The notes under the pieces: generated by a model
The model's input: the letters and a program-made list of their open reading frames with translations, nothing else
Told to the model about the DNA's origin: nothing
Databases searched by the model: none
Part shown: one piece after another, positions 1-64,000 of the stretch
Numbering within the stretch: position 1 is the stretch's first letter
Layout of the letters: each line of letters starts with the position of its first letter
Assembly (NCBI RefSeq): GCF_030406725.1
Contig: NZ_CP129107.1
Location: 1,178,001 to 1,242,000, forward strand
Reading direction: 5' to 3'
From: Alteriqipengyuania flavescens
GTDB lineage: Bacteria; Pseudomonadota; Alphaproteobacteria; Sphingomonadales; Sphingomonadaceae
DNA length: 64,000 nucleotides
Made by a program: the position numbers and the translations under genes

Positions 1-718
1 CCCACCACCGCCCGAAGATGCGGTAGCGGTGCATCCTGCGGTCCATCCGGATGGCGAGGACATAGGCGAACAGGACGAACAGCGACGTCGTCACCGTGGC
101 GATGCCCGCCCCAACCAGGCCCAGCGCCGGCGCGCCGAGATTGCCGAAGATGAAGGCGTAATTGGCCAGCGCATTCACGCCCACGCCGATGCCGGTGATG
201 ACCGTGGCGAAGATCGGGCGGCCGAGCGCGGAAACGTAATTGCGCAGCACGTTGGCGAGCAGCATGGGGATCATCGAGAAGACGACCACGCCCATGTAGG
301 TGTGGGCCATCGCGGCGATTTCCGGCTGCTGTCCGGTGGCGCGGGCGAGCGGGCCGATCAGCATCGACAGGCCCATGCCGATGACGCCGGTGATGACCGC
401 CAGCCACAAGGCCATGCGTGTTGCGCGGCGCACCGGGCGCAGGGCGGGGGCGCGCTCGCCGAGTTCGGCGGCGATGACGGGGGCGACCGCGCCGGTCAGG
501 CCGCAGAACGCCCACACGACGAGGCCGAACAGCGACACGGCCAGCGTCGATGCGGCCAACTCGCTCTCGCCCAGCCGCGCGATGAAAATGACGTCGATCG
601 CGTAAGTCAGCATCTGCAGCAGGTTGGCGAGCGCCAGCGGCCAGCTCAGCCGTAACGTGGCCGCCAGCTCGGTTCGCCAGGGCGTGCGGCCCGGCGGCAA
701 GGATTCGATGCGCTGCAT
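1..718 (-). CDS. MATE family efflux transporter (C-terminal part cut by window edge)
   Basis: The minus-strand frame is open from an ATG at 718 to the first base of the window, so only the N-terminal ~239 residues are present. They begin MQRIESLPPGRTPWRTEL and continue with repeated hydrophobic helices (such as LANLLQMLTYAIDVIFIARL and VAPVIAAELGERA) laid out like NorM/MATE proteins, which export drugs or metabolites in exchange for Na+ or H+ at the inner membrane. The frame stays open upstream of the chosen ATG, so an earlier start is possible. Substrate cannot be predicted. It is divergent from the PagL-like gene at 829. Confidence 0.8.
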   Translation of the reverse strand, partial: MQRIESLPPGRTPWRTELAATLRLSWPLALANLLQMLTYAIDVIFIARLGESELAASTLAVSLFGLVVWAFCGLTGAVAPVIAAELGERAPALRPVRRATRMALWLAVITGVIGMGLSMLIGPLARATGQQPEIAAMAHTYMGVVVFSMIPMLLANVLRNYVSALGRPIFATVITGIGVGVNALANYAFIFGNLGAPALGLVGAGIATVTTSLFVLFAYVLAIRMDRRMHRYRIFGRWW

Positions 719-828
719 AAAGCCGGCCCGGATAGGCGCGGGCGCGGGCGGGCGATAGGGCGGGCGGGACACGGGGCGAATTTTCGCTTCAGCTTGCGGC
801 AAGGCGGCAACAGCGACATGGCGGCCCC

Positions 829-1371
829 ATGAAACGCCGTGCTGCAACGATCGCCCTTTTCGCGAGTGTCCTCGCCTCCACCGCGCAGGCGCAGGAGGTC
901 TATGGCGGGGTCTATGCCCACGAAGTTGAGACCCCGCTGACCTTTGCGGTGGAGGAAAGCGGTGTCGACCTCCAGCTCGGCTACCGCTTCGAACGCGAGG
1001 AGGCGCTGGATTTCATCGGTTCGCCGCAACCTTACCTGATCGCATCGCTCAACAGCGAAGGCGACACCAGCTTCGCCGGCGGAGGCCTCTCGTGGCAGGT
1101 GCCGGTCGGCCGCGCGGCCTATATCCGGCCCGGACTGGGACTGGTGGTGCACGATGGCCCGTCACTGCGGGTCAGCGAGGTCACCGGCAAGCGCACCGAT
1201 CTCGGCAGCCGGGTGCTGTTCGAGCCGGAAATCGCCATCGGCGCCCGCCTGTCGGAGCGCCTCTCGCTGGAGGCAAGCTGGGTCCACATCAGCCACGCGC
1301 GCCTGTTCAACGCGCAGCAGAACCCGGGCATCGACATGATGGGCCTGCGCCTGAGTTACGCGATCCGCTGA
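829..1371 (+). CDS. Acyloxyacyl hydrolase / lipid A 3-O-deacylase, PagL-like
   Basis: A 180-residue protein with a signal peptide (residues 1-21, cleavage after ASTAQA) and alternating beta strands, as in the 8-stranded outer-membrane PagL barrel that removes the 3-O acyl chain of lipid A. The PagL-type motif lies near the C-terminus: His153-Ile-Ser155, followed by an NPGID block. In characterised PagL the triad is His-Ser-Glu; the position that appears to match Glu is Asp169 here. The protein ends in a typical barrel strand (LRLSYAIR). Length fits the family. Family placement is fairly secure; activity is inferred. Confidence 0.75.
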   Translation: MKRRAATIALFASVLASTAQAQEVYGGVYAHEVETPLTFAVEESGVDLQLGYRFEREEALDFIGSPQPYLIASLNSEGDTSFAGGGLSWQVPVGRAAYIRPGLGLVVHDGPSLRVSEVTGKRTDLGSRVLFEPEIAIGARLSERLSLEASWVHISHARLFNAQQNPGIDMMGLRLSYAIR

Positions 1372-1434
1372 CGGCGGCCTTGGCGCGGCCGCTGCCAGCA
1401 CCTACCTTGCGGGCAATCCGGGGGAGGCCAACCG

Positions 1435-3186
1435 ATGCACGGCGGCGAACATTCGATATTACTCGCAGTCCTGACGCTGCTCGGCTTCGGCCTCATCTTC
1501 GTGTTGATCTTCCGCAAGCTGGGGCTGGGCGCGACGCTCGGCTACCTCGTGGCCGGCGCGATCGTCGGGCCGCAAGTGCTGAACCTTGCCGGCAATGCGG
1601 AAGTCACGCTGACCTTTGCCGAGATCGGCATCATCCTGCTCCTCTTCATCGTGGGGCTGGAGCTCAACCCGGCGCGGCTGTGGCGGATGCGCAAGGCGAT
1701 TTTCGGCGTCGGACTGGCGCAGGTCGCGCTGTGCGGCCTCGCGCTGACCGGGCTGATCCTGCTGGTGACGGGCTATCCGTGGACCGCCGCGCTCGCGCTC
1801 GGCCTGCCGCTCGCCCTGTCCTCCACCGCGCAGGTGCTGCCGATGCTGCAATCGGGCGGCCGCCTCAACACCCCGCTGGGCGAGCGTGCCTTTTCGATCC
1901 TGCTGTTCCAGGACCTGTCGATCATCGCGCTGATCACCATCATCGCCGCGCTCAGCGTGGCGCCGGGCGCCGAGGAAGGCCTGCCCGGATGGCAGCTGGC
2001 CCTGATGAGCATCGCCGCCACCATCGGCCTTGTGCTCGCCGGGCGGTTCCTCCTGCGCCCGCTGTTCGCGCTGATCGGCCGGCTGGGCGAGCGCGAGATG
2101 TTCATCGTCGCCGGGCTGACAGTGGTGATCGGTGCCGCCGCGCTGATGGAGGCGCTGGGGCTGTCCGCGGCGCTCGGCGCATTCATCGCCGGGGTGATGC
2201 TGTCCGACACGCCTTACCGGCACGAACTGGAAGCCGATATCGAGCCGTTCCGCTCGATCCTGCTCGGCCTGTTCTTCCTGTCGGTCGGCATGATGCTGGA
2301 CCTGGGCGCGATTGCCGAGAACCCCGGCTTCGTGGCCGGCATGGCGCTGGCGCTGATCTCGGTGAAGGCGGCGATCATCTTCGGCCTCGGCAAGCTGCTC
2401 GGCATGGACTGGCGCGGCGCGCTCGCGCTCGGACTGCTGCTGAGCCAGGGCGGCGAATTCGGCTTCGTCATGTTTACGCAGGCGCAGGCCGGCGGCTTGA
2501 TCGATGCCGAGATCGCCAGCCTGTTCGGCGCGATCGTGACCCTGTCGATGGCGACTACGCCGTTCCTGATGATGCTGAACGACCGCATCCGCAAGCGGGA
2601 CGAGGAGCGGGAACGCGACGCGCCGGACGGCGGCGGTGCCCATGCGCTGGTCATCGGCTTCGGCCGCTTCGGCCAGACGGTGGCGGAGATGCTGGTGACC
2701 GCAGAGGTGCCGGTCACGCTGATCGACCGCAAGGTGGACCAGATCGACCTCGCCGGCGAATTCGGCGCAAAAGTGTGGTTCGGCGACGGGACGCGCATCG
2801 ACCTGCTGCGGCAGGCCGGGGCGGACGAGGCGAAGCTGCTGGTCTTCTGCATCGACGGCGACCAGGTGACGCCCGAACTCGTCGCCGCGGTGAGGGGCGC
2901 CTTTCCGCAGGCCGCGATCATGGTGCGCGCCTTCGACCGCCGCACGCTGATGGCGCTGGCCGGGTCGGAAGTCGACCACGTCCAGCGCGAGGTGCTGGAA
3001 TCCGCCATCCGCATGGGCCGCAAGGCGCTCGCCCGGATGGGCTTGAAGAGCGCGGGTATCGACGATACCGAGGCCGCCTTCCGCCACCGCGACCGCGACC
3101 GGCTGGAACGCCAGATCGACGCGGACGACATCATGGCCGGACGGGACGGATTCTACGCCGACCAGATGGGCCCTGCCACGAACTAG
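1435..3186 (+). CDS. Monovalent cation:proton antiporter (CPA2, Kef type) with RCK domain
   Basis: The protein has 583 residues. The first ~385 form about twelve hydrophobic helices of the Na+/H+ exchanger fold, with Kef-type segments such as LSSTAQVLPMLQ and FQDLSIIALITI. Around residue 403 a cytoplasmic RCK_N/TrkA-N domain starts with the dinucleotide-binding motif GFGRFGQTVAEM. This is the build of KefB/KefC potassium-efflux systems, which are gated by glutathione conjugates in enterobacteria. The ligand here is unknown and no KefF/KefG partner is adjacent. The ATG at 1435 follows GGGGGAGG, a good ribosome site. Confidence 0.88.
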   Translation: MHGGEHSILLAVLTLLGFGLIFVLIFRKLGLGATLGYLVAGAIVGPQVLNLAGNAEVTLTFAEIGIILLLFIVGLELNPARLWRMRKAIFGVGLAQVALCGLALTGLILLVTGYPWTAALALGLPLALSSTAQVLPMLQSGGRLNTPLGERAFSILLFQDLSIIALITIIAALSVAPGAEEGLPGWQLALMSIAATIGLVLAGRFLLRPLFALIGRLGEREMFIVAGLTVVIGAAALMEALGLSAALGAFIAGVMLSDTPYRHELEADIEPFRSILLGLFFLSVGMMLDLGAIAENPGFVAGMALALISVKAAIIFGLGKLLGMDWRGALALGLLLSQGGEFGFVMFTQAQAGGLIDAEIASLFGAIVTLSMATTPFLMMLNDRIRKRDEERERDAPDGGGAHALVIGFGRFGQTVAEMLVTAEVPVTLIDRKVDQIDLAGEFGAKVWFGDGTRIDLLRQAGADEAKLLVFCIDGDQVTPELVAAVRGAFPQAAIMVRAFDRRTLMALAGSEVDHVQREVLESAIRMGRKALARMGLKSAGIDDTEAAFRHRDRDRLERQIDADDIMAGRDGFYADQMGPATN

Positions 3187-3223
3187 GTGCGTGGGGGCGC
3201 TCCTCGCGCCAATCACCCCCGCC

Positions 3224-3512
3224 CAGCCTGAGCCTGTCGAAGGCCACGCGCGGCCCCATTCACGCGTCCCTTGGCACCCGGCCCCGCTCAGCCTGAGCTT
3301 GTCGAAGGTCACGCGCTGGGGCTAGCCACACGTATCCTAGCACCTACCGCCGCTCAGCCTGAGCTTGTCGAAGGCCACGCGCGGCCCCATTCACGTGTCC
3401 CTTGGCACCCACACCCGCTCAGCCTGAGCTTGTCGAAGGTCACGCGCGGTCCCATTCACACGTCCCTTGGCACCCACACCCGCTCAGCCTGAGCTTGTCG
3501 AAGGCCATGCGC
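3224..3512. repeat. Tandem array of a 65-66 bp unit with a palindromic core
   Basis: Five direct copies of CAGCCTGAGCTTGTCGAAGG (one with GAGCCTG) start at 3224, 3289, 3355, 3420 and 3485, a strict period of 65-66 bp. The left end of copies 2-5, with its flank, forms the palindrome GCTCAG-C-CTGAGC; copy 1 has CCCAG there. Sequence between copies is also related (blocks such as CACGCGCGGCCCCATTCAC and CCCTTGGCACCC recur), so the whole unit is amplified. Two more copies lie in opposite orientation past the GIY-YIG gene. Together with that array, this fills the gap between the antiporter and the GIY-YIG gene; I see no gene here. Confidence 0.9.
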
Positions 3513-3517
3513 TGGGG

Positions 3518-3811
3518 CTAGCCACATGAGCCTTGCCTGTTACGTCCAAGAGCCGAAATCCGCTCCCAGTCCCCTGCTATCAACGCCTCTTTCTTTGCCC
3601 TGCTCCAGCCCTTGATCTGCCGCTCGGCTGCAAATGCCTCGTCCCGCGTCGGGAACCTGTCAGACCATACAAGTGTGACCGGCATCCGCTTCGCAGTGTA
3701 GCCGCCGAGTTCGCCGGTCTGATGCTCCGCAATCCGCCTATCGAGATCGTCGGTATGACCGGCATAGTAGCTCCCGTCGTTGCAACGGAGCAGGTAGGTG
3801 TAGAAGTCCAT
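3518..3811 (-). CDS. GIY-YIG nuclease family protein (UPF0213/YhbQ-like)
   Basis: A 97-residue single-domain GIY-YIG protein. The first strand is YTYLLRC (residues 4-10) and the second is YYAGH (15-19). The conserved Arg is at 25 in DLDRRIAEH and the catalytic Glu is in the helix AAERQIKGW (about residue 63). The length is normal for the small YhbQ/UPF0213 group, whose cellular role is poorly known. The gene sits alone between five direct repeats on one side and two inverted copies on the other, which may tie the nuclease to the repeats. Family confident, role unknown. Confidence 0.9.
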   Translation of the reverse strand: MDFYTYLLRCNDGSYYAGHTDDLDRRIAEHQTGELGGYTAKRMPVTLVWSDRFPTRDEAFAAERQIKGWSRAKKEALIAGDWERISALGRNRQGSCG

Positions 3812-3830
3812 GCCGGGGGGCTAACCCCGG

Positions 3831-3925
3831 CGCGTGGCCTTCGACAAGCTCAGGCTGAGCGGGTGGGGTTCCAAAGTGCGGATGTTTGGGGCCGCGCATG
3901 GCCTTCGACAGGCTCAGGCTGAGCG
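3831..3925. repeat. Two inverted copies of the dispersed repeat
   Basis: GGCCTTCGACAAGCTCAGGC (near 3836) and GGCCTTCGACAGGCTCAGGC (near 3899) are reverse complements of the array units at 3224-3512. They are spaced about 63 bp apart, so the same unit spacing is kept. Each is followed by TGAGCGGG. With the array on the other side they bracket the GIY-YIG gene in inverted orientation. Confidence 0.88.
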
Positions 3926-3965
3926 GGAGTGGGTCGTAATGGAGGTCCACCCCACGCCCACGAAT

Positions 3966-3999
3966 GCAAAAGGGGCGGCACCTTGCGGCACCGCCCCTT
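3966..3999 (-). terminator. Intrinsic terminator of rplJ-rplL
   Basis: Read on the minus strand, a perfect 13-bp stem (AAGGGGCGGTGCC pairing with GGTGCCGCCCCTT) closes a four-base GCAA loop and runs straight into TTTTGC. It lies about 84 bp past the rplL stop codon. Confidence 0.92.
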
Positions 4000-4082
4000 C
4001 GTGTATCAGAGAGATCGAAGCCCGGCTGATCGAGATCCCCGCTTTCGCGAGGATAACGGCGGGGACATGCGTCCCCTGTCCG

Positions 4083-4460
4083 TTACTTCAGTTCGACGGT
4101 ACCGCCGGCTGCTTCGATCTTGCCCTTGATTTCTTCGGCTTCCGCCTTGTTCACGCCTTCCTTGAGCGGCTTCGGCGCGCCTTCGACGAGGCCCTTGGCT
4201 TCGGTGAGGCCCAGGCCGGTGATGGCGCGGACTTCCTTGATCACCTGGATCTTCTTGCCACCGTCGCCGGTGAGGATGACGTCGAATTCGTCCTTCTCTT
4301 CGGCGGGTGCAGCGGCATCGCCGCCACCGGCGGGGCCAGCGACGGCCACGGCTGCAGCGGCGCTCACGCCCCACTCTTCTTCCAGCGCGGTTGCCAGTTC
4401 GGCAGCTTCGAGGACGGTCAGCTTCGAAAGTTCTTCAACGAGCTTGGCGATATCGGCCAT
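4083..4460 (-). CDS. rplL: 50S ribosomal protein L7/L12
   Basis: A 125-residue L7/L12. It has an N-terminal dimerisation helix region ([19 protein letters not shown]), an Ala/Gly-rich hinge at about residues 35-57 ([20 protein letters not shown]), and the conserved C-terminal domain that binds translation factors ([20 protein letters not shown]). It is the stalk protein of the large subunit and binds L10, encoded just upstream. It is followed by a strong terminator. Confidence 0.98.
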
Positions 4461-4538
4461 AGTAATTCACTCCAGTTCTGTCGGGCGCGGCCGCCTTGCG
4501 ATCCGGCCCCATGAGATGTTTCGTATTGGAAAAACCGC

Positions 4539-5054
4539 TTACGCAGCGTCCTTGGCGGCATATGCGCCGAAGACACGGGCGAGCTTGCCTGCGGGTGCGT
4601 TGACGACCTGGGCAATCTTCGTTGCCGGGGCGTTGACGAGGCCCACCAGCTTGCCGCGCAGCTCGTCGAGGCTCGGCATCGAGGCGAGTGCCTTGATCCC
4701 TGCTTCGTCGAGCATCTGTCCGCCCATCGAACCGCCGAGAATTTCCAGCTTGTCGTTCGACTTGGCGAAGTCCACCGCAGCCTTCGCGGCAGCGACCGGA
4801 TCGGCGGAATAGCCGAGGGCAGTCGGGCCGCTCAGAAGATCTTCGAGACCTTCGTACTGCGTGTCCTTCAGGGCGAGCGTAGCAAGGCGGTTCTTCGCAA
4901 CCTTGTAGGACGCACCGGCTTCACGCATCTTCGTGCGCAGATCGGTGGACTGGGCCACCGTCAGGCCGAGATTGCGGGTCACAACGACCACGCCGCTCTC
5001 GTTGAAGATTTCGTTGAGCTGGGCGACCGCTTCGGTTTTCTGCGAACGATCCAT
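4539..5054 (-). CDS. rplJ: 50S ribosomal protein L10
   Basis: A 171-residue L10, the base of the ribosomal stalk. The N-terminal part is typical (MDRSQKTEAVAQLNEIF, then VVVVTRNLGL), and the Ala-rich C-terminal helix carries the L7/L12 dimers. The ATG at 5054 has an AAGGAG site eight bases upstream on the minus strand. rplL follows after 78 bp. In most bacteria rplJL lie directly upstream of rpoBC in the same direction. Here they point the opposite way, about 2 kb from rpoB, and rplK-rplA are not beside them. Confidence 0.98.
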   Translation of the reverse strand: MDRSQKTEAVAQLNEIFNESGVVVVTRNLGLTVAQSTDLRTKMREAGASYKVAKNRLATLALKDTQYEGLEDLLSGPTALGYSADPVAAAKAAVDFAKSNDKLEILGGSMGGQMLDEAGIKALASMPSLDELRGKLVGLVNAPATKIAQVVNAPAGKLARVFGAYAAKDAA

Positions 5055-5225
5055 GCCATACTCCTTCTAAATGATCGCACCCGGATGGCTCCGCATGCGA
5101 CCGGCTCAAGTTGCCACGCGGCTGGTGCCGCGCGGACGAGTCCGTTTATCGAAGGGAAGGAGGGGCGCCTTCGCGCCCGGTGCGGCAAGACGTGGCCTGC
5201 CGCGCAAATCTCGTTTCCCATCTCG
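5055..5225 (-). promoter_or_regulatory. Structured 5' leader of rplJ (candidate L10 autoregulatory leader)
   Basis: The ~170 bp ahead of rplJ hold no gene. On the minus strand they contain a strong hairpin, GGGCGC-GAAG-GCGCCC (near 5165-5180), and further GC-rich pairing segments before the AAGGAG ribosome site. In many bacteria L10 (with L7/L12) binds its own mRNA leader and represses translation. Position fits such a leader, but I cannot confirm the L10-binding kink-turn by eye. Confidence 0.4.
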
Positions 5226-5290
5226 GTCGGAAATTAAGAGGAAGGCTTGCGCCCGCCTCACCGACTGTCTCGGACGGATGACCTGCGAAC

Positions 5291-5323
5291 CAAAAGAGGC
5301 CCACCGGTCTGCGGCGGGCCTCT
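5291..5323 (-). terminator. Terminator after the lipoprotein gene
   Basis: On the minus strand AGAGGCCC and GGGCCTCT pair around a 13-base spacer that adds partial pairing, and TTTTG follows. It lies about 42 bp past the stop of the small lipoprotein gene and separates that cassette from the rplJ leader. Confidence 0.8.
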
Positions 5324-5364
5324 AAGGATTTTCAGGTCCGAGTCAAGCTATTCGCTCGGGCGTA

Positions 5365-5628
5365 TCATTCCGCCATCTGGTCCTCTGGCTGCTGGTCCGT
5401 CATGGAGTCTTCAGCCATCGGATCTTCCATCGTGTCCTCGACGGTTTCGACATCGGTATCCAGCATCCCGTCTTCTGCGGGGTTCATGGCTCCGGCATCG
5501 TCCGGCCCGGTCTCGCCCGTGGTGGTTTCCGGCGCCAAGTCGGCCGTGTCGCTGCCGTCGAGCGGCTCGCCGCAGGCCGCAACCGCCAGGCCGAGAGGCA
5601 GGGCGGCAATCATCGCAAGTTTCTTCAT
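5365..5628 (-). CDS. Small acidic lipoprotein, function unknown
   Basis: An 87-residue protein with a lipoprotein signal: MKKLAMIAALPLGLAVAACG, with the lipid-modified Cys at about residue 19. The mature part is almost all Asp, Glu, Thr, Met and Pro and probably has no stable fold. The start at 5628 follows a GGAG site; an in-frame ATG four codons upstream (5640) is also possible. It lies 52 bp downstream of the Xre gene in the same direction and is followed by a terminator, so it may be the last gene of that transcript. No family recognised. Confidence 0.7.
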   Translation of the reverse strand: MKKLAMIAALPLGLAVAACGEPLDGSDTADLAPETTTGETGPDDAGAMNPAEDGMLDTDVETVEDTMEDPMAEDSMTDQQPEDQMAE

Positions 5629-5680
5629 CGGTTTCTCCATTTCCATGGTCACCAATGCATTCATCGGTCCGGCCGTTCCG

Positions 5681-5917
5681 TCATTGCGGTTTGCCGGATG
5701 CATAGCCCAGCAGGTCGCCCGGCTGGCAATCGAGCTCGCGGCAGATCGCCTCCAGCGTGGAGAAGCGGATGGCCCTGGCCTTGCCGGTCTTGAGGATCGA
5801 CAGGTTGGCAAGGGTGAGGCCGACCCGGTCCGCCAGCTCGGTCAGCGTCATGCGGCGCTCCTGCAGCAGGTCGTCGAGCTTCACCACGATGTTGGCTCCT
5901 TCGGTGTCGGTGCCCAT
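5681..5917 (-). CDS. Small Xre/Cro-type transcriptional regulator (HTH_26 type)
   Basis: A 78-residue helix-turn-helix protein. The core is LDDLLQERRMTLTELADRVG (residues 14-33), then LTLANLSILKTGKARAIRFS with the recognition helix, and it ends with CQPGDLLGY. This single-domain Cro-like type commonly pairs with DUF2975 membrane proteins, as here. The ATG shares its A with the stop codon of the DUF2975 gene (TGATG), which implies translational coupling. It probably binds the TATCG-N5-CGATA palindromes upstream of the operon; that is inference. Confidence 0.85.
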   Translation of the reverse strand: MGTDTEGANIVVKLDDLLQERRMTLTELADRVGLTLANLSILKTGKARAIRFSTLEAICRELDCQPGDLLGYASGKPQ

Positions 5918-6459
5918 CACACCGTTCCTTCCAGGTCTTCGCGCATTCCGGCACCATGGCGGAATACGCGGGCGAGGATGAAAAGGACCAGCACCATCAG
6001 GAGGCCGTTGAGGTCGTAGGGGCTGTAATTGAGCGAATCTCCGGCAGCCGGATCGACGGCATTGGCACCGTAGAGACGCAGCTGGCCGACGATCACGGCA
6101 GCGATTTCGTGGGTGAGGAGCAGCCATGCCATCGCATTGAGTCGCCGTGCGTTCTCGGGAATGAACGGATCGCCTTCCGCCACGCTGGCAATGATGGCAC
6201 GCATCCTGCCGAAGAAGAGGAAGAGGGCGCCGAAGCTGGCCGCCATGAACAGGCCGATACCGGGGTAGGCGAGCGGCGCCGCCTGCAGGACCGGGAGGTC
6301 GCTGGCTTTCAGGATTCCGCCGAGCATGTCCTGGCCGACGAGCAGGAAGAACGGCACCGCCAACAGGGCGAGGATGGCCGCCAGTCCGCACAGGGCCTGC
6401 AGCACGGCAGCGATTGCCTTGCCGGCGACGAGCAAGGAATCTTTCGAGCGTTCGGACAT
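5917..6459 (-). CDS. DUF2975 family membrane protein
   Basis: A 180-residue protein with four predicted membrane helices (around residues 10-40, 68-88, 108-128 and 148-166). The layout is that of DUF2975, including GDPFIPENARRLNAMAWLLL between helices 2 and 3. The family's role is unknown, but it is regularly encoded next to a small Xre regulator, as here with overlapping stop and start. The ribosome site TAAGGAG overlaps the stop codon of the 44-residue peptide gene upstream. Confidence 0.82.
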   Translation of the reverse strand: MSERSKDSLLVAGKAIAAVLQALCGLAAILALLAVPFFLLVGQDMLGGILKASDLPVLQAAPLAYPGIGLFMAASFGALFLFFGRMRAIIASVAEGDPFIPENARRLNAMAWLLLTHEIAAVIVGQLRLYGANAVDPAAGDSLNYSPYDLNGLLMVLVLFILARVFRHGAGMREDLEGTV

Positions 6460-6470
6460 GCAAATTCTCC

Positions 6471-6605
6471 TTAAGCGAGGATGATGGCGGGGGCGATCGC
6501 CAAGGCGAACCCGGCTGCGGGCATGGAGGAGACCGCCTTCACGCTGAGCGCGGCGATCACGCTCGCCGCGAGCGCGGCGGCCAGTGTGTCGATGAGGTTG
6601 GGCAT
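6471..6605 (-). CDS. 44-residue hydrophobic peptide, function unknown
   Basis: The short frame MPNLIDTLAAALAASVIAAL... ends AIAPAIILA. It is Ala-rich, with two hydrophobic segments split by a short polar stretch. Support: an ATG with GGGAG eight bases upstream, placement directly behind the operator region, and a TAA that is part of the DUF2975 ribosome site (TAAGGAG), so it would be the first gene of the operon. No family recognised, and such a short frame could be non-functional. Confidence 0.55.
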   Translation of the reverse strand: MPNLIDTLAAALAASVIAALSVKAVSSMPAAGFALAIAPAIILA

Positions 6606-6627
6606 GGTAGATCTCCCGTCTGCGACT

Positions 6628-6689
6628 TATCGAAATACGATATGAAAGGCGCGAGATTTATTGTCAATCGATAATATCGAAAAACGATA
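6628..6689. promoter_or_regulatory. Operator palindromes upstream of the DUF2975/Xre operon
   Basis: Two 15-bp palindromes share the form TATCG-N5-CGATA: TATCGAAATACGATA (6628-6642) and TATCGAAAAACGATA (6675-6689). The second overlaps a further CGATA-A-TATCG palindrome starting at 6669. Centres are 47 bp apart. The region is an AT-rich island in GC-rich DNA, just upstream of the minus-strand operon that encodes a Cro-like regulator. Autoregulation is inferred. Confidence 0.7.
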
Positions 6690-6745
6690 ATACGACAAAT
6701 GCGACTGCCCGCCTTCGCGCAGTCCTATCTGTCCTTACCCGCCGG

Positions 6746-6774
6746 TTGACGCTCTCCGCCCGGCTCCCTATATG
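6746..6774 (+). promoter_or_regulatory. Predicted sigma-70 promoter of rpoB-rpoC
   Basis: TTGACG (6746-6751) and TATATG (6769-6774) are separated by exactly 17 bp. Transcription from here would give a leader of about 235 nt before rpoB. No gene or clear motif is seen in 6775-7014 on the plus strand. Confidence 0.65.
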
Positions 6775-7014
6775 CGGACCCGACCGATCGCTTCGAGAAC
6801 GGCACGCCCATGCGCGGGGGCGGGCAGAAGGATGGAAGCGACGGGCCATCCGTGAGAGCTGGAAAAGCGACTGTGGCTGCGGGCCCGCAAGGGGTTCGTG
6901 CGGGCTGCGGTCGCTGTTTGCGTCCGCTCTCAGGTGGCTCACCCCGCATGACCGAATCACCCCGCCGGGCGCAGCGTTTGCGCGCGGCAGAGATACGCAA
7001 GGCGACTTATTTCT

Positions 7015-11226
<4,212 letters not shown>

Positions 11227-11308
11227 TTCGGGGTGGGGCGGACCCGGCTTGTCCGGTTGCCCGCCCACTCCTCCCGCCCCTGAATTCACCCGCAAGGGAA
11301 TGTGACAA

Positions 11309-15652
<4,344 letters not shown>

Positions 15653-15687
15653 GCGCGCTTCGGATCGCTAGCCGACCGACCAACAGA

Positions 15688-15722
15688 AAGCCTCGCCGGA
15701 GCGTTCCTCCGGCGGGGCTTTT
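15688..15722 (+). terminator. Terminator after rpoC
   Basis: The inverted repeat AAGCCTCGCCGGAG - CGTT - CCTCCGGCGGGGCTT has one mismatch and runs into TTGCTTT, about 36 bp past the rpoC stop. Its A-rich left side may also stop the convergent TadE-like operon. Confidence 0.85.
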
Positions 15723-15764
15723 GCTTTGGTTTCCGGCTGCGCGGGATGGGCGGCAGCCGGAATC

Positions 15765-16169
15765 TCAGTTGGCTACGAACACCCGCCGCTTGGCTTCGAT
15801 CTTGACGCCCTTTTTCGTGTAGAATGCGAAATCCACATCGATCGATGCGGTGGCCTTGAGGTCCACGTAGTCGATGGTGCCCGATTTGCCGTGGATCGGG
15901 GTGAGGGTGGTTCCCCCGTCCGCGGTGAAATCCCGCGTCAAGGCATTGGAATAGGCCGTCTTGATCTTTGCATCGGTAGGCGTCGGGAAAATGGAAGCAG
16001 TGCGTGCCGCTTCGTCCAGCGCATGATTTACCGCATTCTTGGCATACATGTAATTTCCGATGCCGAACGCGCCCATGAACACGATCATTATAATCGGTAG
16101 GGTCAAAGCGAATTCGACCAGTGGCGCGCCCACTTCATTGCGGCGGAGTTTGTCGAAAAAGCCGGTCAT
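15765..16169 (-). CDS. TadE-like pilus assembly protein
   Basis: A 134-residue protein with the TadE pattern: a short basic N-terminus (MTGFFDKLRRNEVGAPLVEF), one hydrophobic helix (ALTLPIIMIVFMGAFGIGNY), and an extracytoplasmic domain. Glu19 near the helix start is the conserved pseudopilin Glu. TadE/TadF are minor pseudopilins of Flp/Tad pili. The start overlaps the stop of the gene upstream (ATGA), so the three Tad-like genes are probably coupled. Confidence 0.82.
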   Translation of the reverse strand: MTGFFDKLRRNEVGAPLVEFALTLPIIMIVFMGAFGIGNYMYAKNAVNHALDEAARTASIFPTPTDAKIKTAYSNALTRDFTADGGTTLTPIHGKSGTIDYVDLKATASIDVDFAFYTKKGVKIEAKRRVFVAN

Positions 16170-16645
16170 ATTTCGCTTGCATCCGGTACGCGCACGGTGA
16201 TGTCGCCCTTCAGCGTGGTGTCGCCGATGTAGCCGTAGGGTCCGATATCCCCCAGTACGGGTTTGTATACGTCCTCGGCTTCGATCTTGATGAAATGCGC
16301 CGATACCGCTGAAACGTCGGCGCATTTCGCCTTGAAAACGACTTTCGAGGCTCCGCATTCGGTCCAGCGGGTCACCTTGAAGTTCGAGGCCTTCAGACCG
16401 CTCGCAGTTGCCAGCTGCGATTTGATGTCATCATCGGAAGGCAGGTCCTGGATGTTGGCGACAATCAGCTCGGCACCTGTTTGCGCGTGCTGCTGCATTT
16501 CGAGCTTCTCTGCGAATCCCAAGGTCAAATCGACAAATCCGAGCGCCATGAACGTCATCACAGGGACGACAATTGCGGTCTCTATTGTACCTACGCCCGC
16601 CTGATCGCGGGCCAATCGACGTAGCATGCTCCGACCCCTCATCAT
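16166..16645 (-). CDS. TadE/TadF-like pilus assembly protein
   Basis: A 159-residue protein: a basic N-terminus, then QAGVGTIETAIVVPVMTFMALGF, the TadE-like helix with its conserved Glu, and a soluble domain with two Cys residues that could form a disulfide. The start at 16645 is chosen because it overlaps the TadG-like stop codon (ATGA). The frame is open further upstream, but those extra residues lie inside the TadG gene. It is the second of three minus-strand genes for a Tad-type surface apparatus; no tadA/B/C or cpaB/C genes are near. Confidence 0.8.
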   Translation of the reverse strand: MMRGRSMLRRLARDQAGVGTIETAIVVPVMTFMALGFVDLTLGFAEKLEMQQHAQTGAELIVANIQDLPSDDDIKSQLATASGLKASNFKVTRWTECGASKVVFKAKCADVSAVSAHFIKIEAEDVYKPVLGDIGPYGYIGDTTLKGDITVRVPDASEI

Positions 16646-17925
16646 TCGACCAGCTTTAGCTTGATTGTATCGGCGAAGTTTGCCCCGCTTGCGCCGCCGG
16701 GGCATTTGTTGATCACCGTTGAGTTGCCCCAGAATTTCACCCGTCGCGCAACAAGTTGCATGCAAGGGGTGTCGACGCTGCTGTTTCCGGTAAATTCGAC
16801 TGCGCTTGAGGGGGAGTATACTGCGCCCTCATAGGTGGAGCGTAACACGCCGCCGCCGGTTTCTGTGCCACTCGTCCCGGTTAAGACCATGGGATTGCTT
16901 ACCGAAGCACGGCTGTCTCGCCAGAAAAGGATGCCCGCCCACGTTCCGGTGGTCGGAGCCTTCAATTGCACGATCGAATTACCGTTTGCCTTGAAGCCGC
17001 CAATCGGGGCACTCGGCGAGGTCGACGAATTCGTCATGATGATCGTAACGCCGATCCCGGTTATCCGGGCTTTCGCATTGATCCTGATATCGCCCCCGTT
17101 GATGATGTAGGTCCCCGGGGCCATCGTAAGGTTGCCTTTGACATCCATACTGGCCCAGCAGCCCGGACTGATTGCCACCGTCTTGTTGGAACGGACGGAC
17201 AGGTCATCGACGCACCCCCCGGGTACCGCAGGCATCGTAAGTTTCCCGGCCAGCGGATCGGCAGCTTGGCCAGCGCCTGGATTGATTCGGGTTTCCGGGG
17301 TCACTTGCGACCCGACGTTCACGTTTCCGGCTGCCGAGAGAGCCTTGGCTCTGATCATGTCGGAGCTCAAGGCGTCGAGATCATTGTTCGAAGCCATCCC
17401 GCAATCGAAATCGACGCTGGACGACGCGCCAATCTGGAGCGGTGTCCCCGTCGTGTCGAGAGCGATCACGCAGTTCCCGACTTCCGTGGCGCCGATCGCT
17501 GTGGCAGCAACATCCATGGCCGGCGTTTGCTTCATGAACATGCTGGAAAAGCTGAGCTTCTGCGAAGTTCGTAGTATGACGCGGACGGCTTTGGTGTCTC
17601 CGGAGTACGCACCGCTCGTCGGACCATCTTCGATTGCCACAACGGTATATGCACGCTGCGTATTCTGCGCGAGCGCTTTGTTGACCGCAGCCTTGACGTT
17701 CTTGCCCTCGATTTTCGCGGTCGCACCGGCGAGAGCGGCGGCATCCGCGGCGCTATGCAACTGTCGCTTCCATACCGTCCACTGCGCGACATCCAGGCCG
17801 ATCCCGACCGCGCCGCACAGCGGCACCGCCATCAGGCCGAAAATCATCAGCGACTGGCCGCCCGTGTCCTGCCACAGTGCGCGCGCAGAATCGCGCAGTG
17901 TCGCGAGCCGAGTTTTCAGTCTCAT
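16642..17925 (-). CDS. TadG-like pilus assembly protein
   Basis: A protein of about 427 residues. Its N-terminal helix region (GGQSLMIFGLMAVPLCGAVG, then DVAQWTVWKRQLHSAADAAALA) matches the TadE/G-like Flp pilus N-domain. The rest is a Gly/Ser/Thr-rich exported region with Cys pairs and no von Willebrand motif that I can see. The ATG at 17925 is chosen because AAAAGGA lies eight bases upstream; a GTG seven codons earlier (17946) is possible. The stop overlaps the next gene by four bases. Confidence 0.8.
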   Translation of the reverse strand: MRLKTRLATLRDSARALWQDTGGQSLMIFGLMAVPLCGAVGIGLDVAQWTVWKRQLHSAADAAALAGATAKIEGKNVKAAVNKALAQNTQRAYTVVAIEDGPTSGAYSGDTKAVRVILRTSQKLSFSSMFMKQTPAMDVAATAIGATEVGNCVIALDTTGTPLQIGASSSVDFDCGMASNNDLDALSSDMIRAKALSAAGNVNVGSQVTPETRINPGAGQAADPLAGKLTMPAVPGGCVDDLSVRSNKTVAISPGCWASMDVKGNLTMAPGTYIINGGDIRINAKARITGIGVTIIMTNSSTSPSAPIGGFKANGNSIVQLKAPTTGTWAGILFWRDSRASVSNPMVLTGTSGTETGGGVLRSTYEGAVYSPSSAVEFTGNSSVDTPCMQLVARRVKFWGNSTVINKCPGGASGANFADTIKLKLVE

Positions 17926-18099
17926 CGGGGCAATCCTTTTTATCACACCGTGCGGTGTAGCCCGGGGAAGGTCACTGATCAGTAGGTCAAGATACTGAAA
18001 ATAGGGTAAACGTTAGGGCGAAATTAACCCTCTGGGATCGGCGAAGAGCGGTCGGCGTCCTTACTTGCCCTGCCGGCGCATTGGGGGCACACACGGGTC

Positions 18100-19767
18100 A
18101 TGGCTACCGACCGGCTTCGCATCGCCCTTGCCCAGATCGACCAGCGCGTGGGCGATATCGACGCCAACGTCGCTGCCATGCGCGCGTGGCGGGGCAAGGC
18201 CGCGGCTGCGGACCTGGTGGTCTTCCCGGAGATGCAGATCATCGGATATCCGCCGGAAGACCTCGTGCTGCGCCCCGCCCTGATCGAGCGGGCTGCGGCT
18301 GCGCTGGATGAACTGGCGAGGGATACGGCCGACGGCGGCCCGGCCATGCTGGTTGGCACGGTCGTGCGCGAGGGCGAAATGCTCTACAATTCCGTGGCCC
18401 TGCTCGACGGCGGCAAAGTGTCCGCGATCCGGCACAAGTACGAACTGCCGAATTACGGCACGTTCGACGAGCAGCGCCTGTTCGATCCCGGCCCGCTGCC
18501 GGAGCCGGTGCTATTCCGCGGCGTCTCGCTCGGCCTGCCGATCTGCGAGGATGTGTGGCATCCCAAGGTGTGCAAGCACCTGGCAGAAGCGGGCGCGGAA
18601 ATCTTCCTGTGCGTCAACGGCAGCCCCTACGAAGTCGACAAGGACGACCTCAGGATCGAGCAGGTCGCGTGCAAGCGTGCCGACGAAACCGGCGTGCCGA
18701 TGGCCTATCTGAACCGGGTCGGCGGGCAGGACGAGCTGGTGTTCGACGGGGCCAGCTTCGTGGTGGGAGACGACGGCGAGGTCTATCTCCAGATGGCCGA
18801 CTGGGACGAGGCCCTGGCCATCACGGAGTGGCAGCGGCGCGAGACCGGCGGCTGGCGCTGCGAGCCGCAACCGCTCGCCAGCCTTGCCCCCTATCCGGAA
18901 GACGTCTGGTGCGCGATGACCGTGGGCCTGCGCGATTACGTGAACAAGAACGGGTTTTCAGGTGTGCTGCTCGGCCTGTCGGGCGGCATCGACAGCGCGG
19001 CCTGCGCCGCGATCGCCGTCGACGCGCTGGGCGCGGACCGCGTGTGGTGCGTAATGCTGCCGAGCCGCTACACGTCGGAGACCAGCCTCGAAGATGCAAA
19101 GGCCTGCGCGCAGGCGCTGGGCGTCCGTTATTCGATCATTCCGATCCAGCCCGCCATCGCCGGTTTCGACGCGATGCTGGAAGAGGACTTCGCCGATACG
19201 GAGGTCAATCTCACCGAAGAGAATATCCAGTCGCGCATCCGCGGCGTGGCCCTGATGGCTCTGTCCAACAAGTTCGGCCCGATGCTGGTCACCACCGGCA
19301 ACAAGAGCGAGATGAGCGTCGGCTATGCGACGATCTACGGTGACATGGCGGGCGGGTACAACCCGCTCAAGGACGCTTACAAGATGACCGTGTTCGAAGC
19401 CTGTGCGTGGCGCAATACGGCGATCCCGCGGGTTGCCGTGGACGGTGCGCCGGGGGGCGAGGTGATCCCGCAGAACATCATCGACAAGCCGCCGAGCGCG
19501 GAACTGCGGCCCGACCAGAAGGATAGCGACAGCCTGCCGCCCTATCCCGTGCTCGACCGGATCCTCCACGGCCTGATCGAGCAGGACAAGTCGGTCGACA
19601 CGCTGGCAGCCGAAGGGCTGGACCGCGCCACCGTGAAGCGGATCGAACATCTCCTTCACCTCGCCGAATACAAGCGCCGCCAGGCCCCGCCGGGGGTCAA
19701 GCTGACGATGAAGAACTTCGGCCGCGACCGGCGGTATCCGATAACGCACGGCTTCCGCAGCGGATGA
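18100..19767 (+). CDS. nadE: Glutamine-dependent NAD+ synthase
   Basis: A 555-residue two-domain enzyme. Residues ~1-260 are a nitrilase-fold glutaminase with the Glu (FPEMQ), Lys (HKYELPN) and Cys (PICEDVW) triad. From ~280 follows the NAD synthetase domain with the ATP-pyrophosphatase loop SGGIDSAAC near residue 294. It amidates nicotinic acid adenine dinucleotide to NAD+ using glutamine. Length is right for the glutamine-dependent form. The stop overlaps the next start by four bases. Confidence 0.96.
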   Translation: MATDRLRIALAQIDQRVGDIDANVAAMRAWRGKAAAADLVVFPEMQIIGYPPEDLVLRPALIERAAAALDELARDTADGGPAMLVGTVVREGEMLYNSVALLDGGKVSAIRHKYELPNYGTFDEQRLFDPGPLPEPVLFRGVSLGLPICEDVWHPKVCKHLAEAGAEIFLCVNGSPYEVDKDDLRIEQVACKRADETGVPMAYLNRVGGQDELVFDGASFVVGDDGEVYLQMADWDEALAITEWQRRETGGWRCEPQPLASLAPYPEDVWCAMTVGLRDYVNKNGFSGVLLGLSGGIDSAACAAIAVDALGADRVWCVMLPSRYTSETSLEDAKACAQALGVRYSIIPIQPAIAGFDAMLEEDFADTEVNLTEENIQSRIRGVALMALSNKFGPMLVTTGNKSEMSVGYATIYGDMAGGYNPLKDAYKMTVFEACAWRNTAIPRVAVDGAPGGEVIPQNIIDKPPSAELRPDQKDSDSLPPYPVLDRILHGLIEQDKSVDTLAAEGLDRATVKRIEHLLHLAEYKRRQAPPGVKLTMKNFGRDRRYPITHGFRSG

Positions 19768-20216
19768 TGGGGCGGGTACCGATAGCCGCGCTCGCTTGCG
19801 CACTCGCCGGTTGCGGGCAGCAGGCCGCTGTGCCGGACGGAGACGCTGCCCAAAAACCCGTCGCCTCCCCGAATGGGATCGCCGTGGGCACCGCGCCGGA
19901 CACCATCGTCGGGAATTACAGGGTCGCCGGCGCGGACGGAGCAGAAGTGGACCTGGGATGGGCAATCACCGTGGCCATCACGCATGACACGATCCGCTAC
20001 GGCTCCCTATGCGTCAGCGGCACCTGGACCTACACCTACACCGGCGGGCGGATATTCACCGAAGCGGTCCCGATCGCCGTGTGCGACCGCGGGCGCTACC
20101 CTGCGGAAAATGCGATCGTCGCCGTGTTCGGCAGCAACCCCACCGTTTCGCGCACGGCGGAGAACGGGCTGCTGTTCGAAGGGGGCGATCACAGCATCAT
20201 GCTCTTCTCGCAATAG
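19764..20216 (+). CDS. Putative lipoprotein, function unknown
   Basis: A 150-residue protein starting inside the nadE stop codon (ATGA), so probably co-translated with nadE. The N-terminus MMGRVPIAALACALAGCGQQ is a lipoprotein signal with Cys17 as lipid site. The mature region is a beta-rich domain of ~110 residues with Cys residues in SLCVSGTWTY and VCDRGRYP, and ends EGGDHSIMLFSQ. I do not recognise a family; it could be a periplasmic lipocalin-like or META-like domain. Confidence 0.75.
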   Translation: MMGRVPIAALACALAGCGQQAAVPDGDAAQKPVASPNGIAVGTAPDTIVGNYRVAGADGAEVDLGWAITVAITHDTIRYGSLCVSGTWTYTYTGGRIFTEAVPIAVCDRGRYPAENAIVAVFGSNPTVSRTAENGLLFEGGDHSIMLFSQ

Positions 20217-20243
20217 GACCATGCTCGCGCTAAGGCCGCGCGC

Positions 20244-21593
20244 ATGACCACGATCACCCGTTTCGCGCCTTCCCCGACCGGCCGCCTCCATGTCGGCAAC
20301 ATCCGCACTGCGCTGCACAACTGGATGCTGGCGAAGAAGCACGGCGGGCGCTTCCTCTTGCGTATCGACGACACGGATGCCGAGCGTAGCCGCGAGGAAT
20401 ATGTCGATGCCATCCGTGCCGACCTCGCCTGGCTCGGGCTGGAGCCGGACGGGGAGGCGCGGCAGTCGCAGCGGCTGGAGTTGTACGATGCGGCATTCGA
20501 GGCGCTGAAGGCCGCGGGGCGCATCTATCCCGCCTACGAGACGGCGCAAGAACTCGAGCTCAAGCGCAAGATCCGGCTCGGACGCGGCAAGCCGCCCGTT
20601 TACGACCGCGGGGCGCTTTCGCTGAGCGACGAGGAGCGGGCCGCGAAAGAGGCTGAAGGGATTGCTCCGCATTGGCGCTTCAAGCTCGATCACGATGCGC
20701 CGATCGAGTGGAACGACGGTGTCCGCGGACCGCAAAAATTCGATCCGGCACAACTGTCGGACCCGGTGGTGCGGCGCGCCGACGGAGGCTGGCTCTACAT
20801 GCTCCCGAGCGCGGTCGACGATCTCGACATGGGCGTGACTGACGTCCTGCGCGGGGAGGACCATGTCTCCAACACTGCGGTTCAAATTCAAATGTTTACC
20901 GCACTTATTGCTGCGCGCTATGCTGCAGCAAAAATGCCCTCTTTCGCGCACGAGGCCTTGCTGGTCGGGAGCGAAGGGAAGCTCTCCAAGCGCCTCGGTT
21001 CGCTGGGCTGCGATCACTTTCGCGCGCAAGGGTATGAGCCCGAAGCGTTGGTTGCGATGCTGGCCCGTCTCGGCACGTCGCAACCGGTCGAACCGATCGC
21101 GGATCGGGCCTTGCTGGTCGATACCTTCGACCTGTCGACGTTCGGCCGCGCACCGGCAAAATTCGACGAGACCGAGCTTCACCGCATCAACGCGCAGATC
21201 GTCCACCAGCTGCCGTTTGAAAGGGTGCGCGGCTACCTGCCAAGCGGCTTCACCGAAGCCGCGTGGCTTGCGATCCGGCCGAACCTCGAGAAGGCGAGCG
21301 AAGTCATCGATTGGTGGCAGGTCGTCACCGGTCCCGTTGAGCGGACCGAGCTATCCGACGAAGATCGTGCCTATGTCGGTGAAGCGGCCGGCGCGCTCGA
21401 ATGGGGCGACAATCCGTGGGGGCAGCTGACCGGCGCGCTGAAGGACAGCACGGGCCGCAAGGGCAAGGCACTTTTCCTGCCCTTACGCCTTGCGCTCACC
21501 GGGCGTGCTTCGGGGCCCGATATGGGGGCTCTCCTCCCGCTGATCGGCGAGGACGAGGCCCGCGCCCGGCTGGAGCGCGCCGCCGGCCGTTAG
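20244..21593 (+). CDS. gltX: Glutamate--tRNA ligase
   Basis: A 449-residue class I synthetase with FAPSPTGRLHVGNIRTALHN at the N-terminus (HIGH-type motif HVGN) and GKLSKRLGS around residue 245 (KMSKS-type motif). The anticodon-binding C-terminal domain follows. Alphaproteobacteria often carry two gltX copies, one acting on tRNA-Gln; from sequence alone I cannot say which this is. A bidirectional terminator follows. Confidence 0.95.
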   Translation: MTTITRFAPSPTGRLHVGNIRTALHNWMLAKKHGGRFLLRIDDTDAERSREEYVDAIRADLAWLGLEPDGEARQSQRLELYDAAFEALKAAGRIYPAYETAQELELKRKIRLGRGKPPVYDRGALSLSDEERAAKEAEGIAPHWRFKLDHDAPIEWNDGVRGPQKFDPAQLSDPVVRRADGGWLYMLPSAVDDLDMGVTDVLRGEDHVSNTAVQIQMFTALIAARYAAAKMPSFAHEALLVGSEGKLSKRLGSLGCDHFRAQGYEPEALVAMLARLGTSQPVEPIADRALLVDTFDLSTFGRAPAKFDETELHRINAQIVHQLPFERVRGYLPSGFTEAAWLAIRPNLEKASEVIDWWQVVTGPVERTELSDEDRAYVGEAAGALEWGDNPWGQLTGALKDSTGRKGKALFLPLRLALTGRASGPDMGALLPLIGEDEARARLERAAGR

Positions 21594-21599
21594 GCTACG

Positions 21600-21633
21600 A
21601 AAAAGGGCGGCCCGTTGCCGGACCGCCCCTTTA
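21600..21633. terminator. Bidirectional terminator between gltX and the TonB receptor
   Basis: GGGCGGCCC and GGACCGCCC pair around a short loop, flanked by AAAAA on one side and CTTT on the other. The minus-strand reading ends in TTTTT and suits the convergent TonB receptor gene; the plus-strand reading serves gltX. Confidence 0.8.
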
Positions 21634-21653
21634 TCCATCGTATCTGCGCTGCG

Positions 21654-24020
21654 TCAGAATTCGAAAGTAACTTCCGCGCCCAGCGTCCGGCCCTTGCTCA
21701 GCGGTGCGAGCGTACCGAACTGAGGATAGAACGCGAACGGCACCGCCTGTCCGGTCGACAGCGGCCCGCCGAACGGCACTTGCGTGTCGCCGCCGGCCTG
21801 CACTTCGTCGAGCAGGTTCTTGCCGTAGATCGAGAAGCTGAGCCCTTCCATCGGCGTGTTCCACGTGATGTTCACGTCCAGCATGTCGGCTTCCTGGATG
21901 TAGCCGAGGTTGCTGTCGGTGTACGCGAACTCGTCGCGATGCTGGAAGTTCACGCGGGTCAGGATTTCGCTGTCCGAACCCAAGTACAGTTCGTGGATCA
22001 GCCCGAGGCCCCAGGTGAGATCCGGCACACGCGGCAATTTCAGCGCCAGATCGGCGCCATCGATCACCCCGTCGCCGGAAATGTCGAAGCGCACTTCGTC
22101 ATAGCTCGCATCGATGATGCCGATGTTGCCGGTCAGCAGCAGGCTGTCGAGGACGCGGAAGCGGCCTTCGAGCTCACCGCCGTAGATCGAGGCATCGGCC
22201 GTGTTCAGGATGAATTGACTGACGCCCGCGGTGGGGCTGGACTGGTTCACTTCGCGCTGCATGTCGGCGATGTCGGTGTAATAGACCGCGCCGTTCAGCG
22301 TGATGCGGCCGTCCAGACTCTGGAATTTCGCGCCCAGTTCGTAGTTGTCTACGCGCTCTTCATCGAAGTAGAAATTCCCGCCCGTTGCCGGGACCACGAC
22401 GTTCTCGAAGACTTGCGCGTTGGTAATGCGGAAGTTGTAACCGCCCGAACGGTAGCCGCGCGTCCACGAAGCGTAGACCTGCGCGTTGTCGAGTTCGTAC
22501 TGCAGGCCGAGCTTCGGGCTGAGGTTTTCCCACACGTTGCCGTCTTCAAAGCCGTTGTTCTCGGTCGGGATGAACGGATTGGTGCCGGTGGTGGGGCAGG
22601 TTCCGTCGACCACGGAACACATCGGCCGCGGGCGGATGTAGGTCACCGTGTCGTCTTTCTCTTCGCGCGACCAGCGCAGGCCGGCCTGCACGCTGAGGCG
22701 TTCGGTGAGGTAGTACTTCGCAGACGCGAACGCGCCCAGCACCGTGTGTTCCTGCGTGCCGCCGCCATAGAAGGTCAGCGGGCTGAGCGGGGGCAGGTCA
22801 CGCACTTCGGTGTAGGCCAGGTCCTGCGTAAAGTAGAACCCGCCGAAGGTCAGGTCGTAATCGGCTTCCGAGATCGCGTAGCGGATTTCGTTTGAATATT
22901 GTTCTTGGGTAAATTCCGTGTCGGAATGGAAACCGAAAATGGGCGCAGAATCGATATCGCCGTTGGTGAAGGCGGAGTAGTCGCGATAGCCGAAGATGTT
23001 GCTCAGGGTACCGGGGCCTACCTCCACATCGGCGCGCAGGCTGCCGGTGGTGATTTCGGTATCGTAGCTGCCGCGGTTGTCGATCGACAAATCGAACGTA
23101 TCGCGCCGGAAGATCCCGCGGTTCTGGCCGGCCGGGCCGTCACCGGTGGAATCGAAATAGTCCAGCTTGGCGAGCAGGGTGACATCGTCGCGCGGGCGCA
23201 GTTCGAGTGCGCCGCGGACGATATACGTTTCCGCCGCGCCCTGGTTCGATCCGTCGAAAAGGTTGGTGAAATAGCCTTCGTCGTTGTTGTAGTACGCACC
23301 CAGCTTGAACAGCACCGTGTCTTCCACCAGCGGTCCGGACACCACGCCGCTGGCGTAGTAATTGGCGCCGCCGCGGTCGTCCACGAACGGGCCGTCGACG
23401 GCCGCACGGAATTTGCCCTGGAATTCTTCCGTCGGGTTGCCGGTGTTGAGGAGGACCGCGCCGCCGGTCACGTTACGGCCGAACAGCACGCCCTGCGGAC
23501 CGCGCAGGATTTCCACGCTGTCGAGATCGAACAGGTCGAACACGACCCCGCCGTTCACGCCCAGATATACGCCGTCCACGAACACGCCGACCGTCGGGTC
23601 GATGGACGGGATCGAGGAGTTGATGCCGAGGCCGCGGATCGAGAAGTTCGCCATACCGCGGCTGGTGCCGACCTGGTCGAGCGAGACGTTCGGCGCGGAA
23701 TAGGTCAGCGACTGCACGTCGCGTACCTTGAGCGCTTCGAGGCTCTGCGAGTTGAAGGCGGTGACCGACAGCGGCACGTCCTGCACTTCTTCGGCGTCTT
23801 CCGTCTTGGTCGCGGTGACGACGATCACGCCGCTGAGATCGTCGAGCGCGCTCTGGCGACCTTGCCGGCCTTCCGGCTCCTGCGCCTCGCCCGGCGTAGC
23901 GGCATCGGAATCGTAGTCCTGCGCGTCCTGCGCCAACGCGGCGGAGGGCAGGGCGACCATGCCTGCACCCGTCAGGGCAAGCGCGGTCAGTGACGTGGTG
24001 GAGCGTCCAAGGAAGTTCAT
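21654..24020 (-). CDS. TonB-dependent outer membrane receptor
   Basis: A 788-residue receptor. The signal peptide ends near residue 30 (PSAALAQ). A TonB-box-like stretch precedes the plug domain (VQDVPLSVTAFNSQSL, SIRGLGINSS, then VEILRGPQGVLFGRN). The 22-strand barrel ends in the outer-membrane signature VTFEF. It would import a bulky ligand at the expense of TonB energy. Ligand unknown: no siderophore, sugar or cobalamin genes are adjacent and no Fe-regulated site is obvious. Confidence 0.93.
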   Translation of the reverse strand: MNFLGRSTTSLTALALTGAGMVALPSAALAQDAQDYDSDAATPGEAQEPEGRQGRQSALDDLSGVIVVTATKTEDAEEVQDVPLSVTAFNSQSLEALKVRDVQSLTYSAPNVSLDQVGTSRGMANFSIRGLGINSSIPSIDPTVGVFVDGVYLGVNGGVVFDLFDLDSVEILRGPQGVLFGRNVTGGAVLLNTGNPTEEFQGKFRAAVDGPFVDDRGGANYYASGVVSGPLVEDTVLFKLGAYYNNDEGYFTNLFDGSNQGAAETYIVRGALELRPRDDVTLLAKLDYFDSTGDGPAGQNRGIFRRDTFDLSIDNRGSYDTEITTGSLRADVEVGPGTLSNIFGYRDYSAFTNGDIDSAPIFGFHSDTEFTQEQYSNEIRYAISEADYDLTFGGFYFTQDLAYTEVRDLPPLSPLTFYGGGTQEHTVLGAFASAKYYLTERLSVQAGLRWSREEKDDTVTYIRPRPMCSVVDGTCPTTGTNPFIPTENNGFEDGNVWENLSPKLGLQYELDNAQVYASWTRGYRSGGYNFRITNAQVFENVVVPATGGNFYFDEERVDNYELGAKFQSLDGRITLNGAVYYTDIADMQREVNQSSPTAGVSQFILNTADASIYGGELEGRFRVLDSLLLTGNIGIIDASYDEVRFDISGDGVIDGADLALKLPRVPDLTWGLGLIHELYLGSDSEILTRVNFQHRDEFAYTDSNLGYIQEADMLDVNITWNTPMEGLSFSIYGKNLLDEVQAGGDTQVPFGGPLSTGQAVPFAFYPQFGTLAPLSKGRTLGAEVTFEF

Positions 24021-24175
24021 GAGTTCTCTCTCCTCAATGCATTCGTATGCCCCGCCGCATTAACGAGGCAACACAGCAAAATTCAAGCGAGCGATTAAAT
24101 GTTGTTACAGTACCGTTGCGGCGTGTGGCATTTTGGCCGCTACCGCAGCTTCGCCGCGACGTTGCGCGACTGCGC

Positions 24176-25627
24176 TCAAGCGTGGCCGTCGAGCTCGTTG
24201 CCCTGCAGGGTGACGACGTGGAGGAGGTTGGTGGACCCCGGCGTACCGAAAGGGACGCCGGCCAGCGCGATCAGCTTTGCGCCCGCCTTGCCGAAGCCGT
24301 GGCGCAGCGCCATCCGCTTGCCCTTGGCGATCATCTCCTCGAAGCTGCCGATGTCCTTGGTGGTCACCGAATGCGCACCCCACAGGAGCGCGGTACGGCG
24401 CGCCGTGGCGGTGGAGGGGGTGAGCACCAACATCGGCACCGCCGGCCGTTCGCGGGCCACGCGCCGCGCCGTGCTGCCGGAACCCGTAAACACGATGATG
24501 CCCGCCGTCTGTACCGTCTGCGCAATGGTCATGCAGGCATGGCTCAGTGCGTCGGCGGTTGTAGGATGGGCGGAGAGCTGGTGGAAATGCACCCGCTCCG
24601 CATAGGCAGGATCGGCTTCTACCGAAGCCGCGATCCGGTCCATCATCCGCACCGCTTCTTCCGGCCATTCGCCGGCCGCGGTCTCCGCGCTCAGCATCAC
24701 CGCGTCGGCCCCGTCATAGACCGCGTTGGCGACGTCGGAGACTTCGGCACGGGTCGGCGCGGGGCTTTCGATCATGCTTTCGAGCATCTGCGTTGCCACG
24801 ATGACCGGCTTGCCGAGCTCGCGCGCCGCGTTGACGATGCGCTTCTGGATCGGCGGGACGTCCTGCGGATCAAGCTCCACGCCGAGGTCTCCGCGGGCCA
24901 CCATCACGCCGTCCGCCAGTTCGAGGATCTCGGCGAGGCGGTTGACCGCGCCCGGCTTCTCGATCTTGGCGCACAGGGCGCCGCGCCCGCCCATCAGGCG
25001 GCGGGCTTCGGCCAGGTCTTCCCCGCGCTGCACGAAGCTGAGGCCGATCCAGTCGGCCCCGTGATCCATCGCATAGGCAAGGTCGGTGCGGTCCTTCTTC
25101 GTCAGGGCCGGGATCGGCACTTCGGCATCGGGCACGTTCACGCCCTTGCGGTCGGATATGACGCCGCCGACTTCCGCTCTGGTCAGGATCTCGTTCCCGT
25201 CCGCCCGGATTACGCGGAGCCTGATCTTGCCGTCGTTGATCAGCAGGCGCTGGCCTTTTTCGAGGATCCCGAAGAGTTCTGGATGCGGCAACTGGACGCG
25301 GGTTTCGTCGCCCGGTTCGTCCTTGCGATCAAGCGTGAAGTGGCCGGAATGGCGGATCACCGCCTTGCCGTCCTTGAAAGTGCCGACGCGCAACTTGGGG
25401 CCCTGGAGGTCGCACAGGATCGCAATCGGGCGCTTCGTTTCTTTTTCAAGGTCGCGGATCGCCTTGATCGTATCGCCGTGGATATCGCGCTCGCCGTGGC
25501 TCATGTTGATGCGGAAGGCGTCAGCGCCGGCATCGAGCAGTTTGCGCAGCATGGCCGGATCGCGGCTGGCAGGGCCGACCGTGGCGAGAATTTTCACCTT
25601 GCGGTCGCGCGGATCGATCTGTGCCAT
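24176..25627 (-). CDS. pyk: Pyruvate kinase
   Basis: A 483-residue enzyme that makes pyruvate and ATP from phosphoenolpyruvate. Visible: the N-terminal [20 protein letters not shown] block, substrate and metal residues in FRINMSHGE, the active-site signature [26 protein letters not shown], and [20 protein letters not shown]. The C-terminal allosteric-type domain is present. It stands alone; 155 bp with no visible gene separate it from the TonB receptor start. Confidence 0.97.
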
Positions 25628-25855
25628 GTGCTGCGTAACTCCGGATGGCTGCGTTTCGCCGACCCTATGGCAGCATGCAGGCGCAAGACAAGCGAGCGCA
25701 TGGCGGCGCGCGCCTGCATTCGAATGCCGCCGATGCCGGTTGCTCGCGCCCTTGCTGGCCTCCGACCGCGCCGGGGATTGCGCGCTTCACCCCCGCGCCC
25801 GCTCTCGCTATCAGGCCGCCAACCGATTCACCCGGATAGAGAAGAGAGATACGAA

Positions 25856-26092
25856 ATGGCCGATGCCACCGACGACCGCCTGCGCCTGCTGATCGAACGG
25901 ATCGAGCGCCTCGAGGAAGAGAAGAAGGGCATCGCCGACGATATCCGCGACGTCTATGCCGAAGCCAAGGCGGTCGGATACGACCCCAAGATCATGCGCC
26001 AGGTCGTTCGCCTGCGGAAGATGAAGCCCGACGACCGCAGCGAGCAGGAAATGGTGCTCGATACATACAAGGCCGCGCTCGGCATGGCATAG
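25856..26092 (+). CDS. DUF2312 / GapR-family DNA-binding protein
   Basis: A 78-residue, highly charged helical protein: [20 protein letters not shown], then [20 protein letters not shown]. This is the full pattern of DUF2312. In Caulobacter the family member GapR is an essential nucleoid protein that clamps overtwisted DNA. The true start is the ATG at 25856; the open frame runs far upstream only because it is antisense to pyk. Confidence 0.92.
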
Positions 26093-26117
26093 GCGGCCCA
26101 GCCAAAAGGAGACGAAC

Positions 26118-26465
26118 ATGCCCCCGCAGTACAAGGACGCGCGCCACTTTCCGGTCACCACGACGCCCACGCTGGAGGGGCGGCCGATCCAGGAATATCG
26201 CGGTATCGTGACCGGCGAGGTGATCGTCGGCGCCAATCTCTTCCGCGACCTGTTCGCCAATATCCGCGACATCGTGGGCGGCCGCTCGGGCAGCTACGAA
26301 CGTATCCTGCGCGACGCGCGCGAGCAGGCGATTGCGGAGCTGCAGGCCGAGGCTGGCCGCGTGGGCGGCAATGCGGTGGTCGGCGTCGACCTCGATTACG
26401 AGGTGATCGGCGATACCGGCTCGATGCTGATGGTCAGCGCCAGCGGTACGGCTGTGACAATTTGA
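26118..26465 (+). CDS. YbjQ/UPF0145 family protein
   Basis: A 115-residue protein of the YbjQ type: [20 protein letters not shown] at the start, [20 protein letters not shown] in the middle, and a C-terminal [13 protein letters not shown] strand. These small domains are sometimes called heavy-metal-binding, but the role is not established. It follows the GapR-like gene by 25 bp with an AAAAGGAGA ribosome site and overlaps the next start codon. Confidence 0.9.
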
Positions 26466-26815
26466 AGCAGGTCCTGCCGGCGGTCCTGATCGTCTGCCTC
26501 GCCGCGTGCGCGCGGCCTTCGGTCGAGGCGCCTCTTTCGTTCGAGGACAGGACGGCCCGGATGCAGGCCTGCAACATGCTTTATCGCGAGAACGACTTCC
26601 AGAAGGTCAAGCCTTCGCCGGTGCGCGGGCTGATCGATCTGGAACGATGGAATGCCTTGTCGGCAAACCGCAGGGACGACGTCATCGAGCTGAGCGCCTG
26701 CCTCATGGAAGGCGGCGATGCAGGCCCGGTGGATGTCGAACTCTTCGTCAGCGGGCGCACGGTTTTGCGGCGTCAGGCCGAAAACGACACCGACTGGGCG
26801 GCAATCCTCGACTAG
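26462..26815 (+). CDS. Putative lipoprotein with TTG start
   Basis: A 117-residue protein beginning at a TTG that overlaps the YbjQ stop codon (TTGA); no ATG fits the signal sequence. [20 protein letters not shown] carries a lipobox with Cys16. The mature ~100 residues contain two further Cys (QACNML, LSACLM) and no family I recognise. Its stop codon overlaps that of the convergent CPBP protease gene (CTAG). Confidence 0.72.
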
Positions 26816-27594
26816 GCGGCAAGCTCCGTCGCCGCATATGCCAGCGACAGGGCGGCGCCGTTGTGCAGCATGTGCAGCACGATGCTCGACCACAGGCCAT
26901 AGTGCACGCGCATGTAGCCGAGGATCGAGCCGGTGATGAATTGCGGCAGCACAAGCGGCAGAGCGGCGAGCATCTCCGCGCCTTCGAAATTGAAGACGTG
27001 GATGAACGCAAAGGCGAGCGTGCTCAGCCAGAAGAAGATCGGGAAGGCCCTGCGGTACCATTGCGGCGCGTCGTGATTCCGCAGCGCGACAAACAGGATC
27101 ACCGCCAGGACGATGCCGCCGCCGGTCGCGAACAAGGCCGGTCCCGGCACATCGGTCTGCGGGCCCGTGGCCGTCAACACGCCGCCGAGCGCTGCCCCGC
27201 CCAGGATGGCGAGCAAGGCCGCGACGCGCCCGGGTTTGCCCGACAGCCAGCCACGGAACAGCAGTTCTTCCACCAGCGGCGCAACGATCACGACCGCCAG
27301 CGCGAGGCCGATTTCGATCTCCATGCCCGCCAGCGCGGTTTCGGGAAGCTCCACGCCCGCGGCGATGACCAGCATCGCAATCACCCCCAGGCCTGCCATC
27401 AGCAGCAGGTCGAGGCCCAGCATGCGGAAGATCGCGGCCAACCCGCTGCCACCGGTCCGCACCTGTTCTTCCGGCAGGACGGGCCGGCGCAGGAAGCCGG
27501 CATAGCGGCGCCATTCATGGCGCATCGTTGCAGGCGCGGTTTGCTTGCCCGACACAGCGCCGTCCGCACCCATCGGCGGGCTTGTCGTATCCAT
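26812..27594 (-). CDS. CPBP family intramembrane glutamic endopeptidase
   Basis: A protein of about 260 residues with six to eight membrane helices and the CPBP (Abi/CAAX protease) motifs: EELLFRGWL (EExxxR), FAFIHVFN, and a final HMLHNGAA helix. CPBP proteins cleave or process within the membrane; substrates are mostly unknown. Start taken as the ATG at 27594; an ATG two codons upstream (27600) is equally possible. It is divergent from yebC. Confidence 0.85.
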
Positions 27595-27649
27595 CGTCAT
27601 GCGGCTATTGCGGCCCCCGATTTCATCCACCACAGGTTCAAGCGACACC

Positions 27650-28396
27650 ATGGCAGGCCATTCCAAGTTCAAGAATATCATGCACCGCAAGGGTGCGCAG
27701 GACAAGAAGCGTTCCAACCTCTTCTCCAAGCTCAGCCGCGAAATCACCGTGGCGGCGAAGATGGGCATGCCCGATCCGGACATGAACCCGCGCCTGCGCC
27801 TGGCGGTGAACGCGGCCAAGGCCCAGTCGATGCCGAAGGACAATATCCAGCGCGCGATCGACAAGGCATCGGCGACGGACGGCGATAATTACGAGGAAGT
27901 GCGCTACGAAGGCTATGGCCCGGGCGGCAGCGCGATCATCGTGGAAACGCTGACCGACAACCGCAACCGCACCGCCACCGCCGTGCGCACCGCCTTTTCC
28001 AAGCACGGCGGCAATCTCGGCACTGAAGGTAGCGTGGTCCACGGTTTCGAGCGGCTGGGCCTGATCGTCTATCCCGCCGATGCCGGGAGCGAGGACAAGG
28101 TGCTGGAAGCGGCGATGGAAGCGGGCGCGGAAGATATCGCCAGCTCGGATGACGGCCACGAGATCTGGACTGCGGCCGACGATCTCCACCAGGTCGCCAG
28201 CGACCTCGAAGGGACGCTGGGCGAGGCGGAGACGGTCAAGCTGGCGTGGAAGCCCAACTTAACCGTCGACATGGACGAAAAGAACGCAGCCACGCTGCTC
28301 AAGCTCATCGACGTGCTGGACGACGATGACGACGTGCAGACCGTGTGGGGCAATTACGACATTTCCGACGAGGTTATGGAGCAGGTCGGCGGGTGA
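27650..28396 (+). CDS. YebC/PmpR family transcription/translation factor
   Basis: A 248-residue YebC-type protein: [60 protein letters not shown] and TVWGNYDI. YebC homologues act as transcriptional regulators or help ribosomes through proline stretches. The ATG at 27650 gives the universal N-terminus. It sits 94 bp before ruvC, as in many proteobacteria. Confidence 0.96.
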
Positions 28397-28489
28397 GCCG
28401 GACGGAGTTCGCTGCCGTTTGTGTAGTGGCCCGCGGAATTTGTGCGCTATTGCTGATGCTGTTTTCGTGGACTCTGGCGAACTGGTGAA

Positions 28490-28966
28490 GTGATCATCGT
28501 CGGCCTAGATCCCTCGCTCAGCTGTACCGGCTGGGGCGTGGTGCGCAGCGAGGGCGCGCGACTGAGCCATGTCGCCAACGGGCAGGTGAAGACGGACGCG
28601 AAGGCGCCGATGGCGGACCGGCTACACCACCTGCACGATGCCATTTACGCGGTACTGGCCTCTCACGCGCCGGACCGGGCGGCGATCGAGGAGGTCTTCC
28701 TCAACAAGAACCCGCAGTCGACACTGAAGCTGGCGCAGGCGCGCGGAGCGGTGCTTGCCGCATGCGGCCGCGCATCGATCCCGGTCAGCGAACACGCCGC
28801 GCGGCTGGTCAAGAAGTCGGTCGTCGGCACCGGCGCCGCGGACAAGGCACAGGTGCAGGCTATGCTGAAAGTGCTGCTTCCCGGCGCCCAGGTGGCGGGT
28901 GCCGATGCGGCCGACGCGCTTGCCGTCGCCATCGCGAGCGCGCATCTCGCCCCGAAAGGACACTGA
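28490..28966 (+). CDS. ruvC: Crossover junction endodeoxyribonuclease RuvC
   Basis: A 158-residue Holliday-junction resolvase with an RNase H fold. The four catalytic acids are in place: Asp7 (GLDPSL), Glu67 (AIEEVF), Asp139 and Asp142 (GADAADALAVAI). The start is GTG. The usual partners ruvA and ruvB do not follow; an ArsC-like gene starts two bases after the stop. Confidence 0.96.
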   Translation: MIIVGLDPSLSCTGWGVVRSEGARLSHVANGQVKTDAKAPMADRLHHLHDAIYAVLASHAPDRAAIEEVFLNKNPQSTLKLAQARGAVLAACGRASIPVSEHAARLVKKSVVGTGAADKAQVQAMLKVLLPGAQVAGADAADALAVAIASAHLAPKGH

Positions 28967-28967
28967 C

Positions 28968-29312
28968 ATGATCGACCTCTACGGCATTCCCAATTGCGAC
29001 ACAGTGAAAAAGGCGCGCAAGTGGCTGGAGGCGAAGGGTCTCGACCACACCTTCCACGACTTCAAGAAAGAGCCGCCGTCGCGCGGCATGGTCGGCGAAT
29101 GGGCCGATGCGGTCGGCTGGCAGGTGCTGCTCAACCGCCGCGGCACCACTTTCCGCAAGCTGGACGATGCGGACAAAGAAGGGCTGGACCGCGACAAGGC
29201 GGTCGAACTGATGGTGGCGCATCCCAGCATGATCAAGCGCCCCGTCGTCACCCATGACGGGCAGACCGACGTCGGCTTCAACGAGACGATCTGGGAAAAT
29301 GCCTACCTCTGA
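28968..29312 (+). CDS. ArsC/Spx family reductase-like protein (YffB type)
   Basis: A 114-residue thioredoxin-fold protein starting MIDLYGIPNCDTVKKARKWL, with the single active-site-like Cys at residue 10. It continues HTFHDFKKEPP, then RGTTFRKLDD and IKRPVVTHDGQ, which is the YffB/Spx subgroup rather than a proven arsenate reductase. It begins two bases after ruvC with GAAAGGA upstream, so it is probably co-transcribed. Its end is only four bases from the convergent DUF2721 gene. Confidence 0.9.
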   Translation: MIDLYGIPNCDTVKKARKWLEAKGLDHTFHDFKKEPPSRGMVGEWADAVGWQVLLNRRGTTFRKLDDADKEGLDRDKAVELMVAHPSMIKRPVVTHDGQTDVGFNETIWENAYL

Positions 29313-29315
29313 ATT

Positions 29316-29819
29316 TCAGTCCCGTTCGCGCCGTTCGATGCGGCGGGAAAGACTGCGCATCTCGCGGGCCGACCGCGTGGCGAGGCGCGTTTCCAGCAGG
29401 AACATCAGCAGCGCGCCCGAAACCAGCACCATCGCGGTGATCCACGTGGCGGCGACCCACGTGCCGATGGCGGTGCGGATGAAGGCGCTGACAAACAGCA
29501 GGATGATGACCACGCAGATCAGCAGGCCTGCCCCGGTGCTGAGGTTGATCGCGTCGTGGGCATATTTCTGGCGGCGGCGCAGCGCCGGCAGCTCCTCGAT
29601 CTCGCGATCGGTGCGCCCTTCTTCCTCCCGCTTCTCGAGCTTGTCCACCCGCTCGACGATCCACGTAAGGCGCATGTTCATGACGTTGAGCACCGCGCCG
29701 ATCGCCGCGAGCATGAACACCGGTGCGAGCGACAGCTGCACGATGCTCTGCACCCGCAGCGTGCTGGATGTCCGTTCGATCAGGCTGTCGCCCGCTGCGG
29801 CGAGCAGTTCGGCAATCAT
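29316..29819 (-). CDS. DUF2721 family membrane protein
   Basis: A 167-residue protein: an N-terminal helix (LAPVFMLAAIGAVLNVMNMR), a charged coiled-coil-like cytoplasmic part (VDKLEKREEEGRTDREIEEL), and two more helices (LLICVVIILLFVSAFIR, TAMVLVSGALLMFLLE). This is the DUF2721 layout; function unknown. The start overlaps the ubiG stop by four bases. Confidence 0.82.
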   Translation of the reverse strand: MIAELLAAAGDSLIERTSSTLRVQSIVQLSLAPVFMLAAIGAVLNVMNMRLTWIVERVDKLEKREEEGRTDREIEELPALRRRQKYAHDAINLSTGAGLLICVVIILLFVSAFIRTAIGTWVAATWITAMVLVSGALLMFLLETRLATRSAREMRSLSRRIERRERD

Positions 29820-30565
29820 GCGCGGCGGGCCGAGAGGATGTAGTTGAGGTCGCGATTGGCGGAGAGGGTGAAGCCCTTGGCGGGGTTGAAGGCGATGCCC
29901 CTGCAGTCCGTGACCGTGAAACCGGCGGCGTGCAACAATTGCTCGAGCTCGTCGGGCGTGATGAAATCTTCCCAGTGATGCGTGCCCCTGGGCACTGCGC
30001 CGACCGCTTCCGCCGCGCCGACCAGCAGCGCGCGGCTGGCGAGCGTACGGTTCGGGGTGGACAGCACAAGCAGGCCGTCATCGGCCACGCAGTCCGTCAG
30101 CGCGGCGATGAAGGCGCCCTTGTCTGCCACGTGCTCGATCACTTCCATCGAGGTGACGAGGTCGAACTGGCCGAGGCCTAGCTCGCCCAGCTCCCCGTGG
30201 CGGTATGCGATGGCAAGTCCCATCGCATCGGCATGCGCCTGCGCCACCGCGACGTTTTGCGCCGCAGCGTCCACCCCGGTGACGTCCGCGCCGAGCCGCG
30301 CCAGCGGTTCGCACAGCAAGCCGGCCCCGCAACCGACGTCGAGCGCGCTCTTCCTTGAAAGCGGCTCGTAGCCAAAGGCATCGCTGCCGAAATGGATGTC
30401 CACCGCCTCGCGGATGAAGCCGAGGCGCACCGGATTGAGGCGGTGCAGCATGGCGGAGGAGCCCATCGGGTCCCACCAGTCCCGCGCCAGCGCGCCGAAG
30501 TGCTGCGCCTCATCGGGACGGATCGTTGCGCCACTGGTTGCACCCGAGACATTTGCATTCGCCAT
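29816..30565 (-). CDS. ubiG: Ubiquinone biosynthesis O-methyltransferase
   Basis: A 249-residue class I SAM methyltransferase. The UbiG signature is clear: FGALARDWWDPMGSSAMLHR near the N-terminus, SAM motif I LDVGCGAGLL, and late motifs VLSTPNRT and GTHHWEDFITPDEL. It performs the two O-methylations of ubiquinone synthesis. Length fits. The downstream DUF2721 gene is coupled by an ATGA overlap. Confidence 0.96.
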   Translation of the reverse strand: MANANVSGATSGATIRPDEAQHFGALARDWWDPMGSSAMLHRLNPVRLGFIREAVDIHFGSDAFGYEPLSRKSALDVGCGAGLLCEPLARLGADVTGVDAAAQNVAVAQAHADAMGLAIAYRHGELGELGLGQFDLVTSMEVIEHVADKGAFIAALTDCVADDGLLVLSTPNRTLASRALLVGAAEAVGAVPRGTHHWEDFITPDELEQLLHAAGFTVTDCRGIAFNPAKGFTLSANRDLNYILSARRA

Positions 30566-30608
30566 GACGGCTCTCTAACAGCGCGGTTCAACCCGCACCA
30601 GCAGGAGC

Positions 30609-31913
30609 ATGGCGACTTTGGCCCGGATCGTGATGAAATTCGGCGGCACTTCGATGGCCGGGACCGAGCGCATTCGCCGGGTCGCCAACATCGTGCGCCG
30701 GCAGGCCGCGCCCAAACCCGACGGCACGCGCGACGAGGTGGCGGTGGTCGTCTCTGCCATGGCGGGCGAGACCGACCGGCTGGTCAATTTCGCGCGCGAG
30801 GCGAACCCGCTTTACGATCCGGCCGAATACGACGTCGTCGTGGCAAGCGGGGAGCAGGTGACCAGCGGCCTCCTCGCGCTCACGTTGCAGGGCATGGGCA
30901 TGAAGGCGCGCAGCTGGCTCGGCTGGCAATTGCCGGTCCGTACTATCGAGGCCCATGCCAAGGCGCGGGTCGAAGCCATCGATGCGGAAGGCCTGCTGGC
31001 GGCGATGGGCGAGGGCCAGATCGCGGTCATCCCCGGCTTCCAGGGCGTTTCGGACGAAGGGCGCATCACCACCATGGGCCGCGGCGGTTCCGATACCTCG
31101 GCCGTGGCAGTGGCGGCCGCCATCGGTGCCGACCGGTGCGACATCTATACCGACGTGGACGGGGTCTACACTACCGACCCGCGCATAGTGGCCAAGGCGC
31201 GCAAGCTGAAGGCGGTGACGCACGAGGAAATGCTGGAGCTCGCCAGCGTCGGCGCCAAGGTGCTGCAGACCCGAAGCGTCAGCCTGGCGATGAAGTCCGG
31301 CGTGCGCGTGCAGGTACTCAGCAGCTTTACCGACGGTGACGGCCCGTCGGCGGACGATTTGCCCGGCACGCTGATCGTGTCGGAAGTGGAAATGACGGCG
31401 CTCGAGGAGAAGCTGGATATGGAACGGCAGCTGGTTACCGGCATCGCCCACGACAAGACCGAAGCGAAGGTGATCCTGACTCGCGTACCGGACAAGCCCG
31501 GGGCGGTGGCGCATATCTTCGGCCCGCTGGCGGCGGCCAGCATCAATGTCGATATGATCATCCAGAACGTGGGGCGCGACAAAGGGGAGACCGACGTCAC
31601 CTTCACTGTCCCGCAGGCCGACCTGCCCCGCGCGCAGGCGCTGCTGGAGGAACACCGCGGCGAGATCGGTTTCAACCGCATCATCACCGACAGCCAGATC
31701 GCCAAGATCAGCGTCGTCGGCGTGGGCATGAAGAGCCATGCGGGCGTCGCGGCGGACATGTTTGCCGCGCTGGCCGAGCGCGGAATCAACATCCAGGCGA
31801 TCACCACCAGCGAGATCAAGATCAGCGTGCTGATCGACGAGGACGAAACCGAACTCGCCGTCCGCGTCCTCCACACTGCCTACGGCCTCGACGCGGAAGA
31901 CGAGGCAGCTTGA
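30609..31913 (+). CDS. lysC: Aspartate kinase
   Basis: A 434-residue enzyme phosphorylating aspartate, the first step to Lys, Thr, Met and diaminopimelate. The kinase domain starts VMKFGGTSMAG and contains TTMGRGGSDTSAVAVAAAIG. Two C-terminal ACT domains from ~residue 270 suggest feedback inhibition (VTGIAHDKTEAKVIL; IAKISVVGVGMKSHAGVA). It is divergent from ubiG, and purT starts 7 bp downstream. Confidence 0.96.
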   Translation: MATLARIVMKFGGTSMAGTERIRRVANIVRRQAAPKPDGTRDEVAVVVSAMAGETDRLVNFAREANPLYDPAEYDVVVASGEQVTSGLLALTLQGMGMKARSWLGWQLPVRTIEAHAKARVEAIDAEGLLAAMGEGQIAVIPGFQGVSDEGRITTMGRGGSDTSAVAVAAAIGADRCDIYTDVDGVYTTDPRIVAKARKLKAVTHEEMLELASVGAKVLQTRSVSLAMKSGVRVQVLSSFTDGDGPSADDLPGTLIVSEVEMTALEEKLDMERQLVTGIAHDKTEAKVILTRVPDKPGAVAHIFGPLAAASINVDMIIQNVGRDKGETDVTFTVPQADLPRAQALLEEHRGEIGFNRIITDSQIAKISVVGVGMKSHAGVAADMFAALAERGINIQAITTSEIKISVLIDEDETELAVRVLHTAYGLDAEDEAA

Positions 31914-31920
31914 ACCGCTC

Positions 31921-33078
31921 GTGAGCCACATCGCCACCATCCTGCTGCTCGGGTCCGGCGAGCTGGGGCGGGAATTCGTCATTTCCGCCAAGCGGCTCGG
32001 CGCGCGGGTGATCGCTTGCGACAGTTACGACGATGCGCCGGCGATGCAGCTGGCCGACGGGCGGGAAGTGTTCTCGATGCTCGACGGGGAGGCCTTGCGC
32101 GCGGTGGCCGCAAGGCACCGCCCGGATTTCATCGTGCCCGAAGTGGAGGCGATCCGCACCGAAGTGCTCGCCGAGCTGGAGGCGGACGGTTTCAATGTCG
32201 TGCCGACCGCGCGCGCGACGCAGCTGACCATGAACCGCGACGGCATCCGCGACCTCGCCGCCGACAAGCTGGGCCTCGTCACCTCGCGCTATCGCTACGC
32301 CGAGAATCTGGACGAGGTGCTGGCGGCAGCCGAACATGTCGGCCTGCCCTGCGTCATCAAGCCCGTCATGTCGTCCAGCGGCAAGGGCCAGTCGACCGTG
32401 CGCGGTCCGGGCGAGCTGGAGGCGGCATGGACCTATGCCGCAGACAACATGCGCGGCGACCGGCGGCGCGTCATCGTCGAGCAGTTCGTCGACTTCGACT
32501 ACGAGATCACGCTCCTGACCGTGCGCCATGCCGGCGGGGTCAGCTTCTGCCCGCCTATCGGCCACCGGCAGGAACGCGGCGATTACCGCGAAAGCTGGCA
32601 GCCCGCCGCCATGACCGACGCCGCCATCGCCGCCGCGCAGGCCATGGCGCGCAAGGTGGTGGACGAGCTGGGCGGACACGGCCTGTTCGGCGTCGAATTC
32701 TTCGTGAAGGGCGGGGAGGTCATCTTTTCCGAACTCAGCCCGCGCCCGCACGATACCGGCATGGTCACGCTGGTCAGCCAGGACCTGACCGAATTCGACC
32801 TCCATGCCCGCGCGATCCTGGGCCTGCCGGTGCCGGACGATATCCGCGCGCGGCCCAGCGCCTCCGCCGTGATCCTTGCCGACCGGGAGAGCTCCGACTT
32901 CGGTTTCGAAGGGCTTGCCGATGCGATGGCAGAAGGCGCCGACTTGCGGATCTTCGGCAAACCCCTGACGCGCCCCTACCGGCGAATGGGTGTGGCCCTC
33001 GCCAGCGGGCCGGACACCGATGCGGCGCGCGCTACCGCCGGCTCAGCCGCAGCCAAGGTGCGGATTGCCTACCGCTGA
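31921..33078 (+). CDS. purT: Formate-dependent phosphoribosylglycinamide formyltransferase
   Basis: A 385-residue ATP-grasp enzyme with a GTG start. The nucleotide-binding start is LLLGSGELGREFVISAKRLG; VIKPVMSSSGKGQSTV and the C-terminal LSPRPHDTGMVTL are diagnostic of PurT. It adds formate to GAR in purine synthesis with no folate. The formate could come from PurU encoded two genes downstream. It lies only 7 bp after lysC. Confidence 0.96.
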   Translation: MSHIATILLLGSGELGREFVISAKRLGARVIACDSYDDAPAMQLADGREVFSMLDGEALRAVAARHRPDFIVPEVEAIRTEVLAELEADGFNVVPTARATQLTMNRDGIRDLAADKLGLVTSRYRYAENLDEVLAAAEHVGLPCVIKPVMSSSGKGQSTVRGPGELEAAWTYAADNMRGDRRRVIVEQFVDFDYEITLLTVRHAGGVSFCPPIGHRQERGDYRESWQPAAMTDAAIAAAQAMARKVVDELGGHGLFGVEFFVKGGEVIFSELSPRPHDTGMVTLVSQDLTEFDLHARAILGLPVPDDIRARPSASAVILADRESSDFGFEGLADAMAEGADLRIFGKPLTRPYRRMGVALASGPDTDAARATAGSAAAKVRIAYR

Positions 33079-33100
33079 GGCGGACCCTAAAGGCCGGGTC

Positions 33101-34111
33101 ATGACAGATTACAAACGATCACACGCGTTGATGCGGCGCGGCCGCGAGTTCCTCGGTTCGGAGCACGCCATCCTGTGCGGCGCGATGAGCTGGGTTTCGG
33201 AGCGCAACCTCGTTTCCGCCATCTCCAACGGCGGCGGCTTTGGTGTGATCGCCTGCGGCGCGATGACGCCGGAACTGCTCGATACCGAGATCGCCGAAAC
33301 GAGGAAACTGACCGACAAGCGCTTCGGCGTGAATTTGATCACCATGCACCCGCAGCTGTTCGACCTGATCGAGGTCTGCACGCGGCACGGTGTCGGCCAT
33401 GTCGTGCTCGCTGGCGGCATCCCGCCCAAGGGCAGCGTCGAAAAGATCAAGGAAGGCGGCGCCAGGGTCATCGTCTTCGCGCCCACGCTCGCACTGGCGA
33501 AGAAACTGCTGCGGAGCGGCGGGGACGCGCTGGTGATCGAAGGGATGGAAGCGGGCGGCCACATCGGCCCCGTCTCGACCAGCGTGCTGGCGCAGGAATT
33601 CCTGCCCGAACTGGCCGAGGACCACCTCGTCTTCGTCGCCGGCGGAATCGGCCGCGGCCAGGCGATCGCGGGCTATCTCGAAATGGGTGCGGTCGGCGTG
33701 CAACTGGGCACCCGCTTCGCCTGCGCGACGGAGAGCATCGCCCACCCCGATTTCAAGAAGGCCTTCTTCCGCGCCAGCGCACGCGATGCGGTCGCTTCGG
33801 TCCAGGTCGATGCGCGCTTGCCGGTGATCCCCGTCCGGGCGCTGAAGAACAAGGGCACGGAAGAATTCACTGCTAAGCAGCGCGAAGTCGCCGCCGTGCT
33901 CGACCGCGAGGAGATCGCGATGGCCGAAGCGCAGCTGCAGATCGAGCACTACTGGGCCGGCGCGCTGCGCCGCGCGGTGATCGACGGCGATGTCGAGAAC
34001 GGCAGCCTGATGGCCGGACAGTCGGTCGGGATGCTGAAGGAAGAGGAACCCGCCGCCGATATCATCGCCAAGCTGATGACGCAGTGCGAAGAGGCGCTGT
34101 CGCGGCGCTAA
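33101..34111 (+). CDS. Nitronate monooxygenase / 2-nitropropane dioxygenase family protein
   Basis: A 336-residue FMN TIM-barrel protein. Flavin-binding parts include [12 protein letters not shown] near the N-terminus, [12 protein letters not shown]-like sequence ([13 protein letters not shown]) and [20 protein letters not shown]. Members oxidise nitronates, but many, including FabK-like enoyl-ACP reductases, have other substrates. The first ATG giving a normal N-terminus is 33101. It lies between purT and purU with gaps of ~22 bp, likely one transcript. Confidence 0.85.
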
Positions 34112-34133
34112 GGCACGGATCCGAATTCCTCGC

Positions 34134-34988
34134 ATGAGCGCACCCCTCATCCTCTCCTTGTCCAGCGCGGATCGCCCCGGCATCACGGCGAAGGTGACGG
34201 GCTTCCTGTTCGAGCGCGGCGGCAACGTGCTGGAAGCGCAGCAGTTCAACGACACCGGCGCGGGCGCGTTCTTCATGCGGGTTGAGTTCGACCCCGGCGA
34301 GGCGACCCGCGAGGATCTGCGCAGCGGCTTCGCCCCCATCGCCGTCCGGTTCGGCATGGAATGGAAGCTGGTGCAGCGCGACCGCCCGCGCCGGGTGATG
34401 ATCATGGTCAGCAAGTTCGACCATTGCCTGGCCAGCCTGCTCTACCGCTGGCGCATCGGCGAACTGGCGATGGAGCCAGTCGCCATCGTCTCCAACCATC
34501 CGCGCGAGGCGATCGAGCATACGGAGCTGGGCGAACTGCCGTTCCACCACTTGCCGATCACGCCGGACACCAAGGCAGCGCAGGAGGCCGAGGTGCGCCG
34601 CCTGGCGCAGGAAACCGGCGCGGAACTGGTCGTGCTGGCGCGCTACATGCAGATCCTGTCGGACGAGCAGGCGGCCCATTTTGCCGGGCGCTGCATCAAC
34701 ATCCACCACAGCTTCCTGCCCGGCTTCAAGGGTGCCAAACCCTATCACCAGGCCCATGCGCGCGGGGTGAAGATGATCGGTGCCACCGCGCATTACGTCA
34801 CCAGCGATCTCGACGAGGGGCCGATCATCCACCAGGATGCCGAGGCGATCGGCCATGCCGATAGCCCCGAAGACCTGATCCGCAAGGGCCGCGACATCGA
34901 AAGCCGTGTGCTTGCCGAGGCGGTCCGGCTGCATCTTGCCGACCGGGTGCTCGTAAACGGCGGGCGGACCGTGGTCTTCTCCGGCTGA
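34134..34988 (+). CDS. purU: Formyltetrahydrofolate deformylase
   Basis: A 284-residue protein: an N-terminal ACT domain ([20 protein letters not shown]), then a formyltransferase-fold hydrolase domain with [19 protein letters not shown] and a catalytic Asp in [14 protein letters not shown]. It releases formate from 10-formyl-THF. Clustering with purT suggests the formate is used for GAR formylation. Confidence 0.95.
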
Positions 34989-35058
34989 GGCGGGGTAACC
35001 GGAACGCACGGCGCGGCTCCTGCATTGGAAGGCCGAGCACAAGAGTCCGGAGAACACC

Positions 35059-35712
35059 ATGAAGAAATTCGCCATCGCCCTTGCCGCAGCGGGAAGCCTT
35101 GCCGCCATCGCCACGCTGCCAGCATCTGCCGACCATCACGGCGCGGACCTGCCCGGCCAGATGGACGTCAGCCGTGTCGCCGCCGGAACCTACCAGACCG
35201 ACCCGGCCCACACGCTGGTGGGCTGGAGCGTCAACCACTTCGGCTTCAACGACTATCACGGCGTGTTCGGCGACGCGGAAGGAACGCTGGTGATCGATCC
35301 CGCCAATCCGCAGGACGCGCGGGTTTCGGTCAGCGTGCCGATCACCAGCGTCGCCGTGCCGAGCGAAGGCCTGCGCAATCACCTGCTGCGGCCCGGTAAG
35401 GACGGTGGATCGCCCGACTTCTTCGGCGCCGAGCCTGCACCCGCCACATTCGAATCGACTGCAGTCACCGTCTATGGCGACGGCACCCGCGCCATCGTGG
35501 CGGGCAATCTGTCGATGAACGGCGTGACGAAGCCCGTCACGATCGAGGCCCGCTTCACCGGTGCCGGCAGCAACCCGATGAGCCAGGCCGAAACCATCGG
35601 CTTCCACGGCACGACCACAATCATGCGCTCCGACTTCGGTATCGACTATGCGCTGCCAGTCGTCGGCGACGCGGTCGAACTGACGATCAGCGCCGCGTTC
35701 GAGAAGCAATAG
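35059..35712 (+). CDS. YceI family periplasmic protein
   Basis: A 217-residue exported protein: the signal peptide ends near residue 24 (ATLPASA), followed by a lipocalin-like YceI barrel (YQTDPAHTLVGWSVNHFGFN, then SMNGVTKPVTIEARF). YceI proteins bind long isoprenoid or fatty chains; the role here is unknown. GGAG lies nine bases before the ATG. Stand-alone gene, convergent with a possible small gene. Confidence 0.92.
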   Translation: MKKFAIALAAAGSLAAIATLPASADHHGADLPGQMDVSRVAAGTYQTDPAHTLVGWSVNHFGFNDYHGVFGDAEGTLVIDPANPQDARVSVSVPITSVAVPSEGLRNHLLRPGKDGGSPDFFGAEPAPATFESTAVTVYGDGTRAIVAGNLSMNGVTKPVTIEARFTGAGSNPMSQAETIGFHGTTTIMRSDFGIDYALPVVGDAVELTISAAFEKQ

Positions 35713-35715
35713 GGC

Positions 35716-35841
35716 TCAGTCGGCGAAACTGAAGTCCAGCACCTGGACTTCGGTGCCGATGGCATAGATGCGGCCGCCGGAAGGCGTGCGCACCGCGTCG
35801 AACTTGTTGGCGGCGCGGGCGCATCGTTTGATCCGCCGCAT
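35716..35841 (-). CDS. Possible 41-residue protein
   Basis: The short minus-strand frame from an ATG at 35841 reads MRRIKRCARAANKFDAVRTP, then SGGRIYAIGTEVQVLDFSFAD, a compact basic-then-beta pattern with a plausible fold. It starts three bases after the YceI stop on the opposite strand and ends before the monooxygenase gene. No clear ribosome site. Conservation would decide; it could be chance. Confidence 0.35.
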   Translation of the reverse strand: MRRIKRCARAANKFDAVRTPSGGRIYAIGTEVQVLDFSFAD

Positions 35842-35912
35842 GCAAGGATGCGTCCAATGCACTGGAAACGGAAGGCAAATTCGGTAGCCTGTGCGCAAAC
35901 GGGGAGAAGCGC

Positions 35913-37031
35913 ATGGCTTCGTCGGCGGCAGTAATCGGGGGCGGCATCGCCGGATTGTCTGCGGGCATCGCCTTGCGCAAGGCAGGTTTCGGCGTGACCT
36001 TGTTCGAACAGGCCGAAGAAATCCGCCCCACAGGCGCGGCGCTGTCGATCTGGGGCAACGCGATGGCCGGCCTCGACTGGCTCGGATGCGGGAATGCGGT
36101 ACGCGGCAAGGCCGCAGGGGTCGAACGGCTTGCGCTGCGGGACGTGCAGGGACGCGGCCTCTTCGGGCCCGTCGAATTGTCCGGCAGCGACAGCTGGCTG
36201 CCGCTGCGAACCGATCTCCAGGCGATATTGCTGGAACGGCTTGGGGCCGGAGACGTGCGCTGCGGCGTCGCGGTCGGGCGCGCGCAGGAGGAAGGCGGGC
36301 GCGTTGCCCTGACTGCGCGGGACGGTACTTTGCTAGGAGATTTCGACCTCCTAATCGTCGCAGACGGCATCCATTCGGACATCGCCACGTCCCTGCTTGG
36401 CAATCCGCCCGTCTATCGCGGGTACGGCGGGGTGCTGAACCTGGTCGAAGCCGCCCCGCAAGCGACCGGGCACGGCGAGGAAATCTGGGGCGAAGGCGAC
36501 CGCTTCGGCCTGTTCGATGCCGGCGGCTCTGGATACTGGTTCTACATGGCAACCGGCACTCAGGCCGGGATCGCCGTGCTCGACCATTCCGAATTGCTTC
36601 GCCGCTCGCAGTCTTTCCCGGAGCGCATTCGGGAGGCTGTGGCCGCATCCGATCCCGCAGCCCTGATCACCATTCCGATCCATTCCCGCCCGATGCCGAA
36701 ATCCTTCGGGCGCGGCCGGGTCATCTGCATCGGCGATGCCGCCCACGCGATGGAACCGAACCAGGGGCAAGGCGCCTGCCAGGGCATCGAGGATGCATGG
36801 GCGCTCGGCATCCTGGCAGGGCGTCTCCCGCCCGACAGGATCCTGCCGGAATTCGACCGACTGCGCCTGAAACGCGTCGCCCGCATCCACCGCGACAGCG
36901 CCACAATGGGCGCGATCGCCCACGGCAGGCCGTGGCTGCGGCGCGGTGTATCCGCGATCTTTCGCGCGGTCCCGAAGCGGGTCGACGCGTGGCAAATCCG
37001 GCAGCGCCTCGCGCCGCCGGACTATTGCTGA
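35913..37031 (+). CDS. FAD-dependent monooxygenase
   Basis: A 372-residue flavoprotein of the UbiH/PHBH type. The FAD dinucleotide fold is at the N-terminus (GGGIAGLSAGIALRKAG, residues 9-25), and the second FAD motif is near 270 (CIGDAAHAMEPNQGQGACQG). These enzymes hydroxylate or epoxidise aromatic or isoprenoid substrates using NAD(P)H and O2. No partner gene shows the substrate. Confidence 0.88.
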   Translation: MASSAAVIGGGIAGLSAGIALRKAGFGVTLFEQAEEIRPTGAALSIWGNAMAGLDWLGCGNAVRGKAAGVERLALRDVQGRGLFGPVELSGSDSWLPLRTDLQAILLERLGAGDVRCGVAVGRAQEEGGRVALTARDGTLLGDFDLLIVADGIHSDIATSLLGNPPVYRGYGGVLNLVEAAPQATGHGEEIWGEGDRFGLFDAGGSGYWFYMATGTQAGIAVLDHSELLRRSQSFPERIREAVAASDPAALITIPIHSRPMPKSFGRGRVICIGDAAHAMEPNQGQGACQGIEDAWALGILAGRLPPDRILPEFDRLRLKRVARIHRDSATMGAIAHGRPWLRRGVSAIFRAVPKRVDAWQIRQRLAPPDYC

Positions 37032-37059
37032 TCGCCCGCGCCAGTAATGGGTCCTGACC

Positions 37060-38484
37060 CTAGGCCATTGCCTTCCTGTTAACGGTGATCACCTGCGGAT
37101 AGGTGAATTCGAGCAAGCCTTCCTTGCCGTATTCCGCGCCGAAGCCCGATTGCTTGTGCCCGCCGAACGGAGCGAAAGGCGACAGGTGCTGGCTCTCGTT
37201 GATCCAGACCGTGCCAGTTTCCATCTGCTCGGCCAGCTTCACGCCGCGATCCGTGTCGCGCGTCCACACCGACCCGGCGAGGCCGTATTCGGAGTTGTTG
37301 GCCCGCTCCAGCACCTCTTCCTCGGTCGAGAACTTCATCAACGGCATGACCGGGCCGAACTGCTCTTCCGCCACGATCCGCGCGTCTTCGGGCGGGTTGT
37401 CGAGGATGGTGATCGGCACGTAATAGCCGGAGCCTGAAGGATCGGTGTCCCCGCCGACCAGGAACTTGTAGCCGTTGTCCTTGGCATCCTGGATCAGCTC
37501 GCACACCCGTTCGAACTGTTTCCTGTTCTGGATCGGACCGACGCCGGTGCCCTGCTGCGATCCGTCGCCCACGGTCACGCCTTTCGCATACTCCGCGATG
37601 GCGGCAGACAGCTCGTCGTAGATATCCTCGTGGATGTAGATCCGCTTGGATGCGATGCAGACCTGGCCGGCGTTGGAAAAGCTCGACCAGAAGAGCTTTT
37701 CGGCGACCTTTTCCACGTCGGCATCGGGCAGAACGATGGCTGCATCGTTGCCGCCCAGTTCCAGCGTGATGCGCTTCAGGTCCGCGCTCGCGCCTTCCAT
37801 GATCTTCTTGCCGGTCGCGGTGGAGCCGGTGAAGGTGATCTTGTCGATGTCCGGGTGGCCGGTGATCATCGGGCCGAGCGCATCCTCGCCGGTGATGATG
37901 TTGACGACGCCAGCAGGCACCGCATCCTTGATCAGCTCCGCCAGACGAAGCGTGGCGAGCGGGGTGAAGGGGCTGGGCTTCAGCACGATGGTGCAGCCCG
38001 ACAGCATGGCCGGCGCGATCTTCTGCATCGCCATCATCACCGGGAAGTTCCACGGCACGATGCCGCCGACCACGCCCACCGGCACCCGGCGTGTGCGCGA
38101 CAGGCGGGTGTCGCTGTCCTCGTTGATCTCGTCTTCCAGCTCCAGCGTGGCCTGGTTGCCGGTCATGTAGGCGGCACCGAGGATTTCGCCTTTGGCCTGG
38201 CCATGCGGCTTGCCCTGCTCGCTGGTCAGGAGGCGATAGAGCTCCTCGTGATTGTCGGAGATGATCTTGGCGACGGCCTGCACAGCTTGGCGCCGTTCCT
38301 CGATCGGCGTCTTCGACCATGTCTTGAACGCCCGGCGCGCGGCGGCGACCGCGCGGTCGAGCTCGTCCCTGCCGCAGGCAGGCACCACGCCGATGATTTC
38401 CTCGTTCGCGGGGTTCACGACATCCAGCGTGTCGGCGGTCTCGATCATCTCGCCGTCGATCAGGTTCTTGTAGGCAGTGGGCAT
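37060..38484 (-). CDS. NAD(P)-dependent aldehyde dehydrogenase
   Basis: A 474-residue aldehyde dehydrogenase. Active site: Asn146 (PWNFP), Glu242 (LELGG) and nucleophile Cys276 (NAGQVCIASK). The coenzyme turn is FTGSTATGKKI. The ATG at 38484 has AAAGGAGAG upstream and gives the usual length; the frame continues further but without typical sequence. Substrate unknown. Confidence 0.93.
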   Translation of the reverse strand: MPTAYKNLIDGEMIETADTLDVVNPANEEIIGVVPACGRDELDRAVAAARRAFKTWSKTPIEERRQAVQAVAKIISDNHEELYRLLTSEQGKPHGQAKGEILGAAYMTGNQATLELEDEINEDSDTRLSRTRRVPVGVVGGIVPWNFPVMMAMQKIAPAMLSGCTIVLKPSPFTPLATLRLAELIKDAVPAGVVNIITGEDALGPMITGHPDIDKITFTGSTATGKKIMEGASADLKRITLELGGNDAAIVLPDADVEKVAEKLFWSSFSNAGQVCIASKRIYIHEDIYDELSAAIAEYAKGVTVGDGSQQGTGVGPIQNRKQFERVCELIQDAKDNGYKFLVGGDTDPSGSGYYVPITILDNPPEDARIVAEEQFGPVMPLMKFSTEEEVLERANNSEYGLAGSVWTRDTDRGVKLAEQMETGTVWINESQHLSPFAPFGGHKQSGFGAEYGKEGLLEFTYPQVITVNRKAMA

Positions 38485-38623
38485 CGCGCTCTCCTTTGGC
38501 GGGCCAGGGCTTTTCGCGCTCCGGCACCGAATGGCTTTCCATGCATAGATAGCATGCACGCGGCGGGAGTTTAAGCGTTCAATTAAACGAAGGCGAAGCC
38601 GCTTCATTCGGGGAGACGAGACG

Positions 38624-39481
38624 ATGTGCGATCGCGATTTGCTGGCAAGATGGGCGATGGATCGCCGCAAGTTCGGGGCAGGGGCCGCTCTCGCCGGCGG
38701 GGCCGTGGGCCTGTCCGCCTGCACAACCTATGGCGGCGGCGATACCGGCAGGCTTGCAGAACGCAGCGTATCGTTCGCTATCGGCGACGACACGATGGAC
38801 GCCTTCTTCGTCCATCCCGCCGACAGCGAATCGCCGGCGGTCATCATGTGGCCGGATATCGCCGGGCTGCGCGATGCGAAGCGCGCCATGGCGCGGCGGC
38901 TGGCGGGCGAGGGCTATGCCGTGCTCGTCCTCAACCCTTATTACCAGAGCGTTTCGGGCGAACAATTCGCCGATTTCGCGGCTTTCGTCGAGCAGGACGG
39001 CTTCGAAAAGGTGAAGCCCTGGCGCGACCAGCTGACTGCCGGAAGCGTGCAGCGCACCGCGCGCGCCGCAGCCGGCTGGCTGATGGAGCGGTCGGCGGTT
39101 GATGGCGCGCGCGGAATGGGCACGCAGGGCTATTGCATGGGCGGTCCGTTCACGATCTGGAGCGCCGCGGCAGTGCCCGGCATTCGCGAGGCCGCCAGTT
39201 TCCATGGCGGCGGCCTTGTTCGGGACGCGGAGAACAGCCCGCACACAATGCTGCGCGGGGATGCGAATTATCTCATCGCCATCGCGCAGGATGACGATGC
39301 GGAAAATCCCGATCACAAGGCGATCCTGCGCAGCGCGATGGCCGACACCGGTGCCGCAGGACTGGTCGACGTATTTGCAGGCGACCACGGGTGGACCGTG
39401 CCAGACTCGCCGGCATACGACCGCGCCGCGGCAGAACGTGCCAATGCCCTGTTGCTGGAGACCTACGCCAGCGCGTTGTAG
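38624..39481 (+). CDS. Dienelactone hydrolase family protein, probable Tat lipoprotein
   Basis: A 285-residue alpha/beta hydrolase. The N-terminus has a Tat-like DRRKFGAGAALAGGA followed by LSAC, so a lipidated Cys33 is likely. The catalytic residues of dienelactone hydrolase are visible: Cys171 in GYCMGG, an Asp near 223-225 and His255 in GDHGW. Cys as nucleophile separates it from common Ser esterases. Substrate unknown. Confidence 0.88.
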   Translation: MCDRDLLARWAMDRRKFGAGAALAGGAVGLSACTTYGGGDTGRLAERSVSFAIGDDTMDAFFVHPADSESPAVIMWPDIAGLRDAKRAMARRLAGEGYAVLVLNPYYQSVSGEQFADFAAFVEQDGFEKVKPWRDQLTAGSVQRTARAAAGWLMERSAVDGARGMGTQGYCMGGPFTIWSAAAVPGIREAASFHGGGLVRDAENSPHTMLRGDANYLIAIAQDDDAENPDHKAILRSAMADTGAAGLVDVFAGDHGWTVPDSPAYDRAAAERANALLLETYASAL

Positions 39482-39494
39482 CGCGGGCAGCCGG

Positions 39495-40487
39495 TCAGGT
39501 GCCGATCGTCCCGCCGCCCGTGGCGGTGGGACGCGATGCGCTGGCCTTGCCGAAGCGGCCATGCTTGCGGAAGGTCGTCATCCAGCGGTCGAGGAACAGC
39601 GACAATGGCCGCGGAGTCACGCCCAGCTTCTCGATCCCCGGGAAATCGCCACTCGCCACGCTGCCCCGCTTCAGCAGCTTCCACTGGTCCATCGTCATCG
39701 GCGCAAACGGAAGCCAGCCGGTGAACTTGGCAAAGTTGCGGCTGACGAAGTCGGGCAATTCGATGAAGGTCCGGTCGCGGTTCTGCGCATCGGCGATCAT
39801 GCGGTTGATCTCGGCCATGGTGAGGACCTCCGGGCCGGCCAGCTCGTAAGTCTTGCCGCCATGCTTGCCGGGGTCTGCCAGCGCATTGGCGACCGCCTCT
39901 GCCGCGTCGTCGACATTCACGACCTGCATCTGCGCATCCGGCCCGAAGACCGGAAGGGCCGGGAAGCCCTGTATCAAGTTGGCGAACATATTCAGGAAAT
40001 TGTCGTCCTCGCCGAAAATGATCGACGGGCGGACGATGGTCGCTTTCGGGAAAGCCTCCCGGACCAGTTCCTCGCCCTGCGCCTTGGTGCGTGAATAATC
40101 GACATCGGAATCGGCATCGACGCCGAGCGCGCTGACCTGCACGAAGCTGCTGGCGCCGGCCTCGTGAGCGAAGCGCGCCGCATCGCCCGCGCCATCGCGC
40201 ATCAGCGCGTCAAGATTGCCGCTGAAGGCACCGACGAGATAGACCACGCCGTGCGCATCGGCGACGGCGTGGCGCAGGCTCGCCTCGTTAGTGACGTCGC
40301 AGCGCGTGAACTGGGTCTGCCCCAGGTTCGCCATCGCCTTCAGCTTGAAGGCGCTTTGCGGCGACCGGCTGGCGATGCGCACCCGCGCCCCGCGCTCCAG
40401 CAGTGCCTGGGCGATATGGGTGCCGAAAAAGCCGCTCCCGCCGATCAGCGTGACGAGCTTGCCGTTCAAAGGATTGCGCGTTGCCAT
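39495..40487 (-). CDS. Complex I NDUFA9 subunit family / NAD(P)-binding protein
   Basis: A 330-residue atypical short-chain dehydrogenase: LVTLIGGSGFFGTHIAQALL at residues ~11-30, a Rossmann dinucleotide fold, and VRPSIIFGEDDNFLNMFANL. This matches proteins annotated as complex I NDUFA9-like, which may assist complex I or act as quinone-related oxidoreductases. The region 40488-40742 (255 bp) up to the tRNA has no gene that I can support. Confidence 0.88.
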   Translation of the reverse strand: MATRNPLNGKLVTLIGGSGFFGTHIAQALLERGARVRIASRSPQSAFKLKAMANLGQTQFTRCDVTNEASLRHAVADAHGVVYLVGAFSGNLDALMRDGAGDAARFAHEAGASSFVQVSALGVDADSDVDYSRTKAQGEELVREAFPKATIVRPSIIFGEDDNFLNMFANLIQGFPALPVFGPDAQMQVVNVDDAAEAVANALADPGKHGGKTYELAGPEVLTMAEINRMIADAQNRDRTFIELPDFVSRNFAKFTGWLPFAPMTMDQWKLLKRGSVASGDFPGIEKLGVTPRPLSLFLDRWMTTFRKHGRFGKASASRPTATGGGTIGT

Positions 40488-40742
40488 GATGCCCTTTCAA
40501 TGCGCGGGAATGGGTTATGTGCCGCGCGGCTGTCTTCGCCGCCGCCTTTGCCCAATGCCGGGCCGGACCGCAAGGTCGGCAATCCGGCAGCTCGCCGGGT
40601 TGGGAATTGCCTGGCGAAGAATTCTCCGCCGCAGAATTGTCCGGTGTCGGGGCGATCTTGCGTTGACAACCCCGCCACCCCTTCGCTAGTGGCCCGCGCC
40701 TACCCGGCAGCCCGGCATTCGACGACCGGACCTGCACAGTGT

Positions 40743-40829
40743 GCCCAGATGGCGGAATTGGTAGACGCACCGTCTTCAGGTGGCGGCGATCGCAAGGTCG
40801 TGGAGGTTCGAGTCCTCTTCTGGGCACCA
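40743..40829 (+). tRNA. tRNA-Leu (anticodon CAG)
   Basis: An 87-nt class II tRNA. The acceptor arms GCCCAGA and TCTGGGC pair fully. The anticodon stem CCGTC/GGCGG holds the loop TTCAGGT, giving anticodon CAG. A long variable arm (GATC-GCAA-GGTC) is typical of Leu. The T loop is TTCGAGT. Discriminator A and an encoded CCA follow (40827-40829). The gene is intact and its 3' end is the left attachment site of the island. Confidence 0.96.
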
Positions 40830-40833
40830 TTTC
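40814..40833 (+). repeat. attL: left attachment site in the tRNA-Leu 3' end
   Basis: CCTCTTCTGGGCACCATTTC covers the tRNA T-stem 3' side, acceptor 3' strand and CCA, plus four bases. The right copy is identical except for one missing G in the GGG run. Confidence 0.85.
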
Positions 40834-40919
40834 AACATTCCTCAACATCCCAGATTGCTTGCAAAAGCCTGTAAAACAGGGCATTTGTAATCCATGGTTG
40901 GTTCTGGGCAATTCAGGTC

Positions 40920-40964
40920 ATGCCCCCAAAACCCGCTCCTGATGGGGGCATTGGCGGGGGCATT
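40920..40964. promoter_or_regulatory. Left arm-type repeats (putative integrase binding)
   Basis: Three octamer-like sites: ATGCCCCCAA at 40920 (inverted), ATGGGGGCATT at 40942 and GCGGGGGCATT at 40954. The last two are direct and 12 bp apart. The same GGGGGCAT element occurs as a 12-bp-spaced direct pair at the right end. This arrangement is typical of arm-type sites bound by the N-terminal domain of tyrosine integrases. The 40830-41006 gap holds no other feature. Confidence 0.6.
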
Positions 40965-41006
40965 TCACTTGATGTGGCCCCATTCGGCCAATGGTCATTC
41001 CCCCAA

Positions 41007-42235
41007 ATGACGTTGACTGTAGCCGAGATTAAGGCGTTCAAGCCTGGCTCGAAGCCCTACAAGCGAGCTGACGCCAAGGGGCTGTATCTCGAAGTTTTCG
41101 CGAACGGCTCGAAGCTTTGGCGGTGGAAATACCGAATCGCCAACAAGGAAAAGCGGCTGGCGTTGGGGGCGTGGCCGGAAGTCAGCTTGGCCGAGGCCCG
41201 TGACTTGCGAGATGCAGCGAGACGACAGCTGGGCGAAGGCGTTGACCCGTCGCTTCAACGCAAGAAGGCAAAGGCGACAGCCCAGTTCGAGGCTGCAAAT
41301 ACGTTTGGCGCGATTGGCGCTGAATACATCGAAAAGAAGATGGTGGGAGATGGTTGCGCCGAGGGGACATTGAAAAAGGCGCGTTGGTTCTTGGACTTGC
41401 TGAAGCCAGCGATCGGCAAGATGCCGATTACCGATGTCGATCCCCAAATGCTCTTGGCTGCCCTCCGAAGCTGGAAGCCAAGGGCAACTACGAGACGGCC
41501 AAGAAGTGCCGAAGCTTTGCCAGCCGTGTCTTTAGGTATGCCATTTGGACAGGCCGAGGCGAGCACGATCCCGCATCTACATTGCGGGGGGCGTTGGTGA
41601 CGCCGAAAGCCAAGCACTATGCCGCCATCCTTGAGCCGACCAAGTTGGGTGCGCTGCTACGCGCCATCGAAAGTTATGACGGCCATCCCGTCACGAAGTT
41701 TGCCCTCCTGATCGCGCCGCACATATTTGTGCGACCAGGCGAGCTGCGCCATGCCGAATGGAGTGAGTTTGATCTGGAAGCCGCGATTTGGCGCATTCCG
41801 GCAGGCAAGATGAAGGCACGGCGGCCACATGCCGTGCCGCTTTCCCGCCAAGTGCTGTCGCATTTGCGCGAGCTACACCAGCTTTCGGGTAATGGAGCCT
41901 TCGTCTTCCCATCGTTATATACTTCAAAGCGACCGATGAGTGAGAACACCATCAACGCCGCCTTCCGACGCATGGGTTTCTCCAAAGATGAAGTTACTGC
42001 TCATGGGTTGAGGGCGACCGCATCGACCTTGCTGAACGAAAGCGGGAAATGGAACCCCGATGCTATCGAGCGGGCGCTTGCTCATGGCGATAGCGATGCA
42101 GTCCGTGGAGCATACAGTCGCGGCAACTACTGGAACGAGCGGGTCAAGATGGCGCAATGGTGGAGTGACTATCTCAACACGCTAGCAGGGGGTGGTGAGG
42201 TGATCCCACTCGAAGCCGCCAAGAACAATGTCTAG
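41007..42235 (+). pseudogene. P4-type tyrosine integrase, broken by a one-base frameshift
   Basis: Read in one frame from ATG 41007 (MTLTVAEIKAFKPGSKPYKR, the DUF4102 arm-binding domain) to ~41468, then in another frame to 42235. At 41466-41471 the sequence CCGAAGCTGG would need one more base to join LLAALR to KLEAKGNYETAKKCRSFA. The catalytic residues lie in the second frame: Arg in RPGELRH, HGLRATAST (HxxR), His in ALAHGD and Tyr in YSRGNYW. Restoring one base gives a ~409-residue integrase of normal size. Either the enzyme is dead or there is a sequencing error. Confidence 0.88.
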
Positions 42236-42935
42236 GTATCGGATCGCCTATGAGAACGCTGTCGCCAGTCGCGATGACTTGCAGCGAATTTATGATGCCA
42301 GCGTTGCTTCCGGTAGCATTCCGGTTCCCGAGCTTGATGCAGTGCGGTTCGAAGCGGCCTTCAAGGACCGAAAGGGAGAGAAGTCTCCAAAATCTGGATG
42401 GCTTGTTGTCGCGAGAGAATTGAGACTTGTTGAACTGGGCTGCGGTTCGCTTGCCAAGAACGGCATGTCTCATGCCCAGGTGCAGAAGGAAGTGCAGAAA
42501 GCTCTCAAGCGCTTGGGGGAAGCTCAAGAGCTTCTCCACGGACTAGAGTATGAACTCTACTATGTGTCGGCAATTTACTCACGTCCCGATCCGTATGCAG
42601 TGAGGCATAGGGAAAGAGGGCTGGGTGAACTCAAGCAGGACCTGGCGCACATTTCGGCTTGGCTTGAATGGGCTAAGCCACCTGCAAAATGGAATGCGCG
42701 GTCGATGCGACAACAAAGGGTAAGGCTGGCCGTTCTACTCTCACCGCTTTTTGAACGGGAATTTGGGCTTGCGGCAAAGCCAGTTGGCGGCAGTGCCAGC
42801 GTCGAGGACGCGGATAGCAACGACTGGACCCGCTTCTACCAGATGGCGGCTAGCATTTTCTGGGGTGAACATTCTACGCCCGACCGACAGGCCGTCCTTT
42901 GGGAAGCGACCCGGCCACCGATGGAGTCGCCATGA
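42228..42935 (+). CDS. Unknown island protein, paralogue of the next gene
   Basis: A 235-residue soluble protein starting inside the integrase stop region (8-base overlap). I recognise no family. Visible blocks are GWLVVARELRLVEL, a helical middle, PLFEREFGLAAKP, then GGSAS and a C-terminal W-rFYqMaasiFWG. The next gene has the same blocks in the same order, so the two arose by duplication. No catalytic motif, signal or membrane helix. Placement after an integrase suggests island-specific accessory proteins. Confidence 0.72.
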   Translation: MSRYRIAYENAVASRDDLQRIYDASVASGSIPVPELDAVRFEAAFKDRKGEKSPKSGWLVVARELRLVELGCGSLAKNGMSHAQVQKEVQKALKRLGEAQELLHGLEYELYYVSAIYSRPDPYAVRHRERGLGELKQDLAHISAWLEWAKPPAKWNARSMRQQRVRLAVLLSPLFEREFGLAAKPVGGSASVEDADSNDWTRFYQMAASIFWGEHSTPDRQAVLWEATRPPMESP

Positions 42936-43651
42936 CCAAGAGAGGCCCAAGGACAAGGCCGAGATACGAGGACTATGGCGTCTCGCGTGCAGTGGTCGAA
43001 GAGCACTGGGATCAGTGGGTCGCTTGGGGTGAAATTGGGTCTGCGGAGGTTGAGGCAGAGATGCTGAGCCGTGCGTGTGAAGAAATGAGCTTCCACCATA
43101 CCCCCAAGGACGGCTGGTCTTATGTGGCTCGCGAGTTGCGTATCATTCACTTTCAGCTCCCGGAAGCGCGAACCGAGGACAGTTTGAGCCGCGCGCAGAT
43201 GGCGAAGCGATGTTCTGCTTGTGCCGACGAGATCATCAAGATCGGCAGAGAAATGAATGATATGGCGTGGCAAGAAGACTACACGATGGCCGCGCTCGAA
43301 GCTAAATCCGGCTCTCCGGAGAGCGAGATGTTTGAGTATTGCAACTTGCCAGGCCGCATCTTCGAACTTGTCGGTCCGATGAGAAAGTTTGCGTATTGGC
43401 TTGAACTGTCCAGCAACTGGCAACCGCGAAAGGCACGGCCTTCATCCGACCGAGAACGGCGGCTTGTTCTGGCTTGCAAGCTCCTGCCGATATTTGAAGA
43501 CCAGTTTGGTTTGGAGCCTAAGCTCAAGGGCGGTTCTGCATCTCTCCCAATCGAAGATGAAAGCCCTTGGGCGCAGTTTTTCAGGCAGCTGCTTCACTTG
43601 CTCTGGGGGAGCAAAGCACGCCGGATAGGCAAAGCGTCCTCCGCAGAGTGA
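42932..43651 (+). CDS. Unknown island protein, paralogue of the previous gene
   Basis: A 239-residue soluble protein whose ATG overlaps the previous stop codon (ATGA). It shares with its neighbour GWSYVARELRII, PIFEDQFGLEPKLKGGSAS and WAQFFRQLLHLLWG; elsewhere they have diverged strongly. A short basic N-terminus (MTKRGPRTRPRYEDYG) might contact nucleic acid. No known motif recognised. Tandem, coupled paralogues could form a heterodimer. Confidence 0.72.
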   Translation: MTKRGPRTRPRYEDYGVSRAVVEEHWDQWVAWGEIGSAEVEAEMLSRACEEMSFHHTPKDGWSYVARELRIIHFQLPEARTEDSLSRAQMAKRCSACADEIIKIGREMNDMAWQEDYTMAALEAKSGSPESEMFEYCNLPGRIFELVGPMRKFAYWLELSSNWQPRKARPSSDRERRLVLACKLLPIFEDQFGLEPKLKGGSASLPIEDESPWAQFFRQLLHLLWGSKARRIGKASSAE

Positions 43652-43678
43652 GATTACCGACCAGGTAGTCAGATCTTG

Positions 43679-43759
43679 GATGCCGGAATCGGCATCGAAT
43701 AACTGACTGACATTCGTCGCAAGGCATATACTTGGGAGCCTCCTTAAATACCTGGAGGC
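43679..43759 (+). promoter_or_regulatory. Promoter, operator palindrome and RBS hairpin of the AlpA-like gene
   Basis: GATGCCG-GAAT-CGGCATC (43679-43696) is a perfect palindrome and a candidate operator. A -10-like TATACT lies at 43727-43732 with only a weak -35. GCCTCC (43738-43743) can pair with GGAGGC (43754-43759), which contains the ribosome site, so translation may be limited by a hairpin. Confidence 0.5.
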
Positions 43760-43763
43760 ACCT

Positions 43764-43937
43764 ATGGACAGGCTCATCACCATCAACGAATTTTGCGACC
43801 GCTTCGGCGTGGGCCGCTCCACGGCCTACCGCGAGAACCAGGCGGGACGCTTGCCCTTCCGCAAGATCGGTCGCGCAACGCGCATCGCCGAGTGCGATGC
43901 GCAGAAGTGGTTCGAGCAGCTGCCCGCGCGCGGCTGA
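43764..43937 (+). CDS. AlpA/excisionase-type small DNA-binding protein
   Basis: The 57-residue frame begins MDRLITINEFCDRFGVGRST, then AYRENQAGRLPFRKIGRATR, and ends WFEQLPARG. This is the MerR-like winged HTH of AlpA/Xis proteins (LIT-EFC-RFGVGRST-YR---AG-LP--KIGRATRI). Such proteins direct excision and transcription in P4-like islands. GGAGG lies seven bases upstream of the ATG. Short but clearly coding. Confidence 0.85.
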   Translation: MDRLITINEFCDRFGVGRSTAYRENQAGRLPFRKIGRATRIAECDAQKWFEQLPARG

Positions 43938-43959
43938 GAGCACCGCCGAGTTCGAACCG

Positions 43960-44658
43960 ATGCCGAGAAAGAAGCCACCGAAGGCAGACCATCGCGCTGA
44001 CACGAGGGGTGGCCGCTGGGTCGGCATACCTTTGAAGGTCATCGAGTCCCCCGCCTATCGCGATCTTTCGCTCTGGGGGCGAGCTGTTTTGATCGAGCTG
44101 GTGGCGTGCTTTAACGGCTACAACAATGGCAAGATCGTCTGCACCTTTGACCAGTTGGCCGAGCGGCTCGGAAACACCAACCGCCGCGCAATGTCGAAAG
44201 CGTTCGCAGAACTGATGGAGCACGGCTTCATCGATGTGACTACTGATGCCGACTGGAAGGGCCGCAAAGGTCGCGAATATCGGCTGACCTTCGTGAACAC
44301 CACGCCTGGCGGCAAATTCAAGGCCGCGACCAACGACTACAAGGATTGGGTGAAGCCCAAACCGAAAGCCGGTAAGGCATCGTCACCGAAGAAGGCGATT
44401 TTTGGTAACAACGCATCACTGAACGAGCGGAAGGCTGGTGACGCACTGTCACCAATTGAGGCGACCGATGCGCAAGAAACGGGAGAAGTCCGCCATTCCG
44501 CTACCGGGAAGGTCGGTAGCACTGTGTCACCGCTTATAGATAACCATACCCCCGGCAGTTATTGGTGGACATGTGAGGGTCAGCTTGCGGTCGAGCAATT
44601 GCTGTGTGGATTGGTCATCTTGTGCCACGATGTCCCAAATCACCAAATTGCCAATTGA
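43960..44658 (+). CDS. Winged-helix island protein, possibly replication-related
   Basis: A 232-residue protein starting 22 bp after the AlpA-like gene. The N-terminal half holds GGRWVGIPLKVIESPAYRDL and a winged helix (FDQLAERLGNTNRRAMSKAF, then LMEHGFIDV). The C-terminal half is low-complexity, rich in Lys, Ser and Thr. Proteins like this recur in alphaproteobacterial islands behind AlpA genes and resemble replication initiator DNA-binding domains, but I see no catalytic motif. Function unproven. Confidence 0.7.
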   Translation: MPRKKPPKADHRADTRGGRWVGIPLKVIESPAYRDLSLWGRAVLIELVACFNGYNNGKIVCTFDQLAERLGNTNRRAMSKAFAELMEHGFIDVTTDADWKGRKGREYRLTFVNTTPGGKFKAATNDYKDWVKPKPKAGKASSPKKAIFGNNASLNERKAGDALSPIEATDAQETGEVRHSATGKVGSTVSPLIDNHTPGSYWWTCEGQLAVEQLLCGLVILCHDVPNHQIAN

Positions 44659-44686
44659 TTTCGGAAAATCTTTCGCGACAGTGGTC

Positions 44687-44739
44687 GCAAGGGGCTGCGT
44701 AGCGTAGCCCCCGCTACGCGAAGCGAAGCAGCCCCTTGC
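44687..44739. repeat. 12-bp inverted repeat with nested palindrome
   Basis: GCAAGGGGCTGC (44687-44698) and GCAGCCCCTTGC (44728-44739) are exact reverse complements. The 29-bp interior contains another palindrome (CGTAGC ... GCTACG). No T-run follows, so it is not a standard terminator. It lies between the winged-helix gene and the defence operon and could be an origin, recombination or operator site. Confidence 0.75.
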
Positions 44740-44828
44740 ATGATGCACCGACAATCAATCAGATCGTCCCTCATTGTCTTGCGCGGTCGCAGATGGGAGC
44801 TAAGCTGGCCGAAAACTCAGGGGGATAG

Positions 44829-47800
44829 ATGGCATCCGCACTTCGTAAGCTGCTCGATCAATACCGCGATGTCGCCCAGACAGAGCGCGAGAAGGGCACA
44901 TACTTCGAACGGCTTGCGCTGGTCTTTCTCAAGAACGATCCTGGCATGAAGCAGGAATACGAGGATGCCTGGGAATACGGCACCTGGGCAGCCAACCACG
45001 GTTTGTCGAAGACTGATAACGGCATCGACGTCGTTGCCAAGATCAGGGGCGAAGACAGCTTCTGCGCCATCCAGTGCAAGTTCTATCGCGAAGGCGGGAA
45101 CATCCCCAAGGCAGAGGTGGACAAGTTCCTCTCCACACTAGGGGCAATGGGCAGGCATTTTTCACGCGGCTTGATCATCGAGACGACTGGCAGGCCCTTC
45201 AGCGCAAATGCGACGGCTTTGTTCGATGATCTGAACGTCACGACCATCGGCTTGGACCGGCTGGAAGAAAGCACCATCAACTGGGAAGCCTACTTCGTCG
45301 ATGGTGAGATCAAGGTCGATCCGCCGAAGAAGCTTAGGCAGCACCAGGAAGAAGCTCTCCGCGACGTAAAGGCCGGTCTCGCTGAAGCCGATCGCGGCAA
45401 GCTGATCATGGCCTGCGGCACCGGTAAGACATTCACTGGCCTCAAGATCGCAGAAGACATGGTCGGCGCTGGCGGCAATGTCCTCGTGTTGTTGCCATCG
45501 CTTGCGCTGGTCAACCAGACCATCCGTGAATGGACGATCGACAGCCAGACTCCTCTTCGCTCCTTCGCGGTCTGTTCGGACGCTCAGGTCGGCAAGCGCA
45601 AGAAGGGCGGACAAGACGACGTGGCAGAGGTCGAGCTGCATGACCTCGACTATCCTGTCACTACCAATGCCGCCAACCTGGCCAGCCGGTCATCCTACGA
45701 CGCCAGTGACCGCATGACGGTGGTCTTTTCGACCTACCAGAGCATCCAAGTGATCAGTGAAGCGCAAAAGCTGCACAGCCTTCCCGAGTTCGATCTGATC
45801 ATCTGCGATGAGGCGCACCGGACGACTGGCGCGACCCTGGCTGGCGAGGACGAGAGCAACTTCGTCAAAGTCCACAACCAGGACTACATCGCTGCTAGGA
45901 AGCGCCTCTACATGACAGCAACCCCTCGGGTGTTTGGCGAGGCGGTCAAGGCCAAGGCTAGCGAGGCATCCGCTGAGCTGGCGTCGATGGATGACGAAGC
46001 GCTCTATGGCGAGACGCTCTTCACGCGTGGCTTCGGCTGGGCGGTCGAGAACCAGCTGCTGACCGACTACAAGGTCATTGTGCTGGCCGTGGACGAAGAG
46101 ATGGTAAGCGCCAGCGTGCAGAACCGCCTCAAGGACGCTGACAGCTCACTGGTCCTGGACGACGCCACCAAGATCATCGGATGCTACAAGGCGCTCATCA
46201 AGTCTGGTTTGGCCGAGGAGGTGCAAACCGATCCGCAGCCGATGCAGCGGGCACTTGCCTTCTGCAAGGACATCGCCTCGTCAAAGCTGATCCAGACCGA
46301 GTTCCGCAACGTCATCGAGGAGTATCTCGCTAGCGACGAGGGGCAGGAGGCGCTGGGCGACGCGACGCTGCTAACCACCGAGTTGCAGCACGTTGACGGC
46401 ACCATGGGTGCCAAGGAGCGCGCCAACAAGCTCGATTGGCTGAAGGAAACCCACGGCGATGCCATCTGCCGCATACTGAGCAATGCGCGCTGTATGTCTG
46501 AAGGCGTGGACGTGCCCGCCCTCGACGCGATCCTTTTCATGCATCCGCGCAAGAGCCAGATCGACGTGGTGCAATCCGTGGGGCGCGTCATGCGCCGCGC
46601 GCCTGGCAAGAATATGGGTTACGTCATTCTGCCCATCGGCGTGCCAGCCGGGATGACCCCGGAAGAGGCGCTGGCGGATAACGAGCGTTACCGCGTCGTC
46701 TGGCAAATCTTGAACGCTCTGCGATCTCACGACGAGCGGTTCGACGCACAGCTCAACCAAGCCGATCTGGGCGTGGACATCAGCCACAAGATTGAAGTGG
46801 TGGCAGTCAGCAACAAGCTTTCCACCCGATCGACCGCCAAGCCCAAAACCGGAATCGGTGATGGCAGCGGCGGTGGCGAGGATGACACGAACGACGGTGA
46901 CAGCAAGCCGAAGGCTGACAATCCGTTCCAGACCGGCTTCGTGTTCGACGAGTTCTCCCGCGCCATCATGGCGAAGATCGTCAAGAAGTGCGGACGACGT
47001 GACTATTGGGAGAACTGGGCGGGCGACATCGCCAAAATTGCCGAAACCCACATCAGCCGCATCAAGGGTATCATCTCAAGAGAAGGAAGCCCCGAAAGGA
47101 AAGCATTCGACGCATTCCTCGCTGAAATCCGCGACGACCTGAACCCCGAGGTGAGCGAGGAGGAGGCCATCGAGATGCTGGCCCAGCACCTCATCACGCG
47201 CCCGGTCTTCGACGCGTTGTTTGAGAGCTATGACTTCGCTGCCAACAATCCCGTCTCTCGTTCAATGCAAGGCGTGCTGAAGGCCCTCGACGAGCATCGA
47301 CTGGATAAGGAGGCCGAGAGCCTCGATCGCTTCTATGCGAGTGTTCAGCGGCGTGCTCAGGGCATCGACAATGCCGAGGCCAAGCAGAAGATCGTGGTCG
47401 AGCTTTACGACAAGTTTTTCCGCAATGCCTTCCCGCGCATGACCGAGCGGCTGGGGATCGTTTACACCCCGGTCGAGGTGGTGGATTTCATCATCCACTC
47501 GGTCAACGAGGTGCTGCAAAGCGAGTTTGGCCAGACGCTGGGTAGCAAAGGCGTCCATATCCTGGACCCGTTCACCGGCACTGGCACCTTCATCACCAGG
47601 CTGCTGCAATCCGGCCTCATCAAGCCGGAAGAGCTGGAGCACAAATACAAGCATGAGATTCACGCCAACGAGATCGTGCTGCTCGCTTACTACATCGCAG
47701 CGATCAATATTGAGGCAGTCTATCACTCGCAATCCGGGGGCGATTACGCCCCCTTTGAAGGCATTTGCCTGACTGACACATTCCAGATGGGCGAGCAGCA

Positions 47801-49751
47801 AGCAGACCTGCTTGCAGAGATATTCCCGGTCAACAGCGATCGACGCACCAGGCAAATGGAATTGCCTGTTAGAGTAATTGTTGGGAACCCGCCGTATTCG
47901 ATTGGTCAGGGAAGCGCCAACGACAACGCGGGAAACGCTTCGTATCAAAAGCTAGATGACAAAATTGAAGCGACTTATGTTGCAAGGTCTAACGCCACCC
48001 TGTCTCGGGGACTGTATGATAGCTATGTTCGAGCAATCCGTTGGGCCAGCGACCGGATCGGAGACGCAGGCGTTGTTGGCTACATCTCCGGATCAGGTTT
48101 CGCGGAGAAGCCTGCGATGGATGGCCTCCGCAAGACTTTAGCAGAAGAGTTTCTCAGCATTCATGTGCTGAATCTGCGAGGTGACATTCGTAAGAACATG
48201 CTGAGCAAAGGCCGCGCTAAAGAAGGTCAGAATGTCTTTGGCAGCGGCAGCATGACGGGCAATGCAATCACAATCTTTGTCAAGAACCCGAGCGGGGCTG
48301 AATGCGGGCAAATCTATTATCATGACATTGGGGACGACTTAAGCACGGAAGAGAAGCTCAAGAGAATCGCCCGCTTCAGAAGCATCGAGGGAATAAGGCA
48401 AGCAAGGCAGTGGGAACAAATCACGCCTGATGAGCACGGTGATTGGCTCGGGCAGCGAGATCGGAGCTTTGATGCATTCATTCGGATCGGAGATAAGAAG
48501 GGGGGCGACCCTGCGATATTCGAGAACTTCTCTCTTGGTGTCGTGAGCAACCGAGATAGCTGGGCCTATAATTTCAGTCGCGATGCTCTTTCCGCAAACA
48601 TGGGGGCCATGATTGGCTGCTATAATCGTGAGGTCGAGCGTTTCGACGCAGCGCACCCAAACCTTGACCGCAAATCGCGTGGTGATGCGACTGACGACTT
48701 TGTCGAAAACGACCCAACCAAAATAAGTTGGACGCGAGGTCTCAAGGGTGAATTGGCGAAGGGAAAGCTCTTTGCATTTGACGATGCTGCGCTGACGCTA
48801 AGCCTCTACCGACCATTTACATCGCAATGGCAATACTACGACCGTACTTTCAATGAGATGGTCCTGCAGATGCCTCGCATCTTTCCGTTACAAACGGTGG
48901 CGAAAAACCGGGTAATTCAAGCGGCTGGAATCGGTGCGCGCAGTGGGTTCTCAGCATTGATGAGCAATTCAATTCCAGCTCTGGATACAATCGAAAAAGG
49001 GCAGTGTTATCCCCGTTTCCTATACGATGAACAGGCGCAAGAATCCGAAGATGACCTGTTCGCCAATGGCGGGGAGGCTGGCCTTAAGCGCCGCGATGCC
49101 CTGACCGATGAGGGGGTGGCGCATTTCCAGGCGGCCTATCCGGGCGAGACGATCACCAAAGATGATCTGTTCTATTACGTCTATGGCTTGTTGCATTCGG
49201 AGGGGTATCGCAGCCGCTTTTCCGACAACCTCTCCAAGGAACTGCCCCGTATTCCAGCCGTGAAGAAGGCGGTAGACTTCTGGGCCTTCACTGAAGCAGG
49301 TAGGACGCTTGGCGATCTTCATTGCGACTACGAGACGGCTGAGCCTTTCCCGGTCACTTTCGCGCAGGGCGCGCTGGAGCTGGCGCACATTCCCGATCCG
49401 AAGAAGTTTTTCCGCGTCGAGAAAATGAAGTTCCACAAGGTTCGCAACAAGGATGGCAAGCTGGAGCCGGACAAGACGACCGTCATCTACAACAGCAACA
49501 TCACCATCACCGGCATCCCGCTTGAAGCCTACGACTACGTCGTCAACGGCAAGGCCGCGCTCGACTGGGTCATGGAGCGTCAGTGCGTGAAGACCGATGC
49601 GAAGAGCGGCATCGTAAATGACGCCAACCGCTACGCCATCGAGACAGTCGGTGACCCCGCCTACCCGCTCAAACTCTTCCAGCGCGTCATCACGGTCAGC
49701 CTGGAAACGATGAAGATCGTCCGCAACCTGCCTAAGCTGGAGATCGATTGA
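44829..49751 (+). CDS. Single-chain restriction-modification enzyme, Type ISP-like (Mrr nuclease, helicase, N6-methylase)
   Basis: A 1640-residue fusion. Residues 1-150 are an Mrr-like PD-(D/E)XK nuclease (Asp67 in NGIDV; Gln82-Cys-Lys84 in IQCKF). About 165-640 is an SF2 translocase: Walker A ACGTGKT (Lys200), DEAH 327-330, TATPR 363-367, and VQSVGRVMRR. After a helical coupler comes a gamma-class N6-adenine methylase: DPFTGTGTF near 913 and NPPYS near 1020. The C-terminal ~500 residues would be the target-recognition domain. Order and size match Type ISP enzymes such as LlaGI and LlaBIII, which need no separate subunits. AGGGGGA precedes the ATG. Part of the methylase/TRD coding sequence is clearly AT-richer. 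Confidence 0.9.
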   Translation: MASALRKLLDQYRDVAQTEREKGTYFERLALVFLKNDPGMKQEYEDAWEYGTWAANHGLSKTDNGIDVVAKIRGEDSFCAIQCKFYREGGNIPKAEVDKFLSTLGAMGRHFSRGLIIETTGRPFSANATALFDDLNVTTIGLDRLEESTINWEAYFVDGEIKVDPPKKLRQHQEEALRDVKAGLAEADRGKLIMACGTGKTFTGLKIAEDMVGAGGNVLVLLPSLALVNQTIREWTIDSQTPLRSFAVCSDAQVGKRKKGGQDDVAEVELHDLDYPVTTNAANLASRSSYDASDRMTVVFSTYQSIQVISEAQKLHSLPEFDLIICDEAHRTTGATLAGEDESNFVKVHNQDYIAARKRLYMTATPRVFGEAVKAKASEASAELASMDDEALYGETLFTRGFGWAVENQLLTDYKVIVLAVDEEMVSASVQNRLKDADSSLVLDDATKIIGCYKALIKSGLAEEVQTDPQPMQRALAFCKDIASSKLIQTEFRNVIEEYLASDEGQEALGDATLLTTELQHVDGTMGAKERANKLDWLKETHGDAICRILSNARCMSEGVDVPALDAILFMHPRKSQIDVVQSVGRVMRRAPGKNMGYVILPIGVPAGMTPEEALADNERYRVVWQILNALRSHDERFDAQLNQADLGVDISHKIEVVAVSNKLSTRSTAKPKTGIGDGSGGGEDDTNDGDSKPKADNPFQTGFVFDEFSRAIMAKIVKKCGRRDYWENWAGDIAKIAETHISRIKGIISREGSPERKAFDAFLAEIRDDLNPEVSEEEAIEMLAQHLITRPVFDALFESYDFAANNPVSRSMQGVLKALDEHRLDKEAESLDRFYASVQRRAQGIDNAEAKQKIVVELYDKFFRNAFPRMTERLGIVYTPVEVVDFIIHSVNEVLQSEFGQTLGSKGVHILDPFTGTGTFITRLLQSGLIKPEELEHKYKHEIHANEIVLLAYYIAAINIEAVYHSQSGGDYAPFEGICLTDTFQMGEQQADLLAEIFPVNSDRRTRQMELPVRVIVGNPPYSIGQGSANDNAGNASYQKLDDKIEATYVARSNATLSRGLYDSYVRAIRWASDRIGDAGVVGYISGSGFAEKPAMDGLRKTLAEEFLSIHVLNLRGDIRKNMLSKGRAKEGQNVFGSGSMTGNAITIFVKNPSGAECGQIYYHDIGDDLSTEEKLKRIARFRSIEGIRQARQWEQITPDEHGDWLGQRDRSFDAFIRIGDKKGGDPAIFENFSLGVVSNRDSWAYNFSRDALSANMGAMIGCYNREVERFDAAHPNLDRKSRGDATDDFVENDPTKISWTRGLKGELAKGKLFAFDDAALTLSLYRPFTSQWQYYDRTFNEMVLQMPRIFPLQTVAKNRVIQAAGIGARSGFSALMSNSIPALDTIEKGQCYPRFLYDEQAQESEDDLFANGGEAGLKRRDALTDEGVAHFQAAYPGETITKDDLFYYVYGLLHSEGYRSRFSDNLSKELPRIPAVKKAVDFWAFTEAGRTLGDLHCDYETAEPFPVTFAQGALELAHIPDPKKFFRVEKMKFHKVRNKDGKLEPDKTTVIYNSNITITGIPLEAYDYVVNGKAALDWVMERQCVKTDAKSGIVNDANRYAIETVGDPAYPLKLFQRVITVSLETMKIVRNLPKLEID

Positions 49752-50398
49752 TGGCCGACGTTAGTCTGCATCATGCGAAGGAGGCGCTCGGCTCTTTCGC
49801 CGCGCGGTTGTTCCTCGGCTCCATGGCTCTTGTGGTAACGGTTGCTAACCTACCACTCGCCGAGAATCTTCAGTTTGATTTCGAGAAGGCCGCTGTGGTG
49901 GCAGGCGCAATAGCGGCTTGGGTTGCTTCTGAATGGGCTTCGCTTCGGACAAACCCCCATCCTCATGATGTCAAACTGCGAAACAAGCTTTACAGCCGCC
50001 TTCAGTATGAGTTGGAGTTCCTACGCGACCACGATTTTGGGGGGAGCTTCAACATCGATGATCTCAAAGGCATCCGATACGTCGCGGGGGTTTTCGATGG
50101 CGTTCAATACCAATTCCGCGACAAGAAGGTCGAAGAGAGGTGGTCGCCTTTACTAGCGAAAATTCGATCATTCTCGAACTTCGTCGCCCTCAACTCCCAC
50201 ATGTTAACAGGCTCGGCAAAGATTGCCTCCTTCAAGACTGATCAAGATCGAGAGACCGGGATCGTCAGTGAAGCGACCGAGGCTCGAGTCCAACAGGCTA
50301 ACGAGCAGGCTTCAAGTATCCATCGTGATCTCGAAGCGCTCGAAGACCTATGTCTGAGGAGGATTGGAGCCTTCGAGCCGATAGTGGAAGACCAATGA
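49751..50398 (+). CDS. Unknown membrane protein in the defence operon
   Basis: A 215-residue protein whose ATG overlaps the stop of the ISP-like gene (TGATG). Two N-terminal hydrophobic helices (LFLGSMALVVTVANLPLA at about 20-37; AAVVAGAIAAWVASEWASL at about 47-65) are followed by a ~150-residue cytoplasmic, helix-rich region with a Glu/Gln-rich end. No family recognised. Membrane anchors in defence operons sometimes serve as effectors or tethers, but nothing in the sequence proves that here. Confidence 0.72.
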   Translation: MADVSLHHAKEALGSFAARLFLGSMALVVTVANLPLAENLQFDFEKAAVVAGAIAAWVASEWASLRTNPHPHDVKLRNKLYSRLQYELEFLRDHDFGGSFNIDDLKGIRYVAGVFDGVQYQFRDKKVEERWSPLLAKIRSFSNFVALNSHMLTGSAKIASFKTDQDRETGIVSEATEARVQQANEQASSIHRDLEALEDLCLRRIGAFEPIVEDQ

Positions 50399-50413
50399 AA
50401 TGAGCGAATTGGC

Positions 50414-50653
50414 ATGAAACGAAGCGGGGGCAAAGCGGGGAGGCCAATGGGCACTTGGTCGATCGACCAACTCGAAAACCACGTCACAGCCAACAAGCGC
50501 GACAACGAGGAGTTGCAGCTGGTTTTGGGCGAGCTTGGCTACCGCAAGATGCAACGTTCGATGGAACTCAAAGACTTAGTGAAGCGCCTCATCGACAAGA
50601 ACCGCCGAGCGCAGATCGCTTCCATCGGCCCGCTGTTCAAGGACTTTGACTGA
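50414..50653 (+). CDS. Unknown 79-residue basic protein
   Basis: MKRSGGKAGRPMGTWSIDQL starts a small, mostly helical, Lys/Arg-rich protein (RDNEELQLVLGELGYRK; ELKDLVKRLIDKNRRAQ). It starts 16 bp after the membrane protein gene, and its stop overlaps the start of the ATPase gene (TGATG). Coupled placement supports a real gene. The basic start and coiled helices would suit a DNA- or subunit-bridging role; that is inference only. Confidence 0.65.
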   Translation: MKRSGGKAGRPMGTWSIDQLENHVTANKRDNEELQLVLGELGYRKMQRSMELKDLVKRLIDKNRRAQIASIGPLFKDFD

Positions 50654-51642
50654 TGACGACGGCAGGCGAAGCGCTCGTCGTCAAAGTCCCTGACAGCAAG
50701 GACGCTTTCCACCGATTCAGCGCCGACCTTGCAGCATTGCCTGAAGTCCGCAGCGTGGACTTCGATTTTGGAGACGTGGCTTTCGCAACGCCCGGCTGGA
50801 TGCTGACGATCGGTGCAGCGCTCAGGCAGTTTCGGGAAGATCGCGAGGCCGTCCAACGCAAGGCAATAAACTTCGGCAAGTTGCACTATCCCGCCCATGC
50901 AGGCTTCTTCCAGTTCTTTGGAATGAAGTTTGGAAAGCAGGCCGAAGAAGCCAATTCCAACGAGCGCTTCATTCCGATCACGCCTCGTCTGGTCGAGGAC
51001 ATCAGGGGCGAGGCCATCGACCAGATGGAGCATCATGGCGACACCATCCAGCGCGCGAGCGAGGAGATGATTGGCGTGCTGCTGCAAGCGAGCGACACGC
51101 CCGCATTCCAGGCACTCTCATACGCGATGCGCGAGATGATCCGGAATGTCGTCGAGCACAGTGGCTCTGTCGATCTTGCCTACGCGGCGCAATATTGGCC
51201 GGGCAACGGGCTTGCGGAAGTCGCCATCACCGACCGTGGAATGGGTTTGGCTAAGTCGCTTTCGTCCAACCCCAAGCTGGGAAAGATGGATGACGACCGG
51301 GCGCTCGATCTTGCGGTTCAACCGGGCATTTCGTCAAAGACCTGGCGCAAGCAGCGTTCGAAGAGTGTTTGGTCCAACAGCGGTTACGGCCTCTATATGG
51401 TCAAGGGATTGTGCATTGCCAGCGGTGGCAGCTTCACGATCTCTTCCGGCTCGATCGCGCGCTCGTGGACGAATCGAGGCGTCGCCTCGTGGCCTACCCA
51501 AGTGGTTGGCGCTACTGTTATTCTTAAGCTGAACAGTGATAACCTAGCCGACATTGACAGCGAGCTTGCAAGACTGCGTGGGGAGGCATCAGGCTCCAAG
51601 CCATCGCCTGCCTCGATGTCGCCTAATCCAAGGCGCGATTGA
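50653..51642 (+). CDS. STAS-like plus GHKL (histidine-kinase-type) ATPase protein
   Basis: A 329-residue two-part protein. Residues ~1-110 look like a STAS-type alpha/beta domain (VDFDFGDVAFATPGWMLTIG). From ~150 follows a GHKL ATP-binding fold: N box MREMIRNVVEHSG (Glu161, Asn165), G1 box ITDRGMG (192-198), and G2 box SGYGLYMVKG (243-252). No phospho-accepting His domain or sensor is present, so it is not an ordinary histidine kinase; an anti-sigma-like kinase or an MutL/Hsp90-like conformational ATPase is possible. It is coupled to its upstream neighbour and lies 20 bp before the helicase. Confidence 0.85.
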   Translation: MTTAGEALVVKVPDSKDAFHRFSADLAALPEVRSVDFDFGDVAFATPGWMLTIGAALRQFREDREAVQRKAINFGKLHYPAHAGFFQFFGMKFGKQAEEANSNERFIPITPRLVEDIRGEAIDQMEHHGDTIQRASEEMIGVLLQASDTPAFQALSYAMREMIRNVVEHSGSVDLAYAAQYWPGNGLAEVAITDRGMGLAKSLSSNPKLGKMDDDRALDLAVQPGISSKTWRKQRSKSVWSNSGYGLYMVKGLCIASGGSFTISSGSIARSWTNRGVASWPTQVVGATVILKLNSDNLADIDSELARLRGEASGSKPSPASMSPNPRRD

Positions 51643-51662
51643 CGCGCTGCAAGGGGGGATTG

Positions 51663-54245
51663 ATGAGGGTCAGGGAAGCATTTGGCGAGCTGTGCGACAG
51701 TGGCAAGCTTACCGTGGTCGAACGGGTCGAGATTCCTGGACGCGAGGAACGGGTTGCTCCGATTCCTGACCCCTATCGGCAAGATGACTTGAGCCACTGG
51801 CTTAACGCGAAGTTCGGTCAGGACGAGACAGTTTGGAACCACCAGGCGGTTGCCCTTGAGCAGATCGACGATGGCCAGAATGTCGTTATCGCTACCGGCA
51901 CCGCATCCGGCAAATCGCTCATCTTCCAGCTGCCGATCATGCGCGAATTGCTCGAAGGCGATGGTGTCGCGATCGTCATCTACCCGCTCAAGGCGCTACT
52001 TTCGGACCAGCTTTCGCGCTGGCGGTTGATGGCGCTGGAACTTGGGCTTCCGGCGAATACTGTCGCCGAACTCCACGGCGACATTCGCATGGACGAGCGC
52101 CATGATGCCCTGCAGAATGCCCGCATAGTCGCGATTACTCCCGACCTGCTGCAAGCATGGTTTATGCGGCAAGTGTCCGCGCCATTGTTCAAGCAATTTC
52201 TCGCCAAGCTCCGGTTCCTCGTGATCGACGAGGCGCACGTCTACGAGTCCGTGTTCGGGAGCAATGTCGCCTATCTGATGCGGCGGTTCCTGATCGCCCG
52301 CAACCGTGCCGCGAAAGACCTCAAGTCCCAAGCCAAGTTGCAGATCATTGCCGCTACCGCGACGATCTATAGCCCCGTCGATCACATGGCTTGCTTGACG
52401 GGCTGGGAGTTTGTTTCAGTCGATGACGTGGACGACGGTTCACCAAGTCACCCTCGAACTCTTCTCCATATCGACGGTCCGGAAATCGGAGGTCCTGGCG
52501 AGTCGATGCTGCAGGACATCATCCAGGAGATCGGGCACGCGACACAAGACAGCTTCATCGCATTTCATAACTCGCGCCAGGGCGTCGAACGCGTCACCAG
52601 AGCGATTGATCGCGATGACATCCTGCCATACCGGAGCGGCTACGAAGGCAAGGACCGGGCGCGGATCGAGCAGCAACTTCGAGAGGGCGAGTTGCGAGGA
52701 GTGGTGTCTACTTCGGCATTGGAAGTGGGGATCGATGTCAGCGGCTTTACGGTCGGGTTGAACCTCGGCGTTCCGCAGTCGAAGAAGGCATTCCGACAAA
52801 GACTGGGCCGAGTTGGCCGCGCGTCTCCAGGCATCTTCGCCGTCGTTGCGCCGCGCCATGCGTTTACCCAGCTCGGTTCGAGTTTTCAGGAGTATTTTGA
52901 AGGTTCGGTAGAGCCATCATATCTCTACCTCGACAACCGCTTTATCCAGTTCGCCCATGCAAGATGTCTGATGGACGAGTCAGAACAACTCGGCTTCAGC
53001 GATGCGAAAATCCCTCCCGGCGTTCAGTGGCCCGAGTCTTTCGAGAAGGTCTATGAGGCTGCCCGCCCCGGCATCCGCCGACCGAAGGAATTTGAGCTTA
53101 TTGCCCAGATTGGTGCTGATGCTCCCCACTTCAATTATCCGCTGCGACAGGTGGGTGAACCCAACTACAAGCTCAAGGAAGGGTCGCACTCTGACCCGGA
53201 ACAGATCGGCGGCATTGCCCTCAATCAAGCCATCCGAGAGGCGTATCCGGGGGCGCTCTATCTCCACCTAAAGCGACCCATGAAAGTCAGCGAGTGGAAG
53301 TCCAATTCGTTCGATAGATCAATCCGGTTGTATGATGCCAGCAAGGCCGCTCTGACGCGCCCCATTCTGTATAAGAGCGTCATGGTGGGTGTCTCGTCCG
53401 ACGAGATCATCGCTGGCAGCATTCTATCCGGCGAACGTGGTCTGCTTGCGGAAGTGAGCTTGCAGGTAAACGAAGCGGTCTTGGGATTTCAGGTTGGCGG
53501 CAAGCAATTCCTCTACAAGGAGTTGAGGGCGAAAGACCCAAAGATGACCAAGAAGCAGCGCGAATTTGGAACGACTGGAGTGGTAATCCAAATCAAGGAT
53601 GAATGGTTCTCAGGCAGTGGTCAGCAAAGGATTGTGCGACAGGCTGTAGCAGATGCGCTTCGCCAAATGATCCTGCGAGAGAAGAGCATCGCGCCAACTG
53701 ACATAGATGAGGCGCATTCTCACATATCCTACTACCAAGCAGGTGTGCCGAAGCGCGCAACGGATACCATAGTCGTCTATGACAGCATTTACGGCGGCTT
53801 GCGTCTCACAGAGCCGTTGTTCCAAGATTTTGATGACTTCTTGGAGAAGCTGCAAAAGGCGGCTGCGATGGCCGGTGGAGACGCGCTGGTGTCCGGCGAG
53901 ATCATCGAGAAGCTGGTGGACTGGTATGAGAGTCTACAGGAGGGAACCCTCCCTTCACCCCAACAGCTCGCGCCCCCTAACGGTGAATTGGTGGTCTACG
54001 AGCCTGGCAGCGTCGTAAGTGTCCGAATGAACGGGACCTTGGTCGAGAGAGAACTCCTCGGCCTCCGGTTTATCGACATGGGCGGCTCCAGCATGTTGGT
54101 CTACAAATACAAGAACTCAGATGAAGGCGACTCTTGGGTCCCGCATGATCAAGTTGAGCCAACCGGGCAGGATTGGAAGCAAGTCTTCTGGAATCCGCAG
54201 ACCGAGACATTCACCGATCCCGAAGAAGATGAGGGAAGTTTCTAA
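51663..54245 (+). CDS. DEAH-box SF2 helicase (MrfA/Lhr-like)
   Basis: A protein of about 860 residues. Helicase motifs: Q-like WNHQAVAL (58-65), Walker A ATGTASGKS (77-85), VIDEAH (187-192), AATATI (230-235), STSALEVGID (349-358) and QRLGRVGRAS (379-388). The ordering and the R-SGYEGKDRARIE segment resemble MrfA/YprA-type helicases, but the Cys cluster of their C-terminal DUF1998 domain is absent. Residues ~400-860 match nothing I know and may define a partner-specific module. The ATG at 51663 is chosen for the upstream AAGGGGGGA; a TTG at 51639 is in frame. Confidence 0.85.
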   Translation: MRVREAFGELCDSGKLTVVERVEIPGREERVAPIPDPYRQDDLSHWLNAKFGQDETVWNHQAVALEQIDDGQNVVIATGTASGKSLIFQLPIMRELLEGDGVAIVIYPLKALLSDQLSRWRLMALELGLPANTVAELHGDIRMDERHDALQNARIVAITPDLLQAWFMRQVSAPLFKQFLAKLRFLVIDEAHVYESVFGSNVAYLMRRFLIARNRAAKDLKSQAKLQIIAATATIYSPVDHMACLTGWEFVSVDDVDDGSPSHPRTLLHIDGPEIGGPGESMLQDIIQEIGHATQDSFIAFHNSRQGVERVTRAIDRDDILPYRSGYEGKDRARIEQQLREGELRGVVSTSALEVGIDVSGFTVGLNLGVPQSKKAFRQRLGRVGRASPGIFAVVAPRHAFTQLGSSFQEYFEGSVEPSYLYLDNRFIQFAHARCLMDESEQLGFSDAKIPPGVQWPESFEKVYEAARPGIRRPKEFELIAQIGADAPHFNYPLRQVGEPNYKLKEGSHSDPEQIGGIALNQAIREAYPGALYLHLKRPMKVSEWKSNSFDRSIRLYDASKAALTRPILYKSVMVGVSSDEIIAGSILSGERGLLAEVSLQVNEAVLGFQVGGKQFLYKELRAKDPKMTKKQREFGTTGVVIQIKDEWFSGSGQQRIVRQAVADALRQMILREKSIAPTDIDEAHSHISYYQAGVPKRATDTIVVYDSIYGGLRLTEPLFQDFDDFLEKLQKAAAMAGGDALVSGEIIEKLVDWYESLQEGTLPSPQQLAPPNGELVVYEPGSVVSVRMNGTLVERELLGLRFIDMGGSSMLVYKYKNSDEGDSWVPHDQVEPTGQDWKQVFWNPQTETFTDPEEDEGSF

Positions 54246-54283
54246 GTTGCTCTCAAGCCTTCATCTGAGTTGGAGATCGATCG

Positions 54284-57200
54284 ATGCCGAACGATCTTGA
54301 GCGAGCCATCCTAGAGCTGCTGGAGGGTCGGGATGGGCTGTTGGCCCGCGAAATCGGCGATGCGCTTGGGAAAGATAAGCGTGACATCAATTCGGCTCTT
54401 TACGGATCACTCAAAGGACACGTTGTCCAGGATCGACGCTATCGCTGGACGCTTGCGAAGACAGGAGCCTCGCCAGGTCGAGGCAACGATGTCGAAGCAG
54501 AAGCCTTTGCCGATACCGATCTATCGAGGCTGTGCCGCTATTACCTCGCGTGCATCGGCTTTGATGAGACAGGCGTGTCTGTTTTCGCGAGCAGCAATTC
54601 TGGTCACCTGGACTACACCGAGCTGGAGGACCTGCCGCTTTCCTCTGACGCGTTCGATGACAATCCCGCGGTCAATCGCCTGCTGGGCATGGTCCGAAGG
54701 GAGCGAGGGAACAAAGCTCTCTATCTCGGTTACCCGAGCCTACTGAGAAGCCATCGTGCCCGAAGCGGGTGGCAGGGCTATTTTGTCGAGCCGGTCCTCC
54801 TCTTCCCGATTGAACAAGAAGAAGGAAGTGGTCGCCCGATCCTCGACCTTTCATTCCCGATCATAAACCAGGCCGCATTCCGCAATCTGACGAATGCTGA
54901 CCGCGACAGCTTGATGACTGAACTCACTCAACTCGAAGACGAACTCGGCATTTCGGGTGACGGTGATGCGGTCGAGATTGACGATCTCGCCATGCGGCTT
55001 TCAGCAATCAGGCCGGAATGGCCCTGGCGTGAAGACATCGAACCGACGGGCCTCGCCACCGATCCTTCGCTGGCCAGCTTAACTGAAGGCGGCATCTACA
55101 ATCGCGCGGTTCTGCTTATGGCAGATCGATCGCCGTTCACCGCCGGTCTGGAGAGTGAACTCAAGATGCTCGCTGGTCTGCAGGAGTCTTCTTTCGGGCA
55201 GACTGCTCTGGGTCAGTGGATCAGTGGCCAAACAAGCGCTGATCAGTGTCCCACGTTTGAAGGTCAACTCATCGAGTTGCTTCCCATGAATCTGGAGCAG
55301 CGCGAGGCCGTCCGTTCCGCCCTGTCGAGACCACTCACCGTGATCACTGGGCCACCGGGCACTGGCAAATCACAGGTCGTGACCAATATCCTTGCTAATG
55401 CGGCTTGGCATGGAAAGCGGGTTCTCTTTGCATCGAAGAACAACCAGGCTGTCGATGTTGTAGAGACACGGATCAATGCCCTCGGCCCGCGACCAATCCT
55501 ATTGCGGGTCGGCTCGCAGAAATATCAGACCAAGCTTGCGGAGTTCCTCCTGTCGCTCATGGCGGCGACCATAGGCCGAAATGACAAGGAATCCTTTGAA
55601 GAGGAGAAGAGCAGGCTGGATGCGGTAATGGCGCGCCTGGATGCCCTGGATGCAAAGGCTGAGGCGGTCATCGAGGTCCGCAACACTGTTGATGAGCTTG
55701 AGAGAAAGGCTGAGGCCGCGCGCGAGGCACTCGGAGTGAGCATCTTCGCCAAGGCCGCAGAGATTGATACGTTCCAACCGCGCGCGACGCTGACGAAATT
55801 GCAGGAGTTGGTTGGTCGCGCCGATCGTGCATCCCAAAGCTCAATTGTTAGGCTGCTTTGGTTCCTTTTTCGGTCGGGCAGACTCAAGCAGGTGAACGAG
55901 CTTGCGCTGGAAGCCAGCGGGCTAACATCTCGACTGGAATTGTCGACGCTGCCCGTTTCGATCGACGAAGGCAGACTCGAAGATGTCGCGTCATTCTGCA
56001 ACACGGGATTGCTGAAACTTGGCCATATCGACGAGGCAGCCCGCTACTTTGCATCGTTGAAGAAGCTTCAGGAACAACCACGCCTGGAGCAGCTTGGGGC
56101 GGATCGCAAGGTTCAGCTAGAGACCCTCGCAAAGGTCTCGGCATCGCTTTGGAAAATCTGGCTGCGACTACAGCCCGCTCGGTTGTCTGCCCAGGACCGC
56201 TCGATGCTGAGCCGGTATAACTCGCTACTGCAAATGGTAATCGACGCTGGCCCCGAGGGTGGTTTGGCCCGCCAGGTTGCTGGTCAATACAAGGGGCTTC
56301 ATCTGAAGGTTTCGCACCTTCTGCCGTGCTGGGCAGTAACCTCGCTCTCGGCAAAGGGGCGTCTGCCTTTCGAACCAGGCTATTTCGATCTCGTTGTGAT
56401 CGACGAAGCAAGTCAGTGCGACATCGCTTCCGCTCTCCCACTTCTTTATCGTGCCAAGGCAGCGGTTATCATTGGCGACCCAATGCAGCTTGCGCACATC
56501 AGTTCGTTGCCCAGAGGGCAGGATCAGAAACTGCTGGAACGATACGAGCTGGTCGAGGGCTATCCTCAGTGGGCTTACAGCTTCAATTCGCTGTTTTCGC
56601 TGGCCGCAGGGCAGGTGGCTGGTGACGAGATTGTCGCGCTCCTCGATCATCATCGCTCGCATTCAGACATCATCAGCTTTTCGAACGATCAATTCTATGA
56701 GGAGCGGCTTAGAGTTGCGACAAACTATGACAGCCTGAATTTTCCTCGGCGTGGGGAGCCTGGTGTGCGCTGGGTGGATACGCCGGGCAAGGCGATCAGG
56801 CCTTCTTCAGGAGGGGCCATCAATAGCGATGAAGTGAGCGGGATAATCAGGGAACTTCGGAAGCTCGCCATCGAGCAAGATTATCGCGGCACTATCGGCG
56901 TGGTTAGTCCGTTTCGCGCTCAAATCAACGCCATCAAGGAAGCAGTCGCAAGGGATCGCGAGTTAGATCATCGGCTTGGTCGAAGCGCATTCTTGGCTGA
57001 CACGGTTCACAAGTTTCAGGGCGACGAGCGAGACGTAATGTTCTTCTCTCCGGTAGTGTCCAGAGACTCGCCACGTAGTGCGATCGGCTTCCTTAATTCC
57101 AACGGCAACCTGTTTAACGTCGCGATCACCCGCGCTCGCGCACAACTGATCGTGGTCGGAGACCTATCTGCGTGCCTGGATTGTGAGATCGACTACCTTG

Positions 57201-57619
57201 AGAACTTTGCAAAATATTCTGTCGAACTGAGCGCCACTGAAGCGCGGAACGTGGAAGACGCCATTGTATCGGCAGGGGCCGACTATCCCAGTGTTGCGAA
57301 CCCCGATCAGGTTTCAGACTGGGAGAAGATTCTGTATCGCGCACTGTATGCAGCTGGCATCGCGTCAATTCCGCAATACCAAGTGGAGAAGTTCGCTTTG
57401 GACCTATTGGTCACCGACGGGCGGCGGAAGTTGGACGTAGAAGTCGATGGCGAGCGCTATCACAAGAATTGGACCGGCGAACTTTGCAGGAGAGACCAGC
57501 TTCGAAACCACCGGCTATTTGAGCTGGGCTTCGATGTGATGCGCTTCTGGGTCTATGAAATCCGAGATGACTTGCCGGGATGCGTTGAGAAGGTCCGGTC
57601 TTGGATGGACGGCAGATAG
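54284..57619 (+). CDS. Winged-helix / SF1 helicase / PD-(D/E)XK nuclease fusion
   Basis: A 1111-residue protein. Residues 1-57 form a winged helix (LERAILELLEGRDGLLAREI). About 330-1000 is a COG1112/Dna2-type SF1 helicase: GPPGTGKS (356-363), VVIDEASQCD near 706, GDPMQLAHIS, LLDHHRSHSD, VVSPFRAQINAIK, HKFQGDERDV and NVAITRARAQL. The ~450-600 insertion is coiled-coil-like. The last 75 residues are a Vsr/DUF559-like nuclease: Asp1040, then Asp1051-Val-Glu1053-Val-Asp1055, and a RRDQLRNHRLFELGFDV helix. Unwinding coupled to cleavage is the likely activity. Last gene of the operon; 38 bp after the SF2 helicase. Confidence 0.87.
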   Translation: MPNDLERAILELLEGRDGLLAREIGDALGKDKRDINSALYGSLKGHVVQDRRYRWTLAKTGASPGRGNDVEAEAFADTDLSRLCRYYLACIGFDETGVSVFASSNSGHLDYTELEDLPLSSDAFDDNPAVNRLLGMVRRERGNKALYLGYPSLLRSHRARSGWQGYFVEPVLLFPIEQEEGSGRPILDLSFPIINQAAFRNLTNADRDSLMTELTQLEDELGISGDGDAVEIDDLAMRLSAIRPEWPWREDIEPTGLATDPSLASLTEGGIYNRAVLLMADRSPFTAGLESELKMLAGLQESSFGQTALGQWISGQTSADQCPTFEGQLIELLPMNLEQREAVRSALSRPLTVITGPPGTGKSQVVTNILANAAWHGKRVLFASKNNQAVDVVETRINALGPRPILLRVGSQKYQTKLAEFLLSLMAATIGRNDKESFEEEKSRLDAVMARLDALDAKAEAVIEVRNTVDELERKAEAAREALGVSIFAKAAEIDTFQPRATLTKLQELVGRADRASQSSIVRLLWFLFRSGRLKQVNELALEASGLTSRLELSTLPVSIDEGRLEDVASFCNTGLLKLGHIDEAARYFASLKKLQEQPRLEQLGADRKVQLETLAKVSASLWKIWLRLQPARLSAQDRSMLSRYNSLLQMVIDAGPEGGLARQVAGQYKGLHLKVSHLLPCWAVTSLSAKGRLPFEPGYFDLVVIDEASQCDIASALPLLYRAKAAVIIGDPMQLAHISSLPRGQDQKLLERYELVEGYPQWAYSFNSLFSLAAGQVAGDEIVALLDHHRSHSDIISFSNDQFYEERLRVATNYDSLNFPRRGEPGVRWVDTPGKAIRPSSGGAINSDEVSGIIRELRKLAIEQDYRGTIGVVSPFRAQINAIKEAVARDRELDHRLGRSAFLADTVHKFQGDERDVMFFSPVVSRDSPRSAIGFLNSNGNLFNVAITRARAQLIVVGDLSACLDCEIDYLENFAKYSVELSATEARNVEDAIVSAGADYPSVANPDQVSDWEKILYRALYAAGIASIPQYQVEKFALDLLVTDGRRKLDVEVDGERYHKNWTGELCRRDQLRNHRLFELGFDVMRFWVYEIRDDLPGCVEKVRSWMDGR

Positions 57620-57716
57620 GGCAGCGCTAGATTCGAAGTTGCTTCTTTCATGGGCCTGTCTCGCTGGAAGAGGATTGAACTACGTGTTCCAGCTTCGACA
57701 AGTCGGGTGATGGGTT

Positions 57717-58340
57717 ATGGGCGGTTTTGGATCAGGCAGAAGCGGGGGGAAGCCGCTATCGCACGAGGCTCTCAGAATCGATTTCGGCTGGATGCTTCGG
57801 GTAGGGAAGGCCGTCCCAGGCAAATTGATGATTGGTTCACTAAGCTGGACATGTCGCGGCGAGGAAAGCGGCAGGATCGGCTATGAGTGCGACATGTGCG
57901 ACGCCGACGATGCCTCGCTGACCCTCCGATTTCAGACAACCAACCGCCATACCGGCCAGAAGCAAAATCATGTGCAACATGTCCCGCTCACCTACACCTG
58001 CCCCAACTTTGGTGGAAAGCGTTGGTGGATGCTTTGTCCTCACAATGGCGAGAGGGTCGGAAAGCTCTTCTGCCCGGCAGGGGCAAAGAAGTTTGCCAGT
58101 CGAACGGCATGGGGCATCGCATACCATTCGCAGCGAATCTCACGCGACGACAAGCCGTTCGAAGAACTCTTTAGGCTGCAAGAACAACTTGGCTGTGAAC
58201 CGGGATGGGAGAGACCCATCCGCCGCCCAAAGGGGATGTGGCGGCGGACATATGCAGCATTTGAGCTGCGCTACTGGGAACTCGACGCGCGATGTGGAGA
58301 GATAATGAATCGCAAAATGGCCGCGATAGGCTGGGCCTGA
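57717..58340 (+). CDS. MGGFGSGR-type zinc-ribbon-like protein
   Basis: A 207-residue protein beginning MGGFGSGRSGGKPLSHEALR, a start shared by many unrecognised island proteins of alphaproteobacteria. It has two Cys-rich segments (YECDMCDADD; TCPNFGGKRWWMLCPHNGER) and then LFCPAGAKKFASRTAWGIAY. Related proteins usually have fuller CxxC pairs and a LYLP-type strand. Function unknown; a nucleic-acid-binding role would suit the fold. It lies 97 bp after the operon, so it may be separate. Confidence 0.72.
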   Translation: MGGFGSGRSGGKPLSHEALRIDFGWMLRVGKAVPGKLMIGSLSWTCRGEESGRIGYECDMCDADDASLTLRFQTTNRHTGQKQNHVQHVPLTYTCPNFGGKRWWMLCPHNGERVGKLFCPAGAKKFASRTAWGIAYHSQRISRDDKPFEELFRLQEQLGCEPGWERPIRRPKGMWRRTYAAFELRYWELDARCGEIMNRKMAAIGWA

Positions 58341-58372
58341 TACTAGCTGATGTTCCTCCAAGGCGACTCTCG

Positions 58373-58393
58373 TGGGGGCATTTTTGGGGGCAT
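58373..58393. promoter_or_regulatory. Right arm-type repeats (putative integrase binding)
   Basis: TGGGGGCAT at 58373 and TGGGGGCAT at 58385 are direct repeats 12 bp apart, matching the pair at 40942/40954. They lie 60-80 bp inside the right attachment site. The interval to that site is strongly AT-rich (AAAAATATTCGTATAATTAG), as expected for bending around an att site. Confidence 0.6.
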
Positions 58394-58453
58394 AGTTTTG
58401 GCCGTCTGATAAAAATATTCGTATAATTAGAATGATGATCAACAGATGCGATG

Positions 58454-58472
58454 CCTCTTCTGGCACCATTTC
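58454..58472 (+). repeat. attR: right attachment site
   Basis: CCTCTTCTGGCACCATTTC repeats the left site (40814-40833) with one G missing. It repeats only the 3' end of tRNA-Leu and cannot encode a tRNA on its own. Confidence 0.82.
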
Positions 58473-58644
58473 TCTCGTAAAGCGTTGAATTTCCGCCTTT
58501 TCGGTGGATCCAGTTCGAGCACGGCTCGAGTTGTTCACAGACCTGTTCACACGACCGTTCACAGCGGCTTGTGCGGGGGTGAGGCAATCCGGGTGTGTCC
58601 TGCGTGCAGCATCGAGCCGGGCCGCTGAATGGAGCTTTGCACGC

Positions 58645-59345
58645 ATGGCGCCCCACCCGTTCATCTGGCTGCGCGGCCGAACCTACCACTTCCGCCGGAG
58701 GTTACCCGCACAAAACGAAGCAAAAAATCCTATAAGTATTTCAATGAAGACCCGTGACCCTGACCGCGCCCAAGTTTTGGCTCGGCGGCTTGCGGCGAGA
58801 TGGGATGCCGAAACGATGTATATGAGTTCAGTCAATCACCTCACCCTCGACCAGAGGTCGAAGATCTACCGTGACGCCCTTGCCGATGAGCTGGCCTTGG
58901 CGACGGCGCACATGCTGGATGGCGTGCCCCTTGACAAGGCGCGTGAAGAGCAAAGGGCCAAGGTGTATGCTGCGGCCTACCACGATGCTTCCGCCCGCAT
59001 TTCGGCAAATGGCGGGGAAACGGCACCCAGTCCTCTCGCTGAACTTACATCAGCCGAGGCGGATACGGCGCGACTGGCCAAGCGCCTCTTCGTCGATGAA
59101 CATGACCTTACTCAAGCTGCGCGCGATCTGCTTCAACGATGGGGTCTACCGCTCGCTCCGGGTCTGATCAGGGACGTGATGTTGGCACGGCTGTCTGGCA
59201 TGATCGAGGCGCAGGGTCGCAGCGCTTTGATTGCGCACCCGAAAGTGGCATCGACGTTCGATGCGGTCAGCAAACTGATCGACGATGAATTTGTAGATAG
59301 CCTGAGGGCCACCGCAGCAACTGCTTCCTATCCGGTCACTCCGCA
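58645..59345 (+). pseudogene. Truncated tyrosine integrase of an older element
   Basis: From ATG 58645 the frame reads MAPHPFIWLRGRTYHFRRRL, the start of integrases that carry a DUF6538-like N-terminal domain, and continues with MKTRDPDRAQVLARRLAARW and helical core-binding sequence. The catalytic domain with Arg, HxxR and Tyr is missing: after ~59340 the protein no longer looks like an integrase, and an exonuclease starts in another frame. The frame stays open to 59694 by chance. It sits ~170 bp from the right att site. Confidence 0.7.
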
Positions 59346-59426
59346 GCCGGCGTCTCATGTTAAAGCGGGGTATGGCCCGGAAAATCCGCCAGCGGTCCAT
59401 AGGCCGGAAGAAGGAGCGGAAGGGAA

Positions 59427-60281
59427 CTGCTGCGTAACAGCAGCCAATACCGTGTTCTGCAGCGACTGCCACGCGCCTTCGAGGACCTGCCCGACGAGTT
59501 GCCGAAAGGCGCACGGCGCGTTGCCCTTCTCGATGTGGAGACGACCGGGCTTGATCCCGAAAACGACGCGATCATCGAACTGTGCCTCAAGCATGTCTCG
59601 CTTGGCTCGGACGGGAGCGTGCTGGGTCATTCTAGGCTCTATAGTTGGTGCGAAGATCCGGGCGTGCCGCTTGCGCCCGATATCATCCGCCTGACCGGCT
59701 TGCGCGATGAGGATCTCAAGGGCCAGATGATCGACGACAAGGCAGTCATGGCGATCCTCTCACGCTGCGATCTCGTCGTTGCCCATAATGCCGGGTTCGA
59801 CATCAACTTCCTCGACAAGCGGCTGCCGGACGCGTCGCACCTGCCGTGGGCATGCAGCCTGGCGGAGATCGACTGGACCGCGCTCGGCTATCCCTGCCGC
59901 AAGCTCGAGCATCTGGTCCTAGAACATGGCGGCTTCTACGACGCGCACCGGGCGACAAGCGATGTCTGGGCGCTGTTCCAGCTGCTGCAATCGCAGGTCC
60001 GCGAGCGCGGCGGTGACCCCGCAGCAGAGAGCAAGACCTACTTCGGTGCCTTGCTCGCAAGCAGCGATGCAGGCTGCGTTCGCGTCAGGGCCCATGGCCT
60101 GCCATTCGACGACAAGGCGTTCGTCAAACAGCGTGGCTACAGCTGGGACGCCATGAAACGCGTTTGGTTTAAGGATATGCCCATGGCCGACTACCTTGCG
60201 GAAAAGGCGATCTTTGCCGACGCCGGTCATCCAGAACCTACGGGCACCATGCTCGATGCCGTGTCCCGCTACCGGGTCTGA
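59427..60281 (+). CDS. DnaQ-like 3'-5' exonuclease with unusual start
   Basis: Exo motifs: I LLDVETTGLDPEND, II VVAHNAGFDINFLDKRL, III AHRATSDVWALFQLL, with the DEDDh His/Asp set. A ~60-residue C-terminal part holds KQRGYSWDAMKRVWFKD, seen in plasmid-borne exonucleases. Family-like sequence (SSQYRVLQRLPRAF) precedes the first usable TTG (59499). A CTG at 59427 with AAGGAG 10 bases upstream is in frame; a stop (TAG, ~59400) closes the frame. No ATG or GTG is available, so the native 5' end was probably lost. Start uncertain, domain certain. Confidence 0.72.
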   Translation: MLRNSSQYRVLQRLPRAFEDLPDELPKGARRVALLDVETTGLDPENDAIIELCLKHVSLGSDGSVLGHSRLYSWCEDPGVPLAPDIIRLTGLRDEDLKGQMIDDKAVMAILSRCDLVVAHNAGFDINFLDKRLPDASHLPWACSLAEIDWTALGYPCRKLEHLVLEHGGFYDAHRATSDVWALFQLLQSQVRERGGDPAAESKTYFGALLASSDAGCVRVRAHGLPFDDKAFVKQRGYSWDAMKRVWFKDMPMADYLAEKAIFADAGHPEPTGTMLDAVSRYRV

Positions 60282-60366
60282 CCACCAGCCCCGCAACCAA
60301 GCTCCCTATCCTCCCGCCGTTTGCCGTCGATCCCGACCGCAAGCGGCCCAACAGAAAGATAATCCC

Positions 60367-60846
60367 ATGATCAACCTCGAACTTCTCGAGCTGCGCCTGC
60401 GCGCCGAGGCCCAGCCCATCCTCGAACGCAACGAACATCGTCAGCGCTACATCGTTTTCGACATCGAATACGCCTACGACCGTGAGGGGCAGCGCCGTGC
60501 CGACCTTCATGCTGCGCATGTCGAGGGCGATGCCGGAAACGATAATGCCGATCGTCCTCGCGAAGTCCGGTGGCCGTTCCACCGGATCGTGTGCATCTCG
60601 GCGCTGTCGTTCGATGTATCGAATAGTGGCAGCGTCAAAGTGAATGCCTTCGAGACCTGGTCGCGGCCAGAAATGACCGAAGGCGCGATCGTGAAGGCCT
60701 TTGCCGGGTTCGTCGAAGAGAGCGATGCGGTGATGCCAGTTACCTGGGGCGGGGAATGCCGGCGTTCCATGCCGGGCGAGCCTGAATGGCGGTGTCAAAT
60801 CGAGAGTATCCCATGGTTCATCTCCTCGGCCGTGATTGGCCGATGA
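60367..60846 (+). pseudogene. Truncated PolB-type 3'-5' exonuclease-like protein
   Basis: A 159-residue frame from ATG 60367. MINLELLELRLRAEAQPILE and RYIVFDIEYAYDREG (exo motif I, Asp and Glu) match predicted exonucleases related to the PolB proofreading domain. VMPVTWGGE is the start of motif II, but then the sequence turns to unrelated residues (CRRSMPGEPEW) and stops. Motifs II-III and about half the domain are lost. It follows the DnaQ-like gene by 85 bp, as in some plasmids. Confidence 0.65.
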
Positions 60847-60883
60847 GAGAACGCCGAGTATGGATGCTTCTGGGCCGCTAGCC

Positions 60884-60925
60884 GTCGGTCCGCTTTTGAT
60901 TGGCTTACATGTGAAAGCGGCCGAC
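60884..60925. repeat. Imperfect inverted repeat at the end of the remnant region
   Basis: GTCGGTCCGCTTT (60884-60896) and AAAGCGGCCGAC (60914-60925) pair with one bulge around a 17-base loop. No T-run follows. The whole 60847-61016 stretch lacks a supportable gene and lies between the element remnants and the core genes. Confidence 0.5.
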
Positions 60926-61016
60926 CGCGTTGTAGTGCAAATCTGCGTCATCCCTGTCGGTCACGGTTTTTGACCAAACTACACCCCTGTGAACCACAAT
61001 GGCTGTAGCTTCGAGG

Positions 61017-61529
61017 CTAGGATTTTCGACTATCGAGGTCTTTCTGTCGCCAACCTTCAATTACGCTATGGTCTTTCATCAATTCGTGAATTGCGTGTGC
61101 AGAGTAAGTCGAGATGCTTACGGTGTTGGCCCTCCTGAAGCTCACGACCCCGGATGTCTTGAGGCGACCATCCTTGGTCCACCGCAATCTTTCCTGCTTC
61201 GTAATGTTGAGCGCCTTGCAGATCTCTTTCGGTGTCACGGCCTTCGTTGCAATCGCGTCTAGAGCGCCAGCGATATCGCCTGTGATCGAGTTCAGTGCCT
61301 GTTCGTCGATCTGACTTCCGATTGGAAAACGAACGGTATCGACTTCCCATTTGGCGCCCTGAAGCCCGCTCAGGTATTTCCGCAGCGCCGCACGTGCTTC
61401 CCTACGCCGCAGCCAGAGAATAGGAGAGAGGTGCAGAAACGCCTTCCAGTCAAGCGTGGCAACATGATGGCTCTCATCTCGCGTGATGCAGGAGAGAAGG
61501 TTTTCGTAGCTGACAAGTCGCTTCATCAT
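61017..61529 (-). CDS. Hypothetical protein with HTH-like C-terminal half
   Basis: A 170-residue minus-strand frame from an ATG at 61529 (a GTG at 61574 would add 15 residues and overlap DUF1289 only in its untranslated part). MMKRLVSYENLLSCITRDES opens a helical region rich in Arg and Trp. The C-terminal half has a helix-turn-helix pattern (TPKEICKALNITKQERLRW, then TKDGRLKTSG). I recognise no family. Between transposed remnants and cobalamin genes it could be an element relic or a regulator. Confidence 0.55.
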   Translation of the reverse strand: MMKRLVSYENLLSCITRDESHHVATLDWKAFLHLSPILWLRRREARAALRKYLSGLQGAKWEVDTVRFPIGSQIDEQALNSITGDIAGALDAIATKAVTPKEICKALNITKQERLRWTKDGRLKTSGVVSFRRANTVSISTYSAHAIHELMKDHSVIEGWRQKDLDSRKS

Positions 61530-61591
61530 TCGCTTACCGCAAAGGTCCGTGCACTTTGCCAGCCCCGCCAGCACGAGTTAGAGCCATTCTC

Positions 61592-61786
61592 ATGCCTGCA
61601 ACGACCATTGATGACCCGCAATCGCCATGCCAGAAGATATGTCGATTGTCGGCAAATGGAAATGTCTGCACGGGCTGTGGCCGAACGCTCGATGAGATTG
61701 CAGAGTGGTCCGAAATGTCGCCTGACCAAAGGCGAGCCGTAATCCAGGCTGCTGAGAGGCGAAGAGTCGAGGGCTTCACTCTATGA
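61592..61786 (+). CDS. DUF1289 domain protein
   Basis: A 64-residue protein with the DUF1289 core: SPCQKICRLSANGNVCTGCG (Cys-x3-Cys ... Cys-x2-Cys, a likely metal site) and RTLDEIAEWSEMSPDQRRAV. The role is unknown. The stop overlaps the cobU/cobP start by four bases, so the two are probably co-translated. Confidence 0.88.
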   Translation: MPATTIDDPQSPCQKICRLSANGNVCTGCGRTLDEIAEWSEMSPDQRRAVIQAAERRRVEGFTL

Positions 61787-62289
61787 GCTTGGTTCATTTG
61801 ATCCTCGGCGGTGCTCGATCGGGCAAGAGCCGCCACGCTCTTTCGATATGCGGCCGCATGCGGGGGCCGCACAAGTTCATCGCCACCGCGCAGGCGTATG
61901 ACGATGAAATGACCGAGCGAATCCGTCAGCACCGTGAAGAACGTGCCGATTTCTGGCACACAATCGAGGCACCGATCGAACTCGCTCGAGCGATTACATC
62001 GGTCAACGCAGGCACGGTGCTCGTCGATTGCTGCACCTTGTGGCTCTCGAACGTGATGCTTGCCGAACTCGACATCGGAAGGGAAGCCGACGCGCTGGTG
62101 GAGAGTATTGCGCGGGCTAATGCAAATGTCGTGCTGGTCAGTAACGAGGTCGGCTCGGGCATTGTCCCGGAAAATCGACTAGGCCGCGATTTCCGCGACG
62201 AACAGGGACGGCTGAACCAGCGGCTGGCCGAGATTTCCGACACGGTCGAACTCGTGGTCGCTGGGCTCCCCCTTCGTCTCAAGGGTTGA
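61783..62289 (+). CDS. cobU: Adenosylcobinamide kinase / adenosylcobinamide-phosphate guanylyltransferase
   Basis: A 168-residue bifunctional enzyme: P-loop GGARSGKS at residues 9-16, FIATAQAYDDEMTERIRQHR with the His that is guanylylated, VLVDCCTLWLSNVM, and SNEVGSGIVPENRLGRDFRD. It activates cobinamide for attachment of the lower-ligand nucleotide (called cobP in the aerobic pathway). Its 3' end overlaps the convergent cobD-type gene by 11 bp. Confidence 0.95.
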   Translation: MSLVHLILGGARSGKSRHALSICGRMRGPHKFIATAQAYDDEMTERIRQHREERADFWHTIEAPIELARAITSVNAGTVLVDCCTLWLSNVMLAELDIGREADALVESIARANANVVLVSNEVGSGIVPENRLGRDFRDEQGRLNQRLAEISDTVELVVAGLPLRLKG

Positions 62290-63280
62290 GCGCTCGTGCA
62301 AGCCGTGAAAACGCGATTTTGTCGGCGGGCAAGCCGATGCGGAGGTGATGCGCTTCCCCGACGAACCGGCGCACGGCGATGCCTTGCTCAGCAAGTCGCC
62401 GCCAGAGCGCATTTGCGTCAGATCCACGGACGAACCGGAAAAGATCGGTTCCGCCACGGTCTTCCAACGCCGAGGTCGCGAAAAGGGCGTGCATCTCCTG
62501 CATTCGCACGGCAAGGTGTCCGCGCGTAGCGGCCTGCCAGTCATGATCAGCATAGGCTGCCGCACCGATATCCAGCGCGGGGCCCGACACATCCCATCCG
62601 CCGAGGCGATCTTCGATGCTGCTCAAGATCTCTTGCGTAGCAAGCACGGCACCCAACCGCACACCCGCAAGCCCGAAAAACTTGCCGAAGGATCGCAAGA
62701 GGATGAGCCCCTTGCGTCCCGCAAACGGAGCCGCACTTAGCGAAGGATTGAGGTCGGCATACGCCTCGTCGACGATCAGCCAGCCACCACGATGGGCGAG
62801 TGTAGCGCGCGCTGTCTCGATGGCTTCGATAGACCAACGATGCCCATCAGGGTTGTTGGGGTTCACGATTACTACGACATCAGCCTCCCCGGCCAATGCC
62901 AAGGGATCGGAATGCGTGACCACCTTCGCCCCCGCCAGTCGCCAGCTTTCCGCATGATCGGCATAGCTTCGAGCGCGCACGGCGACTCTTTGAGCACGCA
63001 GGATCGACGGCAGCTGGCGGATGACGACTTCCGTCCCGGCGACCGCGCGGCAAAAAGACGGATCGCATCGGAACGACTCCGCCATGGTGGTTTCGCAGAA
63101 TGCGCGGGCCACCTCGGCCGGTAAGCGCTCCCATGCATCGGGTGCGATCGGGGGCAACGGATAAGGATACGGATTGATGCCGGTCGACAGGTCGATCCAT
63201 GGCAGTGGCGCCCCGGGAAACGCGCGTGCCATCGCGTCGATCCGTCCGCCATGGCCTGACACGAGGTCGAGATCGGTCAT
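62279..63280 (-). CDS. cobD: Threonine-phosphate decarboxylase (CobD/CobC type)
   Basis: A 333-residue PLP enzyme of the class I aminotransferase fold: LSTGINPYPYP near the start, VNPNNPDG (139-146), VDEAYADL with Asp171, and the PLP Lys200 in SFGKFFGLAGVRLG. It makes aminopropanol phosphate, the linker of cobalamin; the gene is cobD in Salmonella and cobC in Pseudomonas. The ATG at 63280 overlaps the cbiB stop (ATGA). Confidence 0.92.
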   Translation of the reverse strand: MTDLDLVSGHGGRIDAMARAFPGAPLPWIDLSTGINPYPYPLPPIAPDAWERLPAEVARAFCETTMAESFRCDPSFCRAVAGTEVVIRQLPSILRAQRVAVRARSYADHAESWRLAGAKVVTHSDPLALAGEADVVVIVNPNNPDGHRWSIEAIETARATLAHRGGWLIVDEAYADLNPSLSAAPFAGRKGLILLRSFGKFFGLAGVRLGAVLATQEILSSIEDRLGGWDVSGPALDIGAAAYADHDWQAATRGHLAVRMQEMHALFATSALEDRGGTDLFRFVRGSDANALWRRLAEQGIAVRRFVGEAHHLRIGLPADKIAFSRLARALNP

Positions 63281-64000
63281 GACACGTTGATCCAGCCCAG
63301 GAGCGCCAGGATGATCGCCATGGCGATGACTACCCACCGATAAAGATCCAAGGCGCGGCGGATATCGGCTCCTGATGGCTCTCTTGCTCCCGAATTGAGC
63401 CAAGGGTCGTTGCTCGTCGTTTCGCCATAAGTCCGCGGCCCCGACAGTCTGATGCCGAGCGCGCCCGCCATCGCGGACTCCGGCCACCCTGCATTGGGAG
63501 AACGGTGCCTGCCGGCGTCCCGAAACATGATTAGTATAGCCTGGCCCGAACCGGCACATAGCGCGAAAAGAATACCCGTCAGGCGTGCGGGGATCAGGTT
63601 GGCGAGATCGTCGAGCCGGGCGGCAATCTTACCGAAAGCTTCGTAGCGCGCATTGCGATGGCCGATCATCGAATCGAGCGTGTTGATTGCCTTGTAGGCA
63701 AACAGACCCGGCAGGCCGAAAAGCGCACCCCAGAACAAGGGTGCAGTGACGCCATCCGAAGTGTTCTCTGCCAAGCTCTCGATGGCGGCACGGGCGATGG
63801 CGGGCTCATCCAGCTCAGCGGTCGCACGTCCAACGATGCGGCTGAGCGAATGCCGCGCAGCCTCGATCCCTGTAGTGTCGAACGCCTCGACGACCGCCGC
63901 AACGTGTTCGCGCAGTGAGCGCGCAGCGATCAGGCTGGAGGCGAGGAGGGCAATCAGGGCAAGGCCTAGCCATCCGGCTGGCAGAAGCAGCTGGATGGCC
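63277..64000 (-). CDS. cbiB: Adenosylcobinamide-phosphate synthase CbiB (5' part cut by window edge)
   Basis: The minus-strand frame is open from the end of the window to a TGA at 63277, giving the C-terminal ~240 residues. Diagnostic blocks: RHSLSRIVGRATAELDEPAI, SLAENTSDGVTAPLFWGALF, AYKAINTLDSMIGHRN, RLDDLANLIPARLTG and GWPESAMAGALGIRL. It joins cobyric acid to aminopropanol phosphate at the membrane (called cobD in Pseudomonas). It is coupled to the decarboxylase gene, which supplies its substrate. Confidence 0.94.
   Translation of the reverse strand, partial: AIQLLLPAGWLGLALIALLASSLIAARSLREHVAAVVEAFDTTGIEAARHSLSRIVGRATAELDEPAIARAAIESLAENTSDGVTAPLFWGALFGLPGLFAYKAINTLDSMIGHRNARYEAFGKIAARLDDLANLIPARLTGILFALCAGSGQAILIMFRDAGRHRSPNAGWPESAMAGALGIRLSGPRTYGETTSNDPWLNSGAREPSGADIRRALDLYRWVVIAMAIILALLGWINVS

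Follow-up and report, generated by a model that had tools for sequence, protein, structure and literature searches.

A small GIY-YIG nuclease gene bracketed by inverted hairpin repeats as a candidate compact mobile element

Described hairpin repeat systems and the locus in the window

Short hairpin repeats are common in bacteria, and to our knowledge their source outside the RAYT system is mostly unknown. In the REP/REPIN system, which comes with a RAYT (TnpA-REP) enzyme, short hairpin repeats are present in many copies, as singles and as inverted doublets, and the nuclease gene is flanked by its own repeats. The Ssn family is said to comprise GIY-YIG superfamily nucleases that act site-specifically and on single-stranded DNA alone, whereby the Ssn of Neisseria, with the NTS repeat, reportedly cuts single-stranded DNA at this repeat, which occurs in hundreds of copies, and Ssn homologs elsewhere reportedly have their own cognate sequences. 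One report describes REP palindromes of which one end is tagged by the tetranucleotide GTAG or CGTC (PMC3733652), and another describes Rickettsia palindromic elements as in-frame insertions in protein genes (PMC10969869). A literature search over titles and the starts of abstracts, with few subscription papers covered, yielded none on GIY-YIG genes with bacterial hairpin repeats.

The window, i.e., the whole 64-kb stretch of DNA that was analysed, contains seven copies of the repeat CTTCGACA(A/G)GCTCAG, five on the minus strand and two on the plus strand, which flank a small GIY-YIG gene. The preliminary description of this DNA had noted five direct units with a period of 65–66 bp and two inverted units around a nuclease gene, and this arrangement was confirmed by the seven exact copies, the minus-strand repeats following each other in steps of 65, 66, 65, and 65 bp. 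The GIY-YIG (UPF0213-type) nuclease gene (3518..3811, minus strand), which was identified as an open reading frame and by Pfam PF01541, encodes 97 aa and starts with an ATG at 3811. Read along the gene, two repeats are followed by the gene and then by five inverted repeats. On the side of the start codon, the second repeat core was located by exact-match search at 3903..3917 (plus strand), and the hairpin repeat core adjoining the start codon lies at 3839..3853 (plus strand), with the end of its loop 28 nt from the ATG. The leader, which extends from this hairpin to the start codon (3812..3838, minus strand), belongs to the proposed mobile unit and recurs in a decayed second copy described below. 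The repeat core adjoining the stop codon (3489..3503, minus strand) is inverted relative to the upstream core, as in a terminal inverted repeat, and is followed by tandem repeat units at 3424..3438, 3359..3373, and 3293..3307 and by an outermost unit at 3228..3242 (all on the minus strand), which adjoins the end of the neighbouring antiporter gene. The entire cluster of repeats and gene (3220..3925) lies between this antiporter gene (1435-3186), which is of the cation/proton type and has a TrkA-N domain, and rplL, the gene for ribosomal protein L7/L12 (4083-4460, minus strand), whereby both neighbours were named by Pfam. On the minus strand downstream of rplL (3974-4081), there is a match to the Caulobacter sRNA CC3552 with 28.2 bits, the gathering score being 50. 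A search with a 16-base version of the repeat, allowing up to two mismatches, gave seven matches, all of them at the cluster and none anywhere else in the 64-kb window, where 0.05 matches per 64 kb were expected by chance.

The 97-aa protein matches the Pfam GIY-YIG model PF01541 with 61.4 bits (E 1e-16; curated cut-off 22.6), and no NCBIfam model matched it at E 0.1. Its only two PDB matches, 1zg2 (E 5e-18) and 1ywl, are both UPF0213 proteins of the same sequence family and length, which are named hypothetical in the PDB. In an alignment of 20 proteins (the own protein and 19 relatives), Y16, G18, R26, H30, and E63 are invariant and Y6 is nearly so. Y16, R26, E63, and Y6 presumably correspond to the GIY-YIG active-site residues, which we take to be two Tyr, an Arg, and a Glu. 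The genome to which the window belongs (2,719,067 bp, one contig) contains 43 exact copies of CTTCGACARGCTCAG, compared to 0 copies of the reversed control in the whole genome. Seven of the 43 copies are located at most 300 bp from the GIY-YIG gene of the window, and several copies are paired in inverted orientation, 30–61 bp apart.

Linkage of the hairpin to the nuclease gene

For the analysis of related loci, the best 80 of at least 539 protein matches in genome contigs were used as relatives. The exact loop was present at most 250 bp from the gene in 68 of these best 80, and the repeat density was 2.46 per kb within 250 bp compared to 0.028 per kb at more than 1 kb from the gene, which is a ratio of 88. 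Enrichment of the repeats beside the gene had been set beforehand as a test and was thus borne out; of the two contrary outcomes named in the preliminary description, an even spread of the repeats and relatives lacking them, neither was found. The arrangement is also oriented: upstream of the gene, the closest repeat within 250 bp had the R orientation in 52 of the best 80 relatives and the F orientation in 7, and downstream of the gene the closest one within 250 bp had the F orientation in 56 and the R orientation in 5; an R just upstream together with an inverted F just downstream was present in 38. In 42 of the 52 relatives with an upstream R within 200 nt, the R loop ends 26–30 nt from the start of the protein match, and a start codon is present there in 40 of these 42; the 28-nt distance between hairpin and ATG in the window equals this common spacing. 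Moreover, in 37 of 43 loci the hairpins on the two sides of one gene agree in their 3-bp stem, where 11 were expected by chance and 23 was the maximum in 5000 shuffles, which ignore kinship. An exact repeat within 250 bp was absent in 12 of the best 80 relatives, which include nine fused genes (see below) and L042, where two repeat copies are present with one base changed in each. Betaproteobacteria are among the best 80 relatives, as are two Myxococcota, three Chloroflexota, and one Thermodesulfobacteriota. Several of the relatives are metagenome bins, so that a transfer of the gene family from one phylum to another is likely rather than certain. In the Sphingomonas loci L068, L077, L080, L082, and L103, the GIY-YIG gene is situated directly upstream of another gene, which by motif presumably resembles era. 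A further relative, which bears the annotation GIY-YIG nuclease family protein (NZ_CP155752.1, 295828-296148), overlaps an RNA methyltransferase gene on a 395-kb plasmid of Sphingomonas parapaucimobilis.

The conserved feature of the repeats is a hairpin, which consists of the loop TGAGC(C/T)TGTCGAA and a variable stem that nearly always pairs. The stem was analysed in 206 repeats from the window and the 80 related loci, which were picked by the exact loop TGAGCYTGTCGAA. Stem pairs 1–3 were of Watson-Crick type in 202, 196, and 193 of the 206 repeats, compared to 174, 106, and 69 with shuffled partners. Twelve distinct 3-bp stems occurred in this set, and the 3-bp stem around the loop was intact in 184 of the 206 repeats, including 49 of the 52 upstream ones. 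The palindrome GCTCAG-C-CTGAGC (GCTCAGCCTGAGC), which had been put forward as the core of the repeat, is present in the window copies, yet it occurs in only 43 of the 206 repeats and in 16 of the 52 upstream ones, and it was given up as the functional core, the other hairpin being the conserved one. Covariation was assessed in an alignment of 53 sequences (49 distinct) from copies adjoining gene starts, in which the foot of the repeat reads CCG(C/T)TC. The covariation score was 0.490 compared to 0.113 (sd 0.021) after shuffling, with none of 500 shuffles as high. Since kinship among sequences inflates covariation scores, it matters that the score fell to at most 0.146 when the partner was slid by 1–3 columns. 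Two further covariation measures were within the range of the shuffles (482 of 500 as high for two-sided-change pairs, 75 of 500 for additional pair types), and single hairpins did not exceed shuffles in stability (z 0.66 to -0.70). A constant loop on a variable stem is the mark that would be expected from the recognition of a single-stranded hairpin, and the stem covariation would fit selection for single-strand folding.

The repeats could also be transcription terminators or mRNA stabilisers, which have built up by chance beside small genes. We consider this highly improbable: although the repeats are hairpins and intergenic in the window, their tight spacing to the gene start, the 88-fold clustering at one gene family, the insertion within a coding sequence (see below), and the variation of the stem while the loop stays fixed all argue against such a role. 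An RNA-family search for a terminator or RNA element returned two matches, both far under the gathering score.

In order to relate the gene to the repeats across genomes, 196 Sphingomonadales genomes were surveyed, whereby a protein match with an E value of at most 1e-20 was counted as a close relative. The 38 genomes with the gene had a median of 27.5 repeats, with at least three repeats in 34 and fewer than three in 4 of them, whereas the median was 0 in the 158 genomes in which a close relative was absent, 30 of which had at least three repeats. Gene presence was associated with the repeat number (p 6e-18), and this association was reached in 0 of 20,000 within-genus permutations. The genome-wide count of repeats, which the preliminary description had proposed, came out in agreement with its suggestion, and the partnership between gene and repeats holds as an association among genomes. 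It is not a strict one, as shown by the four gene-bearing genomes with fewer than three repeats and by 20 of the 158 genomes without a close relative, which hold at least ten repeats (maxima 145 in G097, 83 in G118, and 69 in G130). Thus, the repeats are retained, or multiply, in genomes that have no close relative of the gene. These 20 genomes would also be compatible with a scenario in which a RAYT/Y1 or another enzyme moves the hairpins and the GIY-YIG gene is a passenger between two of them, as would the presence of Y1 transposases (PF01797) in 38 of the 196 genomes, G130 included. However, no Y1 transposase match was obtained in the window's genome at E 0.001, and over the 196 genomes Y1 presence was not linked to the repeat number, as Y1 transposases occurred in 11 of the 48 genomes that hold ten or more repeats and in 27 of the 148 others (p 0.53). 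RAYT was rejected as the mobiliser on these two grounds, and we regard the passenger scenario as a whole as quite unlikely. The initial suggestion that a GIY-YIG enzyme and its own repeats form a system apart from RAYT gains from the 88-fold linkage and from the missing connection between Y1 and repeat number, while the action of the nuclease on the hairpin is something that we infer from the sequences.

The window's genome has six GIY-YIG matches, two of which, besides the window gene, are bracketed by their own inverted hairpins with arms of 30–35 nt and 86–90% complementarity; the remaining three have shorter or poorer inverted pairs only. One of the two further genes (1400311-1400532) has TGAACTTGTTTCA hairpins (L003 1388-1794, corresponding to about 1400199-1400605 of G000:C1), and the other, the third GIY-YIG gene (803539-803760), has CGGACWTGTTCCG hairpins (L004 1362-1824, about 803400-803862 of G000:C1). 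The five genome copies of TGAACTTGTTTCA comprise two at the gene, a doublet whose members lie 62 bp apart (2570326-2570400), and one single, and the six copies of CGGACWTGTTCCG comprise three at the gene, one 1.7 kb off, and one doublet 58 bp apart (1146464-1146534). Backward-read controls of both motifs had 0 copies in the genome. As the motifs were derived from the hairpin arms, the copies at the genes are present by construction, and the independent evidence consists of the doublets away from the genes. The three loops TGAGCYTGTCGAA, TGAACTTGTTTCA, and CGGACWTGTTCCG have a common CNTGT centre, which is most often CTTGT. One hairpin type per nuclease gene is thereby supported at the sequence level for three genes of this genome, which would be hard to square with a gene that is just a passenger.

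Unit copies, empty sites, gene-less doublets, and gene fusions

A decayed second copy of the unit was detected in the window's genome (G000:C1:1690577-1690856), consisting of an R hairpin, a 28-nt leader, a degenerate GIY-YIG ORF, and an F hairpin. Its GIY-YIG frame has a large internal deletion and stops, and is recognised by tblastn with 54.7 bits compared to 22.3 bits for the best of 60 shuffles. The outer flanks of the window unit and of the decayed copy gave no blastn match to each other at E 0.01. Among the repeat copies scattered over this genome, 3 of 23 are leader-like (above the 99th percentile); these few and the decayed copy do no more than hint that such copies derive from the gene unit.

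Further indications for mobility came from G079, which has 111 repeats, whereas, of the 18 other genomes sampled from this genus, 15 have none and 3 have a single one. The G079 gene is surrounded by seven exact repeats. Both flanks are kept in 15 of the 17 congener loci examined, and none of these 15 has an exact repeat or a GIY-YIG match in the stretch compared. The best-matching congener locus has 97 bp compared to 1199 bp in G079; in the other 14 loci the left match stops earlier, and 284–513 bp are opposed to 1366–1417 bp in G079. The gene and repeats of G079 thus look like an insertion in this alignment. The flanks of the empty sites, both here and at the G130 doublet site described below, are too diverged for a target-site duplication to be defined. 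In the protein tree, which comprises 94 columns and has many unresolved forks, the G079 protein falls together with three proteins of Thiobacillus and with one from a proteobacterial bin (support 99/83), and a transfer of the gene between classes appears likely. The rplL comparison covered 30 loci, namely the own locus (L117) and those of 29 relatives. None of the 29 relatives' loci had an exact repeat in the stretch compared, and the antiporter neighbour was found only in L122, where 949 bp of different sequence separate the parts that match. An empty-site search with the flanks of the relatives' loci led to 37 matches listed after filtering, which lie in diverged DNA; the clearest flank difference, between the Thiobacillus loci L099 and L109, resembles a deletion taking the start codon rather than an insertion. 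Overall, the gene with its hairpins behaves as a putative mobile element.

Dispersed R..F doublets are present in both G118, which has no protein match at E 0.001, and G130, which has distant protein matches only (best 2e-11). In G118 there are 26 pairs less than 120 bp apart, 14 of these at a spacing of 59–60. For the analysis, 20 pairs were taken from each of the two genomes, of which 39 R..F doublets were used and the F..R pair L247 was omitted. Doublets scored singly against the gene ends gave almost no signal, with 4/20, 0/20, 1/19, and 1/19 above the 99th percentile of shuffles. The pooled doublet profile is a second look at the same data, made after this single-doublet scoring. When the pooled left interiors were compared to 47 gene leaders, L104, L097, and L105 were on top (14.3, 13.8, and 13.4; median -19), and when the pooled right interiors were compared to 56 gene 3' ends, L105 and L104 were on top (15.8 and 14.2; median -17), with L097 having no 3' end in range. 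The proteins of L104, L097, and L105 form one clade (support 100/91). Since both pooled ends fit best to one protein clade, the doublets together would retain both ends of one GIY-YIG unit. The pooled doublets of G118 and G130 therefore look like MITE-like derivatives of one kind of GIY-YIG unit, which keep both ends and have lost the middle. That gene-less doublets, when pooled, match both ends of gene-bearing units also argues against the gene being a passenger on hairpins moved by another enzyme.

One of the G130 doublets adds 99 bp at a site where nothing is present in 23 of the 27 comparable congener loci (29 loci compared in all). The host gene stays open with a 452-aa ORF, in which the insert is in frame. 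Pfam analysis of a 199-aa part of the host protein gave a match to GATase (50 bits) and a match to the end of CPSase_sm_chain (24.5 bits, just below the cut-off of 27), and the 33-codon insert falls between these two matches, after which the host gene is tentatively named carA-like. Three other congeners have a hairpin insert at the same site (+105, +144, and, in decayed form, +81 bp). An unrelated palindromic repeat (GTCATCCCAGCG...; +63 bp) occurs at this site in L276 of G237. All five insert lengths at the carA-like site are multiples of three, and this site between two domains is a possible insertion hot spot.

In 24 of the best 80 of at least 539 relatives, the GIY-YIG frame continues without a stop into a second domain, all of these frames being longer than 200 aa, and in several cases the fusion runs through the translated downstream repeat. 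The fusions were read as open frames, and an open frame alone is no proof of a fused protein. By sequence likeness, the partners in the 24 fusions are a SpoU-type methyltransferase (17), JAB (4), a pseudouridine synthase (2), and a MeaB-type protein (1), and Pfam on 10 of the 24 identified a SpoU-type methyltransferase (4), Prok-JAB (3), a pseudouridine synthase with S4 (2), and MeaB (1). At L066, L084, L098, L112, and other fused loci, in which the GIY-YIG frame is fused to the SpoU-type methyltransferase, longer nested hairpins are situated about 20–80 nt upstream of the gene, with an outer CTGAG...TCGAAG and, in place of the middle, a second stem whose loop is identical or similar. Because nine of the 12 relatives without an exact repeat are among the fused genes, the GIY-YIG domain may have been domesticated in part of the family. 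Such domestication would suit an Ssn-type host nuclease, which cuts incoming or exposed single-stranded DNA at the repeats and thereby tunes transformation and recombination, with the repeats kept as marks or protection of genomic regions and mobility as a by-product. Neisseria Ssn with its repeat reportedly offers a precedent for this. As the primary role of the window system we regard it as unlikely, since the patchy presence, the 15 empty congener sites, the likely transfer between classes, the dispersed deletion derivatives, and the in-frame insertion in the carA-like gene look selfish. The two roles are not exclusive, as a host nuclease of this kind is compatible with the mobile element preferred here.

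Proposed mechanism and comparison with known systems

We consider it probable that the locus in the window is a compact mobile element, present here as a tandem-expanded copy, whose nuclease would cut the hairpin loop and which would be re-inserted by host repair. The unit would consist of a hairpin, a leader of about 28 nt, the GIY-YIG nuclease gene, and an inverted hairpin. In this model the nuclease would bind the conserved hairpin loop in single-stranded DNA and cut there, with the replication fork or transformation as candidate single-strand settings. The freed or nicked strand with its hairpin ends could then be re-inserted elsewhere through host repair or annealing, and such re-insertion would multiply units and doublets. 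GIY-YIG enzymes hydrolyse DNA and we know of none that rejoins it, so that host functions would have to complete the insertion. Whether this extends to a widespread class of bacterial transposons, with a GIY-YIG nuclease as the sole protein and an own loop in each lineage, which would spread themselves, doublets, and in-frame inserts via single-stranded DNA without HUH or DDE enzymes, is in our view evenly balanced.

If the model is true, a single small protein family would lie behind the repeats of Sphingomonadales, of Thiobacillus, of some Chloroflexota, and of other groups, and the model would account for the in-frame insert in an enzyme gene and for several gene fusions via a translated hairpin. 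It would also provide a defined loop for recognition assays, as well as a source of candidate specific single-strand cutters with known target loops.

The Ssn family would be the nearest precedent, as it reportedly likewise combines a small stand-alone GIY-YIG protein with a multi-copy genomic repeat. A gene-linked cognate repeat in many copies, as in Ssn, was found here, with 43 copies in the genome and the linkage in relatives. The window system differs from Ssn, as the latter is reportedly characterised, in that the evidence here concerns a mobile unit with inverted hairpins at its ends, its deletion derivatives, sites that are empty in relatives, and insertions within coding sequence. With REP/REPIN and RAYT it shares the dispersed hairpin singles and doublets and a nuclease gene flanked by its own repeats. 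However, the nuclease has a GIY-YIG instead of an HUH/Y1 fold and resides in a genome without a Y1 transposase, and the pooled gene-less doublets of two genomes retain both ends of the gene unit. A conserved tetranucleotide of the GTAG/CGTC type was absent from the 53 aligned repeats, a comparison that concerns tagged REPs and leaves untagged ones aside. Like the MITEs of bacterial insertion sequences, the G118 and G130 doublets appear as non-autonomous internal-deletion derivatives that keep the ends of their parent; terminal inverted repeats with a deleted interior were seen in the pooled doublets in comparison to L104, L105, and L097, and not doublet by doublet. In contrast to these MITEs, the parent unit here has a GIY-YIG nuclease gene as its only gene. 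The G130 insert resembles the Rickettsia palindromic elements in being a palindrome that lies in frame within a protein gene, and differs from them in that a candidate mobilising gene is available here. Set beside these systems, the gene with its hairpins and the gene-less miniatures may point to a little-studied, enzyme-driven mobile element of bacteria.
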